Source of the DNA: Curtobacterium sp. MCLR17_032
GTDB taxonomy: Bacteria; Actinomycetota; Actinomycetes; Actinomycetales; Microbacteriaceae
Assembly: GCF_003234795.2 (NCBI RefSeq)
Contig: NZ_CP126268.1
Span: 992,001 to 1,056,000 of the forward strand
Direction of reading: 5' to 3'
DNA: 64,000 bases
Made by a program: the position numbers and the translations under genes. Below, piece after piece: positions 1 to 64,000 of the stretch; position 1 is the stretch's first letter; every line of letters begins with the position of its first letter. The notes beneath the pieces were generated by a model. It did not search any database. It was not told where the DNA came from and worked only from the letters and a program-made list of their open reading frames with translations.

Positions 1-1
1 C

Positions 2-169
2 CACTCGGTCGAACTGACGATCATCACGTTCGTCGTCGCCCTGCTCGCGCTCGTCATCGGGCACCCGCTGGCGGACCGGATCCTGGTCGGGGCGCTCCTG
101 CCGCTCGCCGTGCTGGCGACGGCCGGGCACTTCCTGGCGATCATGTCGTCGAAGCGGGTCCGCGCGTGA
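2..169 (+). CDS. C-terminal end of an integral membrane protein (5' truncated by window edge)
   Basis: Only the last 55 codons are visible; the gene begins before the window. The translated piece has two hydrophobic stretches (ITFVVALLALVIG and LVGALLPLAVLATAGHFLAIM) and ends in a short basic tail, SSKRVRA, so it is a membrane protein with a cytoplasmic C terminus. Its stop overlaps the start of the next gene in a GTGA junction, so the two are translationally coupled. The neighbouring glycosyltransferase and glycerophosphotransferase suggest a role in cell-surface polymer assembly, but the fragment is too short to name a family. Confidence 0.6.
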   Translation, partial: HSVELTIITFVVALLALVIGHPLADRILVGALLPLAVLATAGHFLAIMSSKRVRA

Positions 170-1074
170 CGCCCGGCACCCGCCGTCGTGGCGCGGTCCC
201 GCACCGTGAGCGACCGCGCGTCGCCGTCGTCAGCCTGTCGCAGGGCACCCGACCCGACGACCTACGCCGTGGCCTCGAGAGCGTGCTCGCCCAGCAGGAC
301 GTCGACCTCGACGTGGTCTGCGTCGGCAACGGGTGGCAGCCGGTCGGCCTGCCCGACGGCGTCCGGGCGCTCGCGCTGCCGGAGAACCTCGGCATCCCCG
401 CCGGCCGGAACGCCGGCGCCGCCGAGGTCGACGGCGACTACGTCTTCTTCCTCGACGACGACGCCTCGGTGCCGTCGCCGACGTTCCTCCGCGACGCGAT
501 CGCCCTGTTCGAGCACGACCCGTCGCTCGGCCTCGTGCAGCCCCGGGTGGTCGACCCCTCCGGTTCGGCCAACCCCCGCCGCTGGGTGCCCCGGATCCGC
601 AAGGGCGACCCGGAGCAGAGCTCACCGGTGTTCTCCGTGTGGGAGGGCGCCGTCGTCCTGCCGATGGACGTCTGGCGCGCGGTCGGCGGCTGGGGAGCCG
701 AGTACTTCTACGCCCACGAGGGCATCGAACTCGCCTGGCGGGTCTGGGACGCCGGACGTCGGACCTGGTACGCGGGGGAGCTCGTCGCGAACCACCCGGC
801 GATCGACCCGGCACGCCACCGCGAGTACGTCCGCCTGAACGCCCGGAACCGGGTGTGGCTCGCGCGGCGCAACCTGCCCGCCGTCCTCCGGCCGCTCTAC
901 GTCGGCAGCTGGGCCGCGATCCAGGTGCTGCGCTGGTGGCGGTCGCCCCGGCGGCTCGCGACCTGGTTCGGCGGCATCGCCGAGGGGTGGCGCACCGACT
1001 GCGGACCGGTCCGCGTGATGGGCTGGCTCACGATCGGTCGGATGACGCTGGCGGGCCGCCCACCCGTCGTCTGA
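166..1074 (+). CDS. Glycosyltransferase family 2
   Basis: This 302-residue protein starts at a GTG overlapping the upstream stop. After a short basic N terminus it has the GT-A pattern: a VAVVSLSQG first beta strand (residues 19-27), the nucleotide-binding segment ENLGIPAGRNAGA, and a metal-binding LDDD at 96-99 that replaces the usual DxD. An acceptor-side segment, EYFYAHEGIELAWR, resembles the ED motif of rhamnosyl-type GT2 enzymes. No signal peptide is visible, so it should act on the cytoplasmic membrane face, transferring a sugar from a nucleotide donor to a surface glycan or teichoic-acid-like polymer. The fold is clear; donor and acceptor cannot be read from the sequence. Confidence 0.88.
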   Translation: MTPGTRRRGAVPHRERPRVAVVSLSQGTRPDDLRRGLESVLAQQDVDLDVVCVGNGWQPVGLPDGVRALALPENLGIPAGRNAGAAEVDGDYVFFLDDDASVPSPTFLRDAIALFEHDPSLGLVQPRVVDPSGSANPRRWVPRIRKGDPEQSSPVFSVWEGAVVLPMDVWRAVGGWGAEYFYAHEGIELAWRVWDAGRRTWYAGELVANHPAIDPARHREYVRLNARNRVWLARRNLPAVLRPLYVGSWAAIQVLRWWRSPRRLATWFGGIAEGWRTDCGPVRVMGWLTIGRMTLAGRPPVV

Positions 1075-1085
1075 GAGTGTCGAGA

Positions 1086-1111
1086 CGGACGGGAGGCGCG
1101 CCTCCCGTCCG
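1086..1111. terminator. Perfect 26-bp palindrome, terminator-like, GACGGGAGGC family
   Basis: Twelve bases after the glycosyltransferase stop lies a perfect palindrome whose arms read CGGACGGGAGGCG and its complement. There is no T-tract, as is common for actinobacterial terminators. The same arm recurs at several other gene ends in this window, so this is one member of a repeat family. It probably separates the glycosyltransferase from the downstream glycerophosphotransferase. Confidence 0.7.
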
Positions 1112-1169
1112 CAGCACACGTCCCGTCCGCACCGCACGACCTGTCCGAACCACTGCCCAGGAGCACAGC

Positions 1170-2402
1170 ATGGCCCTCGTCAAGGACGCCCGAACCGCGA
1201 TCCGGCTCGCCGGCCGGCTGTGGCGGTCACGCCAGACGCGGTCGCAGCTGGCCCGCCGACTGCCGTCGGTCCCGACGCCCGCGCCGGGCACGATCGAGAT
1301 CGCGGTCTACTTCGCCGACGGCCCCGTGAACATGTACCAGATCCGCCAGTGGTACGCCCCGCTCGCCGCCCTGGCCGAGCACCGCGGGGTGGCGATCCTG
1401 TCCCGCAGCCCCGGCGCGATGCTGGCGCTGGCGGACGAGTCGCCCGTCCCCGTCGTCTACGCCCGCCAGGTCGTCGACCTCGAGCGCTTCGTCACCGAGC
1501 AGGCGCCGAAGGTGGTGCTGTACGTCAACCAGAACGCCCGCAACTTCCAGATGATGCGGTACGGGCGGATGTGGCACGTCTTCGTCAACCACGGCGAGAG
1601 CGACAAGATGTACATGACGACGAACCAGTTCAAGGCCTACGACACCGCGCTGATCGCCGGGGACGCCGCCCGGGACCGGCTCGCCGAAGCGCTCTGGGAC
1701 TACGACCTGGACGGCCGGACCATCGCGATCGGCCGACCGCAGGCGGACCACTTCGCCGGGGAGCCGCCGTACCCGGCCGACGGACGCACCGTCGTGCTGT
1801 ACGCGCCGACCTGGGAGGGCGACCGCGCCGCGGCCGCCTACGGGTCGATCGCCAGCCACGGCACGACCATCGCCGAGCAGGTCCTGGCGTCGCCGCGACA
1901 CCGGCTGGTCTACCGGCCGCACCCCCGCAGCGGGGTGCTCGACCCCGCCTACAAGGCGGCACACCAGCGGATCGTCGCCGCGGTCGAGGCCGCGAACGCC
2001 GCCGACCCGTCGGCGCACCACGTGTACGACGACGGGCCGACGCTGGGCTGGCAGCTCGCCGGGGCGGACGTCGCGATCACCGACATCAGCGCGATGATCT
2101 ACGACCGTCTGGCCGTCGGCAAGCCGCTCATCGTCACCCGTCCGGTGTCATCCGAGGCGGACGTCGACGAGCGCGGCTACCTGGGGGACGCCAACTGGCT
2201 GCTGGCGGCGGACGCCGGCGACGTCGTGGCCCGGGTGGACCGGGCCGTGACGGACGCCGACGAACTGGCCCGACTGCGGCACTGGGTGCAGCGGTACTTC
2301 GGGGACACCACGCCGGGTGTCGCCACGGCTCGGTTCCACCACGCGATCGACCGGTTGGTCGCCCGCTGGCACGAGGTCGCCCGCGAACGCTCGGCCGACT
2401 GA
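1170..2402 (+). CDS. CDP-glycerol glycerophosphotransferase family protein (TagF/TagB-like)
   Basis: This 410-residue protein matches the CDP-glycerol:polyglycerophosphate glycerophosphotransferase family, which adds glycerol phosphate to wall teichoic acid or a related polymer at the inner membrane face. Diagnostic segments in order are NHGESDKMYM, YAPTWEG, YRPHPRSG and a C-terminal nucleotide-binding region, GWQLAGADVAITDISAMIYDRLAVGKP. I chose the ATG at 1170 because an AGGAG ribosome-binding site lies just upstream, although the frame stays open far upstream. It is shorter than Bacillus TagF (about 740 aa) and closer to the TagB-size priming enzymes. An exporter of the TagGH type lies convergent just downstream, which supports a surface-polymer role. 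Confidence 0.85.
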   Translation: MALVKDARTAIRLAGRLWRSRQTRSQLARRLPSVPTPAPGTIEIAVYFADGPVNMYQIRQWYAPLAALAEHRGVAILSRSPGAMLALADESPVPVVYARQVVDLERFVTEQAPKVVLYVNQNARNFQMMRYGRMWHVFVNHGESDKMYMTTNQFKAYDTALIAGDAARDRLAEALWDYDLDGRTIAIGRPQADHFAGEPPYPADGRTVVLYAPTWEGDRAAAAYGSIASHGTTIAEQVLASPRHRLVYRPHPRSGVLDPAYKAAHQRIVAAVEAANAADPSAHHVYDDGPTLGWQLAGADVAITDISAMIYDRLAVGKPLIVTRPVSSEADVDERGYLGDANWLLAADAGDVVARVDRAVTDADELARLRHWVQRYFGDTTPGVATARFHHAIDRLVARWHEVARERSAD

Positions 2403-2422
2403 CCGTCGGTCCGCGCAGCCCG

Positions 2423-2725
2423 TCAAGGGGCGAGCCCGGGGCCGGCCAGCGACATCCGCCACAGGAACTCCCCGCGGTCCGGTCGCCGCCACCGGACGAT
2501 GACGACGCCGGTCTCGTCGGCACCGGCGCCGAACACGGCCAGGGACAGCCCGCGCCCCGGCTCGAGCCGGCGGACGACGAGCGGCGGGGAGTAGCCCGTG
2601 CCGAGGTGGGTGAGGGAGATCCCGTCGAGGGTCTCGGTGCTGGTGTTGACCAGCTCGTAACGGCGGGGCGCCGCTGATCGGTCGATGGTGAACGGTACCG
2701 GGTAGGCGGTGATGGGGTCGCGCAT
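2423..2725 (-). CDS. Small hypothetical protein
   Basis: This encodes about 100 residues with no family I recognise. The sequence (start MRDPITAYPVPFTID) looks like a small beta-rich domain: alternating hydrophobic strands, a YELVNTSTETLDGISL segment and a terminal EFLWRMSLAG. There is no signal peptide or membrane segment. The ATG at 2725 is preferred because TAACGT sits exactly 7 nt upstream, matching the leaderless pattern seen elsewhere in the window; a GTG three codons earlier is possible. It lies downstream of the TagGH-type exporter on the same strand, but that linkage says little about function. Confidence 0.6.
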   Translation of the reverse strand: MRDPITAYPVPFTIDRSAAPRRYELVNTSTETLDGISLTHLGTGYSPPLVVRRLEPGRGLSLAVFGAGADETGVVIVRWRRPDRGEFLWRMSLAGPGLAP

Positions 2726-2732
2726 GGGGAGC

Positions 2733-2738
2733 ACGTTA
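2733..2738 (-). promoter_or_regulatory. -10 box of a probable leaderless promoter
   Basis: TAACGT lies 7 nt before the ATG at 2725 with no Shine-Dalgarno between them, so transcription should begin at or next to the start codon. Confidence 0.5.
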
Positions 2739-2833
2739 GGGGTGGGGTCCGACGTCGGGGCCCCCGGGGAGCCGTCGGGGGACCGGGGCTGTGGAGCGTG
2801 GCGCGGGGGTGCTCGGTTGTGGAGGAGTGGACG

Positions 2834-3604
2834 TCAAACGCCGTGGTCGGCGTTGTACCGCTCCAGGGCCTCGTCGATCGGCCCGTCGAACAGCAGTCGT
2901 CCACCGTCGAGGTACAGCCCGCGGTCGCAGAACCGGCGCAGGTCCTTGTCACTGTGCGAGACGAAGAACAGTGTGCGACCACCCGCCAGCAGCTCGTCGA
3001 TCCGCCTGTAGCACTTCTCACGGAACTTCTTGTCGCCGACGGCCAGGACCTCGTCGACGAGGATCACCGGCTCGTCCAGGCGGGAGATCACCGCGAAGGC
3101 GATCCGGACCTTCATGCCGCTCGACAGGTGCTTGTACGGGGTGTCGACGAAGTCCGCGATCTCGGCGAACGCGATGATCTCGTCGAAGGCCGCGCGGATC
3201 TCCGCCCGGGACATGCCGTGCAGCCCCGCGGTCAGGAAGACGTTGTCGCGCACGGTCAGGTCGCCGACGAAGCCACCGGTGATCTCGATCAGGGGAGCGA
3301 CGCCGGCACCCACGTGGACCCGGCCCTCGTCGGGCAGCATCACCTGGGCGACGAGCTTGAGCAGCGTCGACTTGCCCTGGCCGTTCCGGCCCACGACACC
3401 GATCGCCTCGCCCGGACGGACGTCGAACGACACGTTCCGGAGTGCCCAGAACTCGTCCGCCTTCCGACGACGCTGACCCCGACCGAAGAGGTCCTTGAAG
3501 CTCCGGCTGGCGCGGCGGTTCCGCTTGAACCGGATGCCGGCGTCGGTGACGGAGATGACCGGTGTGGTCGTGCTCGCCGTCGTCACGGGTTCGGTCGTGG
3601 CCAT
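2834..3604 (-). CDS. ABC transporter ATPase for surface polysaccharide/teichoic acid export (TagH/Wzt-type)
   Basis: The 256-residue protein is a complete ATP-binding subunit: Walker A GRNGQGKST at 72-80, signature LSSGM at 160-164, Walker B with ILVDEVLAVGD at 181-191, and the switch histidine in SHSD at about 217. The A-loop region, ADEFWALRNVSFDV, and the signature variant LSSGM are typical of Wzt/TagH/RfbB exporters. It lacks the long extracytoplasmic or carbohydrate-binding C-terminal domain of some TagH and Wzt proteins and ends soon after the nucleotide-binding domain. The ATG overlaps the permease stop by one base and has an AAGGAG site, so the two subunits are co-translated. It should power export of the polymer made by the neighbouring enzymes. 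Confidence 0.9.
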   Translation of the reverse strand: MATTEPVTTASTTTPVISVTDAGIRFKRNRRASRSFKDLFGRGQRRRKADEFWALRNVSFDVRPGEAIGVVGRNGQGKSTLLKLVAQVMLPDEGRVHVGAGVAPLIEITGGFVGDLTVRDNVFLTAGLHGMSRAEIRAAFDEIIAFAEIADFVDTPYKHLSSGMKVRIAFAVISRLDEPVILVDEVLAVGDKKFREKCYRRIDELLAGGRTLFFVSHSDKDLRRFCDRGLYLDGGRLLFDGPIDEALERYNADHGV

Positions 3605-4473
3605 CACAGCTCCTTGAGGACGCGGTGCTCGCTGCGGCGGAACACGACGACACCGACGACGAGGACGATGCCCGTGACGACGACCGACGCGAGCACTTCC
3701 TTCCAGTCCAGCTGGCCGGGGAAGAACGCCGAGCGGTAGATGCCGAAGATCCCGCTCAGCGGGTTGATCGCGGCGATGTCGTGCAGCGCCTTCGGCAGCG
3801 CCTGCGTGCCGTAGATGATCGGAGATGCGTAGAACAGGAAGCGCAGGACGAGCTTCACCGCGCGCTCGAGGTCGCGGAAGAACACCACGAGCGGTGCGAC
3901 GATGAGCCCGAGGCCGTAGACGAGCGCGGCCTGCAGCACGATGGCGAGCGGCCAGAGCACCACCTGCCAGTGCAGGTGCGCGCCGGTGGCGATGACGAAC
4001 ACCGCGAGCACCGGGATGCTCAGCAGGAACTCGATGGCCTTGGACGCGTCGATGCGGGCGACCCAGATGCTGCGCGGGATGGTCGTCGAGCGGATCAGCT
4101 TGGCTTCCTTGATGAAGGCCCGGGTCGAGTCCGAGACACCGCCGGTGAACCACATCCAGGGCAGCAGCGCCGTCAGCAGGAAGACGATGTACGGCTCTTC
4201 GCCGACCTTGCCGCGGTGGAAGACCTGTGTGAAGACGAACCAGTAGATCGCCGACATGACGAGCGGGTCGAGGATCGACCAGAAGTACCCGAGCGCCGAG
4301 GTCGAGTACCGCACGCGCAGGTCGCGGACCGTCAGCAGCCAGAGCGCCTGGCGGTACCGACGTGCTGAGCCGCGGGCCGCCGGCGGTGCCGAGGCGAGGC
4401 CTGCGGCCGCAGACGGTGGCGTGGTCGCCGGCTGCGTGCGCTCAGGCTGCGCGGTCGGGTGCGCGTCAGTCAT
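3604..4473 (-). CDS. ABC-2 type permease for polysaccharide/teichoic acid export (TagG/Wzm-type)
   Basis: The 289-residue membrane subunit pairs with the adjacent ATPase. After an Ala/Pro-rich cytoplasmic N terminus it shows the family landmark ALWLLTVRDLRVRYSTSALGYFWSILDPL, followed by six hydrophobic segments, and the late motif NPLSGIFGIYRSAFF. I took the ATG at 4473, preceded by GGAGG at good spacing, rather than upstream in-frame starts. The pair should flip a lipid-linked surface polymer across the membrane. Confidence 0.9.
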   Translation of the reverse strand: MTDAHPTAQPERTQPATTPPSAAAGLASAPPAARGSARRYRQALWLLTVRDLRVRYSTSALGYFWSILDPLVMSAIYWFVFTQVFHRGKVGEEPYIVFLLTALLPWMWFTGGVSDSTRAFIKEAKLIRSTTIPRSIWVARIDASKAIEFLLSIPVLAVFVIATGAHLHWQVVLWPLAIVLQAALVYGLGLIVAPLVVFFRDLERAVKLVLRFLFYASPIIYGTQALPKALHDIAAINPLSGIFGIYRSAFFPGQLDWKEVLASVVVTGIVLVVGVVVFRRSEHRVLKEL

Positions 4474-4549
4474 GGGTTCCCTCCGGCCGGGACCGCACCG
4501 AGGGGCGGCCACCCGGGCCGGTGGTCCGGATCAGGGGATCCTGACCCGT

Positions 4550-5245
4550 TCAGGCGAACAGGTCGTTCGCGCGCTGCAGGTCCTCGGCGAAGTCGATCTC
4601 GACCGCGTACAGGTCGGAGATGTCGATCGGCGTCCAGCGTAGTCCGTCCTCGGCGATGGCAGCCTCGATGCCGCCCTCGAAGTACTCCTGGTCGTCGACC
4701 CGGCCGAGCTGTCGGATCAGTGCCTGCTTGTCGGCTGCCGAGACGTGGTTGATGCCCACGGCCTCGCCCAGACCCCCGACGACCTTCTTCGAGAGCTTCG
4801 CGATGAAGCCCTCGGCGTCGACGGTGTACTTGACCTCTTCGTCGGAGACCTTCTCGGTGTTCACGCTGACGAACGACCGACCCTCGTCGATCATGTCGGC
4901 GGCGCGGACGAGGGCCATCGGGTCGAAGACCACGTCGCCGTTCATCCAGAGGACACCGCTCTTGCCGGTCGCCTTGAGCGCACGGAGCAGGCTCTTCGAG
5001 GTGTTCGTGGAGTCGTAGGACTCGTTGTAGACGAAGTTCGCCTCGGGGAACGCCTCGACGATGTACTCCGACTTGTAGCCGACGACGATCGTGACCCGCG
5101 CGCTGGACCCGAAGGCGGCGCGGATGTTGTCGAACTGCTGCTGCATGATGGTGCGGCCGTCGCTGAGCTCGGTGAGCGGCTTCGGCAGGCTGCGCCCGAG
5201 GCGGCTGCCCATCCCCGCTGCGAGGATGACGATCTGCGTGGTCAT
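4550..5245 (-). CDS. Nucleotidyltransferase, LicC/phosphocholine-cytidylyltransferase-like
   Basis: The 231-residue protein begins IVILAAGMGSRLG and has PKPLTEL, the nucleotide-binding hallmarks of the sugar/choline-phosphate nucleotidyltransferase superfamily, then VGYKSEYI and WMNGDVVF, the latter carrying the metal-binding aspartate. The overall pattern (NESYDSTNTSKSLLRAL) is that of LicC-like CTP:phosphocholine or related cytidylyltransferases. Next to an exporter and a CDP-glycerol enzyme, it may supply an activated head group for the surface polymer; the actual substrate is an inference. The ATG has an AAGGGA site. It is probably first in an operon with the exporter genes, which start 77 nt downstream. 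Confidence 0.82.
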   Translation of the reverse strand: MTTQIVILAAGMGSRLGRSLPKPLTELSDGRTIMQQQFDNIRAAFGSSARVTIVVGYKSEYIVEAFPEANFVYNESYDSTNTSKSLLRALKATGKSGVLWMNGDVVFDPMALVRAADMIDEGRSFVSVNTEKVSDEEVKYTVDAEGFIAKLSKKVVGGLGEAVGINHVSAADKQALIRQLGRVDDQEYFEGGIEAAIAEDGLRWTPIDISDLYAVEIDFAEDLQRANDLFA

Positions 5246-5600
5246 GCTGGTCCCTTCCGGTGTCCGCCGCGTCCCGTCCGCCCCGGAGGGTGGAGGTCCA
5301 CACTGGAGGACACGTCGAGCGTGTCCTGACGGGCACTTCGATACGGCTTCCTCGGATACTGCACCCACCGCGTTCGAGTTGGCCGGGAGTCGCGTGGTCC
5401 GGAGCGACGAACGCCCCGGTCAGCAACCGCTCCGGGAGCGCTGCGGGCAGGTTTCCGAGTGGTGAACACTCCGTCGTGTCTCGGTGAATGATACGGAACC
5501 GGGCGGTGTCGGGGTACGGGTCGAGCGGCATCGTGTTCAATTCGTGACCCGGTCCGACACGGCTCAGCGAGCGGTCGGAACCGTTGGTACGGTTGGCCTC
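5246..5600. other. Divergent intergenic region with a hairpin
   Basis: This 355-bp gap separates two divergent operons and holds no convincing gene. It contains a short inverted repeat at 5307-5327 (AGGACACG, 5-nt loop, CGTGTCCT) that would lie in the 5' leader of the nucleotidyltransferase operon, and the promoter of the rightward ABC gene at its right end. Confidence 0.5.
5588..5593 (+). promoter_or_regulatory. -10 box of a probable leaderless promoter
   Basis: TACGGT lies 7 nt before the GTG at 5601 with no Shine-Dalgarno between. This fixes the start of the ABC gene, whose frame stays open upstream. Confidence 0.6.
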
Positions 5601-6812
5601 GTGTCGGCAGGAACAACGGGAAACGACGACGTCTACAGCACGTCGGACGCTGCGTGGACCGTCGACGCGGACGACGACGGCACGACCGTCGCCCAGGGGA
5701 CGGGCGACGACGACCACGACGACACGGGGGACACGGGTGCGTACGGCGCAGCCGCGGGTGACGACATGACGGACGACAGGACCGGCTCGGAGACCGAGGC
5801 AGGGGCGGACACCCGCCCCGCCGGGTCACCGACGCAGGCGAGCGCAGCCACACAGGCCGGGACGGCCACGCCGCCGCGTCCGGGGAAGAAGCGGGACAAG
5901 CGTTCCGGGCGGGCGACGCGGCCGCAGGGCGCGGCGTCGCGTCCGGGTGACGGCCGGGACGACGCGGACGGCCAGGAGGCCCGGAGCGGCTCCGGCACGC
6001 CGGCCGCGTCCACGACGAAGCGGCCCACCGGCCGCCCCAACGTGCCGCAGCAGCCCGTCGTGCTCCGTGCCGACGGCCTGGTCAAGCGCTACGGCCAGAC
6101 CCTGGCGGTGGACGACGTCGACCTGGAGATTCGGAAGGGCTCCATCTTCGGCGTCGTCGGTCCGAACGGCGCCGGCAAGACGACGACGCTCTCGGTCCTC
6201 ACCGGCCTCCTGCGTCCGGACGCCGGCACCGTCACCGTGCTCGACCACGACGTCTGGGCCGACCCGACCGCCGCGAAGCGGGCGATGGGTGTGCTGCCGG
6301 ACCGGCTCCGCCTGTTCGACCGGCTGACCGGCGCGCAGATGCTCTTCTACTCGGCCACGCTCCGCGGGCTGGACGGCAAGACCGCCCGGAGTCGCAGCAC
6401 GGACCTGGCCGAGGCGTTCGGCCTCGGTGACGCGCTCGGACGTCCGGTCGCCGACTACTCGATGGGCATGGCGAAGAAGATCGCCCTGGCCGCCACCCTC
6501 ATCCACTCGCCGCGCGTGCTCGTGCTCGACGAACCGTTCGAGTCCGTCGACCCGGTCAGCGCGACGACCATCACCGACATCCTGCGGCGCTACACCGCGG
6601 GTGGCGGCACCGTCGTGCTCTCCAGCCACTCGATGGAACTCGTCCAGCGCACGTGCGACTCGGTGGCGATCATCGTCGGCGGCAAGGTCCTGGCCGCCGG
6701 CACCATGGCGCAGGTCCGCGGCCGTCGCTCCCTGGAGGACAAGTTCGTCGAACTCGCCGGCGGACGCCCCGTCGCAGAGAGCATGGAATGGTTGCACAGC
6801 TTCTCCGGCTGA
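5601..6812 (+). CDS. ABC transporter ATP-binding protein with long disordered N-terminal extension
   Basis: The 403-residue protein has a C-terminal ATPase domain with Walker A GPNGAGKTT at about 187-195, signature YSMGMAKK, and Walker B VLVLDEPFESVDP, in the style of the CcmA/BcrA exporters. The first 150 or so residues are unusual: an Asp/Thr/Gly-rich acidic stretch followed by a Lys/Arg/Pro-rich stretch with no fold, ending just before the domain at VVLRADGLVKRYGQ. The signature reads SMGM rather than SGGQ, common in this subgroup. It overlaps the following permease gene by 25 bp, so they form one exporter. The substrate is unknown. Confidence 0.85.
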   Translation: MSAGTTGNDDVYSTSDAAWTVDADDDGTTVAQGTGDDDHDDTGDTGAYGAAAGDDMTDDRTGSETEAGADTRPAGSPTQASAATQAGTATPPRPGKKRDKRSGRATRPQGAASRPGDGRDDADGQEARSGSGTPAASTTKRPTGRPNVPQQPVVLRADGLVKRYGQTLAVDDVDLEIRKGSIFGVVGPNGAGKTTTLSVLTGLLRPDAGTVTVLDHDVWADPTAAKRAMGVLPDRLRLFDRLTGAQMLFYSATLRGLDGKTARSRSTDLAEAFGLGDALGRPVADYSMGMAKKIALAATLIHSPRVLVLDEPFESVDPVSATTITDILRRYTAGGGTVVLSSHSMELVQRTCDSVAIIVGGKVLAAGTMAQVRGRRSLEDKFVELAGGRPVAESMEWLHSFSG

Positions 6813-8359
6813 GGGCCGACCTGCTCGCGGGCGAGGTCCGTGGTGGTGCGCGCCGCGCGGTCGCCGTGGTCCTCGGCAGCCTCGTCGCCCTGGTCGCCGT
6901 CCTCTGGGCCGCGTCCGTCCTCGGTGGGCTCCGGACCGCCGACCCCCTCGTGGCCCGGACCGTCGTGGTCCTGGTCGGCACGGCGGTGGCCCTCGGCTGC
7001 ACACTGATCCCGTTCGCCGTCGGTGTCGCCGATCAGCTCGACCCCCGGCGTTTCACCGCGTTCCGCATCGGGCAGCGTGACCTGGCCGTCGGCCTCGGCC
7101 TGGCCGGACTCCTCGGCATCCCGGTCGTCGCGATCGCCGTGCTCGCCGTCGCGCAGGTCGTCACCTGGAGCCGCGGTGCCGGTCCGGCCCTGATGGCCGT
7201 CGTGGCCGCGGTGCTGGTGCTCGCCACCACCGCCCTGCTCATCCGGGTCGGCAGCACGCTCGGAGCGCTGGCGTTCGCGGGGCACCGACCCCGAGAGGCC
7301 ACCTGGCCGGTGGTCCTGGTCGGCATCGTGCTGGTGGTGCCGTCCGTCGCCCTGCTGCTCCGTCCCGACTGGCTCGACCTCGCCGCACCGGGGCTCCAGC
7401 GGCTGACCGACGTCGCCGGCTGGACGCCCTGGGGTGCCGCGTGGGCCGTGCCCGCGGACGCCGCGGCCGGTCACGTCGGCGCGGCCGTCGCCCGGCTGCT
7501 CGTGGCGCTCGTCGTCGTGGGTCTGCTCGGTCTCGCCTGGTGGGCACTGGTCGGTCGGGTGCTCGTCGCCGTGCCGCACCCGGAGCGCGTGCACCGGCAC
7601 CGCACGCTCGGCTGGTTCGACCGGCTCGGCGCGACCCCGTTCGGCGCCGTCGCGGCCCGGGCGCTGACCTACTGGACCCGCGACCCCCGGTACCGCAGCT
7701 CGTACCTGATCCTGGTGTTCGTGCCGCTCGTGGTGCTGCCGCTCGGCATCGCCGGGGTGCCGTGGGCGTGGACGGCCCTCGTGCCGCTGCCGCTGATGGC
7801 CCTGATCGCCGGGTTCCTGCCGCACAACGACGTCTCGTACGACAACACGGCCGTCTGGCTTCACGTCGCCTCGGGGGCACCGGGCTGGACCGACCGACTC
7901 GGCCGCCTGGTGCCGCTCATCGTCGTCGGTGTCCCACTGCTCGTCGCCGGAGCCGCCGTGTCGGCTGCGCTCTACGGCGACATGGACGCGTTCCCGCTGC
8001 TCGTCGCGGTCTCCGCCAGCGGCCTGCTCGGCGGCCTCGGGTTGTCGAGCATCGTCTCCGTCGCCCTGCCGTACCCGACCGTCCGCCCGGGCGACCACCC
8101 GTTCCACCAACCCCAGGCCGCGGGGGCGACGGCGACGTTCGCACAGACCCTGATGGTCGTCGGGACGGTGCTCTGCATGGTGCCCGCCGGGTGGTTCGCG
8201 GTGCGCGCGCTCATCGGGGCGGAGGACCCGTCGACGGCGCTCGTCCTCGGCGTCGGGATCGGTGTCGGCGTCGTCGTCCTGGCGATCGGTGTGGCCGTCG
8301 GCGGGGCGGTGTTCGACCGACGCGGGCCGGACCTCCTGGCCGCCGCCCAGCGGAACTGA
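6788..8359 (+). CDS. Large ABC transporter permease
   Basis: The roughly 523-residue protein is almost entirely hydrophobic, with about twelve predicted membrane segments. A soluble loop follows LLAWWALVGRVLVAVPHPERV-like sequence near the middle, with FGAVAARALTYWTRDPRYR after it. This layout fits the membrane subunit that partners the preceding ATPase. The chosen ATG (MVAQLLRLRADLLAG) lies inside the end of the ATPase gene, so translation is coupled; it lacks a strong ribosome-binding site of its own. I do not recognise a specific transporter subfamily and cannot name a substrate. Confidence 0.75.
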   Translation: MVAQLLRLRADLLAGEVRGGARRAVAVVLGSLVALVAVLWAASVLGGLRTADPLVARTVVVLVGTAVALGCTLIPFAVGVADQLDPRRFTAFRIGQRDLAVGLGLAGLLGIPVVAIAVLAVAQVVTWSRGAGPALMAVVAAVLVLATTALLIRVGSTLGALAFAGHRPREATWPVVLVGIVLVVPSVALLLRPDWLDLAAPGLQRLTDVAGWTPWGAAWAVPADAAAGHVGAAVARLLVALVVVGLLGLAWWALVGRVLVAVPHPERVHRHRTLGWFDRLGATPFGAVAARALTYWTRDPRYRSSYLILVFVPLVVLPLGIAGVPWAWTALVPLPLMALIAGFLPHNDVSYDNTAVWLHVASGAPGWTDRLGRLVPLIVVGVPLLVAGAAVSAALYGDMDAFPLLVAVSASGLLGGLGLSSIVSVALPYPTVRPGDHPFHQPQAAGATATFAQTLMVVGTVLCMVPAGWFAVRALIGAEDPSTALVLGVGIGVGVVVLAIGVAVGGAVFDRRGPDLLAAAQRN

Positions 8360-8421
8360 CGCCCGGGGCCGCGTGCGCCCACAGCGTGACCGATCCGCCG
8401 ACGGACCGGGTCGTGACGACG

Positions 8422-8427
8422 TACCCT
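8422..8427 (+). promoter_or_regulatory. -10 box of a probable leaderless promoter
   Basis: TACCCT lies 6 nt before the ATG at 8434 with no ribosome-binding site. The same box and nearly the same spacer (GGTGAC versus GGACGC) precede mnmA. Confidence 0.65.
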
Positions 8428-8433
8428 GGTGAC

Positions 8434-8697
8434 ATGAGCACGACGGAACCCGGCGGTGGCGGCCTCGACGTGATGGACCGCGAACTCGAGAAGCTCCTGG
8501 AAGAGGAGGCGATCGAGCCCGGCGACCACGAGCGCTTCTCGCACTACGTCAAGAAGGACAAGATCCTCGAGTCCGCCCTGACCGGCAAGGCCGTCAAGGC
8601 GCTCTGCGGCAAGAAGTGGATCCCCGGACGCGACCCCGAGAAGTTCCCGGTCTGCCCGGACTGCAAGGCCATCTACGAGAAGATGAAGTCCGAGTGA
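8434..8697 (+). CDS. DUF3039 family protein
   Basis: This 87-residue acidic/basic protein matches the actinobacterial DUF3039 family: an N-terminal acidic helix (ELEKLLEEEAIEPGDHERFSHYV), then VKALCGKKWIPGRDPEKFPVCPDCKAIYEKM. The C-X~19-C-X2-C arrangement (ALCGK, VCPDC) looks like a partial zinc-binding site. It is a conserved single-copy actinobacterial family of unknown function. It stands alone as a short leaderless transcript, convergent with pncB. Confidence 0.85.
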   Translation: MSTTEPGGGGLDVMDRELEKLLEEEAIEPGDHERFSHYVKKDKILESALTGKAVKALCGKKWIPGRDPEKFPVCPDCKAIYEKMKSE

Positions 8698-8704
8698 CCC
8701 CCGC

Positions 8705-8730
8705 CGACGCTGCTCACACGAGCAGCGTCG
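8705..8730. terminator. Bidirectional terminator hairpin
   Basis: An 11-bp perfect stem (CGACGCTGCTC) with an ACAC loop lies between the convergent DUF3039 and pncB genes. It includes the last codons and stop of pncB, so it can serve both transcripts. Confidence 0.7.
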
Positions 8731-10000
8731 GGATGGCCGGGTCGCCGCGGCCGATGCGCTCGGCGTCCGCCGGCAGCTCCGCCTTCGCCCGCTTGTGGTG
8801 CGCCCGGGCGGCTTCGACACCGGCGGGACCGAGGAACGCCGGATCGACCTCCCCGTGGGTGACCACCGGCACGAGCAGGTCCCGCTCATCCGGGCCGACC
8901 GACCCCGAGGTCAGCACGACCTCGGCGGTGGCGATGCCGTTCCGGAGGCGCCGACCCGCTTCCTTCCGACCGCCGACGGAGGCCTTCTCGGCGGACTTCT
9001 TCGCCACCGGCACCCACTCGCCCGCGGGGGAGTGGTGCGCGACGAGCTTGAAGACCATGCCGGCGGCGGGGTGGCCCGAGCCGGACACGACCGAGGTGCC
9101 GACGCCGTAGGAGTCCACCGGGGCGGCACGGAGAGCGGCGATCGTGTACTCGTCGAGGTCGTTCGTCACGGTGATCTTCGTCGCTGTCGCGCCGAGCCGG
9201 TCGAGCTGGGCACGGACCGATGCCACGACGGAGGGCAGGTCGCCGCTGTCGATCCGGACCGCGCCGAGCTTCCCCTCGGTCAGGCGGACGGCCGTCTCGA
9301 CTGCGGCTTCGATGTCGTACGTGTCGACGAGCAGGGTGGTGCCGCTGCCGAGCGCGTCGAGCTGGGACCGGAACGCGGCTTCCTCCGAGTCGTGCAGCAG
9401 CGTGAAGGCGTGCGCAGCCGTGCCCATCGTCGGGATGCCCCAGGTCCGGCCCGCCTCGAGGTTGCTCGTGGCGCCGAAGCCCGCGATGTACGCGGCCCGG
9501 GCAGCGGCGACGGCGTTCCACTCACCGGTGCGCCGGGATCCCATCTCGGCGAGCGGACGCCGGTCGGCCGCGGACACCATGCGTGCCGCGGCGGAGGCGA
9601 TCGCCGAGTCGGCGTTGAACACGCTGAGCGCCAGCGTCTCGAGCATCACGGCCTCGGCGAAGGTGCCCTCGATCTGCAGCACGGGGGAGTTCGGGAAGAA
9701 CACCTCGCCCTCGCGGTAGGCGCGGACGTCCCCGGAGAACCGGTAATCCGCCAGCCAGCGTGCCGTGCCCTCGTCGATGACGCGCCGGTCGCTCAGGAAG
9801 CCGATCTCCGCGTCCCCGAACCGGAACTCGGTCAGCTGCGTGAGGAAGCGTCCGAGGCCCGCCGCGACGCCGTAGCGGCGCCCGTCCGGCAGCCGGCGGG
9901 CGAACACCTCGAAGACGCAGCGGCGGTCGGCGGTGCCGTCCTTCAGCGCGGCGTCGACCATGGTGAGTTCGTACTGGTCGGTCAGGAGTGCGGTGGTCAC
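8714..10000 (-). CDS. pncB: Nicotinate phosphoribosyltransferase
   Basis: This 428-residue enzyme converts nicotinate and PRPP (with ATP) to nicotinate mononucleotide in NAD salvage. Visible family features are the N-terminal ALLTDQYELTM substrate segment, FEVFARRLP, the active-site region MGSRRTGEWNAVAAARAAYIAGFGATSN, LLVDTYD, and VRIDSGDL in the PRPP-binding barrel. The length is normal for bacterial PncB. I chose the GTG at 10000 (VTTALLTDQ) because TAGGGT lies 7 nt upstream. It is divergent from murI, which is also leaderless. Confidence 0.93.
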   Translation of the reverse strand: MTTALLTDQYELTMVDAALKDGTADRRCVFEVFARRLPDGRRYGVAAGLGRFLTQLTEFRFGDAEIGFLSDRRVIDEGTARWLADYRFSGDVRAYREGEVFFPNSPVLQIEGTFAEAVMLETLALSVFNADSAIASAAARMVSAADRRPLAEMGSRRTGEWNAVAAARAAYIAGFGATSNLEAGRTWGIPTMGTAAHAFTLLHDSEEAAFRSQLDALGSGTTLLVDTYDIEAAVETAVRLTEGKLGAVRIDSGDLPSVVASVRAQLDRLGATATKITVTNDLDEYTIAALRAAPVDSYGVGTSVVSGSGHPAAGMVFKLVAHHSPAGEWVPVAKKSAEKASVGGRKEAGRRLRNGIATAEVVLTSGSVGPDERDLLVPVVTHGEVDPAFLGPAGVEAARAHHKRAKAELPADAERIGRGDPAIPTLLV

Positions 10001-10007
10001 GTCTCCG

Positions 10008-10013
10008 ACCCTA
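10008..10013 (-). promoter_or_regulatory. -10 box of leaderless pncB promoter
   Basis: On the minus strand TAGGGT lies 7 nt before the pncB GTG. Confidence 0.6.
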
Positions 10014-10127
10014 ACCAGGACCGGGCGCACCGGACCGGATCGTGTCCCGGAACGGTGGACAACGGCGGTGCCGGGGCGATCTGTGGACGGGAGGCCCGTG
10101 CCACGTCCCGCGGTCGGCGCGCGTCGG

Positions 10128-10133
10128 TACGCT
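10128..10133 (+). promoter_or_regulatory. -10 box of leaderless murI promoter
   Basis: TACGCT lies 7 nt before the murI GTG; no Shine-Dalgarno is present. It is divergent from the pncB promoter about 115 bp away. Confidence 0.65.
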
Positions 10134-10140
10134 GGTCACC

Positions 10141-11004
10141 GTGACGGATGCACCGATCGGAGTCTTCGACAGCGGCGTCGGCGGACTCACGGTGGCCCGC
10201 GCGATCATCGACCAGCTGCCGCGCGAGAGCATCCGCTACGTCGGGGACACCCGGCACTCGCCGTACGGGCCGAAGCCGATCGCCGACGTCCGGCGGTACG
10301 CGCTCGAGGTCATGGACGACCTGGTCGACCAGGGCGTCAAGGCCCTCGTGATCGCCTGCAACACCGCGAGCTCGGCCGTCCTCCGCGACGCCCGGGAACG
10401 CTACGAGCAGGCGTACGGCATCCCCGTCGTCGAGGTCATCCAGCCCGCTGCCCGCGCCGCCGTCAAGCAGACCCGCACCGGCCGCATCGCGGTCATCGGC
10501 ACGATCGGCACCATCGCCAGCCGCGCGTACGAGGACGCCTTCGCCGTCGCCGCCGACGTCACCCTGACCACCGCCGCGTGCCCCCGCTTCGTCGAGTTCG
10601 TCGAGGCCGGTGACACCTCGTCCGCCCAGCTGCGTGAGGTCGCCGCCGGGTACCTCGCACCGGTGCGGGACGCCGGCGTCGACACCCTCGTCCTCGGCTG
10701 CACGCACTACCCGCTGATGTCCGCCGCGATCCAGTACGTGATGGGGCCCGACGTCACGCTGGTGTCGAGCGCCGAGGAGACCGCGAACGACGTCTACCGT
10801 CGGCTCGTCGAACACGGCCTCGAGCGCACCGGCACCGAACCGCCGAGCTACGCGTTCGAGGCCACCGGCGCCGACGAGGCCGGCTTCGTCCGCCTCGCCC
10901 GCCGGTTCCTCGGGCCCGAGGTCGCCTCCGTCGGGCACCTCGAGACAGGCGCCATCACCCTGCCCCGCGGGCGCGACGTGTCGGCGACCAGCCGCACGAC
11001 CTGA
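10141..11004 (+). CDS. murI: Glutamate racemase
   Basis: MurI interconverts L- and D-glutamate, supplying D-glutamate for peptidoglycan. The 287-residue protein has the paired catalytic cysteines in IACNTAS (C73) and LGCTHYPL (C187), the N-terminal [13 protein letters not shown] with the catalytic aspartate D10, and DTRHSPYG. The length is slightly above the usual 265-275 because of a C-terminal tail ending in SRTT. The DNA encoding that tail is the first copy of a 17-bp tandem repeat that runs on past the stop. It is followed by rph and rdgB on the same strand, a common actinobacterial cluster. Confidence 0.95.
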
Positions 11005-11058
11005 CCCGCCGCACGACCTGACCCGCCGCACGACCTGACCCGGCGCACGACCTGACCC
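10991..11058 (+). repeat. Four tandem copies of a 17-bp repeat spanning the murI stop codon
   Basis: The unit GCCGCACGACCTGACCC occurs at 10991, 11008 and 11025, and with one change at 11042. The first copy includes the murI stop. The array ends about 47 bp before rph. Confidence 0.9.
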
Positions 11059-11105
11059 GCCCCGACCACCCGCACCGTGCCTCCAGGCCGGACCGAGAGG
11101 AACCC

Positions 11106-11852
11106 ATGAACGCCACCGACGGCACCGTCCGCATCGACGGCCGGACCACCACCGACCACCGACCCGTCACCATCGAACGCGGCTGGAGCACCCAGGCCGA
11201 GGGCAGCGCGCTCATCTCGTTCGGCAACACGAAGGTGCTCTGCACCGCGTCGTTCACCAACGGCGTCCCGCGTTGGATGGCCGGCAAGGGGACCGGCTGG
11301 GTCACCGCCGAGTACTCGATGCTGCCGCGGTCCACCAACGAGCGGATGCAGCGCGAGTCGATCAAGGGCAAGGTCGGCGGGCGCACGCACGAGATCTCCC
11401 GGCTGATCGGGCGGTCGCTGCGTGCCGTCGTCGACATGAAGGGCCTGGGCGAGAACACCCTCGTGCTCGACTGCGACGTGCTGCAGGCCGACGGCGGCAC
11501 CCGCACCGCCTCGATCACCGGCGCCTACGTGGCGATGGCCGACGCGATCGAGTGGGGCCGCGAGCGCGGGTTCATCGGCAAGAAGGCGACACCGCTCACC
11601 GACAGTGTGCAGGCGATCTCGGTCGGGATCGTCGGCGGCGTGCCGATGCTCGACCTGGCCTACGAGGAGGACAGCCGCGCCGACACCGACATGAACATCG
11701 TCACCACGGGGTCCGGCAAGTTCATCGAGGTCCAGGGCACGGCGGAGCACGCACCGTTCGACCGCGACGAGCTGGACGCGCTGCTCGACCTCGGACTGGC
11801 CGGCAACGCCTCGCTCGCGGCCGTGCAGCGCTCGGCGCTGGGACTCGCATGA
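11106..11852 (+). CDS. rph: Ribonuclease PH
   Basis: RNase PH is a phosphate-dependent 3'-5' exonuclease that trims tRNA 3' ends. The 248-residue protein is full length, with [10 protein letters not shown], the phosphate-binding [37 protein letters not shown] and a terminal domain containing [19 protein letters not shown]. The ATG has a GAGAGGA site. Its last bases overlap the rdgB start in an ATGA junction, the usual rph-rdgB arrangement. Confidence 0.95.
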
Positions 11853-12460
11853 CCGACACCGCCCGCACGGTCGTCCTGGCGACGCACAACCAGGGCAAGG
11901 TCGTCGAGCTGCGGGACATCCTCGGTGACGCCCTGGGCGGGATCGAGCTCGTGGCGTACGACGGGCCCGAGCCGGTCGAGGACGGCGACACCTACGCCGC
12001 GAACGCGCTCATCAAGGCGCGGGCCGCGGTCGCCCACACCGGGCTGCCGGCACTGGCGGACGACTCCGGGATCGCGGTCGACGCCCTCGACGGGGCACCC
12101 GGCATCCACTCGGCCCGGTACGCCGGCACCCGGGTGGACGCGGACAACATCGCGCTGCTGCTGCAGAACCTGGACGGTGTCGTCGAGCGGACCGCGGCGT
12201 TCGTCTGCGCGGCCGCGTTCGTCACGCCCTCCGGGGTCGAGCACGTGTTCGAGGCGGTCTGGAACGGCGAGGTCCGCACCGAGCCGATCGGGGACGGCGG
12301 GCACGGCTACGACCCGGTGTTCCAGCCGGACGACGCCGACCGCTCGGCGGCGCAGCTGACCCGCGCGGAGAAGAACGCGCTGAGCCACCGGTCGAAGGCG
12401 TTCCGGGGCATCGCGCCGATCGTCCGCGAGTGGTTCGCCGGCGAGGCGCCGCAGGCCTGA
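11849..12460 (+). CDS. rdgB: RdgB/HAM1 family XTP/dITP pyrophosphatase
   Basis: This 203-residue house-cleaning enzyme hydrolyses non-canonical purine nucleoside triphosphates (ITP, dITP, XTP) to monophosphates. It has the nucleotide-binding THNQGK at 12-17, the metal/base region [37 protein letters not shown], and a C-terminal [11 protein letters not shown]. It is coupled to rph through an ATGA overlap and is the last gene of the run before a strong terminator. Confidence 0.94.
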
Positions 12461-12530
12461 GGCCGGCGCGGGCGCGGGCGCGGGCGGCCGCCCTCCCGCG
12501 CTGCGGGCCGGCCGCGGTGCCGATCGGCGT

Positions 12531-12592
12531 CGCACAACAGGAACCGGCTCGAACCACGGCATGCCGTGGTTCGAGCCGGTTTCCGTTGTGCG
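12531..12592. terminator. Long bidirectional terminator palindrome
   Basis: A 62-bp near-perfect inverted repeat is centred on GCATGC at 12559-12564, with arms containing CCGGCTCGAACCACGGC. It lies between the convergent rdgB and dedA genes. Confidence 0.8.
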
Positions 12593-12627
12593 GGTCCCGC
12601 TCGCGCCGGGTCGCCGACAGCGCCGGC

Positions 12628-13305
12628 CTACGGCTGCTCGGGCTCGCGCTGCTTGGCCTTTCGGGCGTTCCGGAAGTAGGTGATCGCGGCGGGGACCACG
12701 GTGACGACGACCGCCGCGAGCAGGATCACGTCGATGTAGTTCCGCACGATGTACGCCACCGCGGGGATGTACCCGAGGAAGTACCCGAGGAACGTGACCC
12801 CGACACCCCAGATGACCGCGCCGACAGCGTTGTACAGCGAGTACTTCTTGTAGTTCATCCGGCCCACACCGGCGGCGATCGGGGCGAACGTCCGGACCAC
12901 GGGGACGAAACGCGCCAGGATCACCGCGAGGGCGCCGTACTTGTGGAAGAACGCGTTCGTCCGGTCGACGTTCGCCTTCGAGAACAGTCCGCTGTCCTTG
13001 CGTTCGAAGATCGGCGGCCCGGCCTTCTTGCCGATGTAGTAGCCGAGCTCACCGCCGAGGAACGCCGCGGCGCCTATCATCAGCGCGACGACCCAGATCA
13101 GGATCCCGCCGATTTGACCGTCGCGGTCGAAGGCGAACAGGCCGGTGATGACGAGCAGGCTGTCGCCCGGGAAGATGAACCCGATCAGCAGCCCGGTCTC
13201 GGCGAAGATGATGGCGCACACGACGAGCACGGCGAAGGCCCCGAAGTGGTCGAGGATGTACTGCGGATCCAGCCAGGGGATCAGGGCGAGTGCGACGGAG
13301 TGCAT
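12628..13305 (-). CDS. DedA family (SNARE-associated) membrane protein
   Basis: This 225-residue membrane protein belongs to the DedA/VTT family, implicated in lipid carrier recycling and membrane homeostasis. Family features are the ETGLLIGFIFPGDSLLVITG re-entrant segment, the basic cytoplasmic loop with FFHKYGALAVILARFVPVVRTFAPIAAGVGRM (including the conserved arginines), and GAVIWGVGVTFLGYFLG. It ends in a basic KAKQREPEQP tail. Substrate assignment (undecaprenyl phosphate versus phospholipid) is not possible here. Confidence 0.9.
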   Translation of the reverse strand: MHSVALALIPWLDPQYILDHFGAFAVLVVCAIIFAETGLLIGFIFPGDSLLVITGLFAFDRDGQIGGILIWVVALMIGAAAFLGGELGYYIGKKAGPPIFERKDSGLFSKANVDRTNAFFHKYGALAVILARFVPVVRTFAPIAAGVGRMNYKKYSLYNAVGAVIWGVGVTFLGYFLGYIPAVAYIVRNYIDVILLAAVVVTVVPAAITYFRNARKAKQREPEQP

Positions 13306-13438
13306 GGTTCTTCCGGTCGGCGGGCGAGGGCGGATGGAGCACCCGCCGGACCGAGGGTACCGTGCGGGCGTGTCGGGGCCGTCCGTCGGAGGGCTGACGT
13401 CCGACGCGACCCGGTGCGCCAGCCCGCAGGCCGTCCGG

Positions 13439-13518
13439 TGCGGAAGGAGGGACTCGAACCCTCACGCCGGAGCACAGGAACCTAAATCCTGCGTGTCTAC
13501 CAATTCCACCACTCCCGC
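13439..13518 (-). tRNA. tRNA-Leu (anticodon UAG)
   Basis: The minus strand folds into a tRNA: acceptor GCGGGAG paired with CTTCCGC (one G-T), D arm with AATTGGTAGACAC, an anticodon stem CAGGA/TCCTG with loop TTTAGGT giving UAG, a short variable arm, and a T arm with GGTTCGAGT. The discriminator is A, and CC but not CCA is encoded. Confidence 0.93.
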
Positions 13519-13601
13519 TGGCCGACCCAGTGTACGCAGCGGGGCGGGTGGCGGAGGTGGGGCGGGCCTCCCGGCTGGTGGGCGACCCCGGAGCGGGCCG
13601 G

Positions 13602-14915
13602 TCAGCGCAACGTGCGCGGGAGGTACCGCGGCACGTACCGGAGCAGGATGCCCGCGCCGACCAGGCCGAGCACGCCCATCACGCCGCTGGCGACCGCGAT
13701 GGTCGCCAGCGCCGTGACGCCCGAGATGACGAGCGGTGCGGCAGCCGACCCGAGGTCCCCGGTGAACCGCCAGGCGCCGAGGAACGGAGCCGGCCGGTCC
13801 GCGGGTGCCAGGTCGGCGCCGAGCGTCATGAGGATGCCGGAGCCGACGCCGTTCGCCAGGGACATGGCCATCGCGACCGCGATGAACCAGCCGACGCGGG
13901 CGTCGAGGTGGTCGCTCCAGGCGAGCAGGAAGTAGCAGATGCTCAGGCCGAGCATGCAGGGCAGCGCGCTCGCCAGGCGTCCCCAGCGGTCCATGATCTG
14001 CCCGCTCGTGTAGAACAGCGCGAAGTCGACGGCACCGGCGATGCCGATGACCAGGGCGGCGGTGGAGTCGTCGAGCCCGACGCTGACGGCCCAGAGCGGC
14101 AGGATCACCTGCCGTCCGGCGCGCATGGCGCCGATCAGCGCGGCGCCGCTGCCCAGGCGGACGAGGACCCGGTGGTGGGCGCGGATGGTCTGGAAGAGGC
14201 CCTGCGACTCATCCTTGACGAACTGCTCGCCCTCGAGCGCGGCGGTCGCGGGGTCCGTCGCGTGGTCGGCTGCGGTCGCGGTCGCGGTCGCGGTCGGCCG
14301 GGAGGCGCGGGTCGGCCGCTGCAGACCGCGCACGCCCGTCGCGGGGTCGCGGATGACGAGCAGCACGACGGCGGCACCGAGGCAGCAGACGACGTGGACC
14401 CAGAACGCGCTCTGTGTCGTGCCGGTGAGGTGGATGACGCCGGCCGCGAGGAACGGACCGACGAAGTACCCGAACCGGAACACCCCGCCGAGGCTCGAGA
14501 GCGCGCGGGCCCGGATCCGCAGCGGGATCGCGGTCGTCATGTACGCGTGTCGGGCGAGCGCGAAGACCGCGGTGGACAGGCCGACCAGGAACACGCCGAG
14601 GGCCAGGACCAGGGGGTTCGGGGCGACCGTGCAGACGAGCAGTCCGACCACCGAGACGACGGCGGCGCCGATCATCGCGTTGCGCTCGCCGATCCGCGCG
14701 ACGACGACGCCCGAGGGCACGTCGCCGATGAGCTCCCCGACCAGGATCAGCGAGGCGACGAACCCGGCGATCGCCAGGCTCGCCCCGAGGGAGTCCGCGG
14801 CGATCGGGATGATCGGGATGATCGCGCCCTCGCCGATCGCGAAGAGCGCGGCGGGCAGGAACCCGGACAGCAGGACGCCGCGGAGGTCGAAGGCGTCGTT
14901 CGTGGTGCTCGTCAT
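13602..14915 (-). CDS. Major facilitator superfamily transporter
   Basis: This 437-residue protein has about twelve hydrophobic helices in two halves joined by a long hydrophilic loop near residues 205-250, which contains an Ala/Thr-repeat tract. MFS landmarks are the loop 2-3 segment [18 protein letters not shown] and the corresponding second-half loop [15 protein letters not shown]. It is probably a drug or metabolite exporter, but no substrate-specific motif stands out. A TACCGT box lies 9 nt before the ATG, giving a near-leaderless start. It is divergent from mnmA, with the two starts about 40 bp apart. Confidence 0.85.
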
Positions 14916-14944
14916 CGTCGAGCAACGGTACGCCGTGTCGGAGT

Positions 14945-14950
14945 TACCCT
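14945..14950 (+). promoter_or_regulatory. -10 box of leaderless mnmA promoter
   Basis: TACCCT lies 6 nt before the mnmA ATG with no ribosome-binding site. Confidence 0.65.
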
Positions 14951-14956
14951 GGACGC

Positions 14957-16063
14957 ATGCGTGTTCTGGCGGCGATGAGCGGTGGGGTCGACTCGGCGGT
15001 GGCCGCGGCCCGGGCGGTGGACGCCGGCCACGACGTCGTCGGGGTGCACCTGGCGCTCAGTCGGATGCCCGGCACCCTGCGAACGGGCAGCCGTGGGTGC
15101 TGCACGATCGAGGACTCGATGGACGCGCAGCGCGCCGCCTCGGCCCTGGGGATCCCGTACTACGTGTGGGACTTCTCGGCGCGGTTCAAGGAGGACGTCG
15201 TCGACGACTTCGTGGCCGAGTACCAGGCCGGCCGCACCCCGAACCCCTGCATGCGCTGCAACGAGCGGATCAAGTTCGCGGCCCTGCTCGAGAAGGCCCT
15301 GGCCCTGGGGTTCGACGCCGTCGCGACCGGGCACTACGCCTCGATCGTGACCGCGCCGGACGGCTCACGTGAACTGCACCGCTCGGCGGCGTGGGCGAAG
15401 GACCAGTCCTACGTGCTCGGTGTGCTGACGGCGGAGCAGCTGCAGCACGCGATGTTCCCGCTCGGAGCCACCCCGTCCAAGGACGAGGTCCGTGCCGAAG
15501 CCGCCGCGCGCGGGCTCACCGTGGCGCAGAAGCCGGACTCGTACGACATCTGCTTCATCCCCGACGGCGACACCCGCGGCTGGCTCGCCGACCGCGTGGG
15601 CAGCGAGACCGGTGACGTCGTCGAGCGTGACGGCACGGTCGTCGGCAGCCACGACGGCGCCCACGGCTACACGGTCGGGCAGCGCCGGGGTCTCGCGCTC
15701 GGACGCCCCGCGGCGGACGGCAAGCCCCGCTTCGTGCTCGAGATCCGCCCGAAGGACAACACCGTCGTCGTCGGGCCGAAGGAAGCGCTCGACGTCGCCT
15801 CGCTCTCCGGCACCCGGTACACCTGGGCCGGCGCGGCACCGGCGGATCCGTCGACCCCGTTCCGCTGCGACGTGCAGATCCGGGCGCACGCCGACCCGGA
15901 GCCCGCGACCGCACACGTCGAGGACGGCGCGCTCGTGGTCGTCCCGGACGAGCCGCTGTCCGGCGTCGCCCCCGGGCAGACCGCCGTCGTGTACGTCGGC
16001 ACCCGGGTGCTCGGCCAGTGCACCATCGACACGACGGTGTCTGCAGCGCCCGTGCCGGCCTGA
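14957..16063 (+). CDS. mnmA: tRNA-specific 2-thiouridylase
   Basis: MnmA thiolates U34 of the Lys, Glu and Gln tRNAs. The 368-residue protein has the ATP-pyrophosphatase P-loop SGGVDS at 8-13, the two catalytic cysteines at C98 (NPCMRC) and C199 (YDICFIP), and the VGQRRGL segment of the central domain. The C-terminal beta-barrel domain is present. The length is normal. A 15-bp sequence covering its stop is repeated just downstream. Confidence 0.95.
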
Positions 16064-16088
16064 CGACCCCGTCCCGGCCTGACGACCC
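16055..16088 (+). repeat. Direct repeat spanning the mnmA stop codon
   Basis: CCGGCCTGACGACCC, which contains the mnmA stop, occurs at 16055-16069 and again at 16074-16088. Confidence 0.8.
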
Positions 16089-16134
16089 TGCCTCGGCCGC
16101 TGCGACCGGGGTCGGTGGCGCACGGTAGAACTGA

Positions 16135-18552
<2,418 letters not shown>

Positions 18553-18614
18553 GGTGCGATGCACGGCCGCGCGCGAAGCGGCCCCTGCGACGCACCCCGG
18601 TGTGACCCCAGTTC

Positions 18615-18644
18615 GGGGGTCATGTTGCATCCCGCATGACCCCC
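18615..18644. terminator. Inverted repeat after ligA
   Basis: GGGGGTCATG and CATGACCCCC form a perfect 10-bp stem around a 10-nt loop about 60 bp past the ligA stop. It could be a terminator or, given the exact palindrome, a binding site; position favours a terminator. Confidence 0.5.
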
Positions 18645-18730
18645 GAAGGGCCGGATCTCCCTAAGCTCGACAGAGCATCACCTGTCGTCTGCAGGGGAAC
18701 GACAGGCTGGCCTTCCCGGGGGAGACCCGT

Positions 18731-20071
18731 TTGCTGATCATCGCCGCGGCTCTGTTGACCGCCTCGATCCACTCGCTGGGAGTCGTCGAGGCCCCCGCCG
18801 TGCCCGCTTCCGTCGTCGCGTCGACCGCCGTCGGGACTCCTGGACCCCGAGCGTCCGACCACGTGTCCGGACCGGCCGTCGAGGCGCTCGCCGTCGCCTC
18901 CGGGCAGCGCTGGTTGGACGCCCTCGAGACCGCGGCACCGCTCACCCTGCAGGCCGCCGATGACGACTCGCGTGTGACCGCGACCGCGATGGACGACCCG
19001 CCCAGCACCAACCTCGTGGCGAACTGGTGGCGCGGGTTGTCGCCGGCGTCGCAGACGGTCCTGACCGACGACGCCCCCGTCGTGATCGGCAACCTCGACG
19101 GCGTGCCGTACGACGTCCGGGACGTCGCGAACCGGGCATCCCTCGCCGCCGGACTGGCCGACCCGGGCACGTCGACCTCGCTCGCGTCGATGCTCGGGCA
19201 GGTGCGGCAGTCGCTGGAGCAGACCCCGGACGACCCGCGGAAGTACCTCGTCACGCTCGACACCCGGGGCAGCGGCCGGTGCGCGATCTCGGTCGGCGAC
19301 CTGGACACCGCCGGCGACGTCTCGGTCGTGGTGCCCGGCATCTTCTTCTCGGTCAACGGCCAGATGGTGGACTTCACCGCGACGGCCGGGGACGTGTTCC
19401 GCGAGCAGGCCACCCTCGCGCCGGTGGCCGCCCCCGCGAACGGCCCGGGCATCGCGGTCGTCGCGTGGATGGGGTACCGCACGCCCGGCATCTCGAACTT
19501 CATGTCGCTCGAACTCGCCCACCTCGGCGCCGACCGGCTGGTCCGGACCCTCGACGGCATCCGGGCGGTCCGGAACGACCACGAACCGCGGCTCGGGGTC
19601 GTGGCGCACTCGTACGGGTCGACCACGGCGATGATCGCGCTGTCGTCCGGACGCACCCGGGTGGACAGCCTGACCATGCTCGGTTCTCCGGGCAGCGCCG
19701 TCACCTCCGTCGACGAGCTCGGTGTCCCGCACGGTCAGGTCTACGTCGGTGGCGCGCACTGGGACCCGGTCGCGGGCACCGGCTTCTTCGGCACCGACCC
19801 CGGGCGGACCTCGTTCGGCGCGGCGGCGCTCGACCTGGCCGGCGGGAGCGACCCAGCGGACGCCGGGGACGTCTTCCGGCAGCCGTTCGGGCACAACGAC
19901 TACCTCAAGCCCGGCACGGCGTCCCTGCACGACGTCGCGCTCATCGCGGTGGGTCGGGGCGACCTGGTCAGCGGTCGGCACACGCCCGGCGACACCCCGG
20001 GTGACGGGGTAGTCCAGGCGACGCCGGACATGTACCTCGTCCGACCGCAGGACCTCCAGCCGCGCGACTGA
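18731..20071 (+). CDS. Secreted alpha/beta hydrolase (DUF1023-like)
   Basis: The 446-residue protein resembles actinobacterial alpha/beta hydrolases with the DUF1023 domain. It has an N-terminal hydrophobic leader (LIIAAALLTASIHSLGVV) for export or membrane anchoring, the family segment WWRGLSPASQTVLTDDAPVVIGNLDGVPYDVRDVANR, and a nucleophile elbow AHSYGS with the serine at about 294. A histidine near the end (FRQPFGHNDYL or ASLHDVA) could complete the triad. The TTG start is supported by a GGGGGAG site. A TAAGCT -10-like box lies at 18661-18666. The substrate is unknown; esterase or lipase activity is a family-level guess. Confidence 0.75.
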   Translation: MLIIAAALLTASIHSLGVVEAPAVPASVVASTAVGTPGPRASDHVSGPAVEALAVASGQRWLDALETAAPLTLQAADDDSRVTATAMDDPPSTNLVANWWRGLSPASQTVLTDDAPVVIGNLDGVPYDVRDVANRASLAAGLADPGTSTSLASMLGQVRQSLEQTPDDPRKYLVTLDTRGSGRCAISVGDLDTAGDVSVVVPGIFFSVNGQMVDFTATAGDVFREQATLAPVAAPANGPGIAVVAWMGYRTPGISNFMSLELAHLGADRLVRTLDGIRAVRNDHEPRLGVVAHSYGSTTAMIALSSGRTRVDSLTMLGSPGSAVTSVDELGVPHGQVYVGGAHWDPVAGTGFFGTDPGRTSFGAAALDLAGGSDPADAGDVFRQPFGHNDYLKPGTASLHDVALIAVGRGDLVSGRHTPGDTPGDGVVQATPDMYLVRPQDLQPRD

Positions 20072-20259
20072 CCACCGTCACCGGCGGCGGGACGGGAGGC
20101 TGCCCAGACGTGACCGGATCGTGACCGGACCGGCGCAGGGCCGGTGATGTGGGCCTCCAGGCCGTGTCGGACCACGTGGCGGAGGCGAGACCGTGAGCAT
20201 CCTGTGCGGCTGTGCAGTCGCGCGACCGCGCGCAGCAGTGTGAGTACAGCCCGTCTCCT

Positions 20260-20265
20260 TACCGT
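20260..20265 (+). promoter_or_regulatory. -10 box of leaderless promoter for the penicillin-binding protein
   Basis: TACCGT lies 7 nt before the ATG at 20273 with no ribosome-binding site. This decides the start, since the frame is open farther upstream. Confidence 0.6.
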
Positions 20266-20272
20266 GCTCGAC

Positions 20273-22651
20273 ATGCGAGTCGTGCGGTGGCCGGGTGCCC
20301 TCCTGATGTTCGTCGTCATGTCGGTCCTCGCCGGCCTGCTCGTCGCCGTCGCGGTGACCCCGGCGGTCGCCGTCGCGGGGGAGGGCGCGAGCGGCGCGGC
20401 CGAGTTCTTCGAGGACCTGCCGAGCTACCTCGACATCCAGACGCCGCAGCAGGTGTCCACCGTCTACGCGAAGCAGGGCGGACAAGAGGTCCCGATCGCG
20501 TCGTTCTACGCCGAGAACCGCACCAACGTGCAGTCCGGACAGATCGCCGACACCCTCAAGCAGGCGGCCATCGACACCGAGGACCCGCGCTTCCACACCG
20601 AGGGCGGGATCGACGTGGTCGGGACACTCCGCGCGACGATCGCCGACGCACTCGGCAAGGGCGTCCAGGGCGGCTCGAGCATCACGCAGCAGTACGTCAA
20701 GAACGTCCTCGTGCAGCAGTGCGAGCAGCTCAACGGCAAGGACCCGGCGTCCACGAAGAAGAAGGTCGACGCCTGCTACGACAAGGTCGCCGGCCAGTCG
20801 AAGGCACGCAAGCTGCAGGAGATCCGGTACGCGATCGCCGTCGACAAGAAGTACAGCAAGGACCAGATCCTCACCGGGTACCTCAACATCGTCGGGCTCG
20901 GCGGCCGTGTCTACGGCGCCGAGGCCGGTGCCGAGTACTACTTCGGCGTCCACGCGAAGGACCTGTCGCTCGTGCAGTCGGCGACCCTCGTGGCGATCCT
21001 CAACAACCCGTCGGGCCTGCGCATCGACCAGCCGAGCGACAAGGCCAACGGCTCGGCGAACGGGTACGCGCTGACGAAGGTCCGCCGCGACTACGTCCTC
21101 CGCCGCATGCACGCCCACCACGCGATCTCCGCGGCCGAGCTGACGAAGGCGATCGCGACACCGATCACGCCGAAGATCACCGCGACCGCCAACGGCTGCT
21201 CGACGGCAGCATCGAAGTACGACGCCGGCTACTTCTGCGACATGGTGCGTTCGCAGGTGCTCTCCGACCCGGCCTTCGGCAAGACGGCCTCGGACCGGAT
21301 CGCCACCCTCGACACGAAGGGCCTGTCGATCCACACCTCGCTCGACCTCGACCTGCAGGACCACGCGCAGAACGCACTGTCGTCCTACGTGCCGACGACG
21401 ATGGCCGGCGTCGACGCCGGTGGCACGAACGTCACCGTCGAACCCGGCACCGGCCGTGTGGTCTCGATGGTGCAGAACACCACGTACACGCAGTCCGACG
21501 CACCCACCCCGGGTGCCACCGCCGTGAACTACAACGCCGACCAGGCCGTCGGCAGCTCGAGCGGCTTCCAGACCGGTTCGACCTACAAGGTCTTCACCCT
21601 GGCCGACTGGCTGGCGAACGGGCACACCCTGTCCGAGTCCGTCGGGACGACCGAGAACACGTTCCCGCAGGACGAGTTCACGAACTCGTGCGCACCCCTC
21701 GGCGGGCAGCCGTGGAGCGTCGCCAACGCCGAGAAGGTGCCGTCGTCGATGACCGTGCTCGACGCGACCGTGGAGTCCATCAACACCGCCTTCGGCGCGA
21801 TGGCGAAGCAGCTCGACCTGTGCGGGATCCAGAAGACCGCCGTGGGCATGGGGATCCACCAGGCGGACGGCACCGCACCGGACTCCAACCCCGCGTCCGT
21901 CCTCGGGACGAACCCGCTCGCACCGATCGACCTCGCCGAGGCCTACGCCGGGTTCGCGAACGGCGGCATCGCCTGCACCCCCACCACCATCGACTCCGTC
22001 ACGACGGCCAGCGGCGCGACGATCCGGCCGACCCCGGCGACCTGCAACCGCGGGGTCAGCGCCGAGGTCGCCGGCACCGTCGACTGGGCGCTGCAGGGCG
22101 TGCTGAGCGGGAAGGGCACCGCGGCCACCGCCAACCCGGGCGACTCCGTGCCGAAGTTCGCCAAGACCGGCACGACCGACGGCGACCAGCAGAACTGGCT
22201 GGTCACGTCGTCGACGAAGTACACGAACGCGACCTGGATCGGCAACGTGCAGGGCCACGTGCGGCTGGCGAACTGGCCGTTCCTACAGGGCACCACCGGG
22301 TACAGCGCCAAGTTCCAGGTCGGCAAGCAGCTGATGACGTACCTGGACGGCGCGTACGGCGGCGGCACGTTGCCCGCTCCGGACCAGGCGATGATCGGGA
22401 CGCCCACCAAGGCGAAGACCGCGACGCCGTCGGGCGGGTCGGACGCGCAGCAGGGGACGCAGCAGCAGACGCCGGGGACGGATGCGTCGGGCGCGCCGGC
22501 GCCGGCGACGTCGAACCCGACGACGTCGAACCCGGCGGCGCAGGCACCGGCGGCTGACGGCGCGGTCACCGGGGGCGGGGCTCCGGCCGGTGGTGCCGCT
22601 GCGGGCGGGGCTGCCGCTGGTGGGGCTGCTGCTGCACCGCCGGCTGGCTGA
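20273..22651 (+). CDS. Class A penicillin-binding protein (transglycosylase/transpeptidase)
   Basis: This 792-residue bifunctional enzyme polymerises glycan strands and cross-links peptides. It has an N-terminal membrane anchor (residues 8-36), a GT51 domain with the catalytic glutamate in DTEDPRF (E103) and GGSSITQQYVKN, then a transpeptidase domain with SxxK at S436-K439 (STYK), SxN at S502-N504, and KTGT at 631-634. The C terminus, past about residue 700, is low complexity: Gln/Thr/Pro tracts then repeats of GGAAAGGAAA. Cysteines in the extracytoplasmic part (for example VQQCEQL and DACYDK) may form disulfides. Confidence 0.93.
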   Translation: MRVVRWPGALLMFVVMSVLAGLLVAVAVTPAVAVAGEGASGAAEFFEDLPSYLDIQTPQQVSTVYAKQGGQEVPIASFYAENRTNVQSGQIADTLKQAAIDTEDPRFHTEGGIDVVGTLRATIADALGKGVQGGSSITQQYVKNVLVQQCEQLNGKDPASTKKKVDACYDKVAGQSKARKLQEIRYAIAVDKKYSKDQILTGYLNIVGLGGRVYGAEAGAEYYFGVHAKDLSLVQSATLVAILNNPSGLRIDQPSDKANGSANGYALTKVRRDYVLRRMHAHHAISAAELTKAIATPITPKITATANGCSTAASKYDAGYFCDMVRSQVLSDPAFGKTASDRIATLDTKGLSIHTSLDLDLQDHAQNALSSYVPTTMAGVDAGGTNVTVEPGTGRVVSMVQNTTYTQSDAPTPGATAVNYNADQAVGSSSGFQTGSTYKVFTLADWLANGHTLSESVGTTENTFPQDEFTNSCAPLGGQPWSVANAEKVPSSMTVLDATVESINTAFGAMAKQLDLCGIQKTAVGMGIHQADGTAPDSNPASVLGTNPLAPIDLAEAYAGFANGGIACTPTTIDSVTTASGATIRPTPATCNRGVSAEVAGTVDWALQGVLSGKGTAATANPGDSVPKFAKTGTTDGDQQNWLVTSSTKYTNATWIGNVQGHVRLANWPFLQGTTGYSAKFQVGKQLMTYLDGAYGGGTLPAPDQAMIGTPTKAKTATPSGGSDAQQGTQQQTPGTDASGAPAPATSNPTTSNPAAQAPAADGAVTGGGAPAGGAAAGGAAAGGAAAAPPAG

Positions 22652-22674
22652 GTCGCGTCGCGTCGTGACGGTCT

Positions 22675-22715
22675 GGAGGCCCGGTGCCGGTCCGACGGGC
22701 CGGCACCGGGCCTCC
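22675..22715 (+). terminator. Terminator palindrome, GGGAGGC family
   Basis: A 16-bp perfect stem (GGAGGCCCGGTGCCGG) with a 9-nt loop lies just past the penicillin-binding protein gene. Its arms match the palindrome family seen at 26239, 51161 and elsewhere. Confidence 0.75.
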
Positions 22716-22787
22716 CGACCGTCCTGCACAGCGGAGTGCCCGGCGCCGACCGTCCACAGCCGTCCGACCCCCGCGCGGCCCGCCCAA

Positions 22788-22793
22788 TAGACT
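22788..22793 (+). promoter_or_regulatory. -10 box of gatCAB operon
   Basis: TAGACT sits 34 nt before the gatC ATG. Here a short leader with a GACGGAG ribosome-binding site intervenes, unlike the leaderless genes. Confidence 0.5.
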
Positions 22794-22827
22794 GGTGCGC
22801 ATTCCACGAACCGATCGACGGAGCACC

Positions 22828-23127
22828 ATGCCTGACATCACGAGCGAGCAGGTCGCACACCTGGCGAACCTCGCACGTATCGCACTCACGCCCGACGAGA
22901 TCGAGAAGATGACCGAGGAGCTGTCACTCATCGTCGACAGCGTCGCCAAGGTCACCGAGGTCGCGACCCCGGACGTCCCCGCGACGAGCCACCCGGTCCC
23001 GCTCGAGAACGTGTCCCGCCCCGATGTGGTCGGCGAGACGCTGACCCAGGAGCAGGCGCTCTCCGGCGCCCCCGACTCGGACGGCGAACGCTTCCGGGTG
23101 ACCGCGATCCTCGGCGAAGAACAGTAG
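22828..23127 (+). CDS. gatC: Asp-tRNA(Asn)/Glu-tRNA(Gln) amidotransferase subunit C
   Basis: GatC is the 99-residue stabilising subunit of the GatCAB amidotransferase that converts misacylated Glu-tRNA(Gln) and Asp-tRNA(Asn). It has the family pattern [32 protein letters not shown] and a C-terminal [10 protein letters not shown] ... [11 protein letters not shown]. It has a good ribosome-binding site. Its 3' end is partly duplicated, and the duplicate contains the gatA start codon. Confidence 0.95.
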
Positions 23128-23138
23128 GCGGAAGAACA

Positions 23139-24686
23139 GTGACCCACGACATCACCACGCTGAGCGCTGCCGCGCTCGCCGACGCCCTGGTGGCCCGCGA
23201 CGTCTCGAGCGTCGAGGCCACGCAGGCCCACCTCGACCGGATCGCCGCCGTCGACGGGGACGTGCACGCGTTCCTGCACGTCAACCAGAACGCGATCGCC
23301 GCCGCGAAGGCCATCGACTCCCGCCGTGCGGCCGGGGACGTCCTCGGCCCCCTCGCCGGTGTGCCGATCGCCGTCAAGGACGTCCTGTGCACACAGGACA
23401 TGCCAACCACCTCGGGCTCGAAGATCCTCGAAGGCTGGGTGCCGCCGTACGACGCCACCCCGGTCGCCAAGCTCCGCCGTGCCGGCCTGGTGCCGCTCGG
23501 CAAGACCAACATGGACGAGTTCGCGATGGGCTCGTCGACCGAGTTCTCGGCGTACGGTCCGACGCACAACCCGTGGGACCTCGACCGGATCCCCGGCGGG
23601 TCCGGCGGTGGCTCGGCCGCCGCGGTCGCCGCGTTCGAAGCCCCGCTCGCGCTCGGCTCGGACACCGGTGGGTCGATCCGGCAGCCGGGTGCCGTCACCG
23701 GCACCGTCGGCGTGAAGCCGACCTACGGTGGCGTCAGCCGCTACGGGGCGATCGCGCTGGCGTCGAGCCTCGACCAGATCGGACCGGTGTCCCGGACCGT
23801 CCTCGACGCCGCGCTGCTGCACGACGTCATCGGCGGGCACGACCCGAAGGACTCCACCTCGCTGCGACAGGAGTGGCCCTCGTTCGCCGCTGCCGCGCGT
23901 GACGGTCTGCAGGCCGACTCCCTCAAGGGCGTCCGGATCGGCGTCGTCAAGGAGCTCGCCGGGGGCGACGGCTTCCAGGCCGGCGTCACCCAGCGTTTCC
24001 AGGAGACGGTCGCGCTGCTCGAGTCCGCCGGAGCGGTCGTCGTCGAGATCGACGCCCCGTCGTTCGCCTACGCGATCAGCGCCTACTACCTGATCCTGCC
24101 GGCGGAAGCGTCGTCGAACCTCGCGAAGTTCGACTCGGTCCGATTCGGCCTGCGTGTCACGCCGGAGAACGGTGCCACGGTCGAGGACGTCATGGCGGCC
24201 ACACGTGAAGCCGGCTTCGGACCCGAGGTCAAGCGGCGCATCATCCTCGGCACCTACGCCCTGAGCGCCGGGTACTACGACGCCTACTACGGCAGCGCGC
24301 AGAAGGTCCGCACCCTCGTCCAGCGCGACTTCACCGCCGCGTTCGAGCAGGTCGACCTGCTCATCAGCCCGTCGGCGCCGACCACCGCGTTCAAGATCGG
24401 TGAGCGCATCGACGACCCGCTCGCGATGTACCTCAACGACCTCACCACGATCCCCGCGAACCTGGCGGGCGTGCCCGGCATGAGCATCCCGAACGGCCTG
24501 GCGCCCGAGGACTCCCTGCCGACCGGCGTGCAGCTGATGGCCCCGCAGCGCGAGGATGCCCGGCTCTACCGGGTCGGCGCCGCGCTCGAGCGTCTGCTCG
24601 AGCAGCAGTGGGGTGCCCCGCTGATCTCACGGATCCCGAACCTGGACGCCGCACAGCAGTCCGCCGCAGAGGAAGGTGTCATCTGA
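23139..24686 (+). CDS. gatA: Asp/Glu-tRNA amidotransferase subunit A
   Basis: GatA is the amidase that frees ammonia from glutamine. The 515-residue protein has the amidase-signature catalytic triad at K80 (IAVKD), S155 (GGSGGGSA) and S179 (DTGGSIRQP), and the expected FDSVRFGLR region. It starts at GTG with a GGAAG site and overlaps gatB by one base. Confidence 0.95.
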
Positions 24687-26188
24687 TGGCCAAGGACGCA
24701 CTCATGGACTTCGAAGAGGCGATCGAGCGGTTCGAGCCGGTGCTCGGCTTCGAGGTGCACGTCGAACTCGCGACGGCCACGAAGATGTTCTCGGACGCGC
24801 CGAACTTCTTCGGCGGCGAGCCCAACACGAACGTGACGCCGGTCGACCTCGGGCTGCCCGGGTCCCTGCCGGTCGTCAACGAGCAGGCCGTGCGCTACTC
24901 GATCCAGCTCGGGCTCGCGCTCGGCTGCTCGATCGCCGAGAGCTCGCGGTTCGCGCGGAAGAACTACTTCTACCCGGACAACCCGAAGAACTACCAGATC
25001 TCGCAGTTCGACGAGCCGATCGCCTTCGAGGGCGAGGTCGAGGTCGAGCTCGCCGACGGCACGATCTTCCAGGTTCCGATCGAGCGCGCCCACATGGAAG
25101 AGGACGCGGGCAAGCTGACGCACGTCGGCGGTGCCACCGGCCGCATCCAGGGCGCCGAGTACTCGCTCGTCGACTACAACCGTGCCGGTGTCCCGCTGGT
25201 CGAGATCGTCACGAAGCCGATCGTCGGCGCCAAGGAGCGCGCACCCGAGCTCGGGGCCGCGTACGTGCAGGTCATCCGTGACCTCGTCCGCGCGCTCGGC
25301 GTCTCCGAGGCCCGCATGGAGCGTGGCAACCTGCGCTGCGACGCGAACATCTCGCTGCGCCCGTGGGGCCAGGAGAAGCTCGGCACCCGCACCGAGACCA
25401 AGAACGTCAACTCGTTCCGCGCCGTCGAGCGTGCCATCCGCTACGAGATCCAGCGCCAGGCCGCGATCCTCGCCGACGGCGGGACGATCACGCAGGAGAC
25501 CCGGCACTGGCACGAAGACACCGGCCGCACCTCGGCCGGCCGTCTCAAGTCGGACGCCGACGACTACCGGTACTTCCCGGAGCCGGACCTGCTGCCCGTC
25601 GTCCCCGACCCGGCGCTCATCGAAGAGCTCCGCGCGAGCCTGCCCGAGGCACCGGTGGCCCGCCGCCGTCGCCTCAAGGGCGAGTGGGGCTTCGCCGACC
25701 TCGAGTTCCAGGACGTCGTCAACGGCGGCCTCCTCGACGAGGTCCAGGCGACGATCGACGCCGGTGCCGGCCCGCAGGCCGCCCGCAAGTGGTGGACCGG
25801 CGAGATCAGCCGTGTCGCGAACGCGCAGGACGCCGCGCCGGGTGACCTCGTCTCGCCGCAGCACGTGGCCGAGGTCATCGCGCTCGTCGAGTCCGGCGAC
25901 CTGACCGACCGACTCGCACGCCAGGTCCTCGAAGGCGTCATCGCCGGTGAGGGCTCGCCGGCGCAGGTCGTCGAGTCCCGTGGGCTCAAGGTCGTCTCGG
26001 ACGACTCGGCCCTGACCGCGGCCGTCGACGAAGCCCTCGCCGGGCAGCCGGACGTGCTGCAGAAGATCCGCGACGGCAAGGTCCAGGCGGCTGGCGCGAT
26101 CATCGGCTCGGTCATGAAGGCGATGAAGGGCCAGGCCGACGCAGCCCGTGTGCGCGAGCTCGTGCTGGAGCGCGCGCAGCAGCAGTAG
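24686..26188 (+). CDS. gatB: Asp/Glu-tRNA amidotransferase subunit B
   Basis: GatB is the kinase/amidotransferase subunit that phosphorylates the tRNA-bound Glu or Asp and binds the tRNA. The 500-residue protein has [13 protein letters not shown] near the N terminus, [47 protein letters not shown] and [16 protein letters not shown], then the YqeY-like C-terminal tail domain ([23 protein letters not shown]). It is complete and last in the operon, followed by a strong terminator. Confidence 0.95.
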
Positions 26189-26238
26189 GACCCAGCACCA
26201 GCCGGCATCAGCCGGTACGACGAGCGCTGGACGTGCAT

Positions 26239-26278
26239 GACGGGAGGCCCGTGGCGAGATCGCCACGGGCCTCCCGTC
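26239..26278 (+). terminator. gatB terminator palindrome, GACGGGAGGC family
   Basis: A 40-bp perfect palindrome with arm GACGGGAGGCCCGTGGCGAG lies 50 bp after gatB. It shares the 16-nt core CGGGAGGCCCGTGGCG with the hairpin inside the permease gene at 34525. Confidence 0.85.
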
Positions 26279-26319
26279 CATCCTGGGGACACGTCAGCGA
26301 TCCGGTGACAGGATGGAGC

Positions 26320-27531
26320 GTGTCAGCAACGATCCGAGCCATCGGTACCGCCGTCCCGCGGACCACCCTCGGGCAGGCGTCGGTCCGTGACCTGTTCGCC
26401 GCCCAGCCCGGCCTCGGGAGGCTCGCCTCGCGGCTCGTCCCCGCTGCCTTCAACGCCTCCGAGGTCGAACACCGCCACAGTGTCCTGCCGGAGCTGGACT
26501 CCGCTGCCGGGCCTGGCGACTTCCGCGACGCCGACGGTGTCCTCACCTCGCCGAGCACCGGCACCCGGAACGACCGGTTCCGCGAGCTCGCCCCGCCGCT
26601 GTTCGTCGGTGCCGCGCGGGACGCCCTCGAGCGTGCCGACGTCACCCCGGCGACCGTCACCCACGTCGTGACCGTGTCCTGCACCGGCTTCACCCAGCCG
26701 GGCCCGGACCTGGCGATCGTCGAGGAGCTCGGCCTGCCGCGGAACGTCTTCCGCCAGCACGTCGGCTTCATGGGGTGCTTCGCCGCGTTCCCGGCGCTCC
26801 GGATCGCCGACGCGTTCGTCGGCGCCGACCCGAGCGCGGTCGTCCTGGTCGTCTGCGCCGAACTCTGCACGCTGCACGTGCGGAACTCCGAGGACCCGGA
26901 CCAGATCGTCGCGAACAGCGTCTTCGGCGACGGTGCCGCAGCGGCGGTCGTGACGGCGGACGGCCCCGGCCTCCGCCTCGATGCCTTCACCACCATGGTC
27001 CTGCCCGAGGGCGCGAGCGAGATGGCGTGGAACATCGGTGACGAGGGCTTCGAGATGGTGCTGAGCACGCAGGTGCCGAAGCTCATCGGCGTGCACGCGG
27101 CCGAGGCCGTCGCCCCGCTCCTCGACCCGCGCGGCTGGACGCCGGACGACGTGCCGGTGTGGGCCGTGCACCCCGGCGGCCGGGCGATCCTCGACCGGAC
27201 CCAGGATGCCCTGCACCTGCCGGACAGTGCGTTGACGGCGAGCCGCGCGGTCCTCCGTGACCACGGCAACATGTCGAGTGCGACGGTGCTGTTCGTCCTC
27301 CGGGAGGCCCTCGAGGCACGTCCCGCAGACGGCACGCCCGTCGTCGCACTGGCCTTCGGGCCGGGGTTGACGGTCGAGGCTGCGTCCCTGACGGTGGTCG
27401 GCAGCCCGGTCGCCGCCGCTGCCGCGAGTGGTGCGCCCGCCGCGGTCGAGACGGCTGCGGCCGCTGCCACCACGTCCGCCCCCACCACGTCCGCCCCCAC
27501 CACGGCCGCTCCCGTCGGGGTCGGGGCGTGA
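26320..27531 (+). CDS. Type III polyketide synthase (chalcone/stilbene synthase family)
   Basis: The 403-residue enzyme has the thiolase-fold catalytic triad: C153 in VGFMGCFAAF, H284 in WAVHPGGRAIL and N317 in RDHGNMSSATV, plus the family GPGLTVE near the C terminus. Such enzymes condense malonyl-CoA onto acyl-CoA starters to make alkylresorcinols, alkylpyrones or related phenolics. The last 45 or so residues are an Ala/Thr/Pro-rich tail with a repeated TTSAP motif, encoded by 15-bp tandem repeats. I use the GTG at 26320 (VSATIRAIGTAVP), which aligns with family N termini. The downstream methyltransferase overlaps by GTGA and probably modifies the product. Confidence 0.9.
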   Translation: MSATIRAIGTAVPRTTLGQASVRDLFAAQPGLGRLASRLVPAAFNASEVEHRHSVLPELDSAAGPGDFRDADGVLTSPSTGTRNDRFRELAPPLFVGAARDALERADVTPATVTHVVTVSCTGFTQPGPDLAIVEELGLPRNVFRQHVGFMGCFAAFPALRIADAFVGADPSAVVLVVCAELCTLHVRNSEDPDQIVANSVFGDGAAAAVVTADGPGLRLDAFTTMVLPEGASEMAWNIGDEGFEMVLSTQVPKLIGVHAAEAVAPLLDPRGWTPDDVPVWAVHPGGRAILDRTQDALHLPDSALTASRAVLRDHGNMSSATVLFVLREALEARPADGTPVVALAFGPGLTVEAASLTVVGSPVAAAAASGAPAAVETAAAAATTSAPTTSAPTTAAPVGVGA

Positions 27532-28220
27532 CCGGGCCGATCGACCTGTCCTCCCGCGCCGTCGACCTGCGCGAGCTGATGGACGACCCGGACTGCGACC
27601 CCGCGACGCTCGACCGGACGCTCCGTCGCTTCGCGCTGGTGAACGCGGCGGTGTCCGGCTGGCGGTCGGTGTGGCGCACCCACGTCGTGCCGGCACTGCC
27701 GCCGACCGGTCGGGCCCGTGTGCTCGACCTCGGCTGCGGCGGCGGTGACCTCGCCCGGTCGTTGGTGCGGTGGGCACGGAGCGACGGGTTCGACCTCGAG
27801 GTCGTCGGCGTCGACCCGGACCCGCGCGCGATCGCTGCGGCCGAGCGGCAGACGACGGCCGGCGTGACCTTCCGGGCGCAGTCGAGTGGCGACCTGGTCG
27901 CGGCGGGGGAGCGGTTCGACGTCGTCGTGTCGAACCACGTGCTGCACCACCTCGACGACGCCGAGCGTGGAGCGTTCCTCCGGGACTCGGCGGAGCTGGC
28001 TGTCGGGCGCAGTGTGCACTCCGACATCCGACGCTCGGTGTCCGCCTACCGGTTGTACGCGATCGGGGCGTCGTTCGTGTCGGCCGGCACCTTCATCCGC
28101 GAGGACGGCCTCCGCTCCATCCGCCGGAGCTTCACGGTCCCCGAGCTGGCCGCGGCCCTGCCGTCGGGCTGGCGTGCCGAGCCCGCGTCCCCGCACCGCG
28201 TCCTCGCCGTCCGCGGCTGA
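27528..28220 (+). CDS. Class I SAM-dependent methyltransferase
   Basis: The 230-residue protein has motif I VLDLGCGGGDLA at 65-76, an acidic post-I residue in VVGVDPDPRAI, and motif IV DVVVSNHVLHHLDD. It is translationally coupled to the type III polyketide synthase, so it most likely methylates that product (a phenol or pyrone hydroxyl, or a ring carbon). A third oxidoreductase often found with such pairs is absent here; the next gene is convergent. A 14-bp tandem duplication covers the stop. Confidence 0.87.
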   Translation: MTGPIDLSSRAVDLRELMDDPDCDPATLDRTLRRFALVNAAVSGWRSVWRTHVVPALPPTGRARVLDLGCGGGDLARSLVRWARSDGFDLEVVGVDPDPRAIAAAERQTTAGVTFRAQSSGDLVAAGERFDVVVSNHVLHHLDDAERGAFLRDSAELAVGRSVHSDIRRSVSAYRLYAIGASFVSAGTFIREDGLRSIRRSFTVPELAAALPSGWRAEPASPHRVLAVRG

Positions 28221-28237
28221 CCCTCCGCGGCTGACCC
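28210..28237 (+). repeat. Exact 14-bp tandem duplication spanning the methyltransferase stop
   Basis: TCCGCGGCTGACCC occurs twice back to back; the first copy holds the stop codon. Confidence 0.9.
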
Positions 28238-28257
28238 GGCGTGCGGCCTTCCGCGAA

Positions 28258-28317
28258 ACGCAACGTGGGCGGCACCACGCAACGGAGTACCGCTGCGCCG
28301 GACCGCCCACGTTGCGT
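28258..28317. terminator. Bidirectional terminator, 15-bp arms with 30-nt loop
   Basis: ACGCAACGTGGGCGG and its exact complement flank a 30-nt loop between the convergent methyltransferase and alcohol dehydrogenase genes. Confidence 0.7.
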
Positions 28318-28328
28318 GTTGCGAGGAG

Positions 28329-29381
28329 CTACGGGCGCAGGAGCACCTTGATGGCGCGGCGCTCGTCCATCGCGGCGTACGCCTCCGGGGCCTCGTCGAG
28401 GGGCAGCTCGAGGTCGAACACCTTGCCCGGGTCGATCGCCCGCGACAGCACGTCGGGCAGCAGCTCCTCGATGTATGCACGTGCCGGGGCCATGCCGCCG
28501 CCGACCGTGATGTTCTTCGCGAACAGGAACGGCATCGGCAGCTCCGGGTCGCCCGCGGGGACGCCGACGTAGCCGACCGCACCGCCGGCGCGGACGACGC
28601 GGAGCGCCTGGTCCATGCTCTCCGCTGTGCCGACGGCCTCGAGAGCACAGTCGGCGAGGTCCCCGCCGAGCAGCTCCCGCACGGCCGCGACGCCTTCGTC
28701 ACCGCGGGTCTCGACGACGTCGGTCGCGCCGAACTCGCGTGCCAGGGCCTGACGGTCGGCGTGCCGGCTCATCGCGATGATCCGCTCGGCACCGAGGCGC
28801 TTCGCCGCCAGGACCGCGGACAGCCCGACCGCTCCGTCGCCGACCACGACGACGGTCTTGCCCGAGCCGACCTCGGCCGAGACGGCCGCGTGGTGTCCGG
28901 TGGAGAACACGTCCGACAGGGTCAGGAGCGACGGCACCAGGTCGTCGTCGACCGGACCCGGCACGACCACCAGGCTGGCGGCGGCGTCCGGCACGCGGAC
29001 GTACTCGGCCTGGGCACCGCCGAGCGGGTGGCCGTATGCGTCTGGCGTGACGCCGAACGTGGAGCCGTGGTCGCAGCCGCTCGTCATGCCGTGGGCGCAG
29101 GCCTGGCAGGTGCCGTCGTTGGTGGTGAACGGGGCGATGACGAAGTCGCCGACGTGCAGGTCGGTCACGCCGTCGCCGACCTGGTCGACGACACCGACGA
29201 ACTCGTGGCCGATCGCCCGCGGTTCGGCCGTGTCGCGGACGCCGCGGTAGGGCCAGAGGTCCGAGCCGCAGACGCACGCGGCGACGACACGGACGACGGC
29301 GTCGGACGGGGTGAGGATCGTGGGGGCGTCGCGCTCCTCGACACGGATGTCGCGGGGGGCGTGGATGACTGTTGCGCGCAC
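28329..29381 (-). CDS. Zinc-dependent alcohol dehydrogenase (MDR superfamily)
   Basis: The 350-residue protein has a zinc-binding N-terminal domain (CVCGSDLWPYRG, GHEFVGVV, and a structural-zinc-like TCQACAHGMTSGCDHG with a partly altered cysteine pattern) and a Rossmann domain with VVVGDGAVGLSAVLAAKRLGA. The SRHADR segment after the second strand suggests NADP preference. The substrate cannot be deduced. It starts at GTG and is divergent from DUF3097. It resembles plant-associated and actinobacterial IMP-dehydrogenase-like zinc alcohol dehydrogenases of unassigned function. Confidence 0.87.
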   Translation of the reverse strand: MRATVIHAPRDIRVEERDAPTILTPSDAVVRVVAACVCGSDLWPYRGVRDTAEPRAIGHEFVGVVDQVGDGVTDLHVGDFVIAPFTTNDGTCQACAHGMTSGCDHGSTFGVTPDAYGHPLGGAQAEYVRVPDAAASLVVVPGPVDDDLVPSLLTLSDVFSTGHHAAVSAEVGSGKTVVVVGDGAVGLSAVLAAKRLGAERIIAMSRHADRQALAREFGATDVVETRGDEGVAAVRELLGGDLADCALEAVGTAESMDQALRVVRAGGAVGYVGVPAGDPELPMPFLFAKNITVGGGMAPARAYIEELLPDVLSRAIDPGKVFDLELPLDEAPEAYAAMDERRAIKVLLRP

Positions 29382-29448
29382 GGGGTGTGCCTTCCGTCGG
29401 GATGAGGGGGGACCGGCCGGTCGACGTTGTCCGGACGCCCGTCGACAG

Positions 29449-29454
29449 TACGCT
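29449..29454 (+). promoter_or_regulatory. -10 box of leaderless DUF3097 promoter
   Basis: TACGCT lies 7 nt before the GTG at 29462. It is identical to the murI box and decides the start against an earlier in-frame candidate. Confidence 0.6.
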
Positions 29455-29461
29455 CGTGCGG

Positions 29462-30391
29462 GTGGACGAGGACCGGTACGGCAGTGACGTGCTCTCGGGC
29501 GACTGGCGCTCGCGGGGTGTGCAGAAGGTGCGGCAGGTGCCGCTCGAGCGCGACATGGTGCTCGAGGACCCGGACTCCGGTTGGGCCGGCGCCGTGGTCG
29601 GGCTCGAGGCCGGCAACGTCTCGCTCGAGGACTGGAAGGGCCGCGTCCGCGCCTTCCCCTTCGTCGGCCAGTTCCTGCTCGAGGGTGAACTCGTCACCCT
29701 GAGTCGCCCGCAGGCTCCGGTCGGTCGGTCCGCCGCGGCCGCCTCGCCGGCTCGGTCCACCGCCACGGCCGGGAGGCCCGGTGCCGCCCCGGCGGTCCGG
29801 CACGCCTCCGACGGTGGTCGCCTCCGCACCGCGTCCGGGTCGTTCGCCGTCGAGCAGCAGCGCGCCCGGGTGGCCCTGCCGAGCCGGATCATGGTCGAGG
29901 GCAAGCACGACGCCGAACTCGTCGAGAAGGTGTGGGGTGCCGACCTCCGAGTGGAGGGCGTCGTCGTCGAGGAGCTGTCCGGCGTCGACAACCTGGCTGA
30001 CGTGCTCGACGACTTCCGGCCGACCCGGGAGCGCCGCGTCGGCGTCCTGGTGGACCACCTCGTGCCGGGCTCGAAGGAGTCCCGTTTCGCCGACGCCGTG
30101 ATGCGCGGGAAGTGGGGCGCGCACGTCCTCGTCGTCGGGCACCCGTTCGTCGACGTCTGGCAGTCGGTGAAGCCGGCGCGCGTCGGACTGCAGGCGTGGC
30201 CGACGATCCCGCGGTCGATCGAGTGGAAGGCCGGCATCTGCCAGGCGCTCGGGTGGCCGCACGCCGAGCAGGCCGACATCGCCCGGGCGTGGCAGCGGAT
30301 CCTCGGGCAGGTGCGGACCTTCGCCGACCTCGAGCCGCAGCTGCTCGGTCGTGTCGAGGAGCTGATCGACTTCGTGACCGAGCCGGCCTGA
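29462..30391 (+). CDS. DUF3097 family protein
   Basis: The 309-residue protein matches the actinobacterial DUF3097 family. An N-terminal domain (VDEDRYGSDVLSGDWR ... RVRAFPFVGQFLLEG) is joined by a variable linker to a C-terminal domain carrying RIMVEGKHDAELVEKVWG and VDHLVPGSKESR. The EGKxD pattern followed by a DxxxP acidic motif resembles a TOPRIM fold, suggesting a nucleic-acid enzyme, but this is an inference. Linker residues about 104-117 are encoded by an eroded copy of the GGGAGGC palindrome family (29772-29809). Confidence 0.85.
   Translation: MDEDRYGSDVLSGDWRSRGVQKVRQVPLERDMVLEDPDSGWAGAVVGLEAGNVSLEDWKGRVRAFPFVGQFLLEGELVTLSRPQAPVGRSAAAASPARSTATAGRPGAAPAVRHASDGGRLRTASGSFAVEQQRARVALPSRIMVEGKHDAELVEKVWGADLRVEGVVVEELSGVDNLADVLDDFRPTRERRVGVLVDHLVPGSKESRFADAVMRGKWGAHVLVVGHPFVDVWQSVKPARVGLQAWPTIPRSIEWKAGICQALGWPHAEQADIARAWQRILGQVRTFADLEPQLLGRVEELIDFVTEPA
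29772..29809. repeat. Eroded copy of the GGGAGGC palindrome within DUF3097
   Basis: GGAGGCCCGGTGCC on the left faces GGCACGCCTCC on the right. The right arm is the complement of the left except for a 3-nt loss. It lies in the variable linker region of the gene. Confidence 0.55.
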
Positions 30392-30459
30392 CGGGCGCGC
30401 CCCGCGCCTCCCGTCCGCCCTGCCCGCCCGTACCGCCCGCCCCGCCGCGCCTCGGCCAG

Positions 30460-30499
30460 GCGGACAGGATCCGTCCTGCATCCACCGAGTTCTGTCCGC
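30460..30499. promoter_or_regulatory. Inverted repeat upstream of the small hypothetical gene
   Basis: GCGGACAGGA and TTCTGTCCGC (9 of 10 complementary) are separated by 20 nt in the gap between DUF3097 and the next gene, about 50 bp before its start. It may be an operator or a terminator of the upstream gene. Confidence 0.4.
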
Positions 30500-30536
30500 T
30501 GCCCCGAGCCTCGGGCTGGATCCCGGGCGCGCCGCC

Positions 30537-30542
30537 TACGCT
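30537..30542 (+). promoter_or_regulatory. -10 box of a probable leaderless promoter
   Basis: TACGCT lies 6 nt before the ATG at 30549. Confidence 0.6.
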
Positions 30543-30548
30543 TGCAGG

Positions 30549-31202
30549 ATGGACGGCATCGACGGACGCGTGCGGAACGCCGTCGACGTCTGGCTGCGCT
30601 GGCTGCCCCGCTGGCAGATCGGCACCGCACGCCCTCGCACCCGGATCTGCCGGCGCTGCACCGGTTCCCCGATCGCCGCGGCGGCCGGGTTCGGACCGGA
30701 CGTGCCGCACCCGGTGCAGCACGCGCTGATCGGCCGGATGTCCGCCATCGTCGAGGACGCCGTCGACGACTACACCGCCAAGAACCTGCCGCTGCTGCAG
30801 CGTGAGCTCGAGCGGGCCGCGGCACGCAAGCGACGCTCGGGGTACCAGCCGGCCGAGGGGCTGTCGCCGGAGTTCCAGGGCCTGGACATCGACCCGCAGC
30901 CGGAGCCGGGGGAGCCGTTCCTGTTCACCCTCGGTGAGCTCGCGGGCACCGGGGCGGACGCCCAGGAGCCCCGCGAGCCGTTGTCGGACGAGGCGAAGGC
31001 CGCGCTCCGCCACGAGATCGAACTGTCCGACGAGGCCGCGCGGTCGACCGGCACGGCGGTGTGCCTGGCGCTGCTCGACCACCGGGAGCGCATCGCCGAA
31101 GCGGTCGAGCGGCTCGTCGAACCCCAGATCGCCGCGCTGGTGTCGGACATGTTCCGCGGGCTCGACGGTCCCGACGAGGGTCCGCGCGGCGGCCTCTTCT
31201 AG
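30549..31202 (+). CDS. Hypothetical soluble protein
   Basis: This 217-residue acidic protein has no family I can name. The N terminus (MDGIDGRVRNAVDVWLRWLPRW) could be a peripheral helix. A CRRC motif (TRICRRCTGS) near residue 35 is the only cysteine pair. The middle is charged and helical (LQRELERAAARKRRSG), followed by a Pro/Glu-rich linker and a C-terminal helix ending SDMFRGLDGPDEGPRGGLF. It has no signal peptide. A leaderless promoter and consistent codon bias support a real gene. Confidence 0.65.
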   Translation: MDGIDGRVRNAVDVWLRWLPRWQIGTARPRTRICRRCTGSPIAAAAGFGPDVPHPVQHALIGRMSAIVEDAVDDYTAKNLPLLQRELERAAARKRRSGYQPAEGLSPEFQGLDIDPQPEPGEPFLFTLGELAGTGADAQEPREPLSDEAKAALRHEIELSDEAARSTGTAVCLALLDHRERIAEAVERLVEPQIAALVSDMFRGLDGPDEGPRGGLF

Positions 31203-31250
31203 CGGACGGGCCGAGCAGCCTCCGGAGCCGTCACAGGGGGAGGCCGTCGG

Positions 31251-31592
31251 TCACGCCACGAGCAGCGCCGGAACGCCGAACCAGAGCGCTGCCGGAACCA
31301 CCAGGACGAGGATCGCGCTGATGCCGATCACCGTGTCCGTGGACGCCGTCGGCCATCCGCTCCGCGCGACCAGTCCGAGGACGAGCGCAGCGACGACGGC
31401 ACACCACGGGCCCAGCGCGAGGACCAGGACCACGGGCCACAGGACGAGGGAAGCACCTGTCCCGGTCGCGAGGACGGGGAGCCACATGACCAGCCACAGG
31501 ATGAGCAGGACCCCGGCCGCCGATGACAGGAGGGCCGTGGCCACCACGAGCGGAACGGGGCGGCGGCGGCGGTGGTCGGCGGGCGTGGACAC
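31251..31592 (-). CDS. Small membrane protein, hypothetical
   Basis: The 113-residue protein starts at GTG with a short basic cytoplasmic segment (DHRRRRPVPL) followed by three hydrophobic stretches (VVATALLSSAAGVLLILWLVM, ASLVLWPVVLVLALG region, and GISAILVLVVPAALWFG). It is a polytopic inner-membrane protein of unknown function. It sits just downstream of the DUF3054 gene on the same strand (9-bp gap), so the two are probably co-transcribed. Confidence 0.6.
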   Translation of the reverse strand: MSTPADHRRRRPVPLVVATALLSSAAGVLLILWLVMWLPVLATGTGASLVLWPVVLVLALGPWCAVVAALVLGLVARSGWPTASTDTVIGISAILVLVVPAALWFGVPALLVA

Positions 31593-31601
31593 GCTCGGTC
31601 C

Positions 31602-32039
31602 CTACTGGGAGGAGTGTTCGGCGGCAGACGGGCTGCGCGTCTCGGACCGCCGAGACGACCGGACCCGCAGCACCAGTCGGGCGAGGAGCCGCCAGCCGAC
31701 CAGGAACACGCCGAGCACGATCGTCGCCACGATGAGGAACGAGATCGGCAGCGGGTTGCCGTCGACGACGCCCTGCCCGGTCGCGACCCGGATCGCCATG
31801 CCGACGAACACGGTCAGGATCCACGCCACGACGCCGGTCGGCCAGATCGCGAGCGGCCGTGCCCAGGCCCCGGAGGTCACGTACGCGATGGCCCAGCCGG
31901 CCAGGAACGGGTACGCGGTCGTCCAGAGTCCGAGCGGCGCGAACGCCTCGCCGTGCGACGAGCGTCCGATGACGGCGAACGCCACGATGAGCACGACGTC
32001 GATGACGGCCGCGAGCCAACCCCAGGTACGAGTCTCCAC
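31602..32039 (-). CDS. DUF3054 family membrane protein
   Basis: The 145-residue protein matches DUF3054: WGWLAAVIDVVLIVAFAVIGRSSHGE at the N terminus, then hydrophobic segments YPFLAGWAIAYVTSG, WPTGVVAWILTVFVGMAIRVATGQG and ISFLIVATIVLGVFLVGWRLLARLVLRV. The GRxSHGE motif is characteristic. It is a four-helix membrane protein of unknown function. I chose the GTG at 32039, which puts the conserved motif at the usual distance from the N terminus. Confidence 0.82.
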   Translation of the reverse strand: METRTWGWLAAVIDVVLIVAFAVIGRSSHGEAFAPLGLWTTAYPFLAGWAIAYVTSGAWARPLAIWPTGVVAWILTVFVGMAIRVATGQGVVDGNPLPISFLIVATIVLGVFLVGWRLLARLVLRVRSSRRSETRSPSAAEHSSQ

Positions 32040-32077
32040 GGCCCCATCCTCGCAGGCTCCGGCGGTGGTGCCCCTGG

Positions 32078-33091
32078 TCACCGCCGCAGGAGCGTCCGGC
32101 CGGAGACGACCGTGCCCCGCAGCGACCGGTGTTCGACGGCGCTGGCCGGGTCGTCGATGCGGGCGACGACGAGGTCGATGGCCTCGCGGCCGATGCGCTC
32201 GATGGGCTGCGCGAACGTCGTGAACCCGATCCAGTCGTCGGCGAGCGGACGGACCCCGTCGAACCCGGTCACCGAGACGTCCTGCGGCACGCGGACCTCC
32301 CGACGGGCGAGGGCCCCGCACAGGTCGAGCATGAGCCGGTCGGTCGGGCACATCACCGCGGTGGCCCCCGACTCGCGCATGACGTCGACGACGTCGGCGG
32401 CCAGGTCCTCGGGCGGACGCACGAAGCTCGCGTCGATGTCGATGACCCGGATGCCGCGTGCTCGGAGTCGCTCGACCATCGCTCGCGACCGGGCGTGCTG
32501 GGTGATCGCGTCGCCGATCGGCACGGTGAGCACGACGACCGCGGTGTGCCCGGCGTCGGCGACGGTGTCCGCGATGACCGCCCCGCCGTCGACCTCGTCG
32601 CAGTAGACGCTGGACAGTGCCGGGTGCAGCTCCGGACGGCCGGCGACCACGGTGGCGATGCGCGGCGCGAAGTCGGCGATCTCGGCCGCGGGCATCAGGC
32701 CGCTGCAGACCACGAGTCCGTCGACCCGCATCGAGACCAGGGCGGCGAGTGCGGACTTCTCGTCCTCGACCCGGCCGACGCCGGTGGTCGTGACGACGCG
32801 GTACCCGAGCTCGGAGGCCCGGCGCTCCATCACGGCGTGCAGTGCGGTGTAGACCATCGACGACGCGTCGCGCATGAGCATGCCGATCGTGTGCGTCCGA
32901 CCGCTGACCAGTCCTCGTGCCATGGCGTTGACGACGTAGCCGAGTTCGGCGGCGGCCCGCTCGACCCGTTCGCGGGTCTCGTCGGAGAACCGTCCGGTGC
33001 CGGAGAGGACCCGGCTGACGGCCGACTTCGAGACGCCGGCGCGGGCGGCGACGTCGAGGATCGTCGGCTGTGCGCCACGGCCGCCGTTCAC
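32078..33091 (-). CDS. LacI family transcriptional regulator
   Basis: The 337-residue regulator has an N-terminal helix-turn-helix (TILDVAARAGVSKSAVSRVLSG, residues 10-31) and hinge (NAMARGLVSGRTHTIGML), then a periplasmic-binding-protein-like sensor domain with YVV-type strands, VAGRPE and TGFDGVRPLADDWIGFTT. It starts at GTG. It is divergent from the phosphodiester transport operon, and a LacI-type palindrome lies in the shared intergenic region, so it most likely represses that operon. The ligand is unknown; by context it may be the transported compound or its breakdown product. Confidence 0.9.
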   Translation of the reverse strand: MNGGRGAQPTILDVAARAGVSKSAVSRVLSGTGRFSDETRERVERAAAELGYVVNAMARGLVSGRTHTIGMLMRDASSMVYTALHAVMERRASELGYRVVTTTGVGRVEDEKSALAALVSMRVDGLVVCSGLMPAAEIADFAPRIATVVAGRPELHPALSSVYCDEVDGGAVIADTVADAGHTAVVVLTVPIGDAITQHARSRAMVERLRARGIRVIDIDASFVRPPEDLAADVVDVMRESGATAVMCPTDRLMLDLCGALARREVRVPQDVSVTGFDGVRPLADDWIGFTTFAQPIERIGREAIDLVVARIDDPASAVEHRSLRGTVVSGRTLLRR

Positions 33092-33267
33092 GCCGCCGCC
33101 ACCGACGTCGGCAGGGAGAGGAGGACCATCTGGCCATCCTCGCAGCAGCCCGAGCCGGAGGCCCACCGACCGCTCGGCCACGACTCGGCAGCCCGCTGCC
33201 CGGAGTTCACCTCCCGGCGACGAGCGCGGTACCTGGAGTTCACCCGACCGCACCACACTCGACCCCG

Positions 33268-33287
33268 GTGCGGGAACGTTCCCACAC
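33268..33287. promoter_or_regulatory. LacI-type operator
   Basis: GTGCGGGAACGTTCCCACAC is a 20-bp palindrome with central AACGTT, the typical form of LacI/GalR sites. It ends 47 bp before the lipoprotein start and overlaps a candidate -35 (GTTCCC, 17-bp spacer, AGTACT). Only this copy is evident in the region. Confidence 0.7.
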
Positions 33288-33334
33288 CTCCTTCCCCCGA
33301 AGTACTGCCCCCACGAACCAGGGAGACCTCCGAC

Positions 33335-34492
33335 GTGAAGACCCGAGTCCTCGCCGGCGTCGCCATCGCGGCCGCCGCATCCATCGCCCTCTCCGGCTGC
33401 GTCCAGAGCGCGAACGCCTCGAACGGCGCCGAAGCCACCCCGGGCTCGACGAGCCTGAACGTGTTCATCAGCGGCGACACGAACGTCCAGGACCTCTGGG
33501 ACAAGTCGCTCATCCCCGCCTTCGAGCGGATGCACCCGAAGATCACCGTCCACACCAGCATCGACCTGCACGGGGAGCACGACGCACAGACCCAGGCGAA
33601 CCTCGCCACGGCGGTCAAGGCGCACAAGACGCTGCCCTACGACCTGGTGGACGCGGGCTTCGTCACCACGGCGGGCAAGGCCGGCCTGATGGCGAAGACC
33701 GACGCCCGTGCGATCCCGAACCTGGCCCACGTCCCCGCAGCCACCCGGGAGCAGGGCGGCGACCGGGCGATCCCGTACCGCGCCTCCAGCGTGCTGCTCG
33801 CCTACGACACGAAGAAGGTCACGAACCCGCCGAAGACCCTGGACGACCTGCTCGCCTGGATCACGTCCAACCCGGGCCAGTTCGCCTACAACTCGCCGTC
33901 CTCCGGTGGCTCGGGCGGCGCGTTCGTGATGACGGTGCTGGCCAAGTACCTGTCGAAGTCCGAGCAGACCCAGATGCAGACGACGTACGACAAGTCGCTC
34001 GAGTCGAAGTGGGACGCGGGCTTCGCCGCGCTCAAGGACCTCGGCCCGTCGACGTACCAGAAGGGCGTCTACCCGAACGGCAACGACCAGGTGCTGCAGA
34101 TGCTCGGCTCGGGCCAGATCCAGATGGCCCCGGTCTGGAGCGACCAGTTCATCACCGCGCAGAAGGCCGGCACCATCGGCAAGGACGTCGCGTTCACGCA
34201 GATCTCCGACCCGTCGTTCACGGGCAGCGCGAGCTACCTCGGCATCCCGGCGACCGAGCCGAAGGCCAAGAAGCAGGCCGCCGACGAACTCGCCGACTTC
34301 GTCCTGTCGTCCCAGGGGCAGCAGCTCGTCGCGAAGGCCGTGTCCGGCTACCCGGTCGTCCCGCTCAGCTCGCTGCCGTCGAGCGTCGCCGAGCAGTTCT
34401 CGAAGGCCGACCCGTCGAAGCTCCGCCTCGGCTTCCAGAGCGCGTTCCAGGCCGACATGAACGCGGCGTGGGACGCGAAGGTCCCGCAGTGA
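33335..34492 (+). CDS. ABC transporter substrate-binding lipoprotein
   Basis: The 385-residue protein has a lipoprotein signal peptide with lipobox LSGC (cysteine 22), then a periplasmic-binding fold: SLNVFISGDTNVQDLWDKSLIPAFERMHP, DLVDAGF, PYRASSVLLAYDTKKV, and PVWSDQF. The overall pattern resembles the iron(III)/2-aminoethylphosphonate/polyamine (PotD-like) cluster. The GTG has a GGGAGA site. Together with two permeases and an ATPase it forms an importer. The linked phosphodiesterase-phosphatase suggests a phosphorylated ligand. Confidence 0.88.
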   Translation: MKTRVLAGVAIAAAASIALSGCVQSANASNGAEATPGSTSLNVFISGDTNVQDLWDKSLIPAFERMHPKITVHTSIDLHGEHDAQTQANLATAVKAHKTLPYDLVDAGFVTTAGKAGLMAKTDARAIPNLAHVPAATREQGGDRAIPYRASSVLLAYDTKKVTNPPKTLDDLLAWITSNPGQFAYNSPSSGGSGGAFVMTVLAKYLSKSEQTQMQTTYDKSLESKWDAGFAALKDLGPSTYQKGVYPNGNDQVLQMLGSGQIQMAPVWSDQFITAQKAGTIGKDVAFTQISDPSFTGSASYLGIPATEPKAKKQAADELADFVLSSQGQQLVAKAVSGYPVVPLSSLPSSVAEQFSKADPSKLRLGFQSAFQADMNAAWDAKVPQ

Positions 34493-35514
34493 CCCAGACC
34501 GTCCCGAACGGCCCGGCGCTCGACCGGGAGGCCCGTGGCGACACCGCCACGGGCCTCCCGGCCGTCCCGTCTCCAGCCCAGGGCCCCCGTCGGCCGACCG
34601 GCCGCCGCACCACCCAGGAGCGTCTGGCGCGCCGCCGACGCGTCCAGGGCCTCGCGCTCGTCACCGCACCGGTGCTGGTCGTCGTCCTGTTCGTCGGCGT
34701 GCCGGTGGTCAACGCGGCGCTGTTCAGCCTCGGGTTCACCGGCGGCCTGAACCAGGCACTCGCCGACATCGGCCAGGACACCGTCAGCGGGTTCTCGTTC
34801 GCGGTCTACGGCACGCTGCTCGGCAACCCGACGTTCCTCCGCGACCTCGCGGCCACGATCGGGGTCACGCTCGCGTCGACCGGGCTGACGATCGCACTCG
34901 CGGTGGTCGTCGCCGTGATCCTGCGGCTGCGCGGCGGGTTCCTCGGCCGGACGCTCAGCGTGCTCGCCGTCGTCCCGATCTTCGTGCCGGTGGTGATCGC
35001 CAGCTGGTCGATCCTGACGTTCACCGACGCGCAGGGGTTCCTGCGGAGCGCCGGTGCCCAGGTCGGCATCGACGTGCCGGTGTGGGGCTACACGCTCGTC
35101 GCGGTCGTGTTCGGCAGCGTCTGGACGAGCCTGCCGTTCGCCGTGCTGATGATCGCCGGGGCGCTGCAGGGCACCCCCGACGCCCTGATCGAGGCCGCTC
35201 GGGACGCCGGTGCCAGCACGTGGCGCGTCGTCTGGCAGGTGCTGCTGCCGATGGCCGCGACTCCGATGGTCATCGCGACGACGTTCACCGTGATCGGCGT
35301 GCTCGGGTCGTTCACCGTGCCGTACTTCACCGGCCCGAACGCCCCGACGATGCTCGGCGTCGACATCTCCAAGTACTTCCAGTCGTACAACCGTCCGCAG
35401 CAGTCCACCGCGATGGCGTTCATCGTGTTCGCGTTCGCCGCGGCCGCCAGTGTGCTGTACCTGCGGTCGACCGTGCGCTCGAACGCCCGCGAACTCGGGA
35501 AGGGACAGCGATGA
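34489..35514 (+). CDS. ABC transporter permease (first)
   Basis: The 341-residue permease has an unusually long, basic, Arg-rich N-terminal region (about 45 residues) before the first membrane helix (GLALVTAPVLVVVLFVGVPVV), then five more helices and the EAA loop EAARDAGASTWRVVWQVLLP. The GTG start overlaps the lipoprotein stop (GTGA). No in-frame start exists between this and the first helix apart from one inside it, so the N-terminal region, including a 16-bp-stem hairpin at 34525-34560, is coding. Confidence 0.88.
   Translation: MTQTVPNGPALDREARGDTATGLPAVPSPAQGPRRPTGRRTTQERLARRRRVQGLALVTAPVLVVVLFVGVPVVNAALFSLGFTGGLNQALADIGQDTVSGFSFAVYGTLLGNPTFLRDLAATIGVTLASTGLTIALAVVVAVILRLRGGFLGRTLSVLAVVPIFVPVVIASWSILTFTDAQGFLRSAGAQVGIDVPVWGYTLVAVVFGSVWTSLPFAVLMIAGALQGTPDALIEAARDAGASTWRVVWQVLLPMAATPMVIATTFTVIGVLGSFTVPYFTGPNAPTMLGVDISKYFQSYNRPQQSTAMAFIVFAFAAAASVLYLRSTVRSNARELGKGQR
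34525..34560 (+). repeat. GGGAGGC-family hairpin inside a coding region
   Basis: CGGGAGGCCCGTGGCG, a 4-nt loop, and the exact complement lie 36-72 nt into the first permease gene, just after the lipoprotein stop. It matches the terminator after gatB. It encodes DREARGDTATGLPA. It could attenuate transcription or stabilise the lipoprotein message. Confidence 0.85.
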
Positions 35515-36323
35515 TCAAGCGCCTCACCGGCACCGCCCTGGTCTGGGCGACCGCCGTCGTCCTGGCCGTGTTCATCGCCGGACCCCTGCTGTGGTTGGCC
35601 GTCCGGGCCTTCGCCACGAGCTGGACCTACCCGAACCTGCTGCCCGACGGGTGGACCCTCAAGTGGTGGGGGACCGTGTTCCAGGACCCGTCGCTGGCCG
35701 TCGCCGTGCAGAACTCGCTCGTGCTCGCCCCGCTGACGGTCCTCATCGCCGCGGTCGTCTGCCTGCCGGCCGCGTGGGCGATCAGCCGCATCGAGTTCCC
35801 CGGGCGTCGGGTGGTGCTGGTCGGCCTGTTCGCCACGAACGCCTTCCCGAAGATGGGGCTGTTCGTCACGATGTCCGCGATGTTCACGGCGTTGAACCTG
35901 ATGAACACGGTCACGGGCATCCTCATCGTGCACGTGCTCGGCTGCGTCGTGTTCATGACGTGGTTGCCCGCGGCGGCGTTCTCGGCGGTGCCGCGCTCCC
36001 TCGAGGAAGCCGCACGCGACGCCGGTGCCGGACGCTGGCGGACGTTCTGGTCGGTGACGTTCCCGATCGCCTGGCCGGGGATCCTCGTCGCGATGGTGAT
36101 GAGCTTCCTGGCGTCCTTCGACGAGGCCCAGGGCACGTACCTGGTCGGCGCTCCGGCGTACATGACGATGCCGACCGCGATGTACTCGCTCGTCCTCAAC
36201 TCACCACGCCAGGTGTCGGCGGTCTTCGCGATCGCGCTGAGCATCCCGTCCGTGGTGCTGATGACCCTCGCCCGGAAGCACATCATGGGCGGCCGTCTGG
36301 CGGACGGGTTCCAGATCCGATGA
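35511..36323 (+). CDS. ABC transporter permease (second)
   Basis: The 270-residue permease has six membrane helices and the EAA loop EEAARDAGAGRWRTFWSVTFP. It starts at an ATGA overlap with the first permease, so both are made together. It completes the membrane part of the importer. Confidence 0.9.
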   Translation: MIKRLTGTALVWATAVVLAVFIAGPLLWLAVRAFATSWTYPNLLPDGWTLKWWGTVFQDPSLAVAVQNSLVLAPLTVLIAAVVCLPAAWAISRIEFPGRRVVLVGLFATNAFPKMGLFVTMSAMFTALNLMNTVTGILIVHVLGCVVFMTWLPAAAFSAVPRSLEEAARDAGAGRWRTFWSVTFPIAWPGILVAMVMSFLASFDEAQGTYLVGAPAYMTMPTAMYSLVLNSPRQVSAVFAIALSIPSVVLMTLARKHIMGGRLADGFQIR

Positions 36324-37441
36324 CCACACGCAGCACGAAAGGCGACCACATGTCGGACGCAACGCTCCTCGCGGACCCCGCACCGGACCTCCAGGCCGAC
36401 GGCCGGTCCACCGACGGCCGGACCAGCGACGACCGGACCAGCGGCGGCCTCGTCCTGCGGGGAATGACCAAGTCCCTCGGCGGACGCGACGTCGTCGCCG
36501 GCATCGACCTCGACGTGGCGAAGGGCGAGCTCGTCTCGCTGCTCGGCCCGTCCGGCTGCGGCAAGACCACCACGCTCCGCATGGTGGCCGGCTTCCTGCC
36601 CGTCGACGGCGGCACGGTGACGATGGGCGGCGCGGACGTGACCGACCTGGGACCCGAGCGCCGACCGAGCGCGATGGTCTTCCAGAACTACGCGCTCTGG
36701 CCGCACATGACGGTGACGCAGAACGTGGCGTTCCCGCTGCGGACCCGGCGGGTGTCGAAGGCCGAGACGACCCGGCGCGTGCACGAGGCGCTCGACCTCG
36801 TCGGCCTGACCCACCACGCGACCTCGAAGCCGACCGCGATCTCCGGCGGCGAGCAGCAGCGTGTCGCCCTGGCCCGCGCGATCGTCCAGGAGCCCGACGT
36901 GCTGCTCCTCGACGAGCCGCTGTCGAACCTCGACGCCAAGCTCCGCGTCAGCGTCCGCGACGAGATCCGGCGCATCCAGCAGCGCCTCGGCATCACGACC
37001 GTGATCGTCACCCACGACCAGGACGAGGCGCTGAGCATCTCGGACCGGATCGCGGTGATGCACGACGGGCGGATCGAGCAGGTCGCGTCGCCCACCGACC
37101 TCTACGCCCGCCCGTCGACCCGGTTCGTCGCGTCGTTCATCGGGTCCACGAGCACCGTCACGGGTGCGTTCCTGGCCGCCGTCCGCACCCCGGTCCCGGC
37201 CGGCGACGAGGTCCTCGTCCGCCCCGAGGAGGTCGTGCTCACCGACGACGGCCCGGTCCGCGCCACCGTGTCCCGCGTCCTCATGCGCGGGCACTTCGCC
37301 GAGCTCGTCCTCCGCTCCGGCGACGCGGAGCTGCGTGCCTACGTCACCGGCCCACCGCCGCCCCTCGGCACCGAGACCGGTGTCCGGATCGGTGCGGTGC
37401 TCGTGTACCGCGACGGCGTCCTGACGGAGGTCGCACGATGA
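36320..37441 (+). CDS. ABC transporter ATP-binding protein (importer)
   Basis: The ATPase of the importer is 373 residues from the ATG at 36320, which overlaps the permease stop, or 363 from the ATG at 36350, which has a GAAAGG site. Walker A is GPSGCGKTT (76-84), the Q-loop FQNYALWPHMTV follows, the signature is ISGGEQQRVALARA, and Walker B is LLLDEPLSNLD. The C-terminal TOBE-like domain is short. The N terminus has a repeated Asp-Gly-Arg-Thr-Ser tract. The pattern matches PotA/FbpC-like importers. Confidence 0.9.
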   Translation: MTTRSTKGDHMSDATLLADPAPDLQADGRSTDGRTSDDRTSGGLVLRGMTKSLGGRDVVAGIDLDVAKGELVSLLGPSGCGKTTTLRMVAGFLPVDGGTVTMGGADVTDLGPERRPSAMVFQNYALWPHMTVTQNVAFPLRTRRVSKAETTRRVHEALDLVGLTHHATSKPTAISGGEQQRVALARAIVQEPDVLLLDEPLSNLDAKLRVSVRDEIRRIQQRLGITTVIVTHDQDEALSISDRIAVMHDGRIEQVASPTDLYARPSTRFVASFIGSTSTVTGAFLAAVRTPVPAGDEVLVRPEEVVLTDDGPVRATVSRVLMRGHFAELVLRSGDAELRAYVTGPPPPLGTETGVRIGAVLVYRDGVLTEVAR

Positions 37442-39063
37442 GCGCCCCGGAGGTCGCCGTGGCCACGCCCGCGCCCACGCCCGCCAGCACGCCCGTGCCC
37501 GCGCCCACGACGGACAGCGGCGGCGCCACGGTCCGGATCCCACGGCTCGTCGCGCACCGCGGTGCCCCGCGGGTCCGGCGGGAGAACACCCTGCCGGCCA
37601 TCGCGGTCGCCGAGGCGCTCGGCGCGGACACCATCGAGGTCGACGTCCGACGCACCGCGGACGGCGTCGCGGTCCTGCTCCACGACGAGACCCTCGGTCG
37701 GATGTGGGGCGACGCCCGACCGGTGTCCGAGGTCCGCTGGTGCGACGTCGCCCGGCTCGGCAACGGCCTGGACCGGATCCCGCGCCTGGACGCCGCGCTC
37801 GAACGACTCGACGGCTGCGGCGCCACCCTGCTCGTGGACCTGACGGACGCGGCCGACGCGGTCGTCGCCGCACGCACCGTCGCCGGCGCCACCGGGACCA
37901 CCAGCGTCGCGTGGTGCGGGGCGCCCGCGGCGATGGCGGCCGTCCGGACGGAGTTGCCGGACGCCGACGTCTGGCTCGCCTGGCAGTCGCTCGAGCCGCC
38001 GACGGCCACCGACCTGCTCGAACTGACGCCCTCGACGCTCAACCTGGACGTCGCGTTCCTCACCCCGCGCACCGTCACGGCCTCGCACGCGCTCGGGCTG
38101 CGCGTCGCCGTCTGGACCGTGGACGACGTCGAACCCGCGCTCTGGGCGGCACGCCTCGGTGTCGACTCGATCACGACGAACGACGTCGCCGGGGTCCAGG
38201 CCGCCCTCGCCGCCGCCGAACGGGACGGCTGGCCCGAGCGGGACCGTGAACCCACCGAGACCGAGGTCGCCTCGCGCGCTCAGGCTCTCGCCCACCGCAT
38301 CGCCCACGAGGTGATCGCGTTCACCCGCGAGCACCCCGTCAGCGAGGTCACCACCAAGGCCGACCCGGCCGACCTCGTCACCGACGTGGACCGGCTCGTC
38401 GAACAGCACGTCCGCTCCCGGGTGCGGACGGTCTTCCCGACGCACGGCTTCACCGGTGAGGAGTACGGCGACGCACCGGGCGACCGGCACCGCTGGTACC
38501 TCGACCCCGTCGACGGCACGACGAACCTGGTCAACGGGGTGCCCTGGACGTCGATGTCGCTGTGCCTCACCCGCGGCGGGCGTCCGCTGGTCGGAGTGGT
38601 CGCCGACCCCTGGCGAGGCGAGGTGTTCGAAGCCCGACGCGGCCGCGGGGCCACCGTCCGCGACCGCGCACTGCGACTCGACGACGTCCCCCGGGCGCTC
38701 GCCGGAGCCGTCGTGGGGACCGAGCTCGACGGACACCGGCCGTGGCCCGGGTTCGGCACGTTCCTCGACGCCCTGGCCGATCGCTCGTGCACGCTGCGGG
38801 TCCAGGGGTCCGGCACGCTCACCATCGCGCAGGTCGCCGCCGGTCGGGGGATCGGCGGATGCGTCTCCGCCTTCAACCCGATCGACCACGGTGCCGCGGT
38901 GCTGCTCGTGCACGAGGCCGGCGGGGTCGTGCTGACCCTCGACGGGCCGGTGCAGGACTTCCCGCCGGTCGGCGCACCGTTCCTGGTCGCGCACCCGGGG
39001 GCGGCGGACGAGCTGTTCCAGGTGTGGACCGCGGCGGTCACCGGGGGCGGGCCGGCGTCCTGA
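37438..39063 (+). CDS. Glycerophosphodiester phosphodiesterase / inositol monophosphatase fusion
   Basis: The 541-residue protein joins two enzymes. Residues about 33-260 form a GDPD barrel: VAHRGAPRVRRENTLPA (H40, R41, E49), EVDVRRTADG (E67, D69), H82, and VAVWTVDD. Its expected Glu-x-Lys strand reads LLVDLTD, with Asp134 in place of Glu and no Lys. Residues about 280-535 form an inositol monophosphatase: GEEYG (E344, E345), DPVDGTTN (D359, D362), and NPIDHGAA with D486, all metal ligands kept. GDPD cleaves glycerophosphodiesters to an alcohol and a phosphomonoester; the phosphatase would then release inorganic phosphate. ATGA overlap places it last in the importer operon, so the two activities probably act in series on the imported compound. 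Glycerophosphoinositol is the natural candidate, as inference only. Confidence 0.85.
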   Translation: MSAPEVAVATPAPTPASTPVPAPTTDSGGATVRIPRLVAHRGAPRVRRENTLPAIAVAEALGADTIEVDVRRTADGVAVLLHDETLGRMWGDARPVSEVRWCDVARLGNGLDRIPRLDAALERLDGCGATLLVDLTDAADAVVAARTVAGATGTTSVAWCGAPAAMAAVRTELPDADVWLAWQSLEPPTATDLLELTPSTLNLDVAFLTPRTVTASHALGLRVAVWTVDDVEPALWAARLGVDSITTNDVAGVQAALAAAERDGWPERDREPTETEVASRAQALAHRIAHEVIAFTREHPVSEVTTKADPADLVTDVDRLVEQHVRSRVRTVFPTHGFTGEEYGDAPGDRHRWYLDPVDGTTNLVNGVPWTSMSLCLTRGGRPLVGVVADPWRGEVFEARRGRGATVRDRALRLDDVPRALAGAVVGTELDGHRPWPGFGTFLDALADRSCTLRVQGSGTLTIAQVAAGRGIGGCVSAFNPIDHGAAVLLVHEAGGVVLTLDGPVQDFPPVGAPFLVAHPGAADELFQVWTAAVTGGGPAS

Positions 39064-39071
39064 CGGGGGAC

Positions 39072-39093
39072 GGGCCTCCTAGCCGGGAGGCCC
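39072..39093 (+). terminator. Inside-out member of the GGGAGGC palindrome family
   Basis: GGGCCTCC, a 6-nt loop and GGAGGCCC follow the fusion gene by about 10 bp. The arm order is reversed relative to other family members. Confidence 0.55.
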
Positions 39094-39187
39094 ACGGCGG
39101 CTTCTGAGCGCACGCACAGTCAGTCTCGGCCACCGGTGCCTACCGTGGGCGGCAGCGGGCACGGTGCCCGCGACGAAGGAGCACACC

Positions 39188-39955
39188 ATGGGATTCCTCG
39201 ACCGTCTGCTCGGCCGCGAGGAGCGTCCGGAGCAGCCCCGCAACGGGACCGGTGGGGCACCGCAGCCGGGGTACCAGTACGGGCAGCAGTCGTACCAGCA
39301 GGCGACGGCGGCACCGGCCGCGCCGTACGGTGCTCCCGCGCAGCCCGGCCAGCAGGCCGGGGCCGAGGACCAGCGCGCCGTCGAGCGGTACCGCTACCTG
39401 CTCCGGACCGCGCCGCCCGAGCGGATCGAGGAGGTGCACGCCGAGGCGTTCGCCACCCTGACGCCCGAGCAGCGTCGGATGGTCTACGACGAGTTCACCC
39501 GCTCCGCCCCGGCCGGCGAAGCCCCGCGTGGCGACGACCCGCGGTCGCTCGCCCAGAGCGCGACCCGGTCCGAGCTCCGGCAGCCCGGGTACATGGAGCG
39601 CTCGCTCGGTGGTCTCGGTGGCGGTGGCGGTGGCTTCGGCGGTCGGCAGGGGCCCGGGTTCGGGAGCATGCTCGGTGCCTCGCTGCTCGGCACCGTCGGC
39701 GGCTACGTGATCGGCTCCGCCCTGATGAGCGCCTTCCTGCCGGACCCCGGGTCGTTCGACGGTGGAACCGATGCGAGTGGTGCGGATGACGGTGGATCGG
39801 GGGACACTGGGAACGGATCCGGCGACGGCGGCGTGGCCGACGGTGGCGGGTACGACAACGCCTCGTGGGGCGACGGTGGTTCCGACTTCGGCGGCATGTC
39901 CGACGGCGGGTTCGACCAGGGCTCCAGCGACTTCGGCGGTGGCTTCGACGTCTGA
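39188..39955 (+). CDS. Gly-rich hypothetical protein
   Basis: The 255-residue protein starts at an ATG with an AAGGAG site. A Gln/Pro/Gly/Tyr-rich segment (PQPGYQYGQQSYQQ) precedes a charged helical domain (AEDQRAVERYRYLLRTAPPERIEEVHAEAFATLTPEQRRMVYDEF). Then come a Gly-rich tract (GGLGGGGGGFGG), one hydrophobic stretch (MLGASLLGTVGGYVIGSALMSAFL) and a Gly/Asp-rich acidic tail. The structured helical part resembles a domain found in many actinobacterial proteins of unknown role. It may be a membrane-associated protein. Confidence 0.7.
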   Translation: MGFLDRLLGREERPEQPRNGTGGAPQPGYQYGQQSYQQATAAPAAPYGAPAQPGQQAGAEDQRAVERYRYLLRTAPPERIEEVHAEAFATLTPEQRRMVYDEFTRSAPAGEAPRGDDPRSLAQSATRSELRQPGYMERSLGGLGGGGGGFGGRQGPGFGSMLGASLLGTVGGYVIGSALMSAFLPDPGSFDGGTDASGADDGGSGDTGNGSGDGGVADGGGYDNASWGDGGSDFGGMSDGGFDQGSSDFGGGFDV

Positions 39956-40045
39956 GTGACGTCCGTCGCTCCCGCCGACCCCGGTCGATCGGTGCACGTG
40001 TCCGGTCGACCCCCCGAGGGACGCAGCCGGTCACGAAGGAGCGAC

Positions 40046-41118
40046 ATGGCCATCATCGAGGCCTCCGGCCTCACCAAGACGTACCGTTCGAAGTCGGGGC
40101 CCGTGCACGCACTGGCGGGTCTCGACCTCGTGGTGCCCGAGGGCACCGTCACCGCGCTGCTCGGCCCGAACGGCGCCGGCAAGACCACGACCGTGAAGGT
40201 CCTCACCACCCTCGTCGAACCGGACGCCGGGTCCGCGACGGTCGCCGGCATGGACGTCGTCCGCGACCCGCAGGGCACCCGACGAGCGATCGGCGTCTCC
40301 GGGCAGTACGCCGCCGTCGACGAGAACCTCACCGGGTTCGAGAACCTCGAGATGATCGGGCGGCTGTACCACCTGGGTCGACGGGCCGCCCGCGACCGGG
40401 CGCGCGAACTCATCGACGTGTTCGGGCTCTCCGAGGCCGGCGACCGCCCCGTCAAGGGGTTCTCCGGCGGCATGCGACGACGCATCGACCTCGCCGGAGC
40501 GCTCGTGATGAACCCGCGCGTGCTGTTCCTCGACGAACCGACGACCGGCCTCGACCCACGGAGCCGCCTGGCGCTCTGGGGCATCATCGAGGACCTCGTC
40601 GCCCGCGGGGCCACGGTGCTCCTCACCACGCAGTACCTCGAGGAGGCCGACCAGCTCGCCGACGACATCGCCGTCATCGACGACGGACGGGTCATCGCCG
40701 AGGGCACATCCGACGAGCTCAAGGCGCAGGTCGGCGGCCACCGGGTCGTCGTCACCCTGGTCGACGCGGCCGACGGGGACACCGCCACCACCGTCCTCCG
40801 GCGTCACGGCACCGGGGACGTCGAGACGAGCGGCGACGGACGCACCCGGGCGGTCGCCGTCGACGCCGGACCCGCGGCACTGCAGCGGGTCCTCGCCGAC
40901 CTCGGCACCGCGGGCGTCGCACTCCACGACGCCGGGATGCGGCGGCCGACCCTCGACGACGTGTTCCTCCGCCTCACCGGGCACGCCGCGACGGACGACG
41001 CCGGCGGGGACGGTGGGGACGGCGGCGGGGACGGCCGCCGGGGTGGAGGCGGGGACGGGACGGGCGCGGGCGGACCGTCGGGCGCGGGGGGCCTCCCCGG
41101 CAGGAGCTGGTCCGATGA
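40046..41118 (+). CDS. Daunorubicin-resistance-type (DrrA) ABC ATPase, frame shifted near 3' end
   Basis: The ATPase has Walker A GPNGAGKTT at 40-48, signature FSGGMRRRIDLAGAL, Walker B VLFLDEPTTGLDP and the LLTTQYLEEAD switch, typical of DrrA exporters, with the C-terminal domain ending RPTLDDVFLRLTGH. After that comes an Asp/Gly-rich tail. In the phase set by the ATG there is no stop at the permease start; the frame stays open for another 3.3 kb. A shift of -1 (one missing base, for example in the six-G run at 41086-41091) would end the protein at the TGA at 41116-41118, in the ATGA overlap with the permease. I give that end. A sequencing or assembly error or a real tail frameshift are both possible. 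Confidence 0.8.
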
Positions 41119-41981
41119 CCGTCACCAGCACGACGACCGGCACCGACGGCGCACTCGGCCGGCAGCTGCCCGTCGTCGTCACCGCACCGCTCGCGGTCTG
41201 GTTCGAGGACGGCTGGACCGTCACGAAGCGGAACCTCGTCAAGATCAAGCGGTCGCCGGACCTGCTCGTCTTCGCCGTCCTGCAGCCGATCATGTTCGTC
41301 CTGCTGTTCAGCCAGGTCTACGGCGGCGCGATCAGCGTGCAGGGCACCGACTACACGCAGTTCCTGATGGCGGGGATCTTCGCGCAGACCGTCGTCTTCG
41401 GGGCCACGTTCTCCGGGTCGGCGATGGCGCAGGACCTCAAGGAGGGGCTCATCGACCGGTTCCGGACCCTGCCGATGTCGGCGTCGGCGGTCCTGGTCGG
41501 GCGGACGAACTCCGACCTCGTGCTCAACGGCATCTCGATGGTGATCATGATGGCCACCGGTCTCGCCGTCGGTTGGCGTGTGAACTCGTCACCGGTCGAG
41601 TTCGTCGGCGGGATCGCGCTGCTCCTGCTGTTCAGCTACGCGTTCAGCTGGGTGATGGCGCTGCTCGGCATGAGCGTCAAGACACCCGAGGTGATCAACA
41701 ACGCCTCGTTCATGATCCTGTTCCCGCTGACGTTCATCTCGAACGCCTTCGTGCCCAGCGAGACCATGCCCCTCGTGCTCCGGGTGTTCGCGGAGTGGAA
41801 CCCGGTGTCCTCGCTCGTGCAGGCCGCGCGGGAGTTGTTCGGCAACGCCGGGTCGGCGCCGGTGCCGGACATCTGGACCATGCAGCACCCGATCACCACC
41901 GTGCTGATCGGGATCGCGGTGATGCTCGCGGTGTTCGTGCCCTGGGCGGTCAACAAGTACACGCGGATCAGCAGCAAGTAG
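41115..41981 (+). CDS. ABC-2 type permease, DrrB-like
   Basis: The 288-residue permease has the DrrB pattern: a cytoplasmic helix (WTVTKRNLVKIKRSPDLLVFAVLQPIMFVLLFSQVYGGAI), about six membrane helices, and NASFMILFPLTFISNAFVPSETMPLVLRVFAEWNPVSSLVQAARELFGN near the end. With the preceding ATPase it should form an exporter for a hydrophobic compound. The ATG lies at the normal ATGA junction position. Confidence 0.88.
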   Translation: MTVTSTTTGTDGALGRQLPVVVTAPLAVWFEDGWTVTKRNLVKIKRSPDLLVFAVLQPIMFVLLFSQVYGGAISVQGTDYTQFLMAGIFAQTVVFGATFSGSAMAQDLKEGLIDRFRTLPMSASAVLVGRTNSDLVLNGISMVIMMATGLAVGWRVNSSPVEFVGGIALLLLFSYAFSWVMALLGMSVKTPEVINNASFMILFPLTFISNAFVPSETMPLVLRVFAEWNPVSSLVQAARELFGNAGSAPVPDIWTMQHPITTVLIGIAVMLAVFVPWAVNKYTRISSK

Positions 41982-42050
41982 GAGCTGGCTGCTGGCTGCG
42001 GGTGCTGGTGCTGGTGGTGGTGCTGCTGCTGGTGCTTGTGATGTTGGGCC
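41982..42050. repeat. GGTGCT-type microsatellite
   Basis: Imperfect GCTGGT/GGTGCT repeats fill the gap between the exporter and the convergent acyl-CoA ligase. Similar tracts occur at 43806-43830 and within treY at about 53034-53070. Confidence 0.7.
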
Positions 42051-42064
42051 GGGCGGCCGGGCGG

Positions 42065-43750
42065 CTAGCGGTGCAGGATCGCGTCGCGCACCTTGCGGCG
42101 CAGGACCTTGCCGATCATCGACCGGGGCAGGTCCTCGACCACCACCACCCGACGCGGCACCTTGTACGCGGCCAGGTGGTCGCGGGACCACGCCCGGAGC
42201 GCCTCCGCGTCGAACGTCGCCGGGTCTGTCGGGATCACGGCGGCGACGACCTGCTCGTTGCCGCTCTGCACGATGCCGACGACCGCGACCTCCTTGACGC
42301 TCGGGTGCTTGAGGAGCGTGTCCTCCACCTCGGACGGCGCCACGTTGAAGCCACCCGTGATGATGAGCTCCTTGAGCCGGTCGACGATCCGCACGAAGCC
42401 GTCCGCGTCGATCGCCACGATGTCGCCGGTGCGGAACCAGCCGTCCGAGGTGAAGACCTCGTCGGTGGCCTCGGCCTTGCCCCAGTACCCGCCGAAGACC
42501 TGCGGGCCGCGGACCTGCAGCTCGCCGGACTCGTCCGTGCCCAGCACCCGCGACTCGTCGTCCGGGTCCACCACACGGCACTCGGTCGACGGCAGCGGCA
42601 GGCCGATCGCACCCAGACGTCGGGCGTCCGACACCGGGTTCGCCATCAGCACGGGGGAGCACTCGGACAGGCCGTAGCCCTCCACCAGGAAGCCGCCGGT
42701 GCGCGCCTCCCACGGCTCGATGACGTCCTGCGACAGCGGCATCGCGCCCGAGATGCCGATGTCGATGCCCGCCAGCGAGACCTTCGTCGAGTCGGCGGCG
42801 TGCTGCAGCCGGGCGTAGATGGGCGGCACCGCCGGCAGGAACGTCGGCGGACGCTTCTTGATCGCCTTGAGGACCAACGCGGGGTCGAACGCCGGGAACA
42901 GGACGAGCCTCCCGGCGATGCTCATCGCGAAGGTGAGGCACAGCGTCAACCCGTACGCGTGGAACATCGGCAGCACCGCGTGCACGACGCTGCCGTCACC
43001 CGCGCTGATCTGCGGTATCCAGGCACGCGCCTGCGCGGCGTTCGCCAGCAGGTTCCGGTGCGTCAGGACGGCGCCCTTCGGGGTGCCGGTCGTGCCGGAG
43101 GTGTACTGGATGAGCGCGACGTCGTCCGTCTCCGGGCGCGGGTGCCGCTTCGACAGCTTCCGGGTCGACACCAGGTCGTCCCAGCGGGTCGTGCCGGACA
43201 CCGAGGTCGTCAGCTTCGCCCGCGACTCGCGGGCCTTCGCCACCGGCAGCGACAGCGCCAGACGGGTGGTCCGGGGCATCGCGCGCGTGAGGTCCACCGA
43301 CACGATCGCGCGGAGGGCGACGTCCGCCGGGAAGTCCTGCAGTGTCGCGACCGACTTGTCCCACGCGATCGCGACCGTCGCACCGTGGTCCTCGAACTGG
43401 TGGCGCAGCTCACGCGGCGTGTAGAGCGGGTTGTGCTCGACGACGATGCCGCCGAGGCGGAGGACCGCGTAGAACGCCACCACGTGCTGCGGGCAGTTCG
43501 GCAGGACCAGCGCCACCCGGTCGCCCTTCGTCACGCCGAGCTTCCGCAGGCCGTTGGCTGCGCGGGCGATCTGGTCCTCGAGCTCGGCGTACGTGGTCTC
43601 GCGCGTGAAGAACTCGAGCGCCACCGCCTTCGGGAAGCGCCGGGCGGACTGCTCGACCAGGTCCGGGAGGGACCCCGTCATCGGTTCGATGTCGTGCGGC
43701 ACCCCTGGCGCGTAGGAGGCAAGCCAGGGACGAGGCGTGTCGGTGCTCAC
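42065..43750 (-). CDS. Long-chain fatty acid-CoA ligase family protein
   Basis: The 561-residue AMP-forming acyl-CoA synthetase has the ATP-binding YTSGTTGTPKGAVLTH, then VEGYGLSECSP, WFRTGDIVAIDADGFVRIVDRLKELIITGGFNVAPSEVE, and a C-terminal PRSMIGKVLRRKVR catalytic lysine. It activates a fatty or aryl acid with ATP and CoA; no signal peptide is present. I chose the GTG at 43750 because TAGGTT lies 7 nt upstream, a leaderless start. A 15-G homopolymer lies immediately upstream of the probable -35. Confidence 0.9.
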   Translation of the reverse strand: MSTDTPRPWLASYAPGVPHDIEPMTGSLPDLVEQSARRFPKAVALEFFTRETTYAELEDQIARAANGLRKLGVTKGDRVALVLPNCPQHVVAFYAVLRLGGIVVEHNPLYTPRELRHQFEDHGATVAIAWDKSVATLQDFPADVALRAIVSVDLTRAMPRTTRLALSLPVAKARESRAKLTTSVSGTTRWDDLVSTRKLSKRHPRPETDDVALIQYTSGTTGTPKGAVLTHRNLLANAAQARAWIPQISAGDGSVVHAVLPMFHAYGLTLCLTFAMSIAGRLVLFPAFDPALVLKAIKKRPPTFLPAVPPIYARLQHAADSTKVSLAGIDIGISGAMPLSQDVIEPWEARTGGFLVEGYGLSECSPVLMANPVSDARRLGAIGLPLPSTECRVVDPDDESRVLGTDESGELQVRGPQVFGGYWGKAEATDEVFTSDGWFRTGDIVAIDADGFVRIVDRLKELIITGGFNVAPSEVEDTLLKHPSVKEVAVVGIVQSGNEQVVAAVIPTDPATFDAEALRAWSRDHLAAYKVPRRVVVVEDLPRSMIGKVLRRKVRDAILHR

Positions 43751-43757
43751 GTGGTCC

Positions 43758-43763
43758 AACCTA
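43758..43763 (-). promoter_or_regulatory. -10 box of leaderless acyl-CoA ligase promoter
   Basis: On the minus strand TAGGTT lies 7 nt before the GTG; a TGACAA -35 candidate lies 18 bp farther upstream, next to the poly-C tract. Confidence 0.55.
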
Positions 43764-43787
43764 GCGGGCGGATCCGAGGGGTTGTCA

Positions 43788-43802
43788 GGGGGGGGGGGGG
43801 GG
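43788..43802. repeat. Homopolymer of 15 G
   Basis: Fifteen G in a row between the divergent acyl-CoA ligase and DUF2236 genes. On the minus strand it is a C tract abutting the -35 candidate. Confidence 0.9.
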
Positions 43803-43914
43803 ACTGGGTGCTGGTGCTGGTGCTGGGTGCCGGTGCGCGGGTGGTGCGTGCGTCGGGCGCGGTTTCCGGAGTGCGGCCGGGCGCGCTGTCAGGGGACCGA
43901 CGGAGCATGAGGCC

Positions 43915-44901
43915 ATGTCGTTCGTCACCGATGCGTTCCGCACCCGTCTCCAGGCCACCTTCACCGGGAGCACCCAGGGCAGCCCGGAGTGGGTGGACGC
44001 GCTCGAGCAGGGCACCGACGCCGGCTTCTTCGGCCCCGGCTCCGCCACCTGGTCCGTGCACGGCGGCAACCAGACCATCGTCGCCGGTGTCCGCGCCCTC
44101 CTCGTCCAGGCCCTGCACCCCGGGGCGCTCGCCGGGGTCGCCGACCACTCGCGGTACAAGGAGGACCCGTTCGGACGCCTCGCGGGCACCATCCGCTGGA
44201 TCTACACCGTCACCCACGGCGACACCGCGACCGCGACCTCCGGCAGCGAGTGGGTGCTGCGGCTCCACGAACGTGTGCGCGGTCAGTACGTGGACGGCCA
44301 CGGCACCGGACGGCCCTACACCGCCAACGACCCCGACCTGGCGCGCTGGGTGCACCTCGCGTTCACAGACGCGTTCCTCCGCACCGCCCAGCGTTGGGGG
44401 GAGCCGATCCCCGGTGGCGCCGACGCCTACGTCCGCGAGTGGGCGATCGCCGGCCGCCTGATGCACGTGCACGACGCCCCGGAGACCGAGGCCGAGCTCC
44501 GCGCGCAGATGGACGGCTACCTCGACCGCGGCGAACTCGCGGTGACGCCCCGGACCCGGGAGGTCCTGCGCTTCATCAAGAACCCGCCCCTCGCTGCGAT
44601 GCTCCGACCCGGGTACCGCGCGCTCTACCAGGGCGCCGTGTCGACCCTCGACTCGAGGCACCGGGCGCTGCTCGGCATCCGAGCGCCGATGCTCGGCCCG
44701 ATCGAGCTGCCCGTGGACCGCGCGACCGGGTTGGTCCTCGACGGCATCACCGGGGTGCTCGGCAGTCAGTCGGGCAGCGAGCGTGCGGCGTTGCGGCGGA
44801 TCGAGCGGCTCGAGCGTGAGGCCGCCGAGGCGCGCGCGGCGGGTGCGGTCGGAGCGGACGACGGCGCGGGCGCTGCGGAGCGGGGTCTCGGCGCGGTCTG
44901 A
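43915..44901 (+). CDS. DUF2236 oxygenase (MpaB/rubber-oxygenase domain)
   Basis: The 328-residue protein matches the oxygenase MpaB/DUF2236 family, which includes latex-clearing protein and is thought to bind b-type haem. Visible signatures are SATWSVHGGNQTIVAGVRALLVQALHPGALAGVADHSRYKEDPFGRL, the conserved histidine in ALHPGA, and the WVHLAFTDAFL region. Substrates in this family are diverse and mostly unknown. The C-terminal end is Ala/Glu-rich. A GAGG site precedes the ATG. It is divergent from the acyl-CoA ligase, so a joint lipid role is possible but unproven. Confidence 0.85.
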   Translation: MSFVTDAFRTRLQATFTGSTQGSPEWVDALEQGTDAGFFGPGSATWSVHGGNQTIVAGVRALLVQALHPGALAGVADHSRYKEDPFGRLAGTIRWIYTVTHGDTATATSGSEWVLRLHERVRGQYVDGHGTGRPYTANDPDLARWVHLAFTDAFLRTAQRWGEPIPGGADAYVREWAIAGRLMHVHDAPETEAELRAQMDGYLDRGELAVTPRTREVLRFIKNPPLAAMLRPGYRALYQGAVSTLDSRHRALLGIRAPMLGPIELPVDRATGLVLDGITGVLGSQSGSERAALRRIERLEREAAEARAAGAVGADDGAGAAERGLGAV

Positions 44902-44970
44902 GGCACACTGCGTCGGCGCGCGCTGTCCGACGTGCGACGCGCGCGCGTGCGGCTGCTGCGCTGACGCTGC

Positions 44971-45000
44971 GCAGGCGCAGGCGCAGGCGCAGGCGCAGGC
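44971..45000 (+). repeat. Hexanucleotide repeat (GCAGGC)5
   Basis: Five exact GCAGGC copies lie in the non-coding stretch after DUF2236. Confidence 0.95.
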
Positions 45001-45058
45001 GCGGCGCTGCGCTGCGCTGGCGCTCGACCGGCCGCCGTCATCTCGCATCGCCGAGCGC

Positions 45059-45113
45059 GAGCGGGCGAATTCGTCCCCGGTCTCCGTCGTCGCCCCGGGC
45101 ATTCCGCCCGCTC
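45059..45113 (+). repeat. 55-bp dyad element 1
   Basis: GAGCGGGCGAAT, a 30-bp core, then ATTCCGCCCGCTC. First of four units in a 660-bp gene-free stretch (44902-45561) that otherwise holds only the hexamer repeat and a terminator. Confidence 0.85.
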
Positions 45114-45168
45114 ACGCCGCAACTCAGTCCCGATCCGTCCGACTCCGACCCGACATCCCCGCTGCGTC

Positions 45169-45223
45169 GAGCGGGCGGATCTGACCGGTCCCACGCCCGG
45201 GCACCGCGGTGTTCCGCCCGCTG
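45169..45223 (+). repeat. 55-bp dyad element 2
   Basis: GAGCGGGCGGAT, a 30-bp core unlike element 1, then GTTCCGCCCGCTG. The spacer from element 1 is 55 bp. Confidence 0.85.
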
Positions 45224-45281
45224 GACCCCTGACCGGTCAGCAACGCGATCGTTCGAGGACCCCGCCGAAGCCCTCGTCAGC

Positions 45282-45336
45282 GAGCGGGCGGAAACGAGCG
45301 AGTTCCGGCGCGCTCAGCCTGGTGTTCCGCCCGCTC
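45282..45336 (+). repeat. 55-bp dyad element 3
   Basis: GAGCGGGCGGAA, a 30-bp core ending CAGCCTGGT, then GTTCCGCCCGCTC. The spacer from element 2 is 58 bp. Confidence 0.85.
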
Positions 45337-45403
45337 GCCTTCAGCGGGGCCGCGGTGCGAGGGACGGCGGCCGGTCGACGCTTGCCGCGCCGCTCTCGTC
45401 AGC

Positions 45404-45458
45404 GAGCGGGCGAATGCGTGGCCGTCTGCGCCGAGGGACCGGGGGATTCCGCCCGCTC
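45404..45458 (+). repeat. 55-bp dyad element 4
   Basis: GAGCGGGCGAAT, a 30-bp core, then ATTCCGCCCGCTC. The spacer from element 3 is 67 bp; elements 3 and 4 are both preceded by CTCGTCAGC. Confidence 0.85.
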
Positions 45459-45508
45459 GCCGAGCGTGGCACTCGCGGCTCGCTGCGGGGAGCCAGCGGG
45501 GGACATGA

Positions 45509-45552
45509 CGGACGGGAGGCGCGGAGCCAGCTGGCACCGCGCCTCCCGTCCG
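45509..45552 (-). terminator. Terminator palindrome, GACGGGAGGC family
   Basis: Arms CGGACGGGAGGCGCGG and complement, with a central GCCAGCTGGC, lie 10 bp past the stop of the leftward aldo/keto reductase gene. Confidence 0.8.
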
Positions 45553-45561
45553 GATGGTGCG

Positions 45562-46563
45562 TCAGAAGCCGGACGGCACCCGCGGGGTGTACGCCTGCTC
45601 GAGTCGCGCGACCTCGTCGGACGTCAGCTCGATCGCCGTCGCAGCGACTGCGTCGTCGATGTGGTGCTCCTTCGTCGCGCCGATGATCGGCGCGGAGACG
45701 GCGGGCTTGCCGGCGACCCACGCGAGGGCGATCTGCGCCATGCTCGCGCCACGCGCCTCCGCGACCTGTCCGACCGCCTCGACGATCGCGCGGTTCGCAT
45801 CCTCGTCCTGGCGGTACAGCGTCTTGCCGAACTCGTCCGTGTCGGAACGGGAGCCGGAGCCCTGGGCATCCCACGGGCGTGTGACCTTGCCGCGGGCGAG
45901 CGGGCTCCACGGGATCACGCCGACGCCGGTGTGGGCGCAGAAGGGGTGCATCTCACGCTCTTCCTCCCGTTCGAGGAGGTTGTACTGGTCCTGCATCGCG
46001 ACGAACTTCGTCCAGCCGTGCCGCTCGGCGACGTGCTGCATCTCCGCGAACTGCCACGCCCACATGCTGGAGGCGCCGATGTAGCGGGCCTTGCCGGACT
46101 TGACGACGTCGTGCAGGGCCTCCATCGTCTCCTCGACCGGGGTGAGCGGGTCGAAACGGTGGATCTGGTAGAGGTCGACGTAGTCGGTACCGAGGCGCGT
46201 CAGGGAAGCGTCGATCTCGTGCATGATCGCCGCGCGGGACAGCCCGGCGCCGTTCCGGCCCGGTCGCATGCGGTTGAAGACCTTCGTGAAGACCTGGACC
46301 TCCTCGCGCGGGGCGAGTTCCTTGAGGAGTTCGCCCGTGATCTCCTCGCTGCTGCCCGCCGAGTAGACGTTCGCGGTGTCGAAGGTGGTGATGCCGGCGT
46401 CGAATGCCCGGCGGACGAAGGGGCGCGCTTCGTCGATGCCGACGCTCCAGGCGTGCGAGCCCATGGTCGGGTCGCCGTAGGACATCATGCCGAGGATGAC
46501 GCTCGAGATCTCGAGGCCGGTGTTGCCGAGGCGGACTGTCGGGACGGTGGGGGTGTCGGACAT
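45562..46563 (-). CDS. Aldo/keto reductase
   Basis: The 333-residue NADPH-dependent reductase has the catalytic tetrad D62, Y67, K94 and H135 (FDTANVYSAG, VFTKVFN, YQIHRFD), a family N terminus (VRLGNTGLEISSVILGMMSYG) and the C-terminal cofactor-binding APIIGATKEHHIDDA. It resembles the YajO/Gre-like bacterial reductases. The ATG has an AAGGA site. The physiological substrate is unknown. It is unrelated in close sequence to the second reductase at 50141. Confidence 0.92.
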   Translation of the reverse strand: MSDTPTVPTVRLGNTGLEISSVILGMMSYGDPTMGSHAWSVGIDEARPFVRRAFDAGITTFDTANVYSAGSSEEITGELLKELAPREEVQVFTKVFNRMRPGRNGAGLSRAAIMHEIDASLTRLGTDYVDLYQIHRFDPLTPVEETMEALHDVVKSGKARYIGASSMWAWQFAEMQHVAERHGWTKFVAMQDQYNLLEREEEREMHPFCAHTGVGVIPWSPLARGKVTRPWDAQGSGSRSDTDEFGKTLYRQDEDANRAIVEAVGQVAEARGASMAQIALAWVAGKPAVSAPIIGATKEHHIDDAVAATAIELTSDEVARLEQAYTPRVPSGF

Positions 46564-46738
46564 GCGGGGTCCTTCCGTGGCGGGTGGTGCGGGGTGCGGG
46601 GTGCGGGCCTTCTCGACGGGTGCGTCAGAGGGCCTTCCTGCGGGGCGGGCGTGAGCGGGCGTTCCTGCGCGGTGTTGAGCGGGTGTGTGGCGTGGGCGGG
46701 TGTGTGGGGTGCGTGAGTGGGTGTTTCTGCGGGGTGCG
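46564..46738. repeat. G-rich direct repeats in a gene gap
   Basis: The gap between the reductase start and the TIGR03086 pseudogene consists of imperfect repeats of GTGAGYGGGYG and TTCCTGCGGGG. It includes one GAGCGGGCGTTCCTGCG (46653) that resembles a single arm of the dyad family but lacks a partner 55 bp away. No gene is visible. Confidence 0.5.
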
Positions 46739-47305
46739 TCAGGCGGGGACCCGGGCATCTCGCCCGGTCACCGCGAGCAGCCGGACTTGCAGGGGAGCAT
46801 CGTCGTCCACCTGCACTGGAGCCGCGTACAGCCCGGTCGCCGCGAGGGACTGGATCTGCGGCTCGAAGTGCGTCCACACCGCATCGACGAGCTCGTCCGG
46901 CAGGTGTTCGTCGCTGCCGGTCGCGCGGGCCAGGTCCCACGTGTGGATCGTGATGTCGCTGGTCTGCTCCGCGAGGTACTCGCCAGCCTGCACCACGTCC
47001 GTCGACAGGTGCACCGGCGTGTCCTTCGGAGTGCGCTGCCACGCTTCGATGGCGGTGCTGGAGTGCCGTTGCCACTCGGCGAGGAGGTCTTCACCGATCG
47101 GTTCGAGGTCGGCTGCGGCCTGTTCGTGGTCGCTACCGGTGAGGAGCTTCGGGATTCATCGCTGCTCGTCGACCACGTGTGCGACGAGGTCGCGCGTCGT
47201 CCATTCAGAGTCCGGGGTCGGCGCGTCCCAGTCGGTCACCGCGGCGACACGGCGGCCGAACTCGGCCACGGCGAGGGTCTGCAACGTGATCCAGTCGGTG
47301 GACAT
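46739..47305 (-). pseudogene. TIGR03086 family metal-binding (DinB-like) protein with in-frame TGA
   Basis: Starting from an ATG at 47305 with an AGGAG site, the reading frame encodes MSTDWITLQTLAVAEFGRRV and runs to DLVAHVVDEQR. It then meets TGA at codon 50 (47158-47156) and continues with no other stop: IPKLLTGSDHEQAAADL to ITIHTWDLARATGSDEHLPDELV and the end at 46739. Family members have Trp at this position (DEQRW), so a TGG-to-TGA change explains the stop. The full protein would be about 188 residues, a four-helix-bundle maleylpyruvate-isomerase-like family with a metal-binding HxxxD-type site (HTWDLARA kept). Either a recent pseudogene or a base-call error. Confidence 0.8.
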
Positions 47306-47529
47306 CGGGGTGCTCCTGTTCGTCGGCGGGCGACGTCTCGACCTCAGTGTCGGACGTGCTCGTGTGCAGCGGTGATGCGTGCAACTCCGCGGCCAGGGGG
47401 CGGATTCCCTCGGGTGCGCCGGAGCGATCCTCACGGTACCGCTCGGCGTGACGGGAGGCGCTGGTGACGGACCACGCTGACGTCCAGTTCCGAGGTGGTG
47501 CGGTCGCGCGTGGGCCCGGTGGTGTGGGC

Positions 47530-47584
47530 GAGTGGGCGACATACCGCGGAGACGGGTGTGATCGCCCTGGTGTTCCGCCCGCTC
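47530..47584 (+). repeat. 55-bp dyad element 5
   Basis: GAGTGGGCGACA, a 30-bp core ending CGCCCTGGT, then GTTCCGCCCGCTC. Confidence 0.85.
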
Positions 47585-47672
47585 GTCTGGACGGGGCGTC
47601 GCGTGGCGGTGGCTGGCGATGGCTGGTGGCCCGGGGGCCGGTGCGTGGCTGGTGACCGGGTCGGCGGTGGGC

Positions 47673-47727
47673 GAGTGGGCGACATACCGCGGAGACGGGT
47701 GTGATCGCCCTGGTGTTCCGCCCGCTC
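47673..47727 (+). repeat. 55-bp dyad element 6 (identical to element 5)
   Basis: All 55 bases match element 5, including the core. The match extends only about 5 bp to the left and 1 bp to the right before the flanks diverge. Confidence 0.9.
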
Positions 47728-47871
47728 GGCTGGGAAGAGAGCGCACGGAGCGTCGCGGGTACGGCTCACGCGCTCGGCTGGAGGCGGTCGGCGGACGGCG
47801 GACGGCGAGCGCCGCTCGGAGTATGAGCGGCGGGATCAGGGGTCGTCGTCGGGTCAGCGTTGCCCGGACAG

Positions 47872-47908
47872 CACGAAGCCCCGACGCCGAGGGCGCCGGG
47901 GCTTCGTG
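47872..47908 (-). terminator. yceI terminator
   Basis: CACGAAGCCCCG and its exact complement enclose a 13-nt loop 12 bp beyond the yceI stop. Confidence 0.8.
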
Positions 47909-47919
47909 TGGGGGAGAGG

Positions 47920-48480
47920 TCAGGCCGCCTGGAGGACGAACTGGACGTCGAGGTTGATCGTGACGTCGTTGCCGAGGGTGAAGCCGCCGGCCTCGAGAGC
48001 CGCGTTCCAGTTCACGCCGAACTCGGTGCGGTCGATCTTGGTGGTGGCCTCGGCGCCGAGCTTGGTCTGGCCGTAGCCGTCGGTGGTGACGCCACCGAAC
48101 TCGGTCTTCAGGGTCACGGGCTTGGTGACGCCGCGCAGCGAGAGCTCGCCGTCGATGAGCATGTCGTCGCCGTCCTCGCGGATGCCGGTCGAACGGAAGA
48201 CCATGTGCGGGTGCTCTTCGGTGAGGAAGAAGTCGCCGGTGGCGAGGTGCTGGTCGCGCTGCGCCTGGTTCGTGTTGATGCTGGAGACGTCGATGGATGC
48301 CTCGAGCTTGGTGTCGAGGGGGTTCTCAGCGGTCACGAGGGTCGCGTCGAACTGCTCGAACTTGCCCTTGACCTTGCTGATCGCGAGGTGGCGGACCGAG
48401 AAGCTGACCTCGGAGTGGGTCGGGTCGAGCTTCCAGGTGCCGGTGACGTAGCCGGGGATGGCGGAGGCGTTGAGAGCCAT
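47920..48480 (-). CDS. YceI family lipid-binding protein
   Basis: The 186-residue protein is a YceI lipocalin-like fold that binds isoprenoid or other amphiphilic lipids: GTWKLDPTHSEVSFSVRHLAISKVKGKFEQFDATL, then ASIDVSSINTNQAQRDQHL, FRSTGI, and LSLRGVTKPVTLKTEF near the end. It has no signal peptide, so it is the cytoplasmic type common in actinobacteria. An AAGGA site precedes the ATG. The promoter has a MarR-type palindrome across its -35, so it is probably repressed by a MarR regulator encoded elsewhere. Confidence 0.93.
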   Translation of the reverse strand: MALNASAIPGYVTGTWKLDPTHSEVSFSVRHLAISKVKGKFEQFDATLVTAENPLDTKLEASIDVSSINTNQAQRDQHLATGDFFLTEEHPHMVFRSTGIREDGDDMLIDGELSLRGVTKPVTLKTEFGGVTTDGYGQTKLGAEATTKIDRTEFGVNWNAALEAGGFTLGNDVTINLDVQFVLQAA

Positions 48481-48558
48481 GGTGTGTCCTTCTTCGAGCG
48501 ATGAGTCATGGGGCGGGCGCGGCATTGCATGCGCCTGCATCGAACCTGATCGTAGCCC

Positions 48559-48590
48559 ATTCTGCATCGCTTTGGTTGAAGCGTCAACCA
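48559..48590 (-). promoter_or_regulatory. yceI promoter with MarR-type operator
   Basis: On the minus strand TTGACG (48587-48582), a 17-bp spacer and CAGAAT (48564-48559) form a promoter. The 18-bp palindrome TGGTTGAAGCGTCAACCA at 48573-48590 (7-bp arms, 4-bp centre) covers the -35. The form and size fit MarR-family operators. Confidence 0.65.
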
Positions 48591-48609
48591 TTGTTCACTG
48601 AAGTGTCGC

Positions 48610-49524
48610 TCATGGGCGATGTGGACCCGCTCTCCCCACGGTGAGGAGTCGGTGGATCCTGCCGACGAAACGGTCGACCGCAGGTCCGACGTCGTCCGCG
48701 GTCGCTCGGACCAGCCACCAGTCGCCGTCCTTGAGCAGTTCACCCCGAGTCAGGTCCTTCCGGAACGTCACAGGGTCGGACCGGTGCAGATCGCTCTCGT
48801 ACTCGATCGCGACGCGGGCGTCCGGGTACGCGAGGTCGACGCATGCCACCCACCGCCCGTCCACGACGACGTCATGGTTCAACGCAGGTTGTGGAAGCCC
48901 CGCCCGGGTCAGCACGAGGCGCGTCCGTGTCTCGCCGGGGGAGCGGGAGCCGGTCCGGATCTCAGCGATCGCTGCGCGGAGCTTCACGACGCCGCGGCAC
49001 CCTCGACGTCGGCGGACCGCTGCCACGAGCTCAGGGACCGTCACCCATCCGAGCCATCCCACGAGGGCGTCTCCGGCGACGATGAGTTCGTCCAGCGAGA
49101 GCGACGAAGCAAGAGCGGTGAAGGTGTCGGCAGGGTGCGTCAGCCGCACACCCCGGCTGTGGACGACGCGGACGGATCCGGCGCGTGCACGATGGCCGAC
49201 CGACCCGCGGACCCGGAGCGCCTGGTCCGTCCCGATCGTCGTCACGTGGAGGCGTGGGTCGCGCTCGAGTCGACGGGGCAGGGGGACGCCGAGCAGCATG
49301 GCGGCAGTGGTGTGGCTGAAGACCTGATCGCCGCGCAGTCTCGGAGCGAGTGCCCGGGCGAGTTCGTCCGGTGTCCGGGGCTGGGTCGCGCATCGGATGC
49401 CGTGGAAGGGCCGGCGGAGGTCTCGGGCATCGAGTCGGCCGCGCGGCACACCCATGTGGAGCGCGCGGCGCACACGGAACGGCGTCCGGCGCAAAGCCTG
49501 GGGAAGCGGGGTCTTCGGAGACAT
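48610..49524 (-). CDS. DUF559/Vsr-like endonuclease-domain protein with AbiEi-like N terminus
   Basis: The 304-residue protein belongs to a family widespread in actinobacteria. The N-terminal half is winged-helix/AbiEi-antitoxin-like (FRVRRALHMGVPRGRLDARDLRRPFHGIR, VFSHTTAAMLLGVPLP). The C-terminal half is a PD-(D/E)xK fold like DUF559: LNHDVVVDGRWVACVDLAYPDARVAIEYESDLHR, with the D and the ExE acidic residues in place, ending in a DWWLVRATADDV strand. The function is unknown; no partner toxin is adjacent. Dyad elements flank it on both sides. I use the ATG at 49524; one three codons earlier is equally possible. Confidence 0.78.
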   Translation of the reverse strand: MSPKTPLPQALRRTPFRVRRALHMGVPRGRLDARDLRRPFHGIRCATQPRTPDELARALAPRLRGDQVFSHTTAAMLLGVPLPRRLERDPRLHVTTIGTDQALRVRGSVGHRARAGSVRVVHSRGVRLTHPADTFTALASSLSLDELIVAGDALVGWLGWVTVPELVAAVRRRRGCRGVVKLRAAIAEIRTGSRSPGETRTRLVLTRAGLPQPALNHDVVVDGRWVACVDLAYPDARVAIEYESDLHRSDPVTFRKDLTRGELLKDGDWWLVRATADDVGPAVDRFVGRIHRLLTVGRAGPHRP

Positions 49525-49627
49525 GCCGTCCATGCTGGAACCGCACCAGCACGGCGGGGGCGGGGCGTGCCTCCAGTGTGGATTCATGTGGAGGGCGGCG
49601 AGATGTGCAGGAAAGGCCGCGCAACGC

Positions 49628-49682
49628 GAGCGGGCGCAATCGTGGGCGAGCAGGCCTGATCGAGTCCGCTTTCCGCCCACTC
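49628..49682 (+). repeat. 55-bp dyad element 7
   Basis: GAGCGGGCGCAA, a 30-bp core, then TTTCCGCCCACTC. Confidence 0.8.
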
Positions 49683-49791
49683 GCCGGTGGGGCACCCAGA
49701 GGGAGCGTGCGGTCTCGCCCGATAGCGACCTGGTCGAGCCCGCGCCCGGTGAGTGGGCGCACGCGGCGACGCGGCGAGCGGGCGACGCGGT

Positions 49792-49846
49792 GAGTGGGCG
49801 AGAACGTCCTCTCTGCGGCGGGTTCGCTCTGGTATTCCGCCCGCTC
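49792..49846 (+). repeat. 55-bp dyad element 8
   Basis: GAGTGGGCGAGA, a 30-bp core ending CGCTCTGGT, then ATTCCGCCCGCTC. Orphan left arms GAGTGGGCG (49751) and GAGCGGGCG (49776) lie just before it with no partner at the right distance. Confidence 0.85.
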
Positions 49847-49950
49847 GACGGGGACGGGAGGGACGGGAGGGACGAGAAGGACGGGGCGCGGGGGACACGT
49901 GGGACCGGAGGGACGGGTGGGCTGGGGCCCGGGGGTGCACGGTCTGGCAT

Positions 49951-50034
49951 CTCGCCCGTTCGCCGACCGGGCTCGCCCGTTCGCCGACCGGGCTCGCCCG
50001 TTCGCCGACCGGGCTCGCCCCTTCACCGGCCGGC
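49951..50034 (+). repeat. 21-bp tandem repeat, three exact copies plus a degenerate fourth
   Basis: Units start at 49951, 49972, 49993 and 50014. Each begins CTCGCCCGTTC, resembling the right arm of the dyad elements. No gene is evident in the surrounding 49525-50140 gap. Confidence 0.9.
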
Positions 50035-50127
50035 CCGAGTGGAGCCGGCCGGAACCACACGGCGCGGGCACCACTGTCTGCTGTCCACAGGTACTGCCAC
50101 GGCCTCCCGCGTGCGCGCTCACTCCAG

Positions 50128-50133
50128 TAGCGT
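50128..50133 (+). promoter_or_regulatory. -10 box of leaderless promoter
   Basis: TAGCGT lies 7 nt before the ATG at 50141; the identical box and spacing precede the gene at 58110. Confidence 0.65.
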
Positions 50134-50140
50134 CGACACC

Positions 50141-51145
50141 ATGGAATTCAGGTACCTCGGCAACTCCGGTCTCAAGATCTCGGAGATCACCTACGGCAAC
50201 TGGCTGACGCACGGCTCGCAGGTCGAGAACGACGTCGCCACCCAGTGCGTGCGGGCTGCGCTCGACGCCGGAATCACGACGTTCGACACCGCGGACACCT
50301 ACGCGAACACGGCAGCCGAGACGGTCCTCGGCGAAGCACTCAAGGGCGAGCGCCGTCAGTCCCTCGAGGTCTTCACGAAGGTCTACTGGCCGACCGGCCC
50401 GATGGGGCACAACGACGTCGGCCTCAGCCGCAAGCACATCATGGAGTCGATCAACGGCTCGCTCGAGCGTCTGCAGACCGACTACGTCGACCTCTACCAG
50501 GCACACCGCTTCGACTACGAGACCCCGCTCGAAGAGACCATGCAGGCCTTCGCGGACGTCGTCCGCCAGGGCAAGGCGCTCTACATCGGCGTCAGCGAGT
50601 GGTCCGCCGAGCAGATCCGTGCCGGCGCCGCCCTCGCGAAGGAGCTCGGCTTCCAGCTCATCTCGAACCAGCCGCAGTACTCGATGCTGTGGCGCGTCAT
50701 CGAGGGAGAGGTCGTCCCCGCCTCGAAGCAGCTCGGCCTGTCGCAGATCGTCTGGTCGCCGATCGCCCAGGGCGTCCTCACCGGCAAGTACAAGCCGGGA
50801 CAGCCGCTCCCCGAGGGGTCGCGCGCCACGGACGAGAAGGGCGGCGCGGACATGATCAAGCGGTTCATGCGCGACGAGGTCCTCGAGGCCGTCCAGCGTC
50901 TCCAGCCGGTCGCCGACGAGTCCGGGCTCACGCTCGCGCAGCTCGCCATCGCCTGGACCCTGCAGAACGAGAACGTCGCGTCGGCCATCGTCGGCGCCTC
51001 GCGTCCGTCGCAGGTCACCGACAACGTGAAGGCAGCGGGCATCACGCTCGACGCCGACACGATGGCGCGCATCGACGAGGCGCTCGGGGACATCCCGGAG
51101 CGCGACGCGTCGAAGAACGTGTCACCGGCCAAGCGCCCCGCCTGA
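50141..51145 (+). CDS. Aldo/keto reductase, potassium-channel beta-subunit-like
   Basis: The 334-residue reductase has the tetrad D49, Y54, K80 and H122 and the N terminus MEFRYLGNSGLKISEITYGNW typical of the AKR6/YghZ and voltage-gated K-channel beta-subunit branch. Cofactor-binding features include SPIAQGVLTGKY and AIVGASRPSQVTDNVKA. It is probably NADPH-dependent and cytosolic. The start is fixed by a leaderless promoter. A perfect 50-bp palindrome terminates it. Confidence 0.93.
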   Translation: MEFRYLGNSGLKISEITYGNWLTHGSQVENDVATQCVRAALDAGITTFDTADTYANTAAETVLGEALKGERRQSLEVFTKVYWPTGPMGHNDVGLSRKHIMESINGSLERLQTDYVDLYQAHRFDYETPLEETMQAFADVVRQGKALYIGVSEWSAEQIRAGAALAKELGFQLISNQPQYSMLWRVIEGEVVPASKQLGLSQIVWSPIAQGVLTGKYKPGQPLPEGSRATDEKGGADMIKRFMRDEVLEAVQRLQPVADESGLTLAQLAIAWTLQNENVASAIVGASRPSQVTDNVKAAGITLDADTMARIDEALGDIPERDASKNVSPAKRPA

Positions 51146-51160
51146 GCGGAACCCACCGCC

Positions 51161-51210
51161 TGACGGACGGGAGGCCCGGTACCAGCTGGTACCGGGCCTC
51201 CCGTCCGTCA
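51161..51210. terminator. Perfect 50-bp palindrome, GACGGGAGGC family
   Basis: The arms are 25 bp each with no mismatch and no loop, containing GACGGGAGGCCCGGTACCAG. It lies between the convergent reductase and treZ genes and can end both transcripts. Confidence 0.9.
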
Positions 51211-51224
51211 CGGGGTTGCGCAGG

Positions 51225-52979
51225 TCAGCGCACCACCACGAGCCCACGGCCGGCGAAGCGGACGCCGTCGGTGTCGAAGTCGGCGTCACCGAAGCTGAAC
51301 AGCACCTCGCCGGTGGCGCCGACGAGCGGGACCTCCGCCGGGTCGTCGGACAGGTTCACGACGACGTGCACCGGTGCTGCCGTCGGGCCGAGCAGACCGC
51401 GGGTCAGCACGAGCCACCGCTCGTCCTCGCTGAAACGGACCGCGTTCGCCTCGTACCGGTGGTCCACGAAGGCCTCGTCGGTCCGCCGGAGGGCGACGAG
51501 AACCCGGTACGCGTTGAGGATCCGGGCGCCACGCTCGGAGTCGACGTCGGACCAGTCGAGCTTCGAGTTCGTGAACGTCGTCGGGTCCTGCGGGTCCGGC
51601 ACGGTCGACTCGTCCCAGCCGTGTTCGGCGAACTCCTTGATCCGACCCTCGGCGGTGACCTTGCCGAGCTCCGGCTCCGGGTGCGAGGTGAAGAACTGCC
51701 ACGGGGTAGTGGCGGCGAACTCCTCGCCCATGAAGAGCATCGGCGTGAACGGGCCGAGCAGGGTGAGCGCCGCGGCGATGACCAGGCCCTCGTCGGACAC
51801 CGTCGCCGCCAGGCGGTCCCCGGCGGCGCGGTTGCCGATCTGGTCGTGGTTCTGGTTCGCCACGACGAGAGCGGTCGTCGGCGAGGTGCCGCGGTCGATC
51901 GGACGGCCGTGACGCTTGCCACGGAACGACGACCAGGTGCCGTCGTGGAAGAAGCCCTGGTCGAGGACCTTGGCCAGCGCGGTCAGCGGTGCGAAGTCGG
52001 CGTAGTAGCCGTTCGTCTCGCCGGTGACCGCGACGTGCACGGCGTGGTGGAAGTCGTCCGACCACTGACCGGCCAGCCCGTAGCCGGCGGCTTCACGCGG
52101 CCGGAACATGACCGGGTCGTTGAGGTCGGACTCGGCGATCAGGGACAGCGGCTTGCCGGTGAAGGACGAGAACGCGTCGGTCTCGCTGGCCATCTCCGCC
52201 AGGATGTGCGGGCGGGTCGTGTCGCGGATGGCGTGCACGGCGTCGAGTCGCAGTCCGTCGACGTGGTGGTCGCGGAACCACATCCGGACGTTGTCCAGCA
52301 CGTAGCGGCGCACCTCGGGCTCCTCGACGTTGACCGAGTCGCCCCACGTGTTGGCCAGACCCTGCACCAGGTACGGACCGTAGAGCGGCAGGTAGTTGCC
52401 GCTGGGTCCGAGGTGGTTGTAGACGACGTCCTGGATGACACCGAGGCCGAGCGCGTGCGCGCGGTCGACGAAGCGGTCGTAGGCGTCGGGGCCACCGTAG
52501 GGCGCGTGCACCGCATACCACGCGACACCGTCGTAGCCCCAGTTCCACTCGCCGTTGACACCGTTGACCGGCAGGAGTTCGACGAACTCGACACCGAGCT
52601 CGACCAGGTGCTCGAGCTTGGCGGCCGCGGCGTCCAGGGTGCCCTCTGGGGTGTACGTGCCGATGTGCATCTCGTAGATGACACCGCCGCGGGCCGGACG
52701 ACCGGTCCAGGCATCGTCGGTCCAGCGGAAGCGCTCCGGGTCCACGACCTCGGACGGGCCGTGCACGCCCTCGGGCTGGAAGCGGCTGCGCGGGTCGGGT
52801 CGGACGGCGTCGTCCCCGTCGATGCGGAAGCCGTAGCGCGCTCCGACGACGGGCAGGACGTCGTCCGTCGTCCACCAGCCGTCGTCCCCGCGTGTGAGCG
52901 GGTGCTCGGTGCCGTCGACGACGAGTCGGACGTTCTCGGGTTCGGGGGCCCAGACGCCGTAGCGGTCGGGACTGGTCAT
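51225..52979 (-). CDS. treZ: Malto-oligosyltrehalose trehalohydrolase
   Basis: TreZ releases trehalose from maltooligosyltrehalose. The 584-residue enzyme has an N-terminal beta domain ([17 protein letters not shown]), the GH13 barrel with [27 protein letters not shown] and [13 protein letters not shown], nucleophile region [12 protein letters not shown], acid LIAESDLND, and [16 protein letters not shown]. Its ATG overlaps the treY stop (ATGA). Together with TreY it makes trehalose from glycogen-derived chains. Confidence 0.95.
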
Positions 52980-55486
52980 GCGTGACCCTCCAGGATCTCG
53001 ACGTCGGCCTGCGCGTCGGTCTCGGTGTCATCAGTGCTGGTGCTGGTGCTGCTGCTGGTGCTCGTGCTGCTGGTGCCCGATGCCGTGCCCTCCGCCGCGT
53101 CGTGTCCGGCTCCGTCGACGACGTCCGCCGGTACGAGCAGCGCGACGGGGAAGTCGGTGAGGACCTCGTCGAGCAGGAGGTCCCGGTCAGCCGGGAAGCG
53201 CCTCCCGGTCAGCAGGTCCACGCGTTCCGCCGGAACGACGTGCAGGAGCGTGTCCGCCCACCCACCGACTGCGTCGAGGCCGACGGGCAGGCGCGTGGCG
53301 ACCGTCACGGCTCCGCCACGGTCGAAGGCGACCACGTGGTCCGCAGCGGGGCCGGTCGCGTCGAGCGGGACGTACCGGGTGAACAGCTCCGGGTGGTCCC
53401 GACGGAGTCGGAGCGCGCGGCTCGTGACGAGGGTCTTCGCGGCGGCACCGAGGTCGATGCCGGGCAGCCTGTCCGGGCCGTCGTCGTCGGCGCCGTCGAG
53501 CGAGGCGAGGACGTGTCGGCGTTCGGTGTAGTCCACGGGTCGACGGTTGTCTGGGTCGACGAGTGAACGGTCCCACGCCTCGGTGCCCTGGTAGACGTCC
53601 GGGACACCGGGAGCGGTGAGCTGCAGGATCTTCGCGCCGAGGCCGTTGGACCAACCGGCAGCGTCGATCCGCTCGTCCAGCGCGTCGAGTTCAGCGACCA
53701 CGTCGGGGTCGTCGAACGCGGCGTCGACGAGGGCGTGCATCTGCTGCTCGAAGGACTCGTTCGGCTCGGTCCACGTCGTGCTGTCACCGGCTTCACGTGA
53801 CGCCTTCTCGGCGTAGGCGTGCAGGCGCTCGCGGGAGGCGGGACGCGCTCCGACGATCGCCTGCCAGAGCAGGTCCGCGAAGACGCCGTCCTCGAGCGGC
53901 GCCAGTGCGTTCAGACGATCGAAGGCCGCCGTCCACTCCTCGCCGAGTTCGGCGAGGACGGCGATGCGGGCACGGGTGTCCTCGCTGCGCTTCGTGTCGT
54001 GCGTCGTCAGCGTCGTCATGGCGTGCGGCCAGCTGGCGAGCCGCTCGCGCTGGGCGGCGTGGAACTCGTCGAGAGTGACCGAGAACACGCTCGGGTCGCC
54101 GCCGACCTCGCTGAGCGACGACAGACGCGAGGTCCGGTAGAACGCCGTGTCCTCGACGCCCTTCGCCATCACCATGCCGCTGGTCTGCTGCAGGCGGATG
54201 GCGGCCGCGTCGTCCGCGTCGGAGAGCGCCGGCGCGATGCGGTCGATGACGTCGGCCAGGTCGGGGCGGGACTCCGCCGCGACCTCGAGTGCCTCGATGA
54301 GGTGGTGGATGCCCTCCGGCAGGTAGGTGCGGTACACCTCGAAGCTCGCCACGATCTCCGCCACGGCATCGACGATCCGGTCCTCGGACACCGGGGCGCC
54401 GTCGGCCTGGACGGTCGGATCGACGACCAGGAGGCGCGCCAGACGTCGGACTTCACTGTTCAGGATGCCGTCGGCGATGCCACGACGGGTCCCGTGGATG
54501 AGGTCCTTCCAGGCGACGTGTTCGCCGCGGAGCCGGTCCTCCAGAGCCGTGAGGGGGCCTTCGCCGGCCGGGTCGACGAACACCCGGTCGATGAACCCGA
54601 GTGCGTCGTACCCGGTGGTGCCGTCCACCGGCCAGGACGACGGCAGCAGCTCACCGGGCTCGAGGATCTTCTCGACCAGGGTGTACGCGCCACCGGTCAG
54701 GTCGGCGAGGTCGTCGAGGTACCCGGCCGGGTCGTACAGCCCGTCCGGGTGGTCGATGCGCAGGCCGTCGACGAGACCGTCGCGGAACCAGGAACCGATG
54801 ACGCTGTGCGAGGCGGCGAACACCTCGGGCTCCTCGACGCGGATCGCGGCGAGGGTGTTCACCGCGAAGAAGCGGCGGTAGTTCAGCTCCGAGTCGGCAC
54901 GCTTCCAGTGCACGAACTCGTAGTGCTGTCGGGCGTGCACGGTCTCGACGTCGTCGCCGTCGCGCACGGTGCCGGGCGCGGTCGGGTACTCCGTCTCACC
55001 GACGAGCAGACGCGGGGGCTTGCCGTCCGGAGTGCCCGCGTCGAGGGTGACGGCGTCGAGCAGCCGGTCGTCGAGCACCGGGATGCGCACGCGGCCGTCG
55101 CCTGCGGCCCAGTCGATGTCGAACGCCCAGGCCACGGGCGACTCCTGGCCCTGCTCGAGGAGCGACCACCACCACGGGTTCACCGCCGGGGTCGCGACGC
55201 CCACGTGGTTCGGGACGACGTCGACGAGGACACCGAGCCCGGCCGCGTGTGCTGCCTCGGCGAGGGCTCGGAGTGCGTCGTCACCGCCACGCTCGGTGTC
55301 GACGTGGGTGTGGTCGACGACGTCGTACCCGTGACCGGAGCCGGGCTCCGCCTGCAGCACGGGCGACAGGTACAGCCAGTCGGCTCCGAGGTCACGGACG
55401 TAGTCGACGACGTCCTGTGCGGCGCTCAGGTCGAAGTCGGCGGTGACTTGCAGACGGTACGTCGAGGTCGGGTTCCGGCGGGTCAT
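52976..55486 (-). CDS. treY: Malto-oligosyltrehalose synthase
   Basis: TreY rearranges the reducing end of maltooligosaccharides into a trehalose unit. The 836-residue protein has [45 protein letters not shown], nucleophile [11 protein letters not shown], the [11 protein letters not shown] acid, and [15 protein letters not shown] near the third acidic residue. The final 40 or so residues are an odd Ser/Thr tract ([16 protein letters not shown]) encoded by GGTGCT-type repeats on the plus strand, followed by an acidic end. It overlaps both neighbours by ATGA. Confidence 0.95.
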
Positions 55487-57897
55487 GCGGCACTCCCAGG
55501 GGTGTCAGAGTCGGGCGTCCCGGGGTCGGACGTCTCGGGTGCGGTGGTTCCGGTCGTCGCGGTGACGTTGTCGGGACCGGTGGTGCTGGCGGGGCTCGTC
55601 GTTTCCGGGAGGCTCGTCGTGCTCGGGACACCGGAGGCTCCGGGGGTCCCGGCCGCGCTCGGGGTCGCCGAGGCGGCGGGGTTCGCCGGAGTCGCCGCCG
55701 GGTGGTCCGGGTCGGACTGCTCGGCTGTGTCGGAGGACGGGTCGGCGGCGGTGTGCGCCGTGGTGTCGACGGGCGTCCGCTGGATCTCGTGCTCGGGCTC
55801 TGCTCGGAGGACGATCATCGAGCGGGCCGGGACGTCGAGGGCGTCCCCGGCTTCGAGGACCTCCTCACGCGCTCCGGGTTCAGCCGTGTCGATGCGGACC
55901 GTCCACCCGGGGGAGTACTCCTCGGGCGGCAGCGTGAACGTCACGACGCCGTCGTGGGCGTTGAAGTACGTCAGGAAGGCCACGTCGGTGACGCGCTCGC
56001 CGCGGGCGTCGCGTCCGCGGATGCCCTCGCCGTTCAGGTACATGCCGACGCTCTTGCCGAAGCCGGAGTCCCATTCTTCCGGCTGCATGGCGTCGCCGGC
56101 CGGCGTCAGCCACACCACGTCGGGCAGCGGCTCGCCCTCGCCGCGGCGGACCGGGCGTCCGTTGAAGTACCGGGTCCGTCGGAACGTCGGGTGGTCGTGG
56201 CGGAGCTTCACGACGTCGGCGGTGAACTGGATGAGTTCGTCGTCGGCGGTCGCCCAGTCGATCCAGCTCAGCTCGGAGTCCTGCGCGTAGACGTTGTTGT
56301 TGCCCTGCTGCGTGCGACCGAGTTCGTCACCGTGGGCGATCATCGGCACGCCCTGGCTGAGCAGCAGCGTGGCGATGAAGTTCCGGCGGCGCTGCAGCCG
56401 GAGGGCGTTGACCTCGGCGTCGTCCGTGGGGCCTTCGGCACCCGAGTTCCACGAGCGGTTGTGGCTCTCGCCGTCGTTGTTGTCCTCGCCGTTGGCGTCG
56501 TTGTGCTTCTCGTTGTAGGCGACCAGGTCGTACAGCGTGAAGCCGTCGTGGGCGGTGATGAAGTTGATGCTCGCCTTGGGCGTGCGGCCGTCGTGCTCGT
56601 ACAGGTCGGCGGACCCCGAGATGCGTGACGCGAACTCCCCGAGGGTCGAGGGCTCGCCCCGCCAGAAGTCGCGGACGGTGTCGCGGTACTTGCCGTTCCA
56701 CTCGGACCACTGCGGCGGGAAGTTGCCGACCTGGTAGCCGCCGGGGCCGACGTCCCACGGCTCGGCGATGAGCTTCACCTGCGAGACGATCGGGTCCTGC
56801 TGGACCAGTTCGAAGAAGGCGGAGAGCCGGTCGACCTCGTAGAACTCCCGGGCGAGGGCGGCGGCCAGGTCGAAGCGGAAGCCGTCGACGTGCATCTCGG
56901 TCACCCAGTAGCGGAGCGAGTCCATGATGAGCTGCAGCGAGTGCGGGTGCCCGACGTTGAGCGAGTTGCCGGTCCCCGTGACGTCCATGTAGTAGCGCTT
57001 GTCGTCGTCCATCAGCCGGTAGTACGCGGCGTTGTCGAGGCCGCGGAAGGACAGCGTGGGACCGAGGTGGTTGCCCTCGGCGGTGTGGTTGTAGACGACG
57101 TCGATGACGACCTCGATGCCGGCGCGGTGCAGCTCCCGCACCATCGTCTTGAACTCCTGCACCTGCTGCCCGCCGTCGCCCGAGGACGAGTAGTGCGAGT
57201 GCGGCGCGAAGAACCCGATGGTGTTGTAGCCCCAGTAGTTCGACAGCCCCTTGTCCTGCAGCGTCGAGTCGTTCACGAACTGGTGCACCGGCATCAGCTC
57301 GAGCGTCGTCACGCCCAGACGCTGGAGGTGCTCGATGACCGCCGGGTGCGAGACGCCGGCGTAGGTGCCGCGCTGGTCCTCCGGCACGTCCGGGTGCGTC
57401 TCGGTGAGGCCCTTGACGTGTGCCTCGTAGATGACGGTCTCGCCGTAGGGGATCCGGGGAGCCCGGTCACCCTGCCAGTCGAAGAACGGGTTGATCACCA
57501 CGCCCTTCACCATGTGTGCGGCCGAGTCCTCGTCGTTCGTGGAGTCCGGGTCGCCGAACGTGTACGAGAAGAGCGACTGGTCCCAGTCGATGTCGCCGCT
57601 CGTCGCCTTGGCGTACGGGTCGAGCAGGAGCTTCGCCGGGTTCGACCGGACGCCGTTCGCCGGGTCGTACGGCGCGTGGACGCGGAAGCCGTACTCCTGC
57701 CCGGGGCCGACGGTCGGGAGGTAAGCGTGCCAGACGTGCGCGTCGACCTCGACGAGGCGGACGCGCTCTTCGGTCCCGTCGGCATCGAACAGGCAGAGCT
57801 CGACCCCTTCGGCGACCTCGCTGAACACGGCGAAGTTCGTGCCGCTGCCGTCGTAGGTCGCGCCGAGCGGGTAGGGGTTGCCGGGCCAGGTGTGCAA
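55483..57897 (-). CDS. glgX: Glycogen debranching protein GlgX (isoamylase type)
   Basis: GlgX removes branches from glycogen, giving linear chains for TreY. The 804-residue protein has a CBM48 domain (PLGATYDGSGTNFAVFSEVAEGVELCLFD), then the barrel with ELMPVHQFVND, NYWGYNTIGFFAPH, VVYNHTAEGN, nucleophile HVDGFRFDLAAAL, acid LIAEPWDVGPGGYQVGNFPPQW, and ITAHDGFTLYDLV. A Thr/Ser/Pro/Ala/Asp-rich tail of about 80 residues follows the beta domain. The TTG start (LHTWPGNPYPLG) has a GGAGG site and matches family N termini. Confidence 0.93.
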   Translation of the reverse strand: MHTWPGNPYPLGATYDGSGTNFAVFSEVAEGVELCLFDADGTEERVRLVEVDAHVWHAYLPTVGPGQEYGFRVHAPYDPANGVRSNPAKLLLDPYAKATSGDIDWDQSLFSYTFGDPDSTNDEDSAAHMVKGVVINPFFDWQGDRAPRIPYGETVIYEAHVKGLTETHPDVPEDQRGTYAGVSHPAVIEHLQRLGVTTLELMPVHQFVNDSTLQDKGLSNYWGYNTIGFFAPHSHYSSSGDGGQQVQEFKTMVRELHRAGIEVVIDVVYNHTAEGNHLGPTLSFRGLDNAAYYRLMDDDKRYYMDVTGTGNSLNVGHPHSLQLIMDSLRYWVTEMHVDGFRFDLAAALAREFYEVDRLSAFFELVQQDPIVSQVKLIAEPWDVGPGGYQVGNFPPQWSEWNGKYRDTVRDFWRGEPSTLGEFASRISGSADLYEHDGRTPKASINFITAHDGFTLYDLVAYNEKHNDANGEDNNDGESHNRSWNSGAEGPTDDAEVNALRLQRRRNFIATLLLSQGVPMIAHGDELGRTQQGNNNVYAQDSELSWIDWATADDELIQFTADVVKLRHDHPTFRRTRYFNGRPVRRGEGEPLPDVVWLTPAGDAMQPEEWDSGFGKSVGMYLNGEGIRGRDARGERVTDVAFLTYFNAHDGVVTFTLPPEEYSPGWTVRIDTAEPGAREEVLEAGDALDVPARSMIVLRAEPEHEIQRTPVDTTAHTAADPSSDTAEQSDPDHPAATPANPAASATPSAAGTPGASGVPSTTSLPETTSPASTTGPDNVTATTGTTAPETSDPGTPDSDTPGSAA

Positions 57898-57926
57898 ACG
57901 TGCCTCCAGGAGAGATGAACTGGGCC

Positions 57927-57932
57927 AACGTA
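57927..57932 (-). promoter_or_regulatory. -10 box of the glgX-treYZ operon
   Basis: On the minus strand TACGTT lies about 30 nt before the TTG, with CGGACA 17 bp farther upstream as a -35 candidate. A short leader carrying GGAGG follows. Confidence 0.5.
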
Positions 57933-58096
57933 TCGGCGCACCCCTGTGATGTCCGCCGTTCAGGGGCGCACTGTGGAGCGTTCCCACTCTCCACAGCCCC
58001 TCGTCGGACAGGTCGGCTCCTCCCTCCACAGGCTGGACGACGAGCGGGTCCCTCCACAGTTCGTCCCCGCCCGTCCGTCAGCCAGTGCTGGCGGAG

Positions 58097-58102
58097 TAGC
58101 GT
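58097..58102 (+). promoter_or_regulatory. -10 box of leaderless promoter
   Basis: TAGCGT lies 7 nt before the ATG at 58110. Confidence 0.6.
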
Positions 58103-58109
58103 CGCCGCC

Positions 58110-58439
58110 ATGACCAACATCGTCACGCAGATCGCAGACAAGGTGCGGCCCGTCGGCGTCGCCTCGAACTACGGCGACCCGGTGGAGGTCGGCGACAGCA
58201 CGCTGATCCCCGTCTCCGTCAACTGGTACGGCTTCGGTGGGGGCTCCGACTCCGACGAAGACGGTGCTGGCGGTGGCGGCGGCGGGGCCGTCTCGCTCCC
58301 GGTCGGCGCCTACGTCCGCCGTCCCGGCCAGGACCTCGCGTTCGAGCCGAACGTCATCTCGCTCCTGACGGTCAGCATCCCGGTCATCTGGGTCGCCGGC
58401 AAGGTGCTCGTCAAGCTCATCCGCGCGCTCAAGAAGTGA
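58110..58439 (+). CDS. GerW/YtfJ-like (sporulation-protein family) small protein
   Basis: The 109-residue protein matches the GerW/YtfJ pattern: VASNYGDPVEVGDSTLIPVSVNWYGFGGGSDSDE, a Gly-rich loop, then VSLPVGAYVRRPGQDLAFEPN. After this it has a C-terminal hydrophobic stretch (VISLLTVSIPVIWVAGKVLVKLI) with a basic end, KRALKK-like, consistent with a membrane tail. In Bacillus the family is needed for spore germination, but homologues are widespread in non-sporulating actinobacteria, where the role is unknown. It is transcribed alone and ends at a strong palindrome. Confidence 0.8.
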   Translation: MTNIVTQIADKVRPVGVASNYGDPVEVGDSTLIPVSVNWYGFGGGSDSDEDGAGGGGGGAVSLPVGAYVRRPGQDLAFEPNVISLLTVSIPVIWVAGKVLVKLIRALKK

Positions 58440-58447
58440 CCGCCTGA

Positions 58448-58491
58448 CGGACAGGAGGCCCGTGGTCACGTGACCACGGGCCTCCTGTCCG
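58448..58491 (+). terminator. Perfect 44-bp palindrome, GACAGGAGGCC variant of the family
   Basis: The 22-bp arms contain CGGACAGGAGGCCCGTGGTC with no loop. It lies 8 bp past the GerW-like gene and just before the thiamine riboswitch promoter. Confidence 0.85.
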
Positions 58492-58496
58492 GTGGG

Positions 58497-58502
58497 TACA
58501 CT
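58497..58502 (+). promoter_or_regulatory. -10 box upstream of the TPP riboswitch
   Basis: TACACT lies about 10 nt before the start of the riboswitch, which fits a transcript beginning at its 5' stem. Confidence 0.5.
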
Positions 58503-58511
58503 GCTTAGACA

Positions 58512-58604
58512 CACACGGGAGTCCGCCAGAGCGGGCTGAGAGGGAGCGAACCGCGCTCCGACCGTCGAACCTGATCCGGATCATGCCGGCGCAGGGAGGA
58601 GTCA
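58512..58604 (+). promoter_or_regulatory. TPP riboswitch (THI element)
   Basis: The sequence contains the conserved ACGGGAGTCC 5' part, GGGCTGAGAGGGAGCG (CTGAGA is diagnostic), CGACCGTCGAACCTGATCCGGATCATGCCGGCG (with CTGATCnGG), and the closing GCAGGGAG. The final GGGAGGAG doubles as the ribosome-binding site of the first transporter gene. This suggests control of translation initiation by thiamine pyrophosphate sequestering the site. Confidence 0.93.
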
Positions 58605-58609
58605 TCGCG

Positions 58610-59257
58610 ATGTCCACTGGTGCACCCACCACAACGTCCACCGAACGTCCGGTCGTGAAGCGCTCGCTGCGCTGGCGGGTCGTCGACATCGTCGTCGCCG
58701 CGGTCCTCGCGGTGGCCGTCGGCGTCGTCTTCAAGCTCTGGGACGTCGCCTACGAGCCGATCGGAGCCGGGCTCGGCCTGGTGCTCCCGGGCTCGCAAGC
58801 CCTGGTCGGCGGCGTCTGGCTCCTCGCAGGGCCCCTCGTCGCCATCGTCGTGCGGAAGCCCGGCGCCGCACTCTTCGGCGAGATCGTCGCGGCCTCGGTC
58901 GAAGCGATGCTCGGCACGCAGTGGGGCTGGGGGACACTGGTCTCCGGTCTGGTGCAGGGCATCGGCGCCGAGATCGTCCTCGCGCTGTTCCTCTACCGCG
59001 TGTGGAAGCTGCCGGTGGTCATGCTCGCCGGAGCTGCGACCGGGCTCGCACTCGGGCTGAACGACGCATTCCGCTACTACGCCGGTGCGACGGCCGCGTT
59101 CCAGGTGACGTACGTCATCTGCGCGATCATCTCGGGCGTCGTCATCTCCGGTCTCGGGTCCTGGCTGCTCGTCCGCGCCCTCGCCCGCACCGGCGTGCTG
59201 TCGTCCTTCGCGGCCGGACGGGAGCACGGGCGGCGACCTCGAGCCTCCGCAGCGTGA
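58610..59257 (+). CDS. ykoE: ECF transporter S component, YkoE-like (thiamine or precursor)
   Basis: The 215-residue membrane protein has about six helices. Its pattern RVVDIVVAAVLAVAVGVVFKLWDVAY and GALFGEIVAASVEAMLGTQWGWGTLVSGLVQGIGAEIVLALF is that of the YkoE substrate-binding component, which takes up hydroxymethylpyrimidine or thiamine. It is directly under a TPP riboswitch, which supports the substrate class. It ends with a GTGA overlap into the ATPase gene. Confidence 0.9.
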   Translation: MSTGAPTTTSTERPVVKRSLRWRVVDIVVAAVLAVAVGVVFKLWDVAYEPIGAGLGLVLPGSQALVGGVWLLAGPLVAIVVRKPGAALFGEIVAASVEAMLGTQWGWGTLVSGLVQGIGAEIVLALFLYRVWKLPVVMLAGAATGLALGLNDAFRYYAGATAAFQVTYVICAIISGVVISGLGSWLLVRALARTGVLSSFAAGREHGRRPRASAA

Positions 59258-61107
59258 CGACCGTCCCCGCTCGGATCACCTTCTCCGGCTGGGGCTGGCG
59301 CTATCCCGAGCGGCGCACCTGGGCAGTCCGCGGCGTCGACCTGGTCATCGAACCCGGTGAGCGCGTCGCCGTCGTCGGGCCGTCCGGTGCCGGGAAGTCG
59401 ACGCTCCTCCGCGCCGCGGCAGGTGTCCTCGCCGATGATCCGGACGATGCGGACGACACGGCAGCAGCAGTCGAGGGGACGATCCTCGTCGACGGAGTCG
59501 CACCCGTGTCCGTCCGCGGGCGGGTCGGCCTCGTCATGCAAGATCCCGAGGCCCACACCGTGATGTCCCGGATCGGCGACGACGTGGCCTTCGGGTGCGA
59601 GAACCTGGGTGTCGAGCGCAGCGACATCTGGCTCCGGGTGCGGCATGCGCTCGACGTCGTCGGACTCGACCTGCCGCTCGACCGCTCCACCACGAGGCTG
59701 TCCGGCGGTCAGCGACAGCGGTTGGCGCTCGCGGGGGTGCTCGCGATGCGGCCGGGTGCGCTGGTGCTCGACGAGCCGTGCGCGAACCTCGACCCGAACG
59801 GTGTCGTGCAGGTGCACGACGCGGTCCGAGTCCTCCTCGACGACACCGGGGCCACGCTCCTGGTCGTCGAGCACCGCATCGGCACCTGGCTCGACCTGGT
59901 CGACCGGCTGGTGCTCCTCGAGCAAGGTGGCGGAGTCGTCGCCGACGGGGCGCCCGACGTCGTGCTCGCCGAGCACTCCGACGCGCTCGAACGTGGCGGC
60001 GTGTGGGTCCCGGGATCTGAGCCCACCCGCGGTTCGGCTCGGAGCGCGGGCCGCGACGCCCTCCGCGCTGCTGCACTCCGTGGCGCTGCCCTGCCCGACG
60101 CTGACCCCCGTGGTCCGGCCCTGCCCGGCGCTGCGCGAGCGGGCGGAACACCAGGGCTGCAGACGACTGGGGCGGGGGAGTTCCGCCCACTCGGCGTCGG
60201 CGCCGGCGTCGGCGTCGACCCAGACCCCGACGATGCTCGCCCGTCGCGAGCGGGCGGAACACCAGGACCGCCCGCCCGCGCGACCCCGGCATCTCGCCCG
60301 CTCGGCGCGGGTGAGGGCGAACGGCAGGCCCCACCCGCCCCCGGGGGAACGCTGCTGCTCCGAGCGATGGGCCTCGCGACGAGCCGGAGCGCCGGCCGGA
60401 CCGCGAAACGGCGCGGCAGGGACCGGATGCAACACATCGGACACGACATCGACCTCGAGGTCCGGAGCGGCGAGGTGCTCGCCGTCACCGGGCCGAACGG
60501 CGTGGGCAAGAGCACGCTCGGCCTCACCCTCGCGGGACTCCTCCGTCCCGCTGGCGGAACACTCGAAGCCAGCTCGGACCTCCTCGGAACGAAGGGCGCG
60601 GCTCCGACCGATCCCGCTCCGCACTCCTGGTCCAGTCGGGAGCTCGCCGCCCGCATCGGCACCGTCTTCCAAGACCCCGAACACCAGTTCATCGCCGCCT
60701 CGGTCCGCGAGGAACTGGCCGCCGGGCCCGCCGCGCTCGGGATGCCCGCCGCCGCGATCGACGAACGGGTCACGGAACTGCTCGACACCTTCCGGCTCGA
60801 CCACCTCGTGGACGCCAACCCGTTCACGCTCTCCGGTGGCGAGCAGCGGCGGCTCGCGATCGCAGCGGTCATCGCGACACGCCCGCCCGTCCTCGTCCTC
60901 GACGAACCCACTTCGGGGCAGGACCGGGCCACCTGGAGTGCCGTCGTCGAGCAGCTCGGGGCACTGGCCGACGCCGGGACAGCCGTCGTCGTGGTGACGC
61001 ACGACCGCGATCTCGTCCGAGCGCTCGACGCCGACGAGGTCGTCCTCCACGCGGACGGACTGACACCGGCCGTGCCCGGCGTCCGGTCCACCGGGGAGTC
61101 ACGGTGA
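59254..61107 (+). CDS. ykoD: ECF transporter duplicated ATPase, YkoD-like, with repeat-derived linker
   Basis: The 617-residue protein has two ABC ATPase domains. The first has Walker A GPSGAGKST at 42-50, signature LSGGQRQRLALAG, and Walker B LVLDEPCANLDP; the second has GPNGVGKST at about 413-421, LSGGEQRRLAIAAVI, and LVLDEPTSGQD. Together they power the thiamine-precursor transporter. The roughly 100-residue linker (about 265-370) is low complexity. Two copies of the dyad element are encoded within it, giving RAGGTPG near 295 and 332 and RPLG near 312 and 349. Linker length is likely tolerated between the domains. Confidence 0.92.
   Translation: MTTVPARITFSGWGWRYPERRTWAVRGVDLVIEPGERVAVVGPSGAGKSTLLRAAAGVLADDPDDADDTAAAVEGTILVDGVAPVSVRGRVGLVMQDPEAHTVMSRIGDDVAFGCENLGVERSDIWLRVRHALDVVGLDLPLDRSTTRLSGGQRQRLALAGVLAMRPGALVLDEPCANLDPNGVVQVHDAVRVLLDDTGATLLVVEHRIGTWLDLVDRLVLLEQGGGVVADGAPDVVLAEHSDALERGGVWVPGSEPTRGSARSAGRDALRAAALRGAALPDADPRGPALPGAARAGGTPGLQTTGAGEFRPLGVGAGVGVDPDPDDARPSRAGGTPGPPARATPASRPLGAGEGERQAPPAPGGTLLLRAMGLATSRSAGRTAKRRGRDRMQHIGHDIDLEVRSGEVLAVTGPNGVGKSTLGLTLAGLLRPAGGTLEASSDLLGTKGAAPTDPAPHSWSSRELAARIGTVFQDPEHQFIAASVREELAAGPAALGMPAAAIDERVTELLDTFRLDHLVDANPFTLSGGEQRRLAIAAVIATRPPVLVLDEPTSGQDRATWSAVVEQLGALADAGTAVVVVTHDRDLVRALDADEVVLHADGLTPAVPGVRSTGESR
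60137..60192 (+). repeat. Dyad element 9, in frame within ykoD (56 bp)
   Basis: GAGCGGGCGGAA, 31 bp, then GTTCCGCCCACTC. Orientation is opposite to elements 3, 5 and 6 (the extended CCTGGTGTTCC arm lies at the left as GGAACACCAGG). Confidence 0.8.
60248..60303 (+). repeat. Dyad element 10, in frame within ykoD (56 bp)
   Basis: GAGCGGGCGGAA, 31 bp, then ATCTCGCCCGCTC. It starts 111 bp after element 9, which keeps the same reading phase; both begin GAGCGGGCGGAACACCAGG. Confidence 0.8.
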
Positions 61108-61910
61108 CCGCCCCAGTCACCGCAGCGAGCGGACGGACCGGAACCGAGCCTCCCGTCCAGCCCGGGCGTGGCGCGGGGAGTGTGCAGCCGGTGGCGTCGT
61201 TGCTCGGAGTGATCGCCCTCGGCGTCGTCCTGGTCCTCAGTCTCGACCTGGTGTCGGCCGCGACGGCACTGCTGCTGGAACTCGCGCTGTTGCCGGTGCT
61301 CCGGATCCCGGTCCGGACCCTGCTCCTCCGGACGTCGCCGGTCCTCGTCGTCGTCCCGCTGACCGGGGTGAGCATCGCCCTGTACGGGCAGCCGTCCGGG
61401 CGTGTCTGGTTCGACTTCGCCTTCGCGCACGTGACCGACGGATCGTTGCAGCTGGCACTCGCGACGATGCTGCGCGTGCTCGCCGTCGGCATCCCGGGCA
61501 TCGTCCTGTTCATCCGATCGGACGTCACGGACCTGGCGGACGGGCTCGCGCAGATCCTGCGACTGCCGGCGCGTTTCGTCCTCGGCGCCCTCGCCGCGAT
61601 CCGCATGATGACCCTGCTCGGCGACGACTGGCGTCAGCTCGCGATGGCACGGCGCGCCCGGGGCGTGGCGGACAGCGGGCGCCTCCGTCGCGGCCTGTCG
61701 ATGGCCTTCGGCCTGCTCGTCGTCGCGCTGCGTCGAGCGACCACCCTCGCCGTCGCGATGGAGTCCCGCGGCTTCGGCGCGCCCGGCCGGCGCACGTGGG
61801 CGCGTCGCGTCCGGTTCGCCGGACCGGAGTGGGCGATGTGCGGCATCCTGCTCGGCATCGGCGCGGCGGCGGTCCTCGCCGCCGTCGCCGCAGGGACCTG
61901 GCGTGCCTGA
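61104..61910 (+). CDS. ykoC: ECF transporter T component, YkoC-like (EcfT)
   Basis: The 268-residue membrane protein is the energy-coupling transmembrane subunit. It has several hydrophobic helices and the paired coupling motifs seen as RIRMMTLLGDDWRQLAMARRARGVADSG (an A-R-x-x-G-like motif) and LAVAMESRGFGAPGRRTWARR. It overlaps the ATPase by GTGA. Confidence 0.88.
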   Translation: MTAPVTAASGRTGTEPPVQPGRGAGSVQPVASLLGVIALGVVLVLSLDLVSAATALLLELALLPVLRIPVRTLLLRTSPVLVVVPLTGVSIALYGQPSGRVWFDFAFAHVTDGSLQLALATMLRVLAVGIPGIVLFIRSDVTDLADGLAQILRLPARFVLGALAAIRMMTLLGDDWRQLAMARRARGVADSGRLRRGLSMAFGLLVVALRRATTLAVAMESRGFGAPGRRTWARRVRFAGPEWAMCGILLGIGAAAVLAAVAAGTWRA

Positions 61911-62538
61911 GACGGACGCATCGGCCAGACCCGAGACCACCGGTGACGGACTGGAGGCGCGCATCGCCTCCGCCCGCACGCTCGCCTCCCGCGCGCGGTC
62001 CGCGTTCCGAACCGCTCGGAACAGCCGTCTCATCGTCCTCGTCGATGGTCGCTCCGGGACCGGCAAGACGACGCTCGGGAACGCACTCGCGGCGGAACTC
62101 GACGCGACCCTGGTGCATCTGGACGACATCTACCCGGGATGGGACGGCCTCCAGGAAGCCGCCGACGCCGTGGTGCGGGACGTGCTCGGGGTCCCCGCCG
62201 GCTACCGGCGCTGGGACTGGGGGAGGTCCGAGCCCGCCGACTGGGTGCCGGTGGATGCCTCTGCTCCGCTCGTGATCGAGGGCTGCGGCGCGTTGTCCCG
62301 TGCGTCGGCACCGCTGGCGACCTTCCGGGTGTGGCTCACCGCGGACGAGGGGGAACGGCGTCGTCGCGCACTCGACCGCGACGGCGAGGCGTTCGCGCGG
62401 CAGTGGGAGCGGTGGGCCCGGCAGGAGGAGGCGTTCATCGCCGCCGAAGCGCCGCAGACCCTCGCCGACGAGGTGCTGCGTTCGGAGGAGGACTACGCCC
62501 AGCCGAGCTCGTGCAGCCGTTCGTCGTCGATGCCGTAG
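61903..62538 (+). CDS. P-loop kinase-like ATP-binding protein (uridine kinase-like)
   Basis: The 211-residue protein has the P-loop DGRSGTGKTTL (49-57 core GRSGTGKTT), LVHLDDIYPGWDGL with the acidic substrate-binding residues of nucleoside kinases, VIEGCGALSRA, and a lid-like basic segment DEGERRRRALDRDG. It resembles uridine kinase or AAA-type small-molecule kinases. Its GTG lies within the end of ykoC, so it is co-translated with the thiamine transporter under the TPP riboswitch. A kinase for an imported precursor is possible, but similar genes also occur elsewhere without this context. Its last 46 bp overlap the 3' end of a convergent gene. Confidence 0.72.
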   Translation: MPETDASARPETTGDGLEARIASARTLASRARSAFRTARNSRLIVLVDGRSGTGKTTLGNALAAELDATLVHLDDIYPGWDGLQEAADAVVRDVLGVPAGYRRWDWGRSEPADWVPVDASAPLVIEGCGALSRASAPLATFRVWLTADEGERRRRALDRDGEAFARQWERWARQEEAFIAAEAPQTLADEVLRSEEDYAQPSSCSRSSSMP

Positions 62539-62837
62539 AAGTGCCCGATCTCGTGCACGAGGGTCGTGTGCACCTCGTCCTTGAGCTCCTCCAGGGTGTC
62601 GCACTCGAGCAGGTGCTGTTTCCGGAAGACGACGATCCGGTCCGGTAGTTCCCCGAAGCCGTACTGGCCGCGCTCGGTCTGGGCGACGCCGTCGTAGATG
62701 CCGAACAGGTCCGAGCCGTCCTCGGGCTCGTCCTCGACCACGAACACGACGTTGTCGAGCCCGTCGACCATGTCGTCCGGCAGGAGGTCGAGTTCGTCGG
62801 TCACGAGCTGCTCGAAGTCCTCGGTCGACATCTCCAT
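62493..62837 (-). CDS. Zincin-like metallopeptidase family protein (DUF1025-type)
   Basis: This 114-residue protein has the metal-binding HEIGH (95-99) followed by YGIDDERLHELG, the signature of the minimal 'metallopeptidase family protein'. An acidic N-terminal half (FVVEDEPEDGSDLFGIYDG) precedes it. Such proteins are common and uncharacterised in actinobacteria. The start is uncertain among GTG 62840, ATG 62837 and ATG 62831. A CACGAT box 6 nt before the GTG hints at a leaderless start. It overlaps the kinase gene tail to tail. Confidence 0.82.
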   Translation of the reverse strand: MEMSTEDFEQLVTDELDLLPDDMVDGLDNVVFVVEDEPEDGSDLFGIYDGVAQTERGQYGFGELPDRIVVFRKQHLLECDTLEELKDEVHTTLVHEIGHFYGIDDERLHELGWA

Positions 62838-62980
62838 CACGGGAGGATCGTGGCACAGCTGACCGGACGTGTCCTGGTGGGCAGATGGCACCGCAGGTGT
62901 CGCCTCGGCTGGCAGCTGCTCTCCGCAGACGCCCCGCGGTCGCCCCGCGCGGATGCGCTGGGCCGATGCTCCGCGCATGA

Positions 62981-63013
62981 CGAAGGCCCCCGTCCATCGG
63001 ACGGGGGCCTTCG
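62981..63013 (-). terminator. tRNA-His terminator
   Basis: A perfect 15-bp stem, CGAAGGCCCCCGTCC with a 3-nt loop, follows the tRNA gene on the minus strand. Confidence 0.85.
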
Positions 63014-63020
63014 TGGATGG

Positions 63021-63093
63021 GGTGAGTAACGGGGCTTGAACCCGCGACCTCCTGGACCACAACCAGGCGCTCTACCAGCTGAGCTATACCCAC
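63021..63093 (-). tRNA. tRNA-His (anticodon GUG)
   Basis: The minus strand gives acceptor GTGGGTA paired with TACTCAC, D arm AGCTCAGCTGGTAGAGC, anticodon arm CCTGG-TTGTGGT-CCAGG and T arm GCGGGTTCAAGCCCCG. A G at position -1 (63094) opposite the discriminator C is present, as expected for tRNA-His. Confidence 0.95.
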
Positions 63094-63166
63094 CATGTGT
63101 CAGTCCGGCGAGCCGGAGCAACCACTCGATTGTAGTACATCCGGACGCCGGCCCGGACCACCATCG

Positions 63167-63853
63167 CTACTCGGTGACTTGGGCGGTGGTTTGAGGGGTC
63201 GCAGCGGACACCGGCTCCGGGCCGGACTGCGGCGCCAGGCGGGACTCCCACTTCGCGACGACCTCGGCGGCGATCGCCTTGACGTCGTCGCTGGCGGGCC
63301 CGGGCTCCGGGGTGAACCCGGCGCGGCGGTAGTACTCGAGCTCGCGGATCGACTCGAGGATGTCGGCGAGCGCGCGGTGGCCGCCGTGCTTCTCGGGGGA
63401 GTTGAAGTACACGCGCGGGAACCAGCGGCGGCAGAGTTCCTTGATGCTCGAGACGTCGACGCTGCGGTAGTGCAGGTGGTTGTCGATGCGCGGCATGTAC
63501 TTCGCCAGGAACGCGCGGTCGGTGCCGATCGTGTTGCCGGCCAGGGGAGCGGTGCCCTCGGCGGGGACGTGGGCGAGGATGTACTCGAGGACCTGGTACT
63601 CCGCGTCGGCCAGGCTGACGCCGTTCGGGATCTCGTCGATGAGGCCCGACGTCGTGTGCATCTTCGTGACGAAGTCGTTCATGTTGTCGAGCGCCGACTG
63701 GTCCGGCTTGATCACGATGTCGAACCCAGGGTGGACCGGGTTGAGGTCGAAGTCGGTGATGACCACCGCGACCTCGACGAGTTCATCGACGTCGACGTCG
63801 AGCCCCGTCATCTCACAGTCGATCCAGACGAGGCGGTCGTTCGCGGCAGACAT
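63167..63853 (-). CDS. orn: Oligoribonuclease
   Basis: Orn degrades 2-5 nt RNA fragments, including pGpG. The 228-residue DEDDh exonuclease has [11 protein letters not shown] (D12, E14), [32 protein letters not shown] and the [21 protein letters not shown] end motif with the catalytic His and Asp. The C-terminal 40 residues are an extra low-complexity tail. A TAGGAT box lies 6 nt before the ATG (63865-63860), another leaderless start. Confidence 0.95.
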
Positions 63854-63859
63854 ACGGCG

Positions 63860-63865
63860 ATCCTA
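63860..63865 (-). promoter_or_regulatory. -10 box of leaderless orn promoter
   Basis: TAGGAT lies 6 nt before the orn ATG on the minus strand. Confidence 0.6.
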
Positions 63866-63944
63866 CTTCCGTGGACCGACAGCCCGCGGCTCCTGTGGAT
63901 CGGCAGCGCTGGTGCTCCGGGGCCGGCGCGCGGTGCCCGCTGCC

Positions 63945-63984
63945 CCGGGTCCGGGTCCGGGTCCGGGTCCGGGTCCGGGTCCGG
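63945..63984 (+). repeat. Hexanucleotide repeat (CCGGGT)6
   Basis: Six exact CCGGGT copies and a partial seventh lie near the window end, upstream of orn; no gene is visible here. Confidence 0.95.
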
Positions 63985-64000
63985 ACCCGGGTCGGCGTCG

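Follow-up and report, generated by a model that had tools for sequence, protein, structure and literature searches.

What keeps a repeated DNA element at one length when its middle is free to change? The question is raised by an array of four 55-bp units in the gap between convergent genes for an MpaB-type oxygenase and an aldo/keto reductase. The array lies in a 64-kb window (the whole stretch of DNA analyzed), which spans bases 992001-1056000 of a 3.71-Mb, one-contig Curtobacterium genome, G000, whose first gene is dnaA (named by eye from its translation). The four units of the original prediction were recovered at 45059, 45169, 45282 and 45404, and their coordinates confirm the proposed spacers of 55, 58 and 67 bp. 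These units and others of the same family, A, are listed below with the genes that adjoin or contain them.

43915..44901, plus strand: MpaB-type oxygenase gene (PF09995), left neighbor of the four-unit array
45059..45113, no strand: A unit 1, 55 bp
45169..45223, no strand: A unit 2, 55 bp; right arm ends in G for C
45282..45336, no strand: A unit 3, 55 bp
45404..45458, no strand: A unit 4, 55 bp
45562..46563, minus strand: aldo/keto reductase gene (PF00248), right neighbor of the array, convergent
46715..46769, no strand: decayed A unit, 55 bp; three mismatches over its two 9-bp arms
47530..47584, no strand: A unit, 55 bp; identical to the unit at 47673..47727
47673..47727, no strand: A unit, 55 bp
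49628..49682, no strand: A unit, 55 bp
49792..49846, no strand: A unit, 55 bp
59254..61107, plus strand: two-domain ABC ATPase gene (Pfam ABC_tran, two stretches), with units read in frame within its linker
60137..60192, no strand: A unit, 56 bp, within the linker of the ABC ATPase gene
60248..60303, no strand: A unit, 56 bp, in the same linker, 111 bp after the unit at 60137

At the 3’ end of the reductase gene, positions 45509-45552 hold a near-perfect palindrome of 44 bp (CGGACGGGAGGCGCGG...CCGCGCCTCCCGTCCG) that looks like a bidirectional terminator. It recurs in the genus with a sharp span of its own (CGGACGGGA arms, 44 bp in 37 of 42), and two palindromes like it sit between the A units of an array at 1195 kb. 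The gene upstream of the reductase gene (46739-47305) is interrupted by a stop in the frame read, possibly reflecting a frame change or a wrong choice of frame; a 195-aa relative is present in L080. A TPP riboswitch at 58505-58615 lies upstream of transporter genes, including the unit-bearing ABC ATPase gene. Searching positions 40000-64000 against Rfam at gathering scores returned only a tRNA and this riboswitch, and no match to the units.

Pairs of arms of the form GAGCGGGCG N20-50 CGCCCGCTC occurred four times in the window against an expectation of 0.01, and none of 100 shuffles reached four. Single arms with at most one mismatch numbered 21, where 3.1 were expected. Permitting spans of 43-73 bp across the whole G000 genome identified 19 arm pairs, 17 of them at 55 bp, one at 56 bp and one at 71 bp, the last enclosing a 55-bp unit with a GAGT arm; a reversed control pattern gave 0 matches. 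With up to two arm mismatches allowed, the stretches of G000 that were examined contained 35 A units, of which 33 measured 55 bp and two 56 bp. Among fetched loci, 381 of 400 distinct A pairs spanning 44-69 bp fell at 54-56 bp (254 at 55, 102 at 56, 25 at 54 and 19 elsewhere; one mismatch allowed over both arms, four non-Curtobacterium loci left out), a pooled histogram biased to sharpness by the many loci fetched with paired patterns, one set with spans of 53-57 bp only. The whole-G000 count is free of this bias.

The arms are also mostly paired. Exact GAGCGGGCGGAA 12-mers occur 39 times in G000, and 32 of the 33 that lie in arrays have a facing partner; the six outside arrays have no exact partner. 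In loci partly fetched by a paired pattern, 504 of 522 A arms had a partner with at most three mismatches, leaving 18 unpaired. The original prediction had held that a broad range of spacings, or arms occurring mainly alone, would make the fixed length an accident; the sharp peak at 55 bp and the near-complete pairing of in-array arms are the opposite of both. Curtobacterium chromosomes carry hundreds of units of 54-56 bp, each composed of two facing conserved ends and a free middle.

The reductase gene, looked for in 60 genomes, served as the anchor for comparing them. In the orthologous gap of two close relatives, G018 and G048, neither of which has A units under the strict pattern, the units bear a different arm, GAGGTCGCAC, and belong to a second family, B. 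The span was 55 bp for 52 of the 57 B units counted as distinct, and both A and B arms begin with a pyrimidine followed by GAG (YGAG). Family B was present in 19 of the 60 genomes (18 in G018, 8 in G000), dispersed over the chromosome in both G000 and G018, and in 0 of 195 genomes from other genera of the family. Its half-sites additionally recur head to tail: an open histogram gave 41 at 32 bp, 11 at 31 bp and 9 at 64 bp, and a count confined to 30-33 bp, with the spacers listed, gave 45 at 32, 14 at 31 and 1 at 30, the spacer sequences varying. Inverted partners lie at 55, 87 and 119 bp; counting those at 87 or 119 bp, 119 of 126 B arms had a partner with at most three mismatches in loci that were partly pair-fetched. 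Averaging the flanks of 54 B units brings out the extra half-site. More B sites, with 31-bp head-to-tail half-sites and the right arm GTGACACCTC, lie outside the strict pattern at L218 2578-2980 (about 832 kb in G000). A de novo count of inverted repeats over 1.59 Mb of loci gave no further main recurrent arms beyond A, B and the 44-bp palindromes of GGGAGGC type, variants included; minor recurrent arms reached at most 8 copies.

Each unit had been described as arms of 12 and 13 bp around a 30-bp core. The constant length stood and the 30-bp core did not: conservation extends about 21 bp into each arm, in a genome-specific form, and leaves a free center closer to 11-13 bp. Information content is 1.3-2.0 bits per position over the outer nine bases, and the flanks of A units hold little past base -3. 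Units of different arrays in the same genome agree across these nine positions and to some extent across bases 10-21, and their inner boxes show a between-array identity of 0.42-0.67. The consensus half reads roughly GAGCGGGCGRAA..CC.GGG in G000, G019 and G033, GAGCGGGCGGAA.C.GC in G016 and GAGCGGGCGGAAt.cGcCcC in G030. A strict contig pattern that included the inner box gave 0 matches.

The length might instead be inherited and not selected, as would follow if a single element had long ago been duplicated in tandem and to dispersed sites and its copies had since drifted. Some copying of units does occur, since between-array identity of A centers exceeds the composition expectation in two genomes (0.385 versus 0.314 in G033, 0.395 versus 0.333 in G030). 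Tandem growth of arrays is visible too, with a period of about 114 bp in G016 and 93 bp in G019, and some cores are alike within arrays. Against duplication as the source of the fixed length, centers are near the composition expectation, with length kept, in three A genomes (observed and expected 0.349 and 0.329 in G000, 0.339 and 0.339 in G019, 0.332 and 0.323 in G016) and in both B sets (0.361 and 0.369 in G018, 0.387 and 0.377 in G000), and the second arm family shares the span. Sixteen units could be matched by their flanks between G000 and a relative (15 in G019, and in G024 the decayed unit at 46715, of equal length). Fifteen of these 16 kept their length (the exception being 55 versus 56 bp, and one of the matches being a chance match in a coding region), with core identities of 0.48-1.0. 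Five of seven spacers between flank-matched units differ, three of them greatly, probably because the matches are not adjacent in the relative. In a looser set of 17 pairs, for which equal length was required and some of which have a partner in common, agreement was 93.5% in the outer bases, 74.5% in bases 10-12, 76.1% in bases 13-21 and 66.7% in the centers. We consider inherited length a very improbable explanation, and the early proposal that selection acts on geometry, rather than on decayed copies of one element, is supported by the free centers of three of five A genomes and by the conserved lengths of flank-matched units.

Length could alternatively be limited by folding, the units acting as stem-loops of RNA or single-stranded DNA such as bidirectional terminators or mRNA 3’ ends. 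Whole A units 1-4, taken as single strands, fold better than the mean of their shuffles (z of -2.4, -2.7, -4.0 and -1.4), and one B unit reached -9.2, whereas four single half-sites showed no such advantage over shuffles (z from 0.19 to 1.05). Left-right pairing at A positions 13-20 was 0.473, above the 0.394 obtained by exchanging halves among all units and no better than the 0.486 obtained by exchange within the same locus (255 A units in small per-locus sets). Position 16 illustrates this best: its paired fraction, 0.83 among A units, fell to 0.47 after general exchange and stayed at 0.84 after same-locus exchange. Shuffling over all units reached the observed pairing at positions 13-22 in 0 of 300 trials for A and in 13 of 300 for B, where the excess is marginal; for A, only the same-locus shuffle removed the excess, and for B the all-unit shuffle alone was applied. 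Because pairing is no better than same-locus exchange, each A half follows the local motif and not its partner, and A units have no compensatory base changes beyond those in same-locus shuffles. The RNA stem in the original prediction is less well supported, given the inner pairing and the head-to-tail B half-sites; the folding of whole units is consistent with it.

Gene context bears on stem-loops as well. Convergent genes flank the focal array and most B spots, and the single look-alikes in Arthrobacter are located after gene ends. Counting orthologous spots separately and taking gene limits from a rough codon-based caller, we placed 102 A spots in intergenic gaps (27 convergent, 57 tandem and 18 divergent) and 21 more inside genes, the latter partly caller errors. 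The 603 background gaps in the A and B loci comprised 160 convergent, 315 tandem and 128 divergent gaps, so A has no convergent bias; B spots divided as 28 convergent, 9 tandem and 0 divergent. A free loop, moreover, has no need of a length fixed to within one base pair, and in many relatives the terminator position of the focal gap is held by the separate 44-bp palindrome. Stem-loops as the basis of the units are, in our judgment, improbable.

A search of related genomes with the arm pattern, as originally suggested, identified A units in 50 of 60 Curtobacterium genomes, at 3 to 29 each where present, compared with 0-2 for a control pattern. Within these chromosomes the family is concentrated. 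Across 12 genomes, 130 of 162 strict A units lay within 165 kb around the reductase gene (-125 to +40 kb), about 4.5% of the chromosome, with limits chosen after the positions were seen and with the G001 positions taken by a slightly looser pattern. This zone contained 11 of 18 strict units in G000 and 10 of 18 in G019; in G030, 6 of 21 lay outside. At kilobase resolution, positions near +4, +9.5, +22 and +30 kb from the reductase gene recur in several genomes. For the A clusters of G000 at -412, -89, 0, +4, +15, +19, +24/25 and +158 kb, G019 has clusters placed comparably relative to the reductase gene, in a comparison that left out the pair 47530/47673. The anchor lies elsewhere in the contigs of G043 and G030, and we therefore claim no fixed distance from the origin; GC skew over sampled stretches did not locate the terminus. 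Every gene called at 1.037-1.060 Mb was also matched in the A-less genomes G018, G035 and G049, with G048 covered only in part, which discounts a local master gene within this interval. Nine of the ten A-less genomes, surveyed over 19-38 kb each, had no clear excess of relics (largest in G035, 6 versus 3.3 expected), in a weak test for which the window itself yields just 15 versus 7.1.

The linker of the two-domain ABC ATPase is a recurrent site inside a gene. It carries one to four A units in 6 of 10 relatives, G000 included (one of the four in G033 is weak), and its length is a multiple of 3 in all ten. Units are missing from the linkers of G049 and G035 (135 bp in both), G018 and Curtobacterium salicis (locus L066). 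As C. salicis has A units elsewhere and none in this linker, a genome can retain A with this spot vacant. Rickettsia palindromic elements are similar in being palindromic repeats read in frame within a protein gene, and differ in their size of about 150 bp, according to the review PMC10969869; in Curtobacterium we followed one recurrent gene linker, and most copies were called intergenic.

The nearest known kind of repeat is the REPIN/BIME class. REPINs, doublets of REP sequences in Pseudomonas fluorescens and other species, are inverted pairs at sharply preferred distances (PMC3116915). Further likenesses are two inverted short conserved ends, a less conserved spacer, over-representation of pairs and extragenic location (PMC3116915). 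The original prediction knew of no described family like this one; inverted pairs at preferred distances are on record, and several defining features of REPINs are lacking in the Curtobacterium units. In REPINs, conserved spacer bases pair and so lengthen the hairpin; in A units, inner pairing showed no excess over same-locus shuffles, and whole units do fold. Their tested half-sites are not palindromes and begin with YGAG instead of a GTAG/CGTC tag, their centers are near the composition expectation between arrays, and a second arm family has an equal span. The random extragenic spread of REPINs is not matched by A, for which about 4.5% of the chromosome, a zone delimited post hoc, contains 130 of 162 units, although B is dispersed in G000 and G018. 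From REP/BIME arrays and GTAG/CGTC repeats, as presented in PMC3733652, the units differ by their strict span of 54-56 bp, the lack of a tag and the lack of an internal stem in the tested halves. Searching the literature by sequence string and by word found nothing on such units, subscription papers lying largely outside the search. There is a fair chance that the repeat system is a thing of its own, apart from REPIN/BIME.

Were the units REPIN-like, they would be non-autonomous mobile palindromes replicated by a candidate transposase or HUH enzyme, with length fixed by the enzyme's need for both ends and intergenic enrichment produced by selection against harmful insertions. Besides the preferred distances that are a REPIN hallmark (PMC3116915), this explanation is favored by the avoidance of divergent gaps by B, the units in frame in the ABC ATPase linker and the differences in B arrays among close relatives. 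Of four B sites of G000 compared with G019, those at 398, 440 and 545 kb are missing and the one at 650 kb is present in altered form; the 545-kb array occupies 406 bp in G000 and 9 bp in G019. The driver named in the original prediction, a RAYT-type transposase, was not found: PF01797 (Y1_Tnp) had matches in 0 of 60 genomes, whereas the control matched in 5 of 14 reference genomes, and the RAYT/IS200 driver is thereby rejected. The four half-sites tested do not fold alone, unlike REPs, units from different arrays are mostly unrecognizable as copies, and, viewed at kilobase resolution, many of the genomes have A units in much the same places, with most units concentrated in one zone. We regard a REPIN-like origin as unlikely. 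If it were correct, such a population would exist without the RAYT thought to move REPINs. As to a MITE of a DDE transposon, which would be expected to have target-site duplications at its borders and a full-length relative with matching ends, A flanks hold little information past base -3, and few A arms (18 of 522) are unpaired.

To the reading that the units are paired protein sites we assign about an even chance. A unit would be a composite predicted binding site, in which two half-sites of about 21 bp face each other, their centers about 34 bp apart, and are bound by protomers of one candidate sequence-specific DNA-binding protein. Such a protein may need both half-sites in a fixed helical phase, which would explain why the length is kept and the center sequence is not. 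Neighboring B half-sites, at 31-32 bp, are about three helical turns apart, and family B may share this geometry and be recognized by a related protein with a different specificity. The half-site motif would drift together with the protein, which could account for the genome-specific inner boxes and for the absence of the whole set from 10 of 60 species. More speculatively, the arrays may be architectural marks of a chromosome segment, of macrodomain type, rather than mobile elements. The motif, the span, the mostly paired arms, the free center and the concentration of A in one zone are read directly in the DNA; that a protein binds the units, does so as an oligomer and has an architectural function is inferred. 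Hairpin folding of whole units, the all-unit pairing excess and tandem duplication as in functionless repeats count against paired protein sites, as do the centers above expectation in G033 and G030, the units outside a zone delimited post hoc, the fetching bias of the pooled span histogram and the vacant linker of C. salicis. No cognate protein was found among the genes adjoining the arrays; these form clusters of many kinds, some without a family name, which also speaks against a recurrent neighbor gene.

In its broadest form, paired protein sites would amount to a chromosome-marking system undescribed before. Locked 55-bp pairs of half-sites would define one 165-kb segment, the half-site code would shift jointly throughout a genome and from one lineage to the next under an unchanging geometry, and B would be a second code with the same span and up to four sites. 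We advance this version tentatively and hold it to be possible rather than probable. The matS sites bound by MatP in macrodomains are short and are not known to occur in arrays; the likeness is that a single chromosome segment holds numerous copies of a palindrome resembling a protein site. Macrodomain-type sites would be restricted to one segment; A units are concentrated (130 of 162, limits post hoc) and not exclusive. If paired protein sites are the right reading, a genus of common plant and soil bacteria possesses a repeat system in which selection holds geometry and not sequence, and close species that have the zone genes in common differ naturally in whether they carry it. Two questions would then be open to direct test: whether actinobacteria mark chromosome segments by repeated protein sites, as enterobacteria do, and how dozens of sites can change specificity together with a DNA-binding protein.

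Outside Curtobacterium, family A is sparse. Among 296 other genomes of the order, 12 had an A match, one apiece, and the control pattern had 10. Arm-pattern stretches in named genomes came from Curtobacterium in 43 of 47 cases, the others being three Arthrobacter genomes and one Streptomyces with 1-2 matches each. The Arthrobacter matches (L083, L089, L057) are palindromes of 53-58 bp, one or two per genome, with the A outer arm and a mostly AT-richer inner arm; the three examined lie at gene ends, two at apparently one purN/amylase gap (named by eye). The IMG/VR viral collection had no family B match and a single contig with A, the 28-kb L234, in which three A units lie near the end of the stretch examined and are possibly host flank of a provirus.
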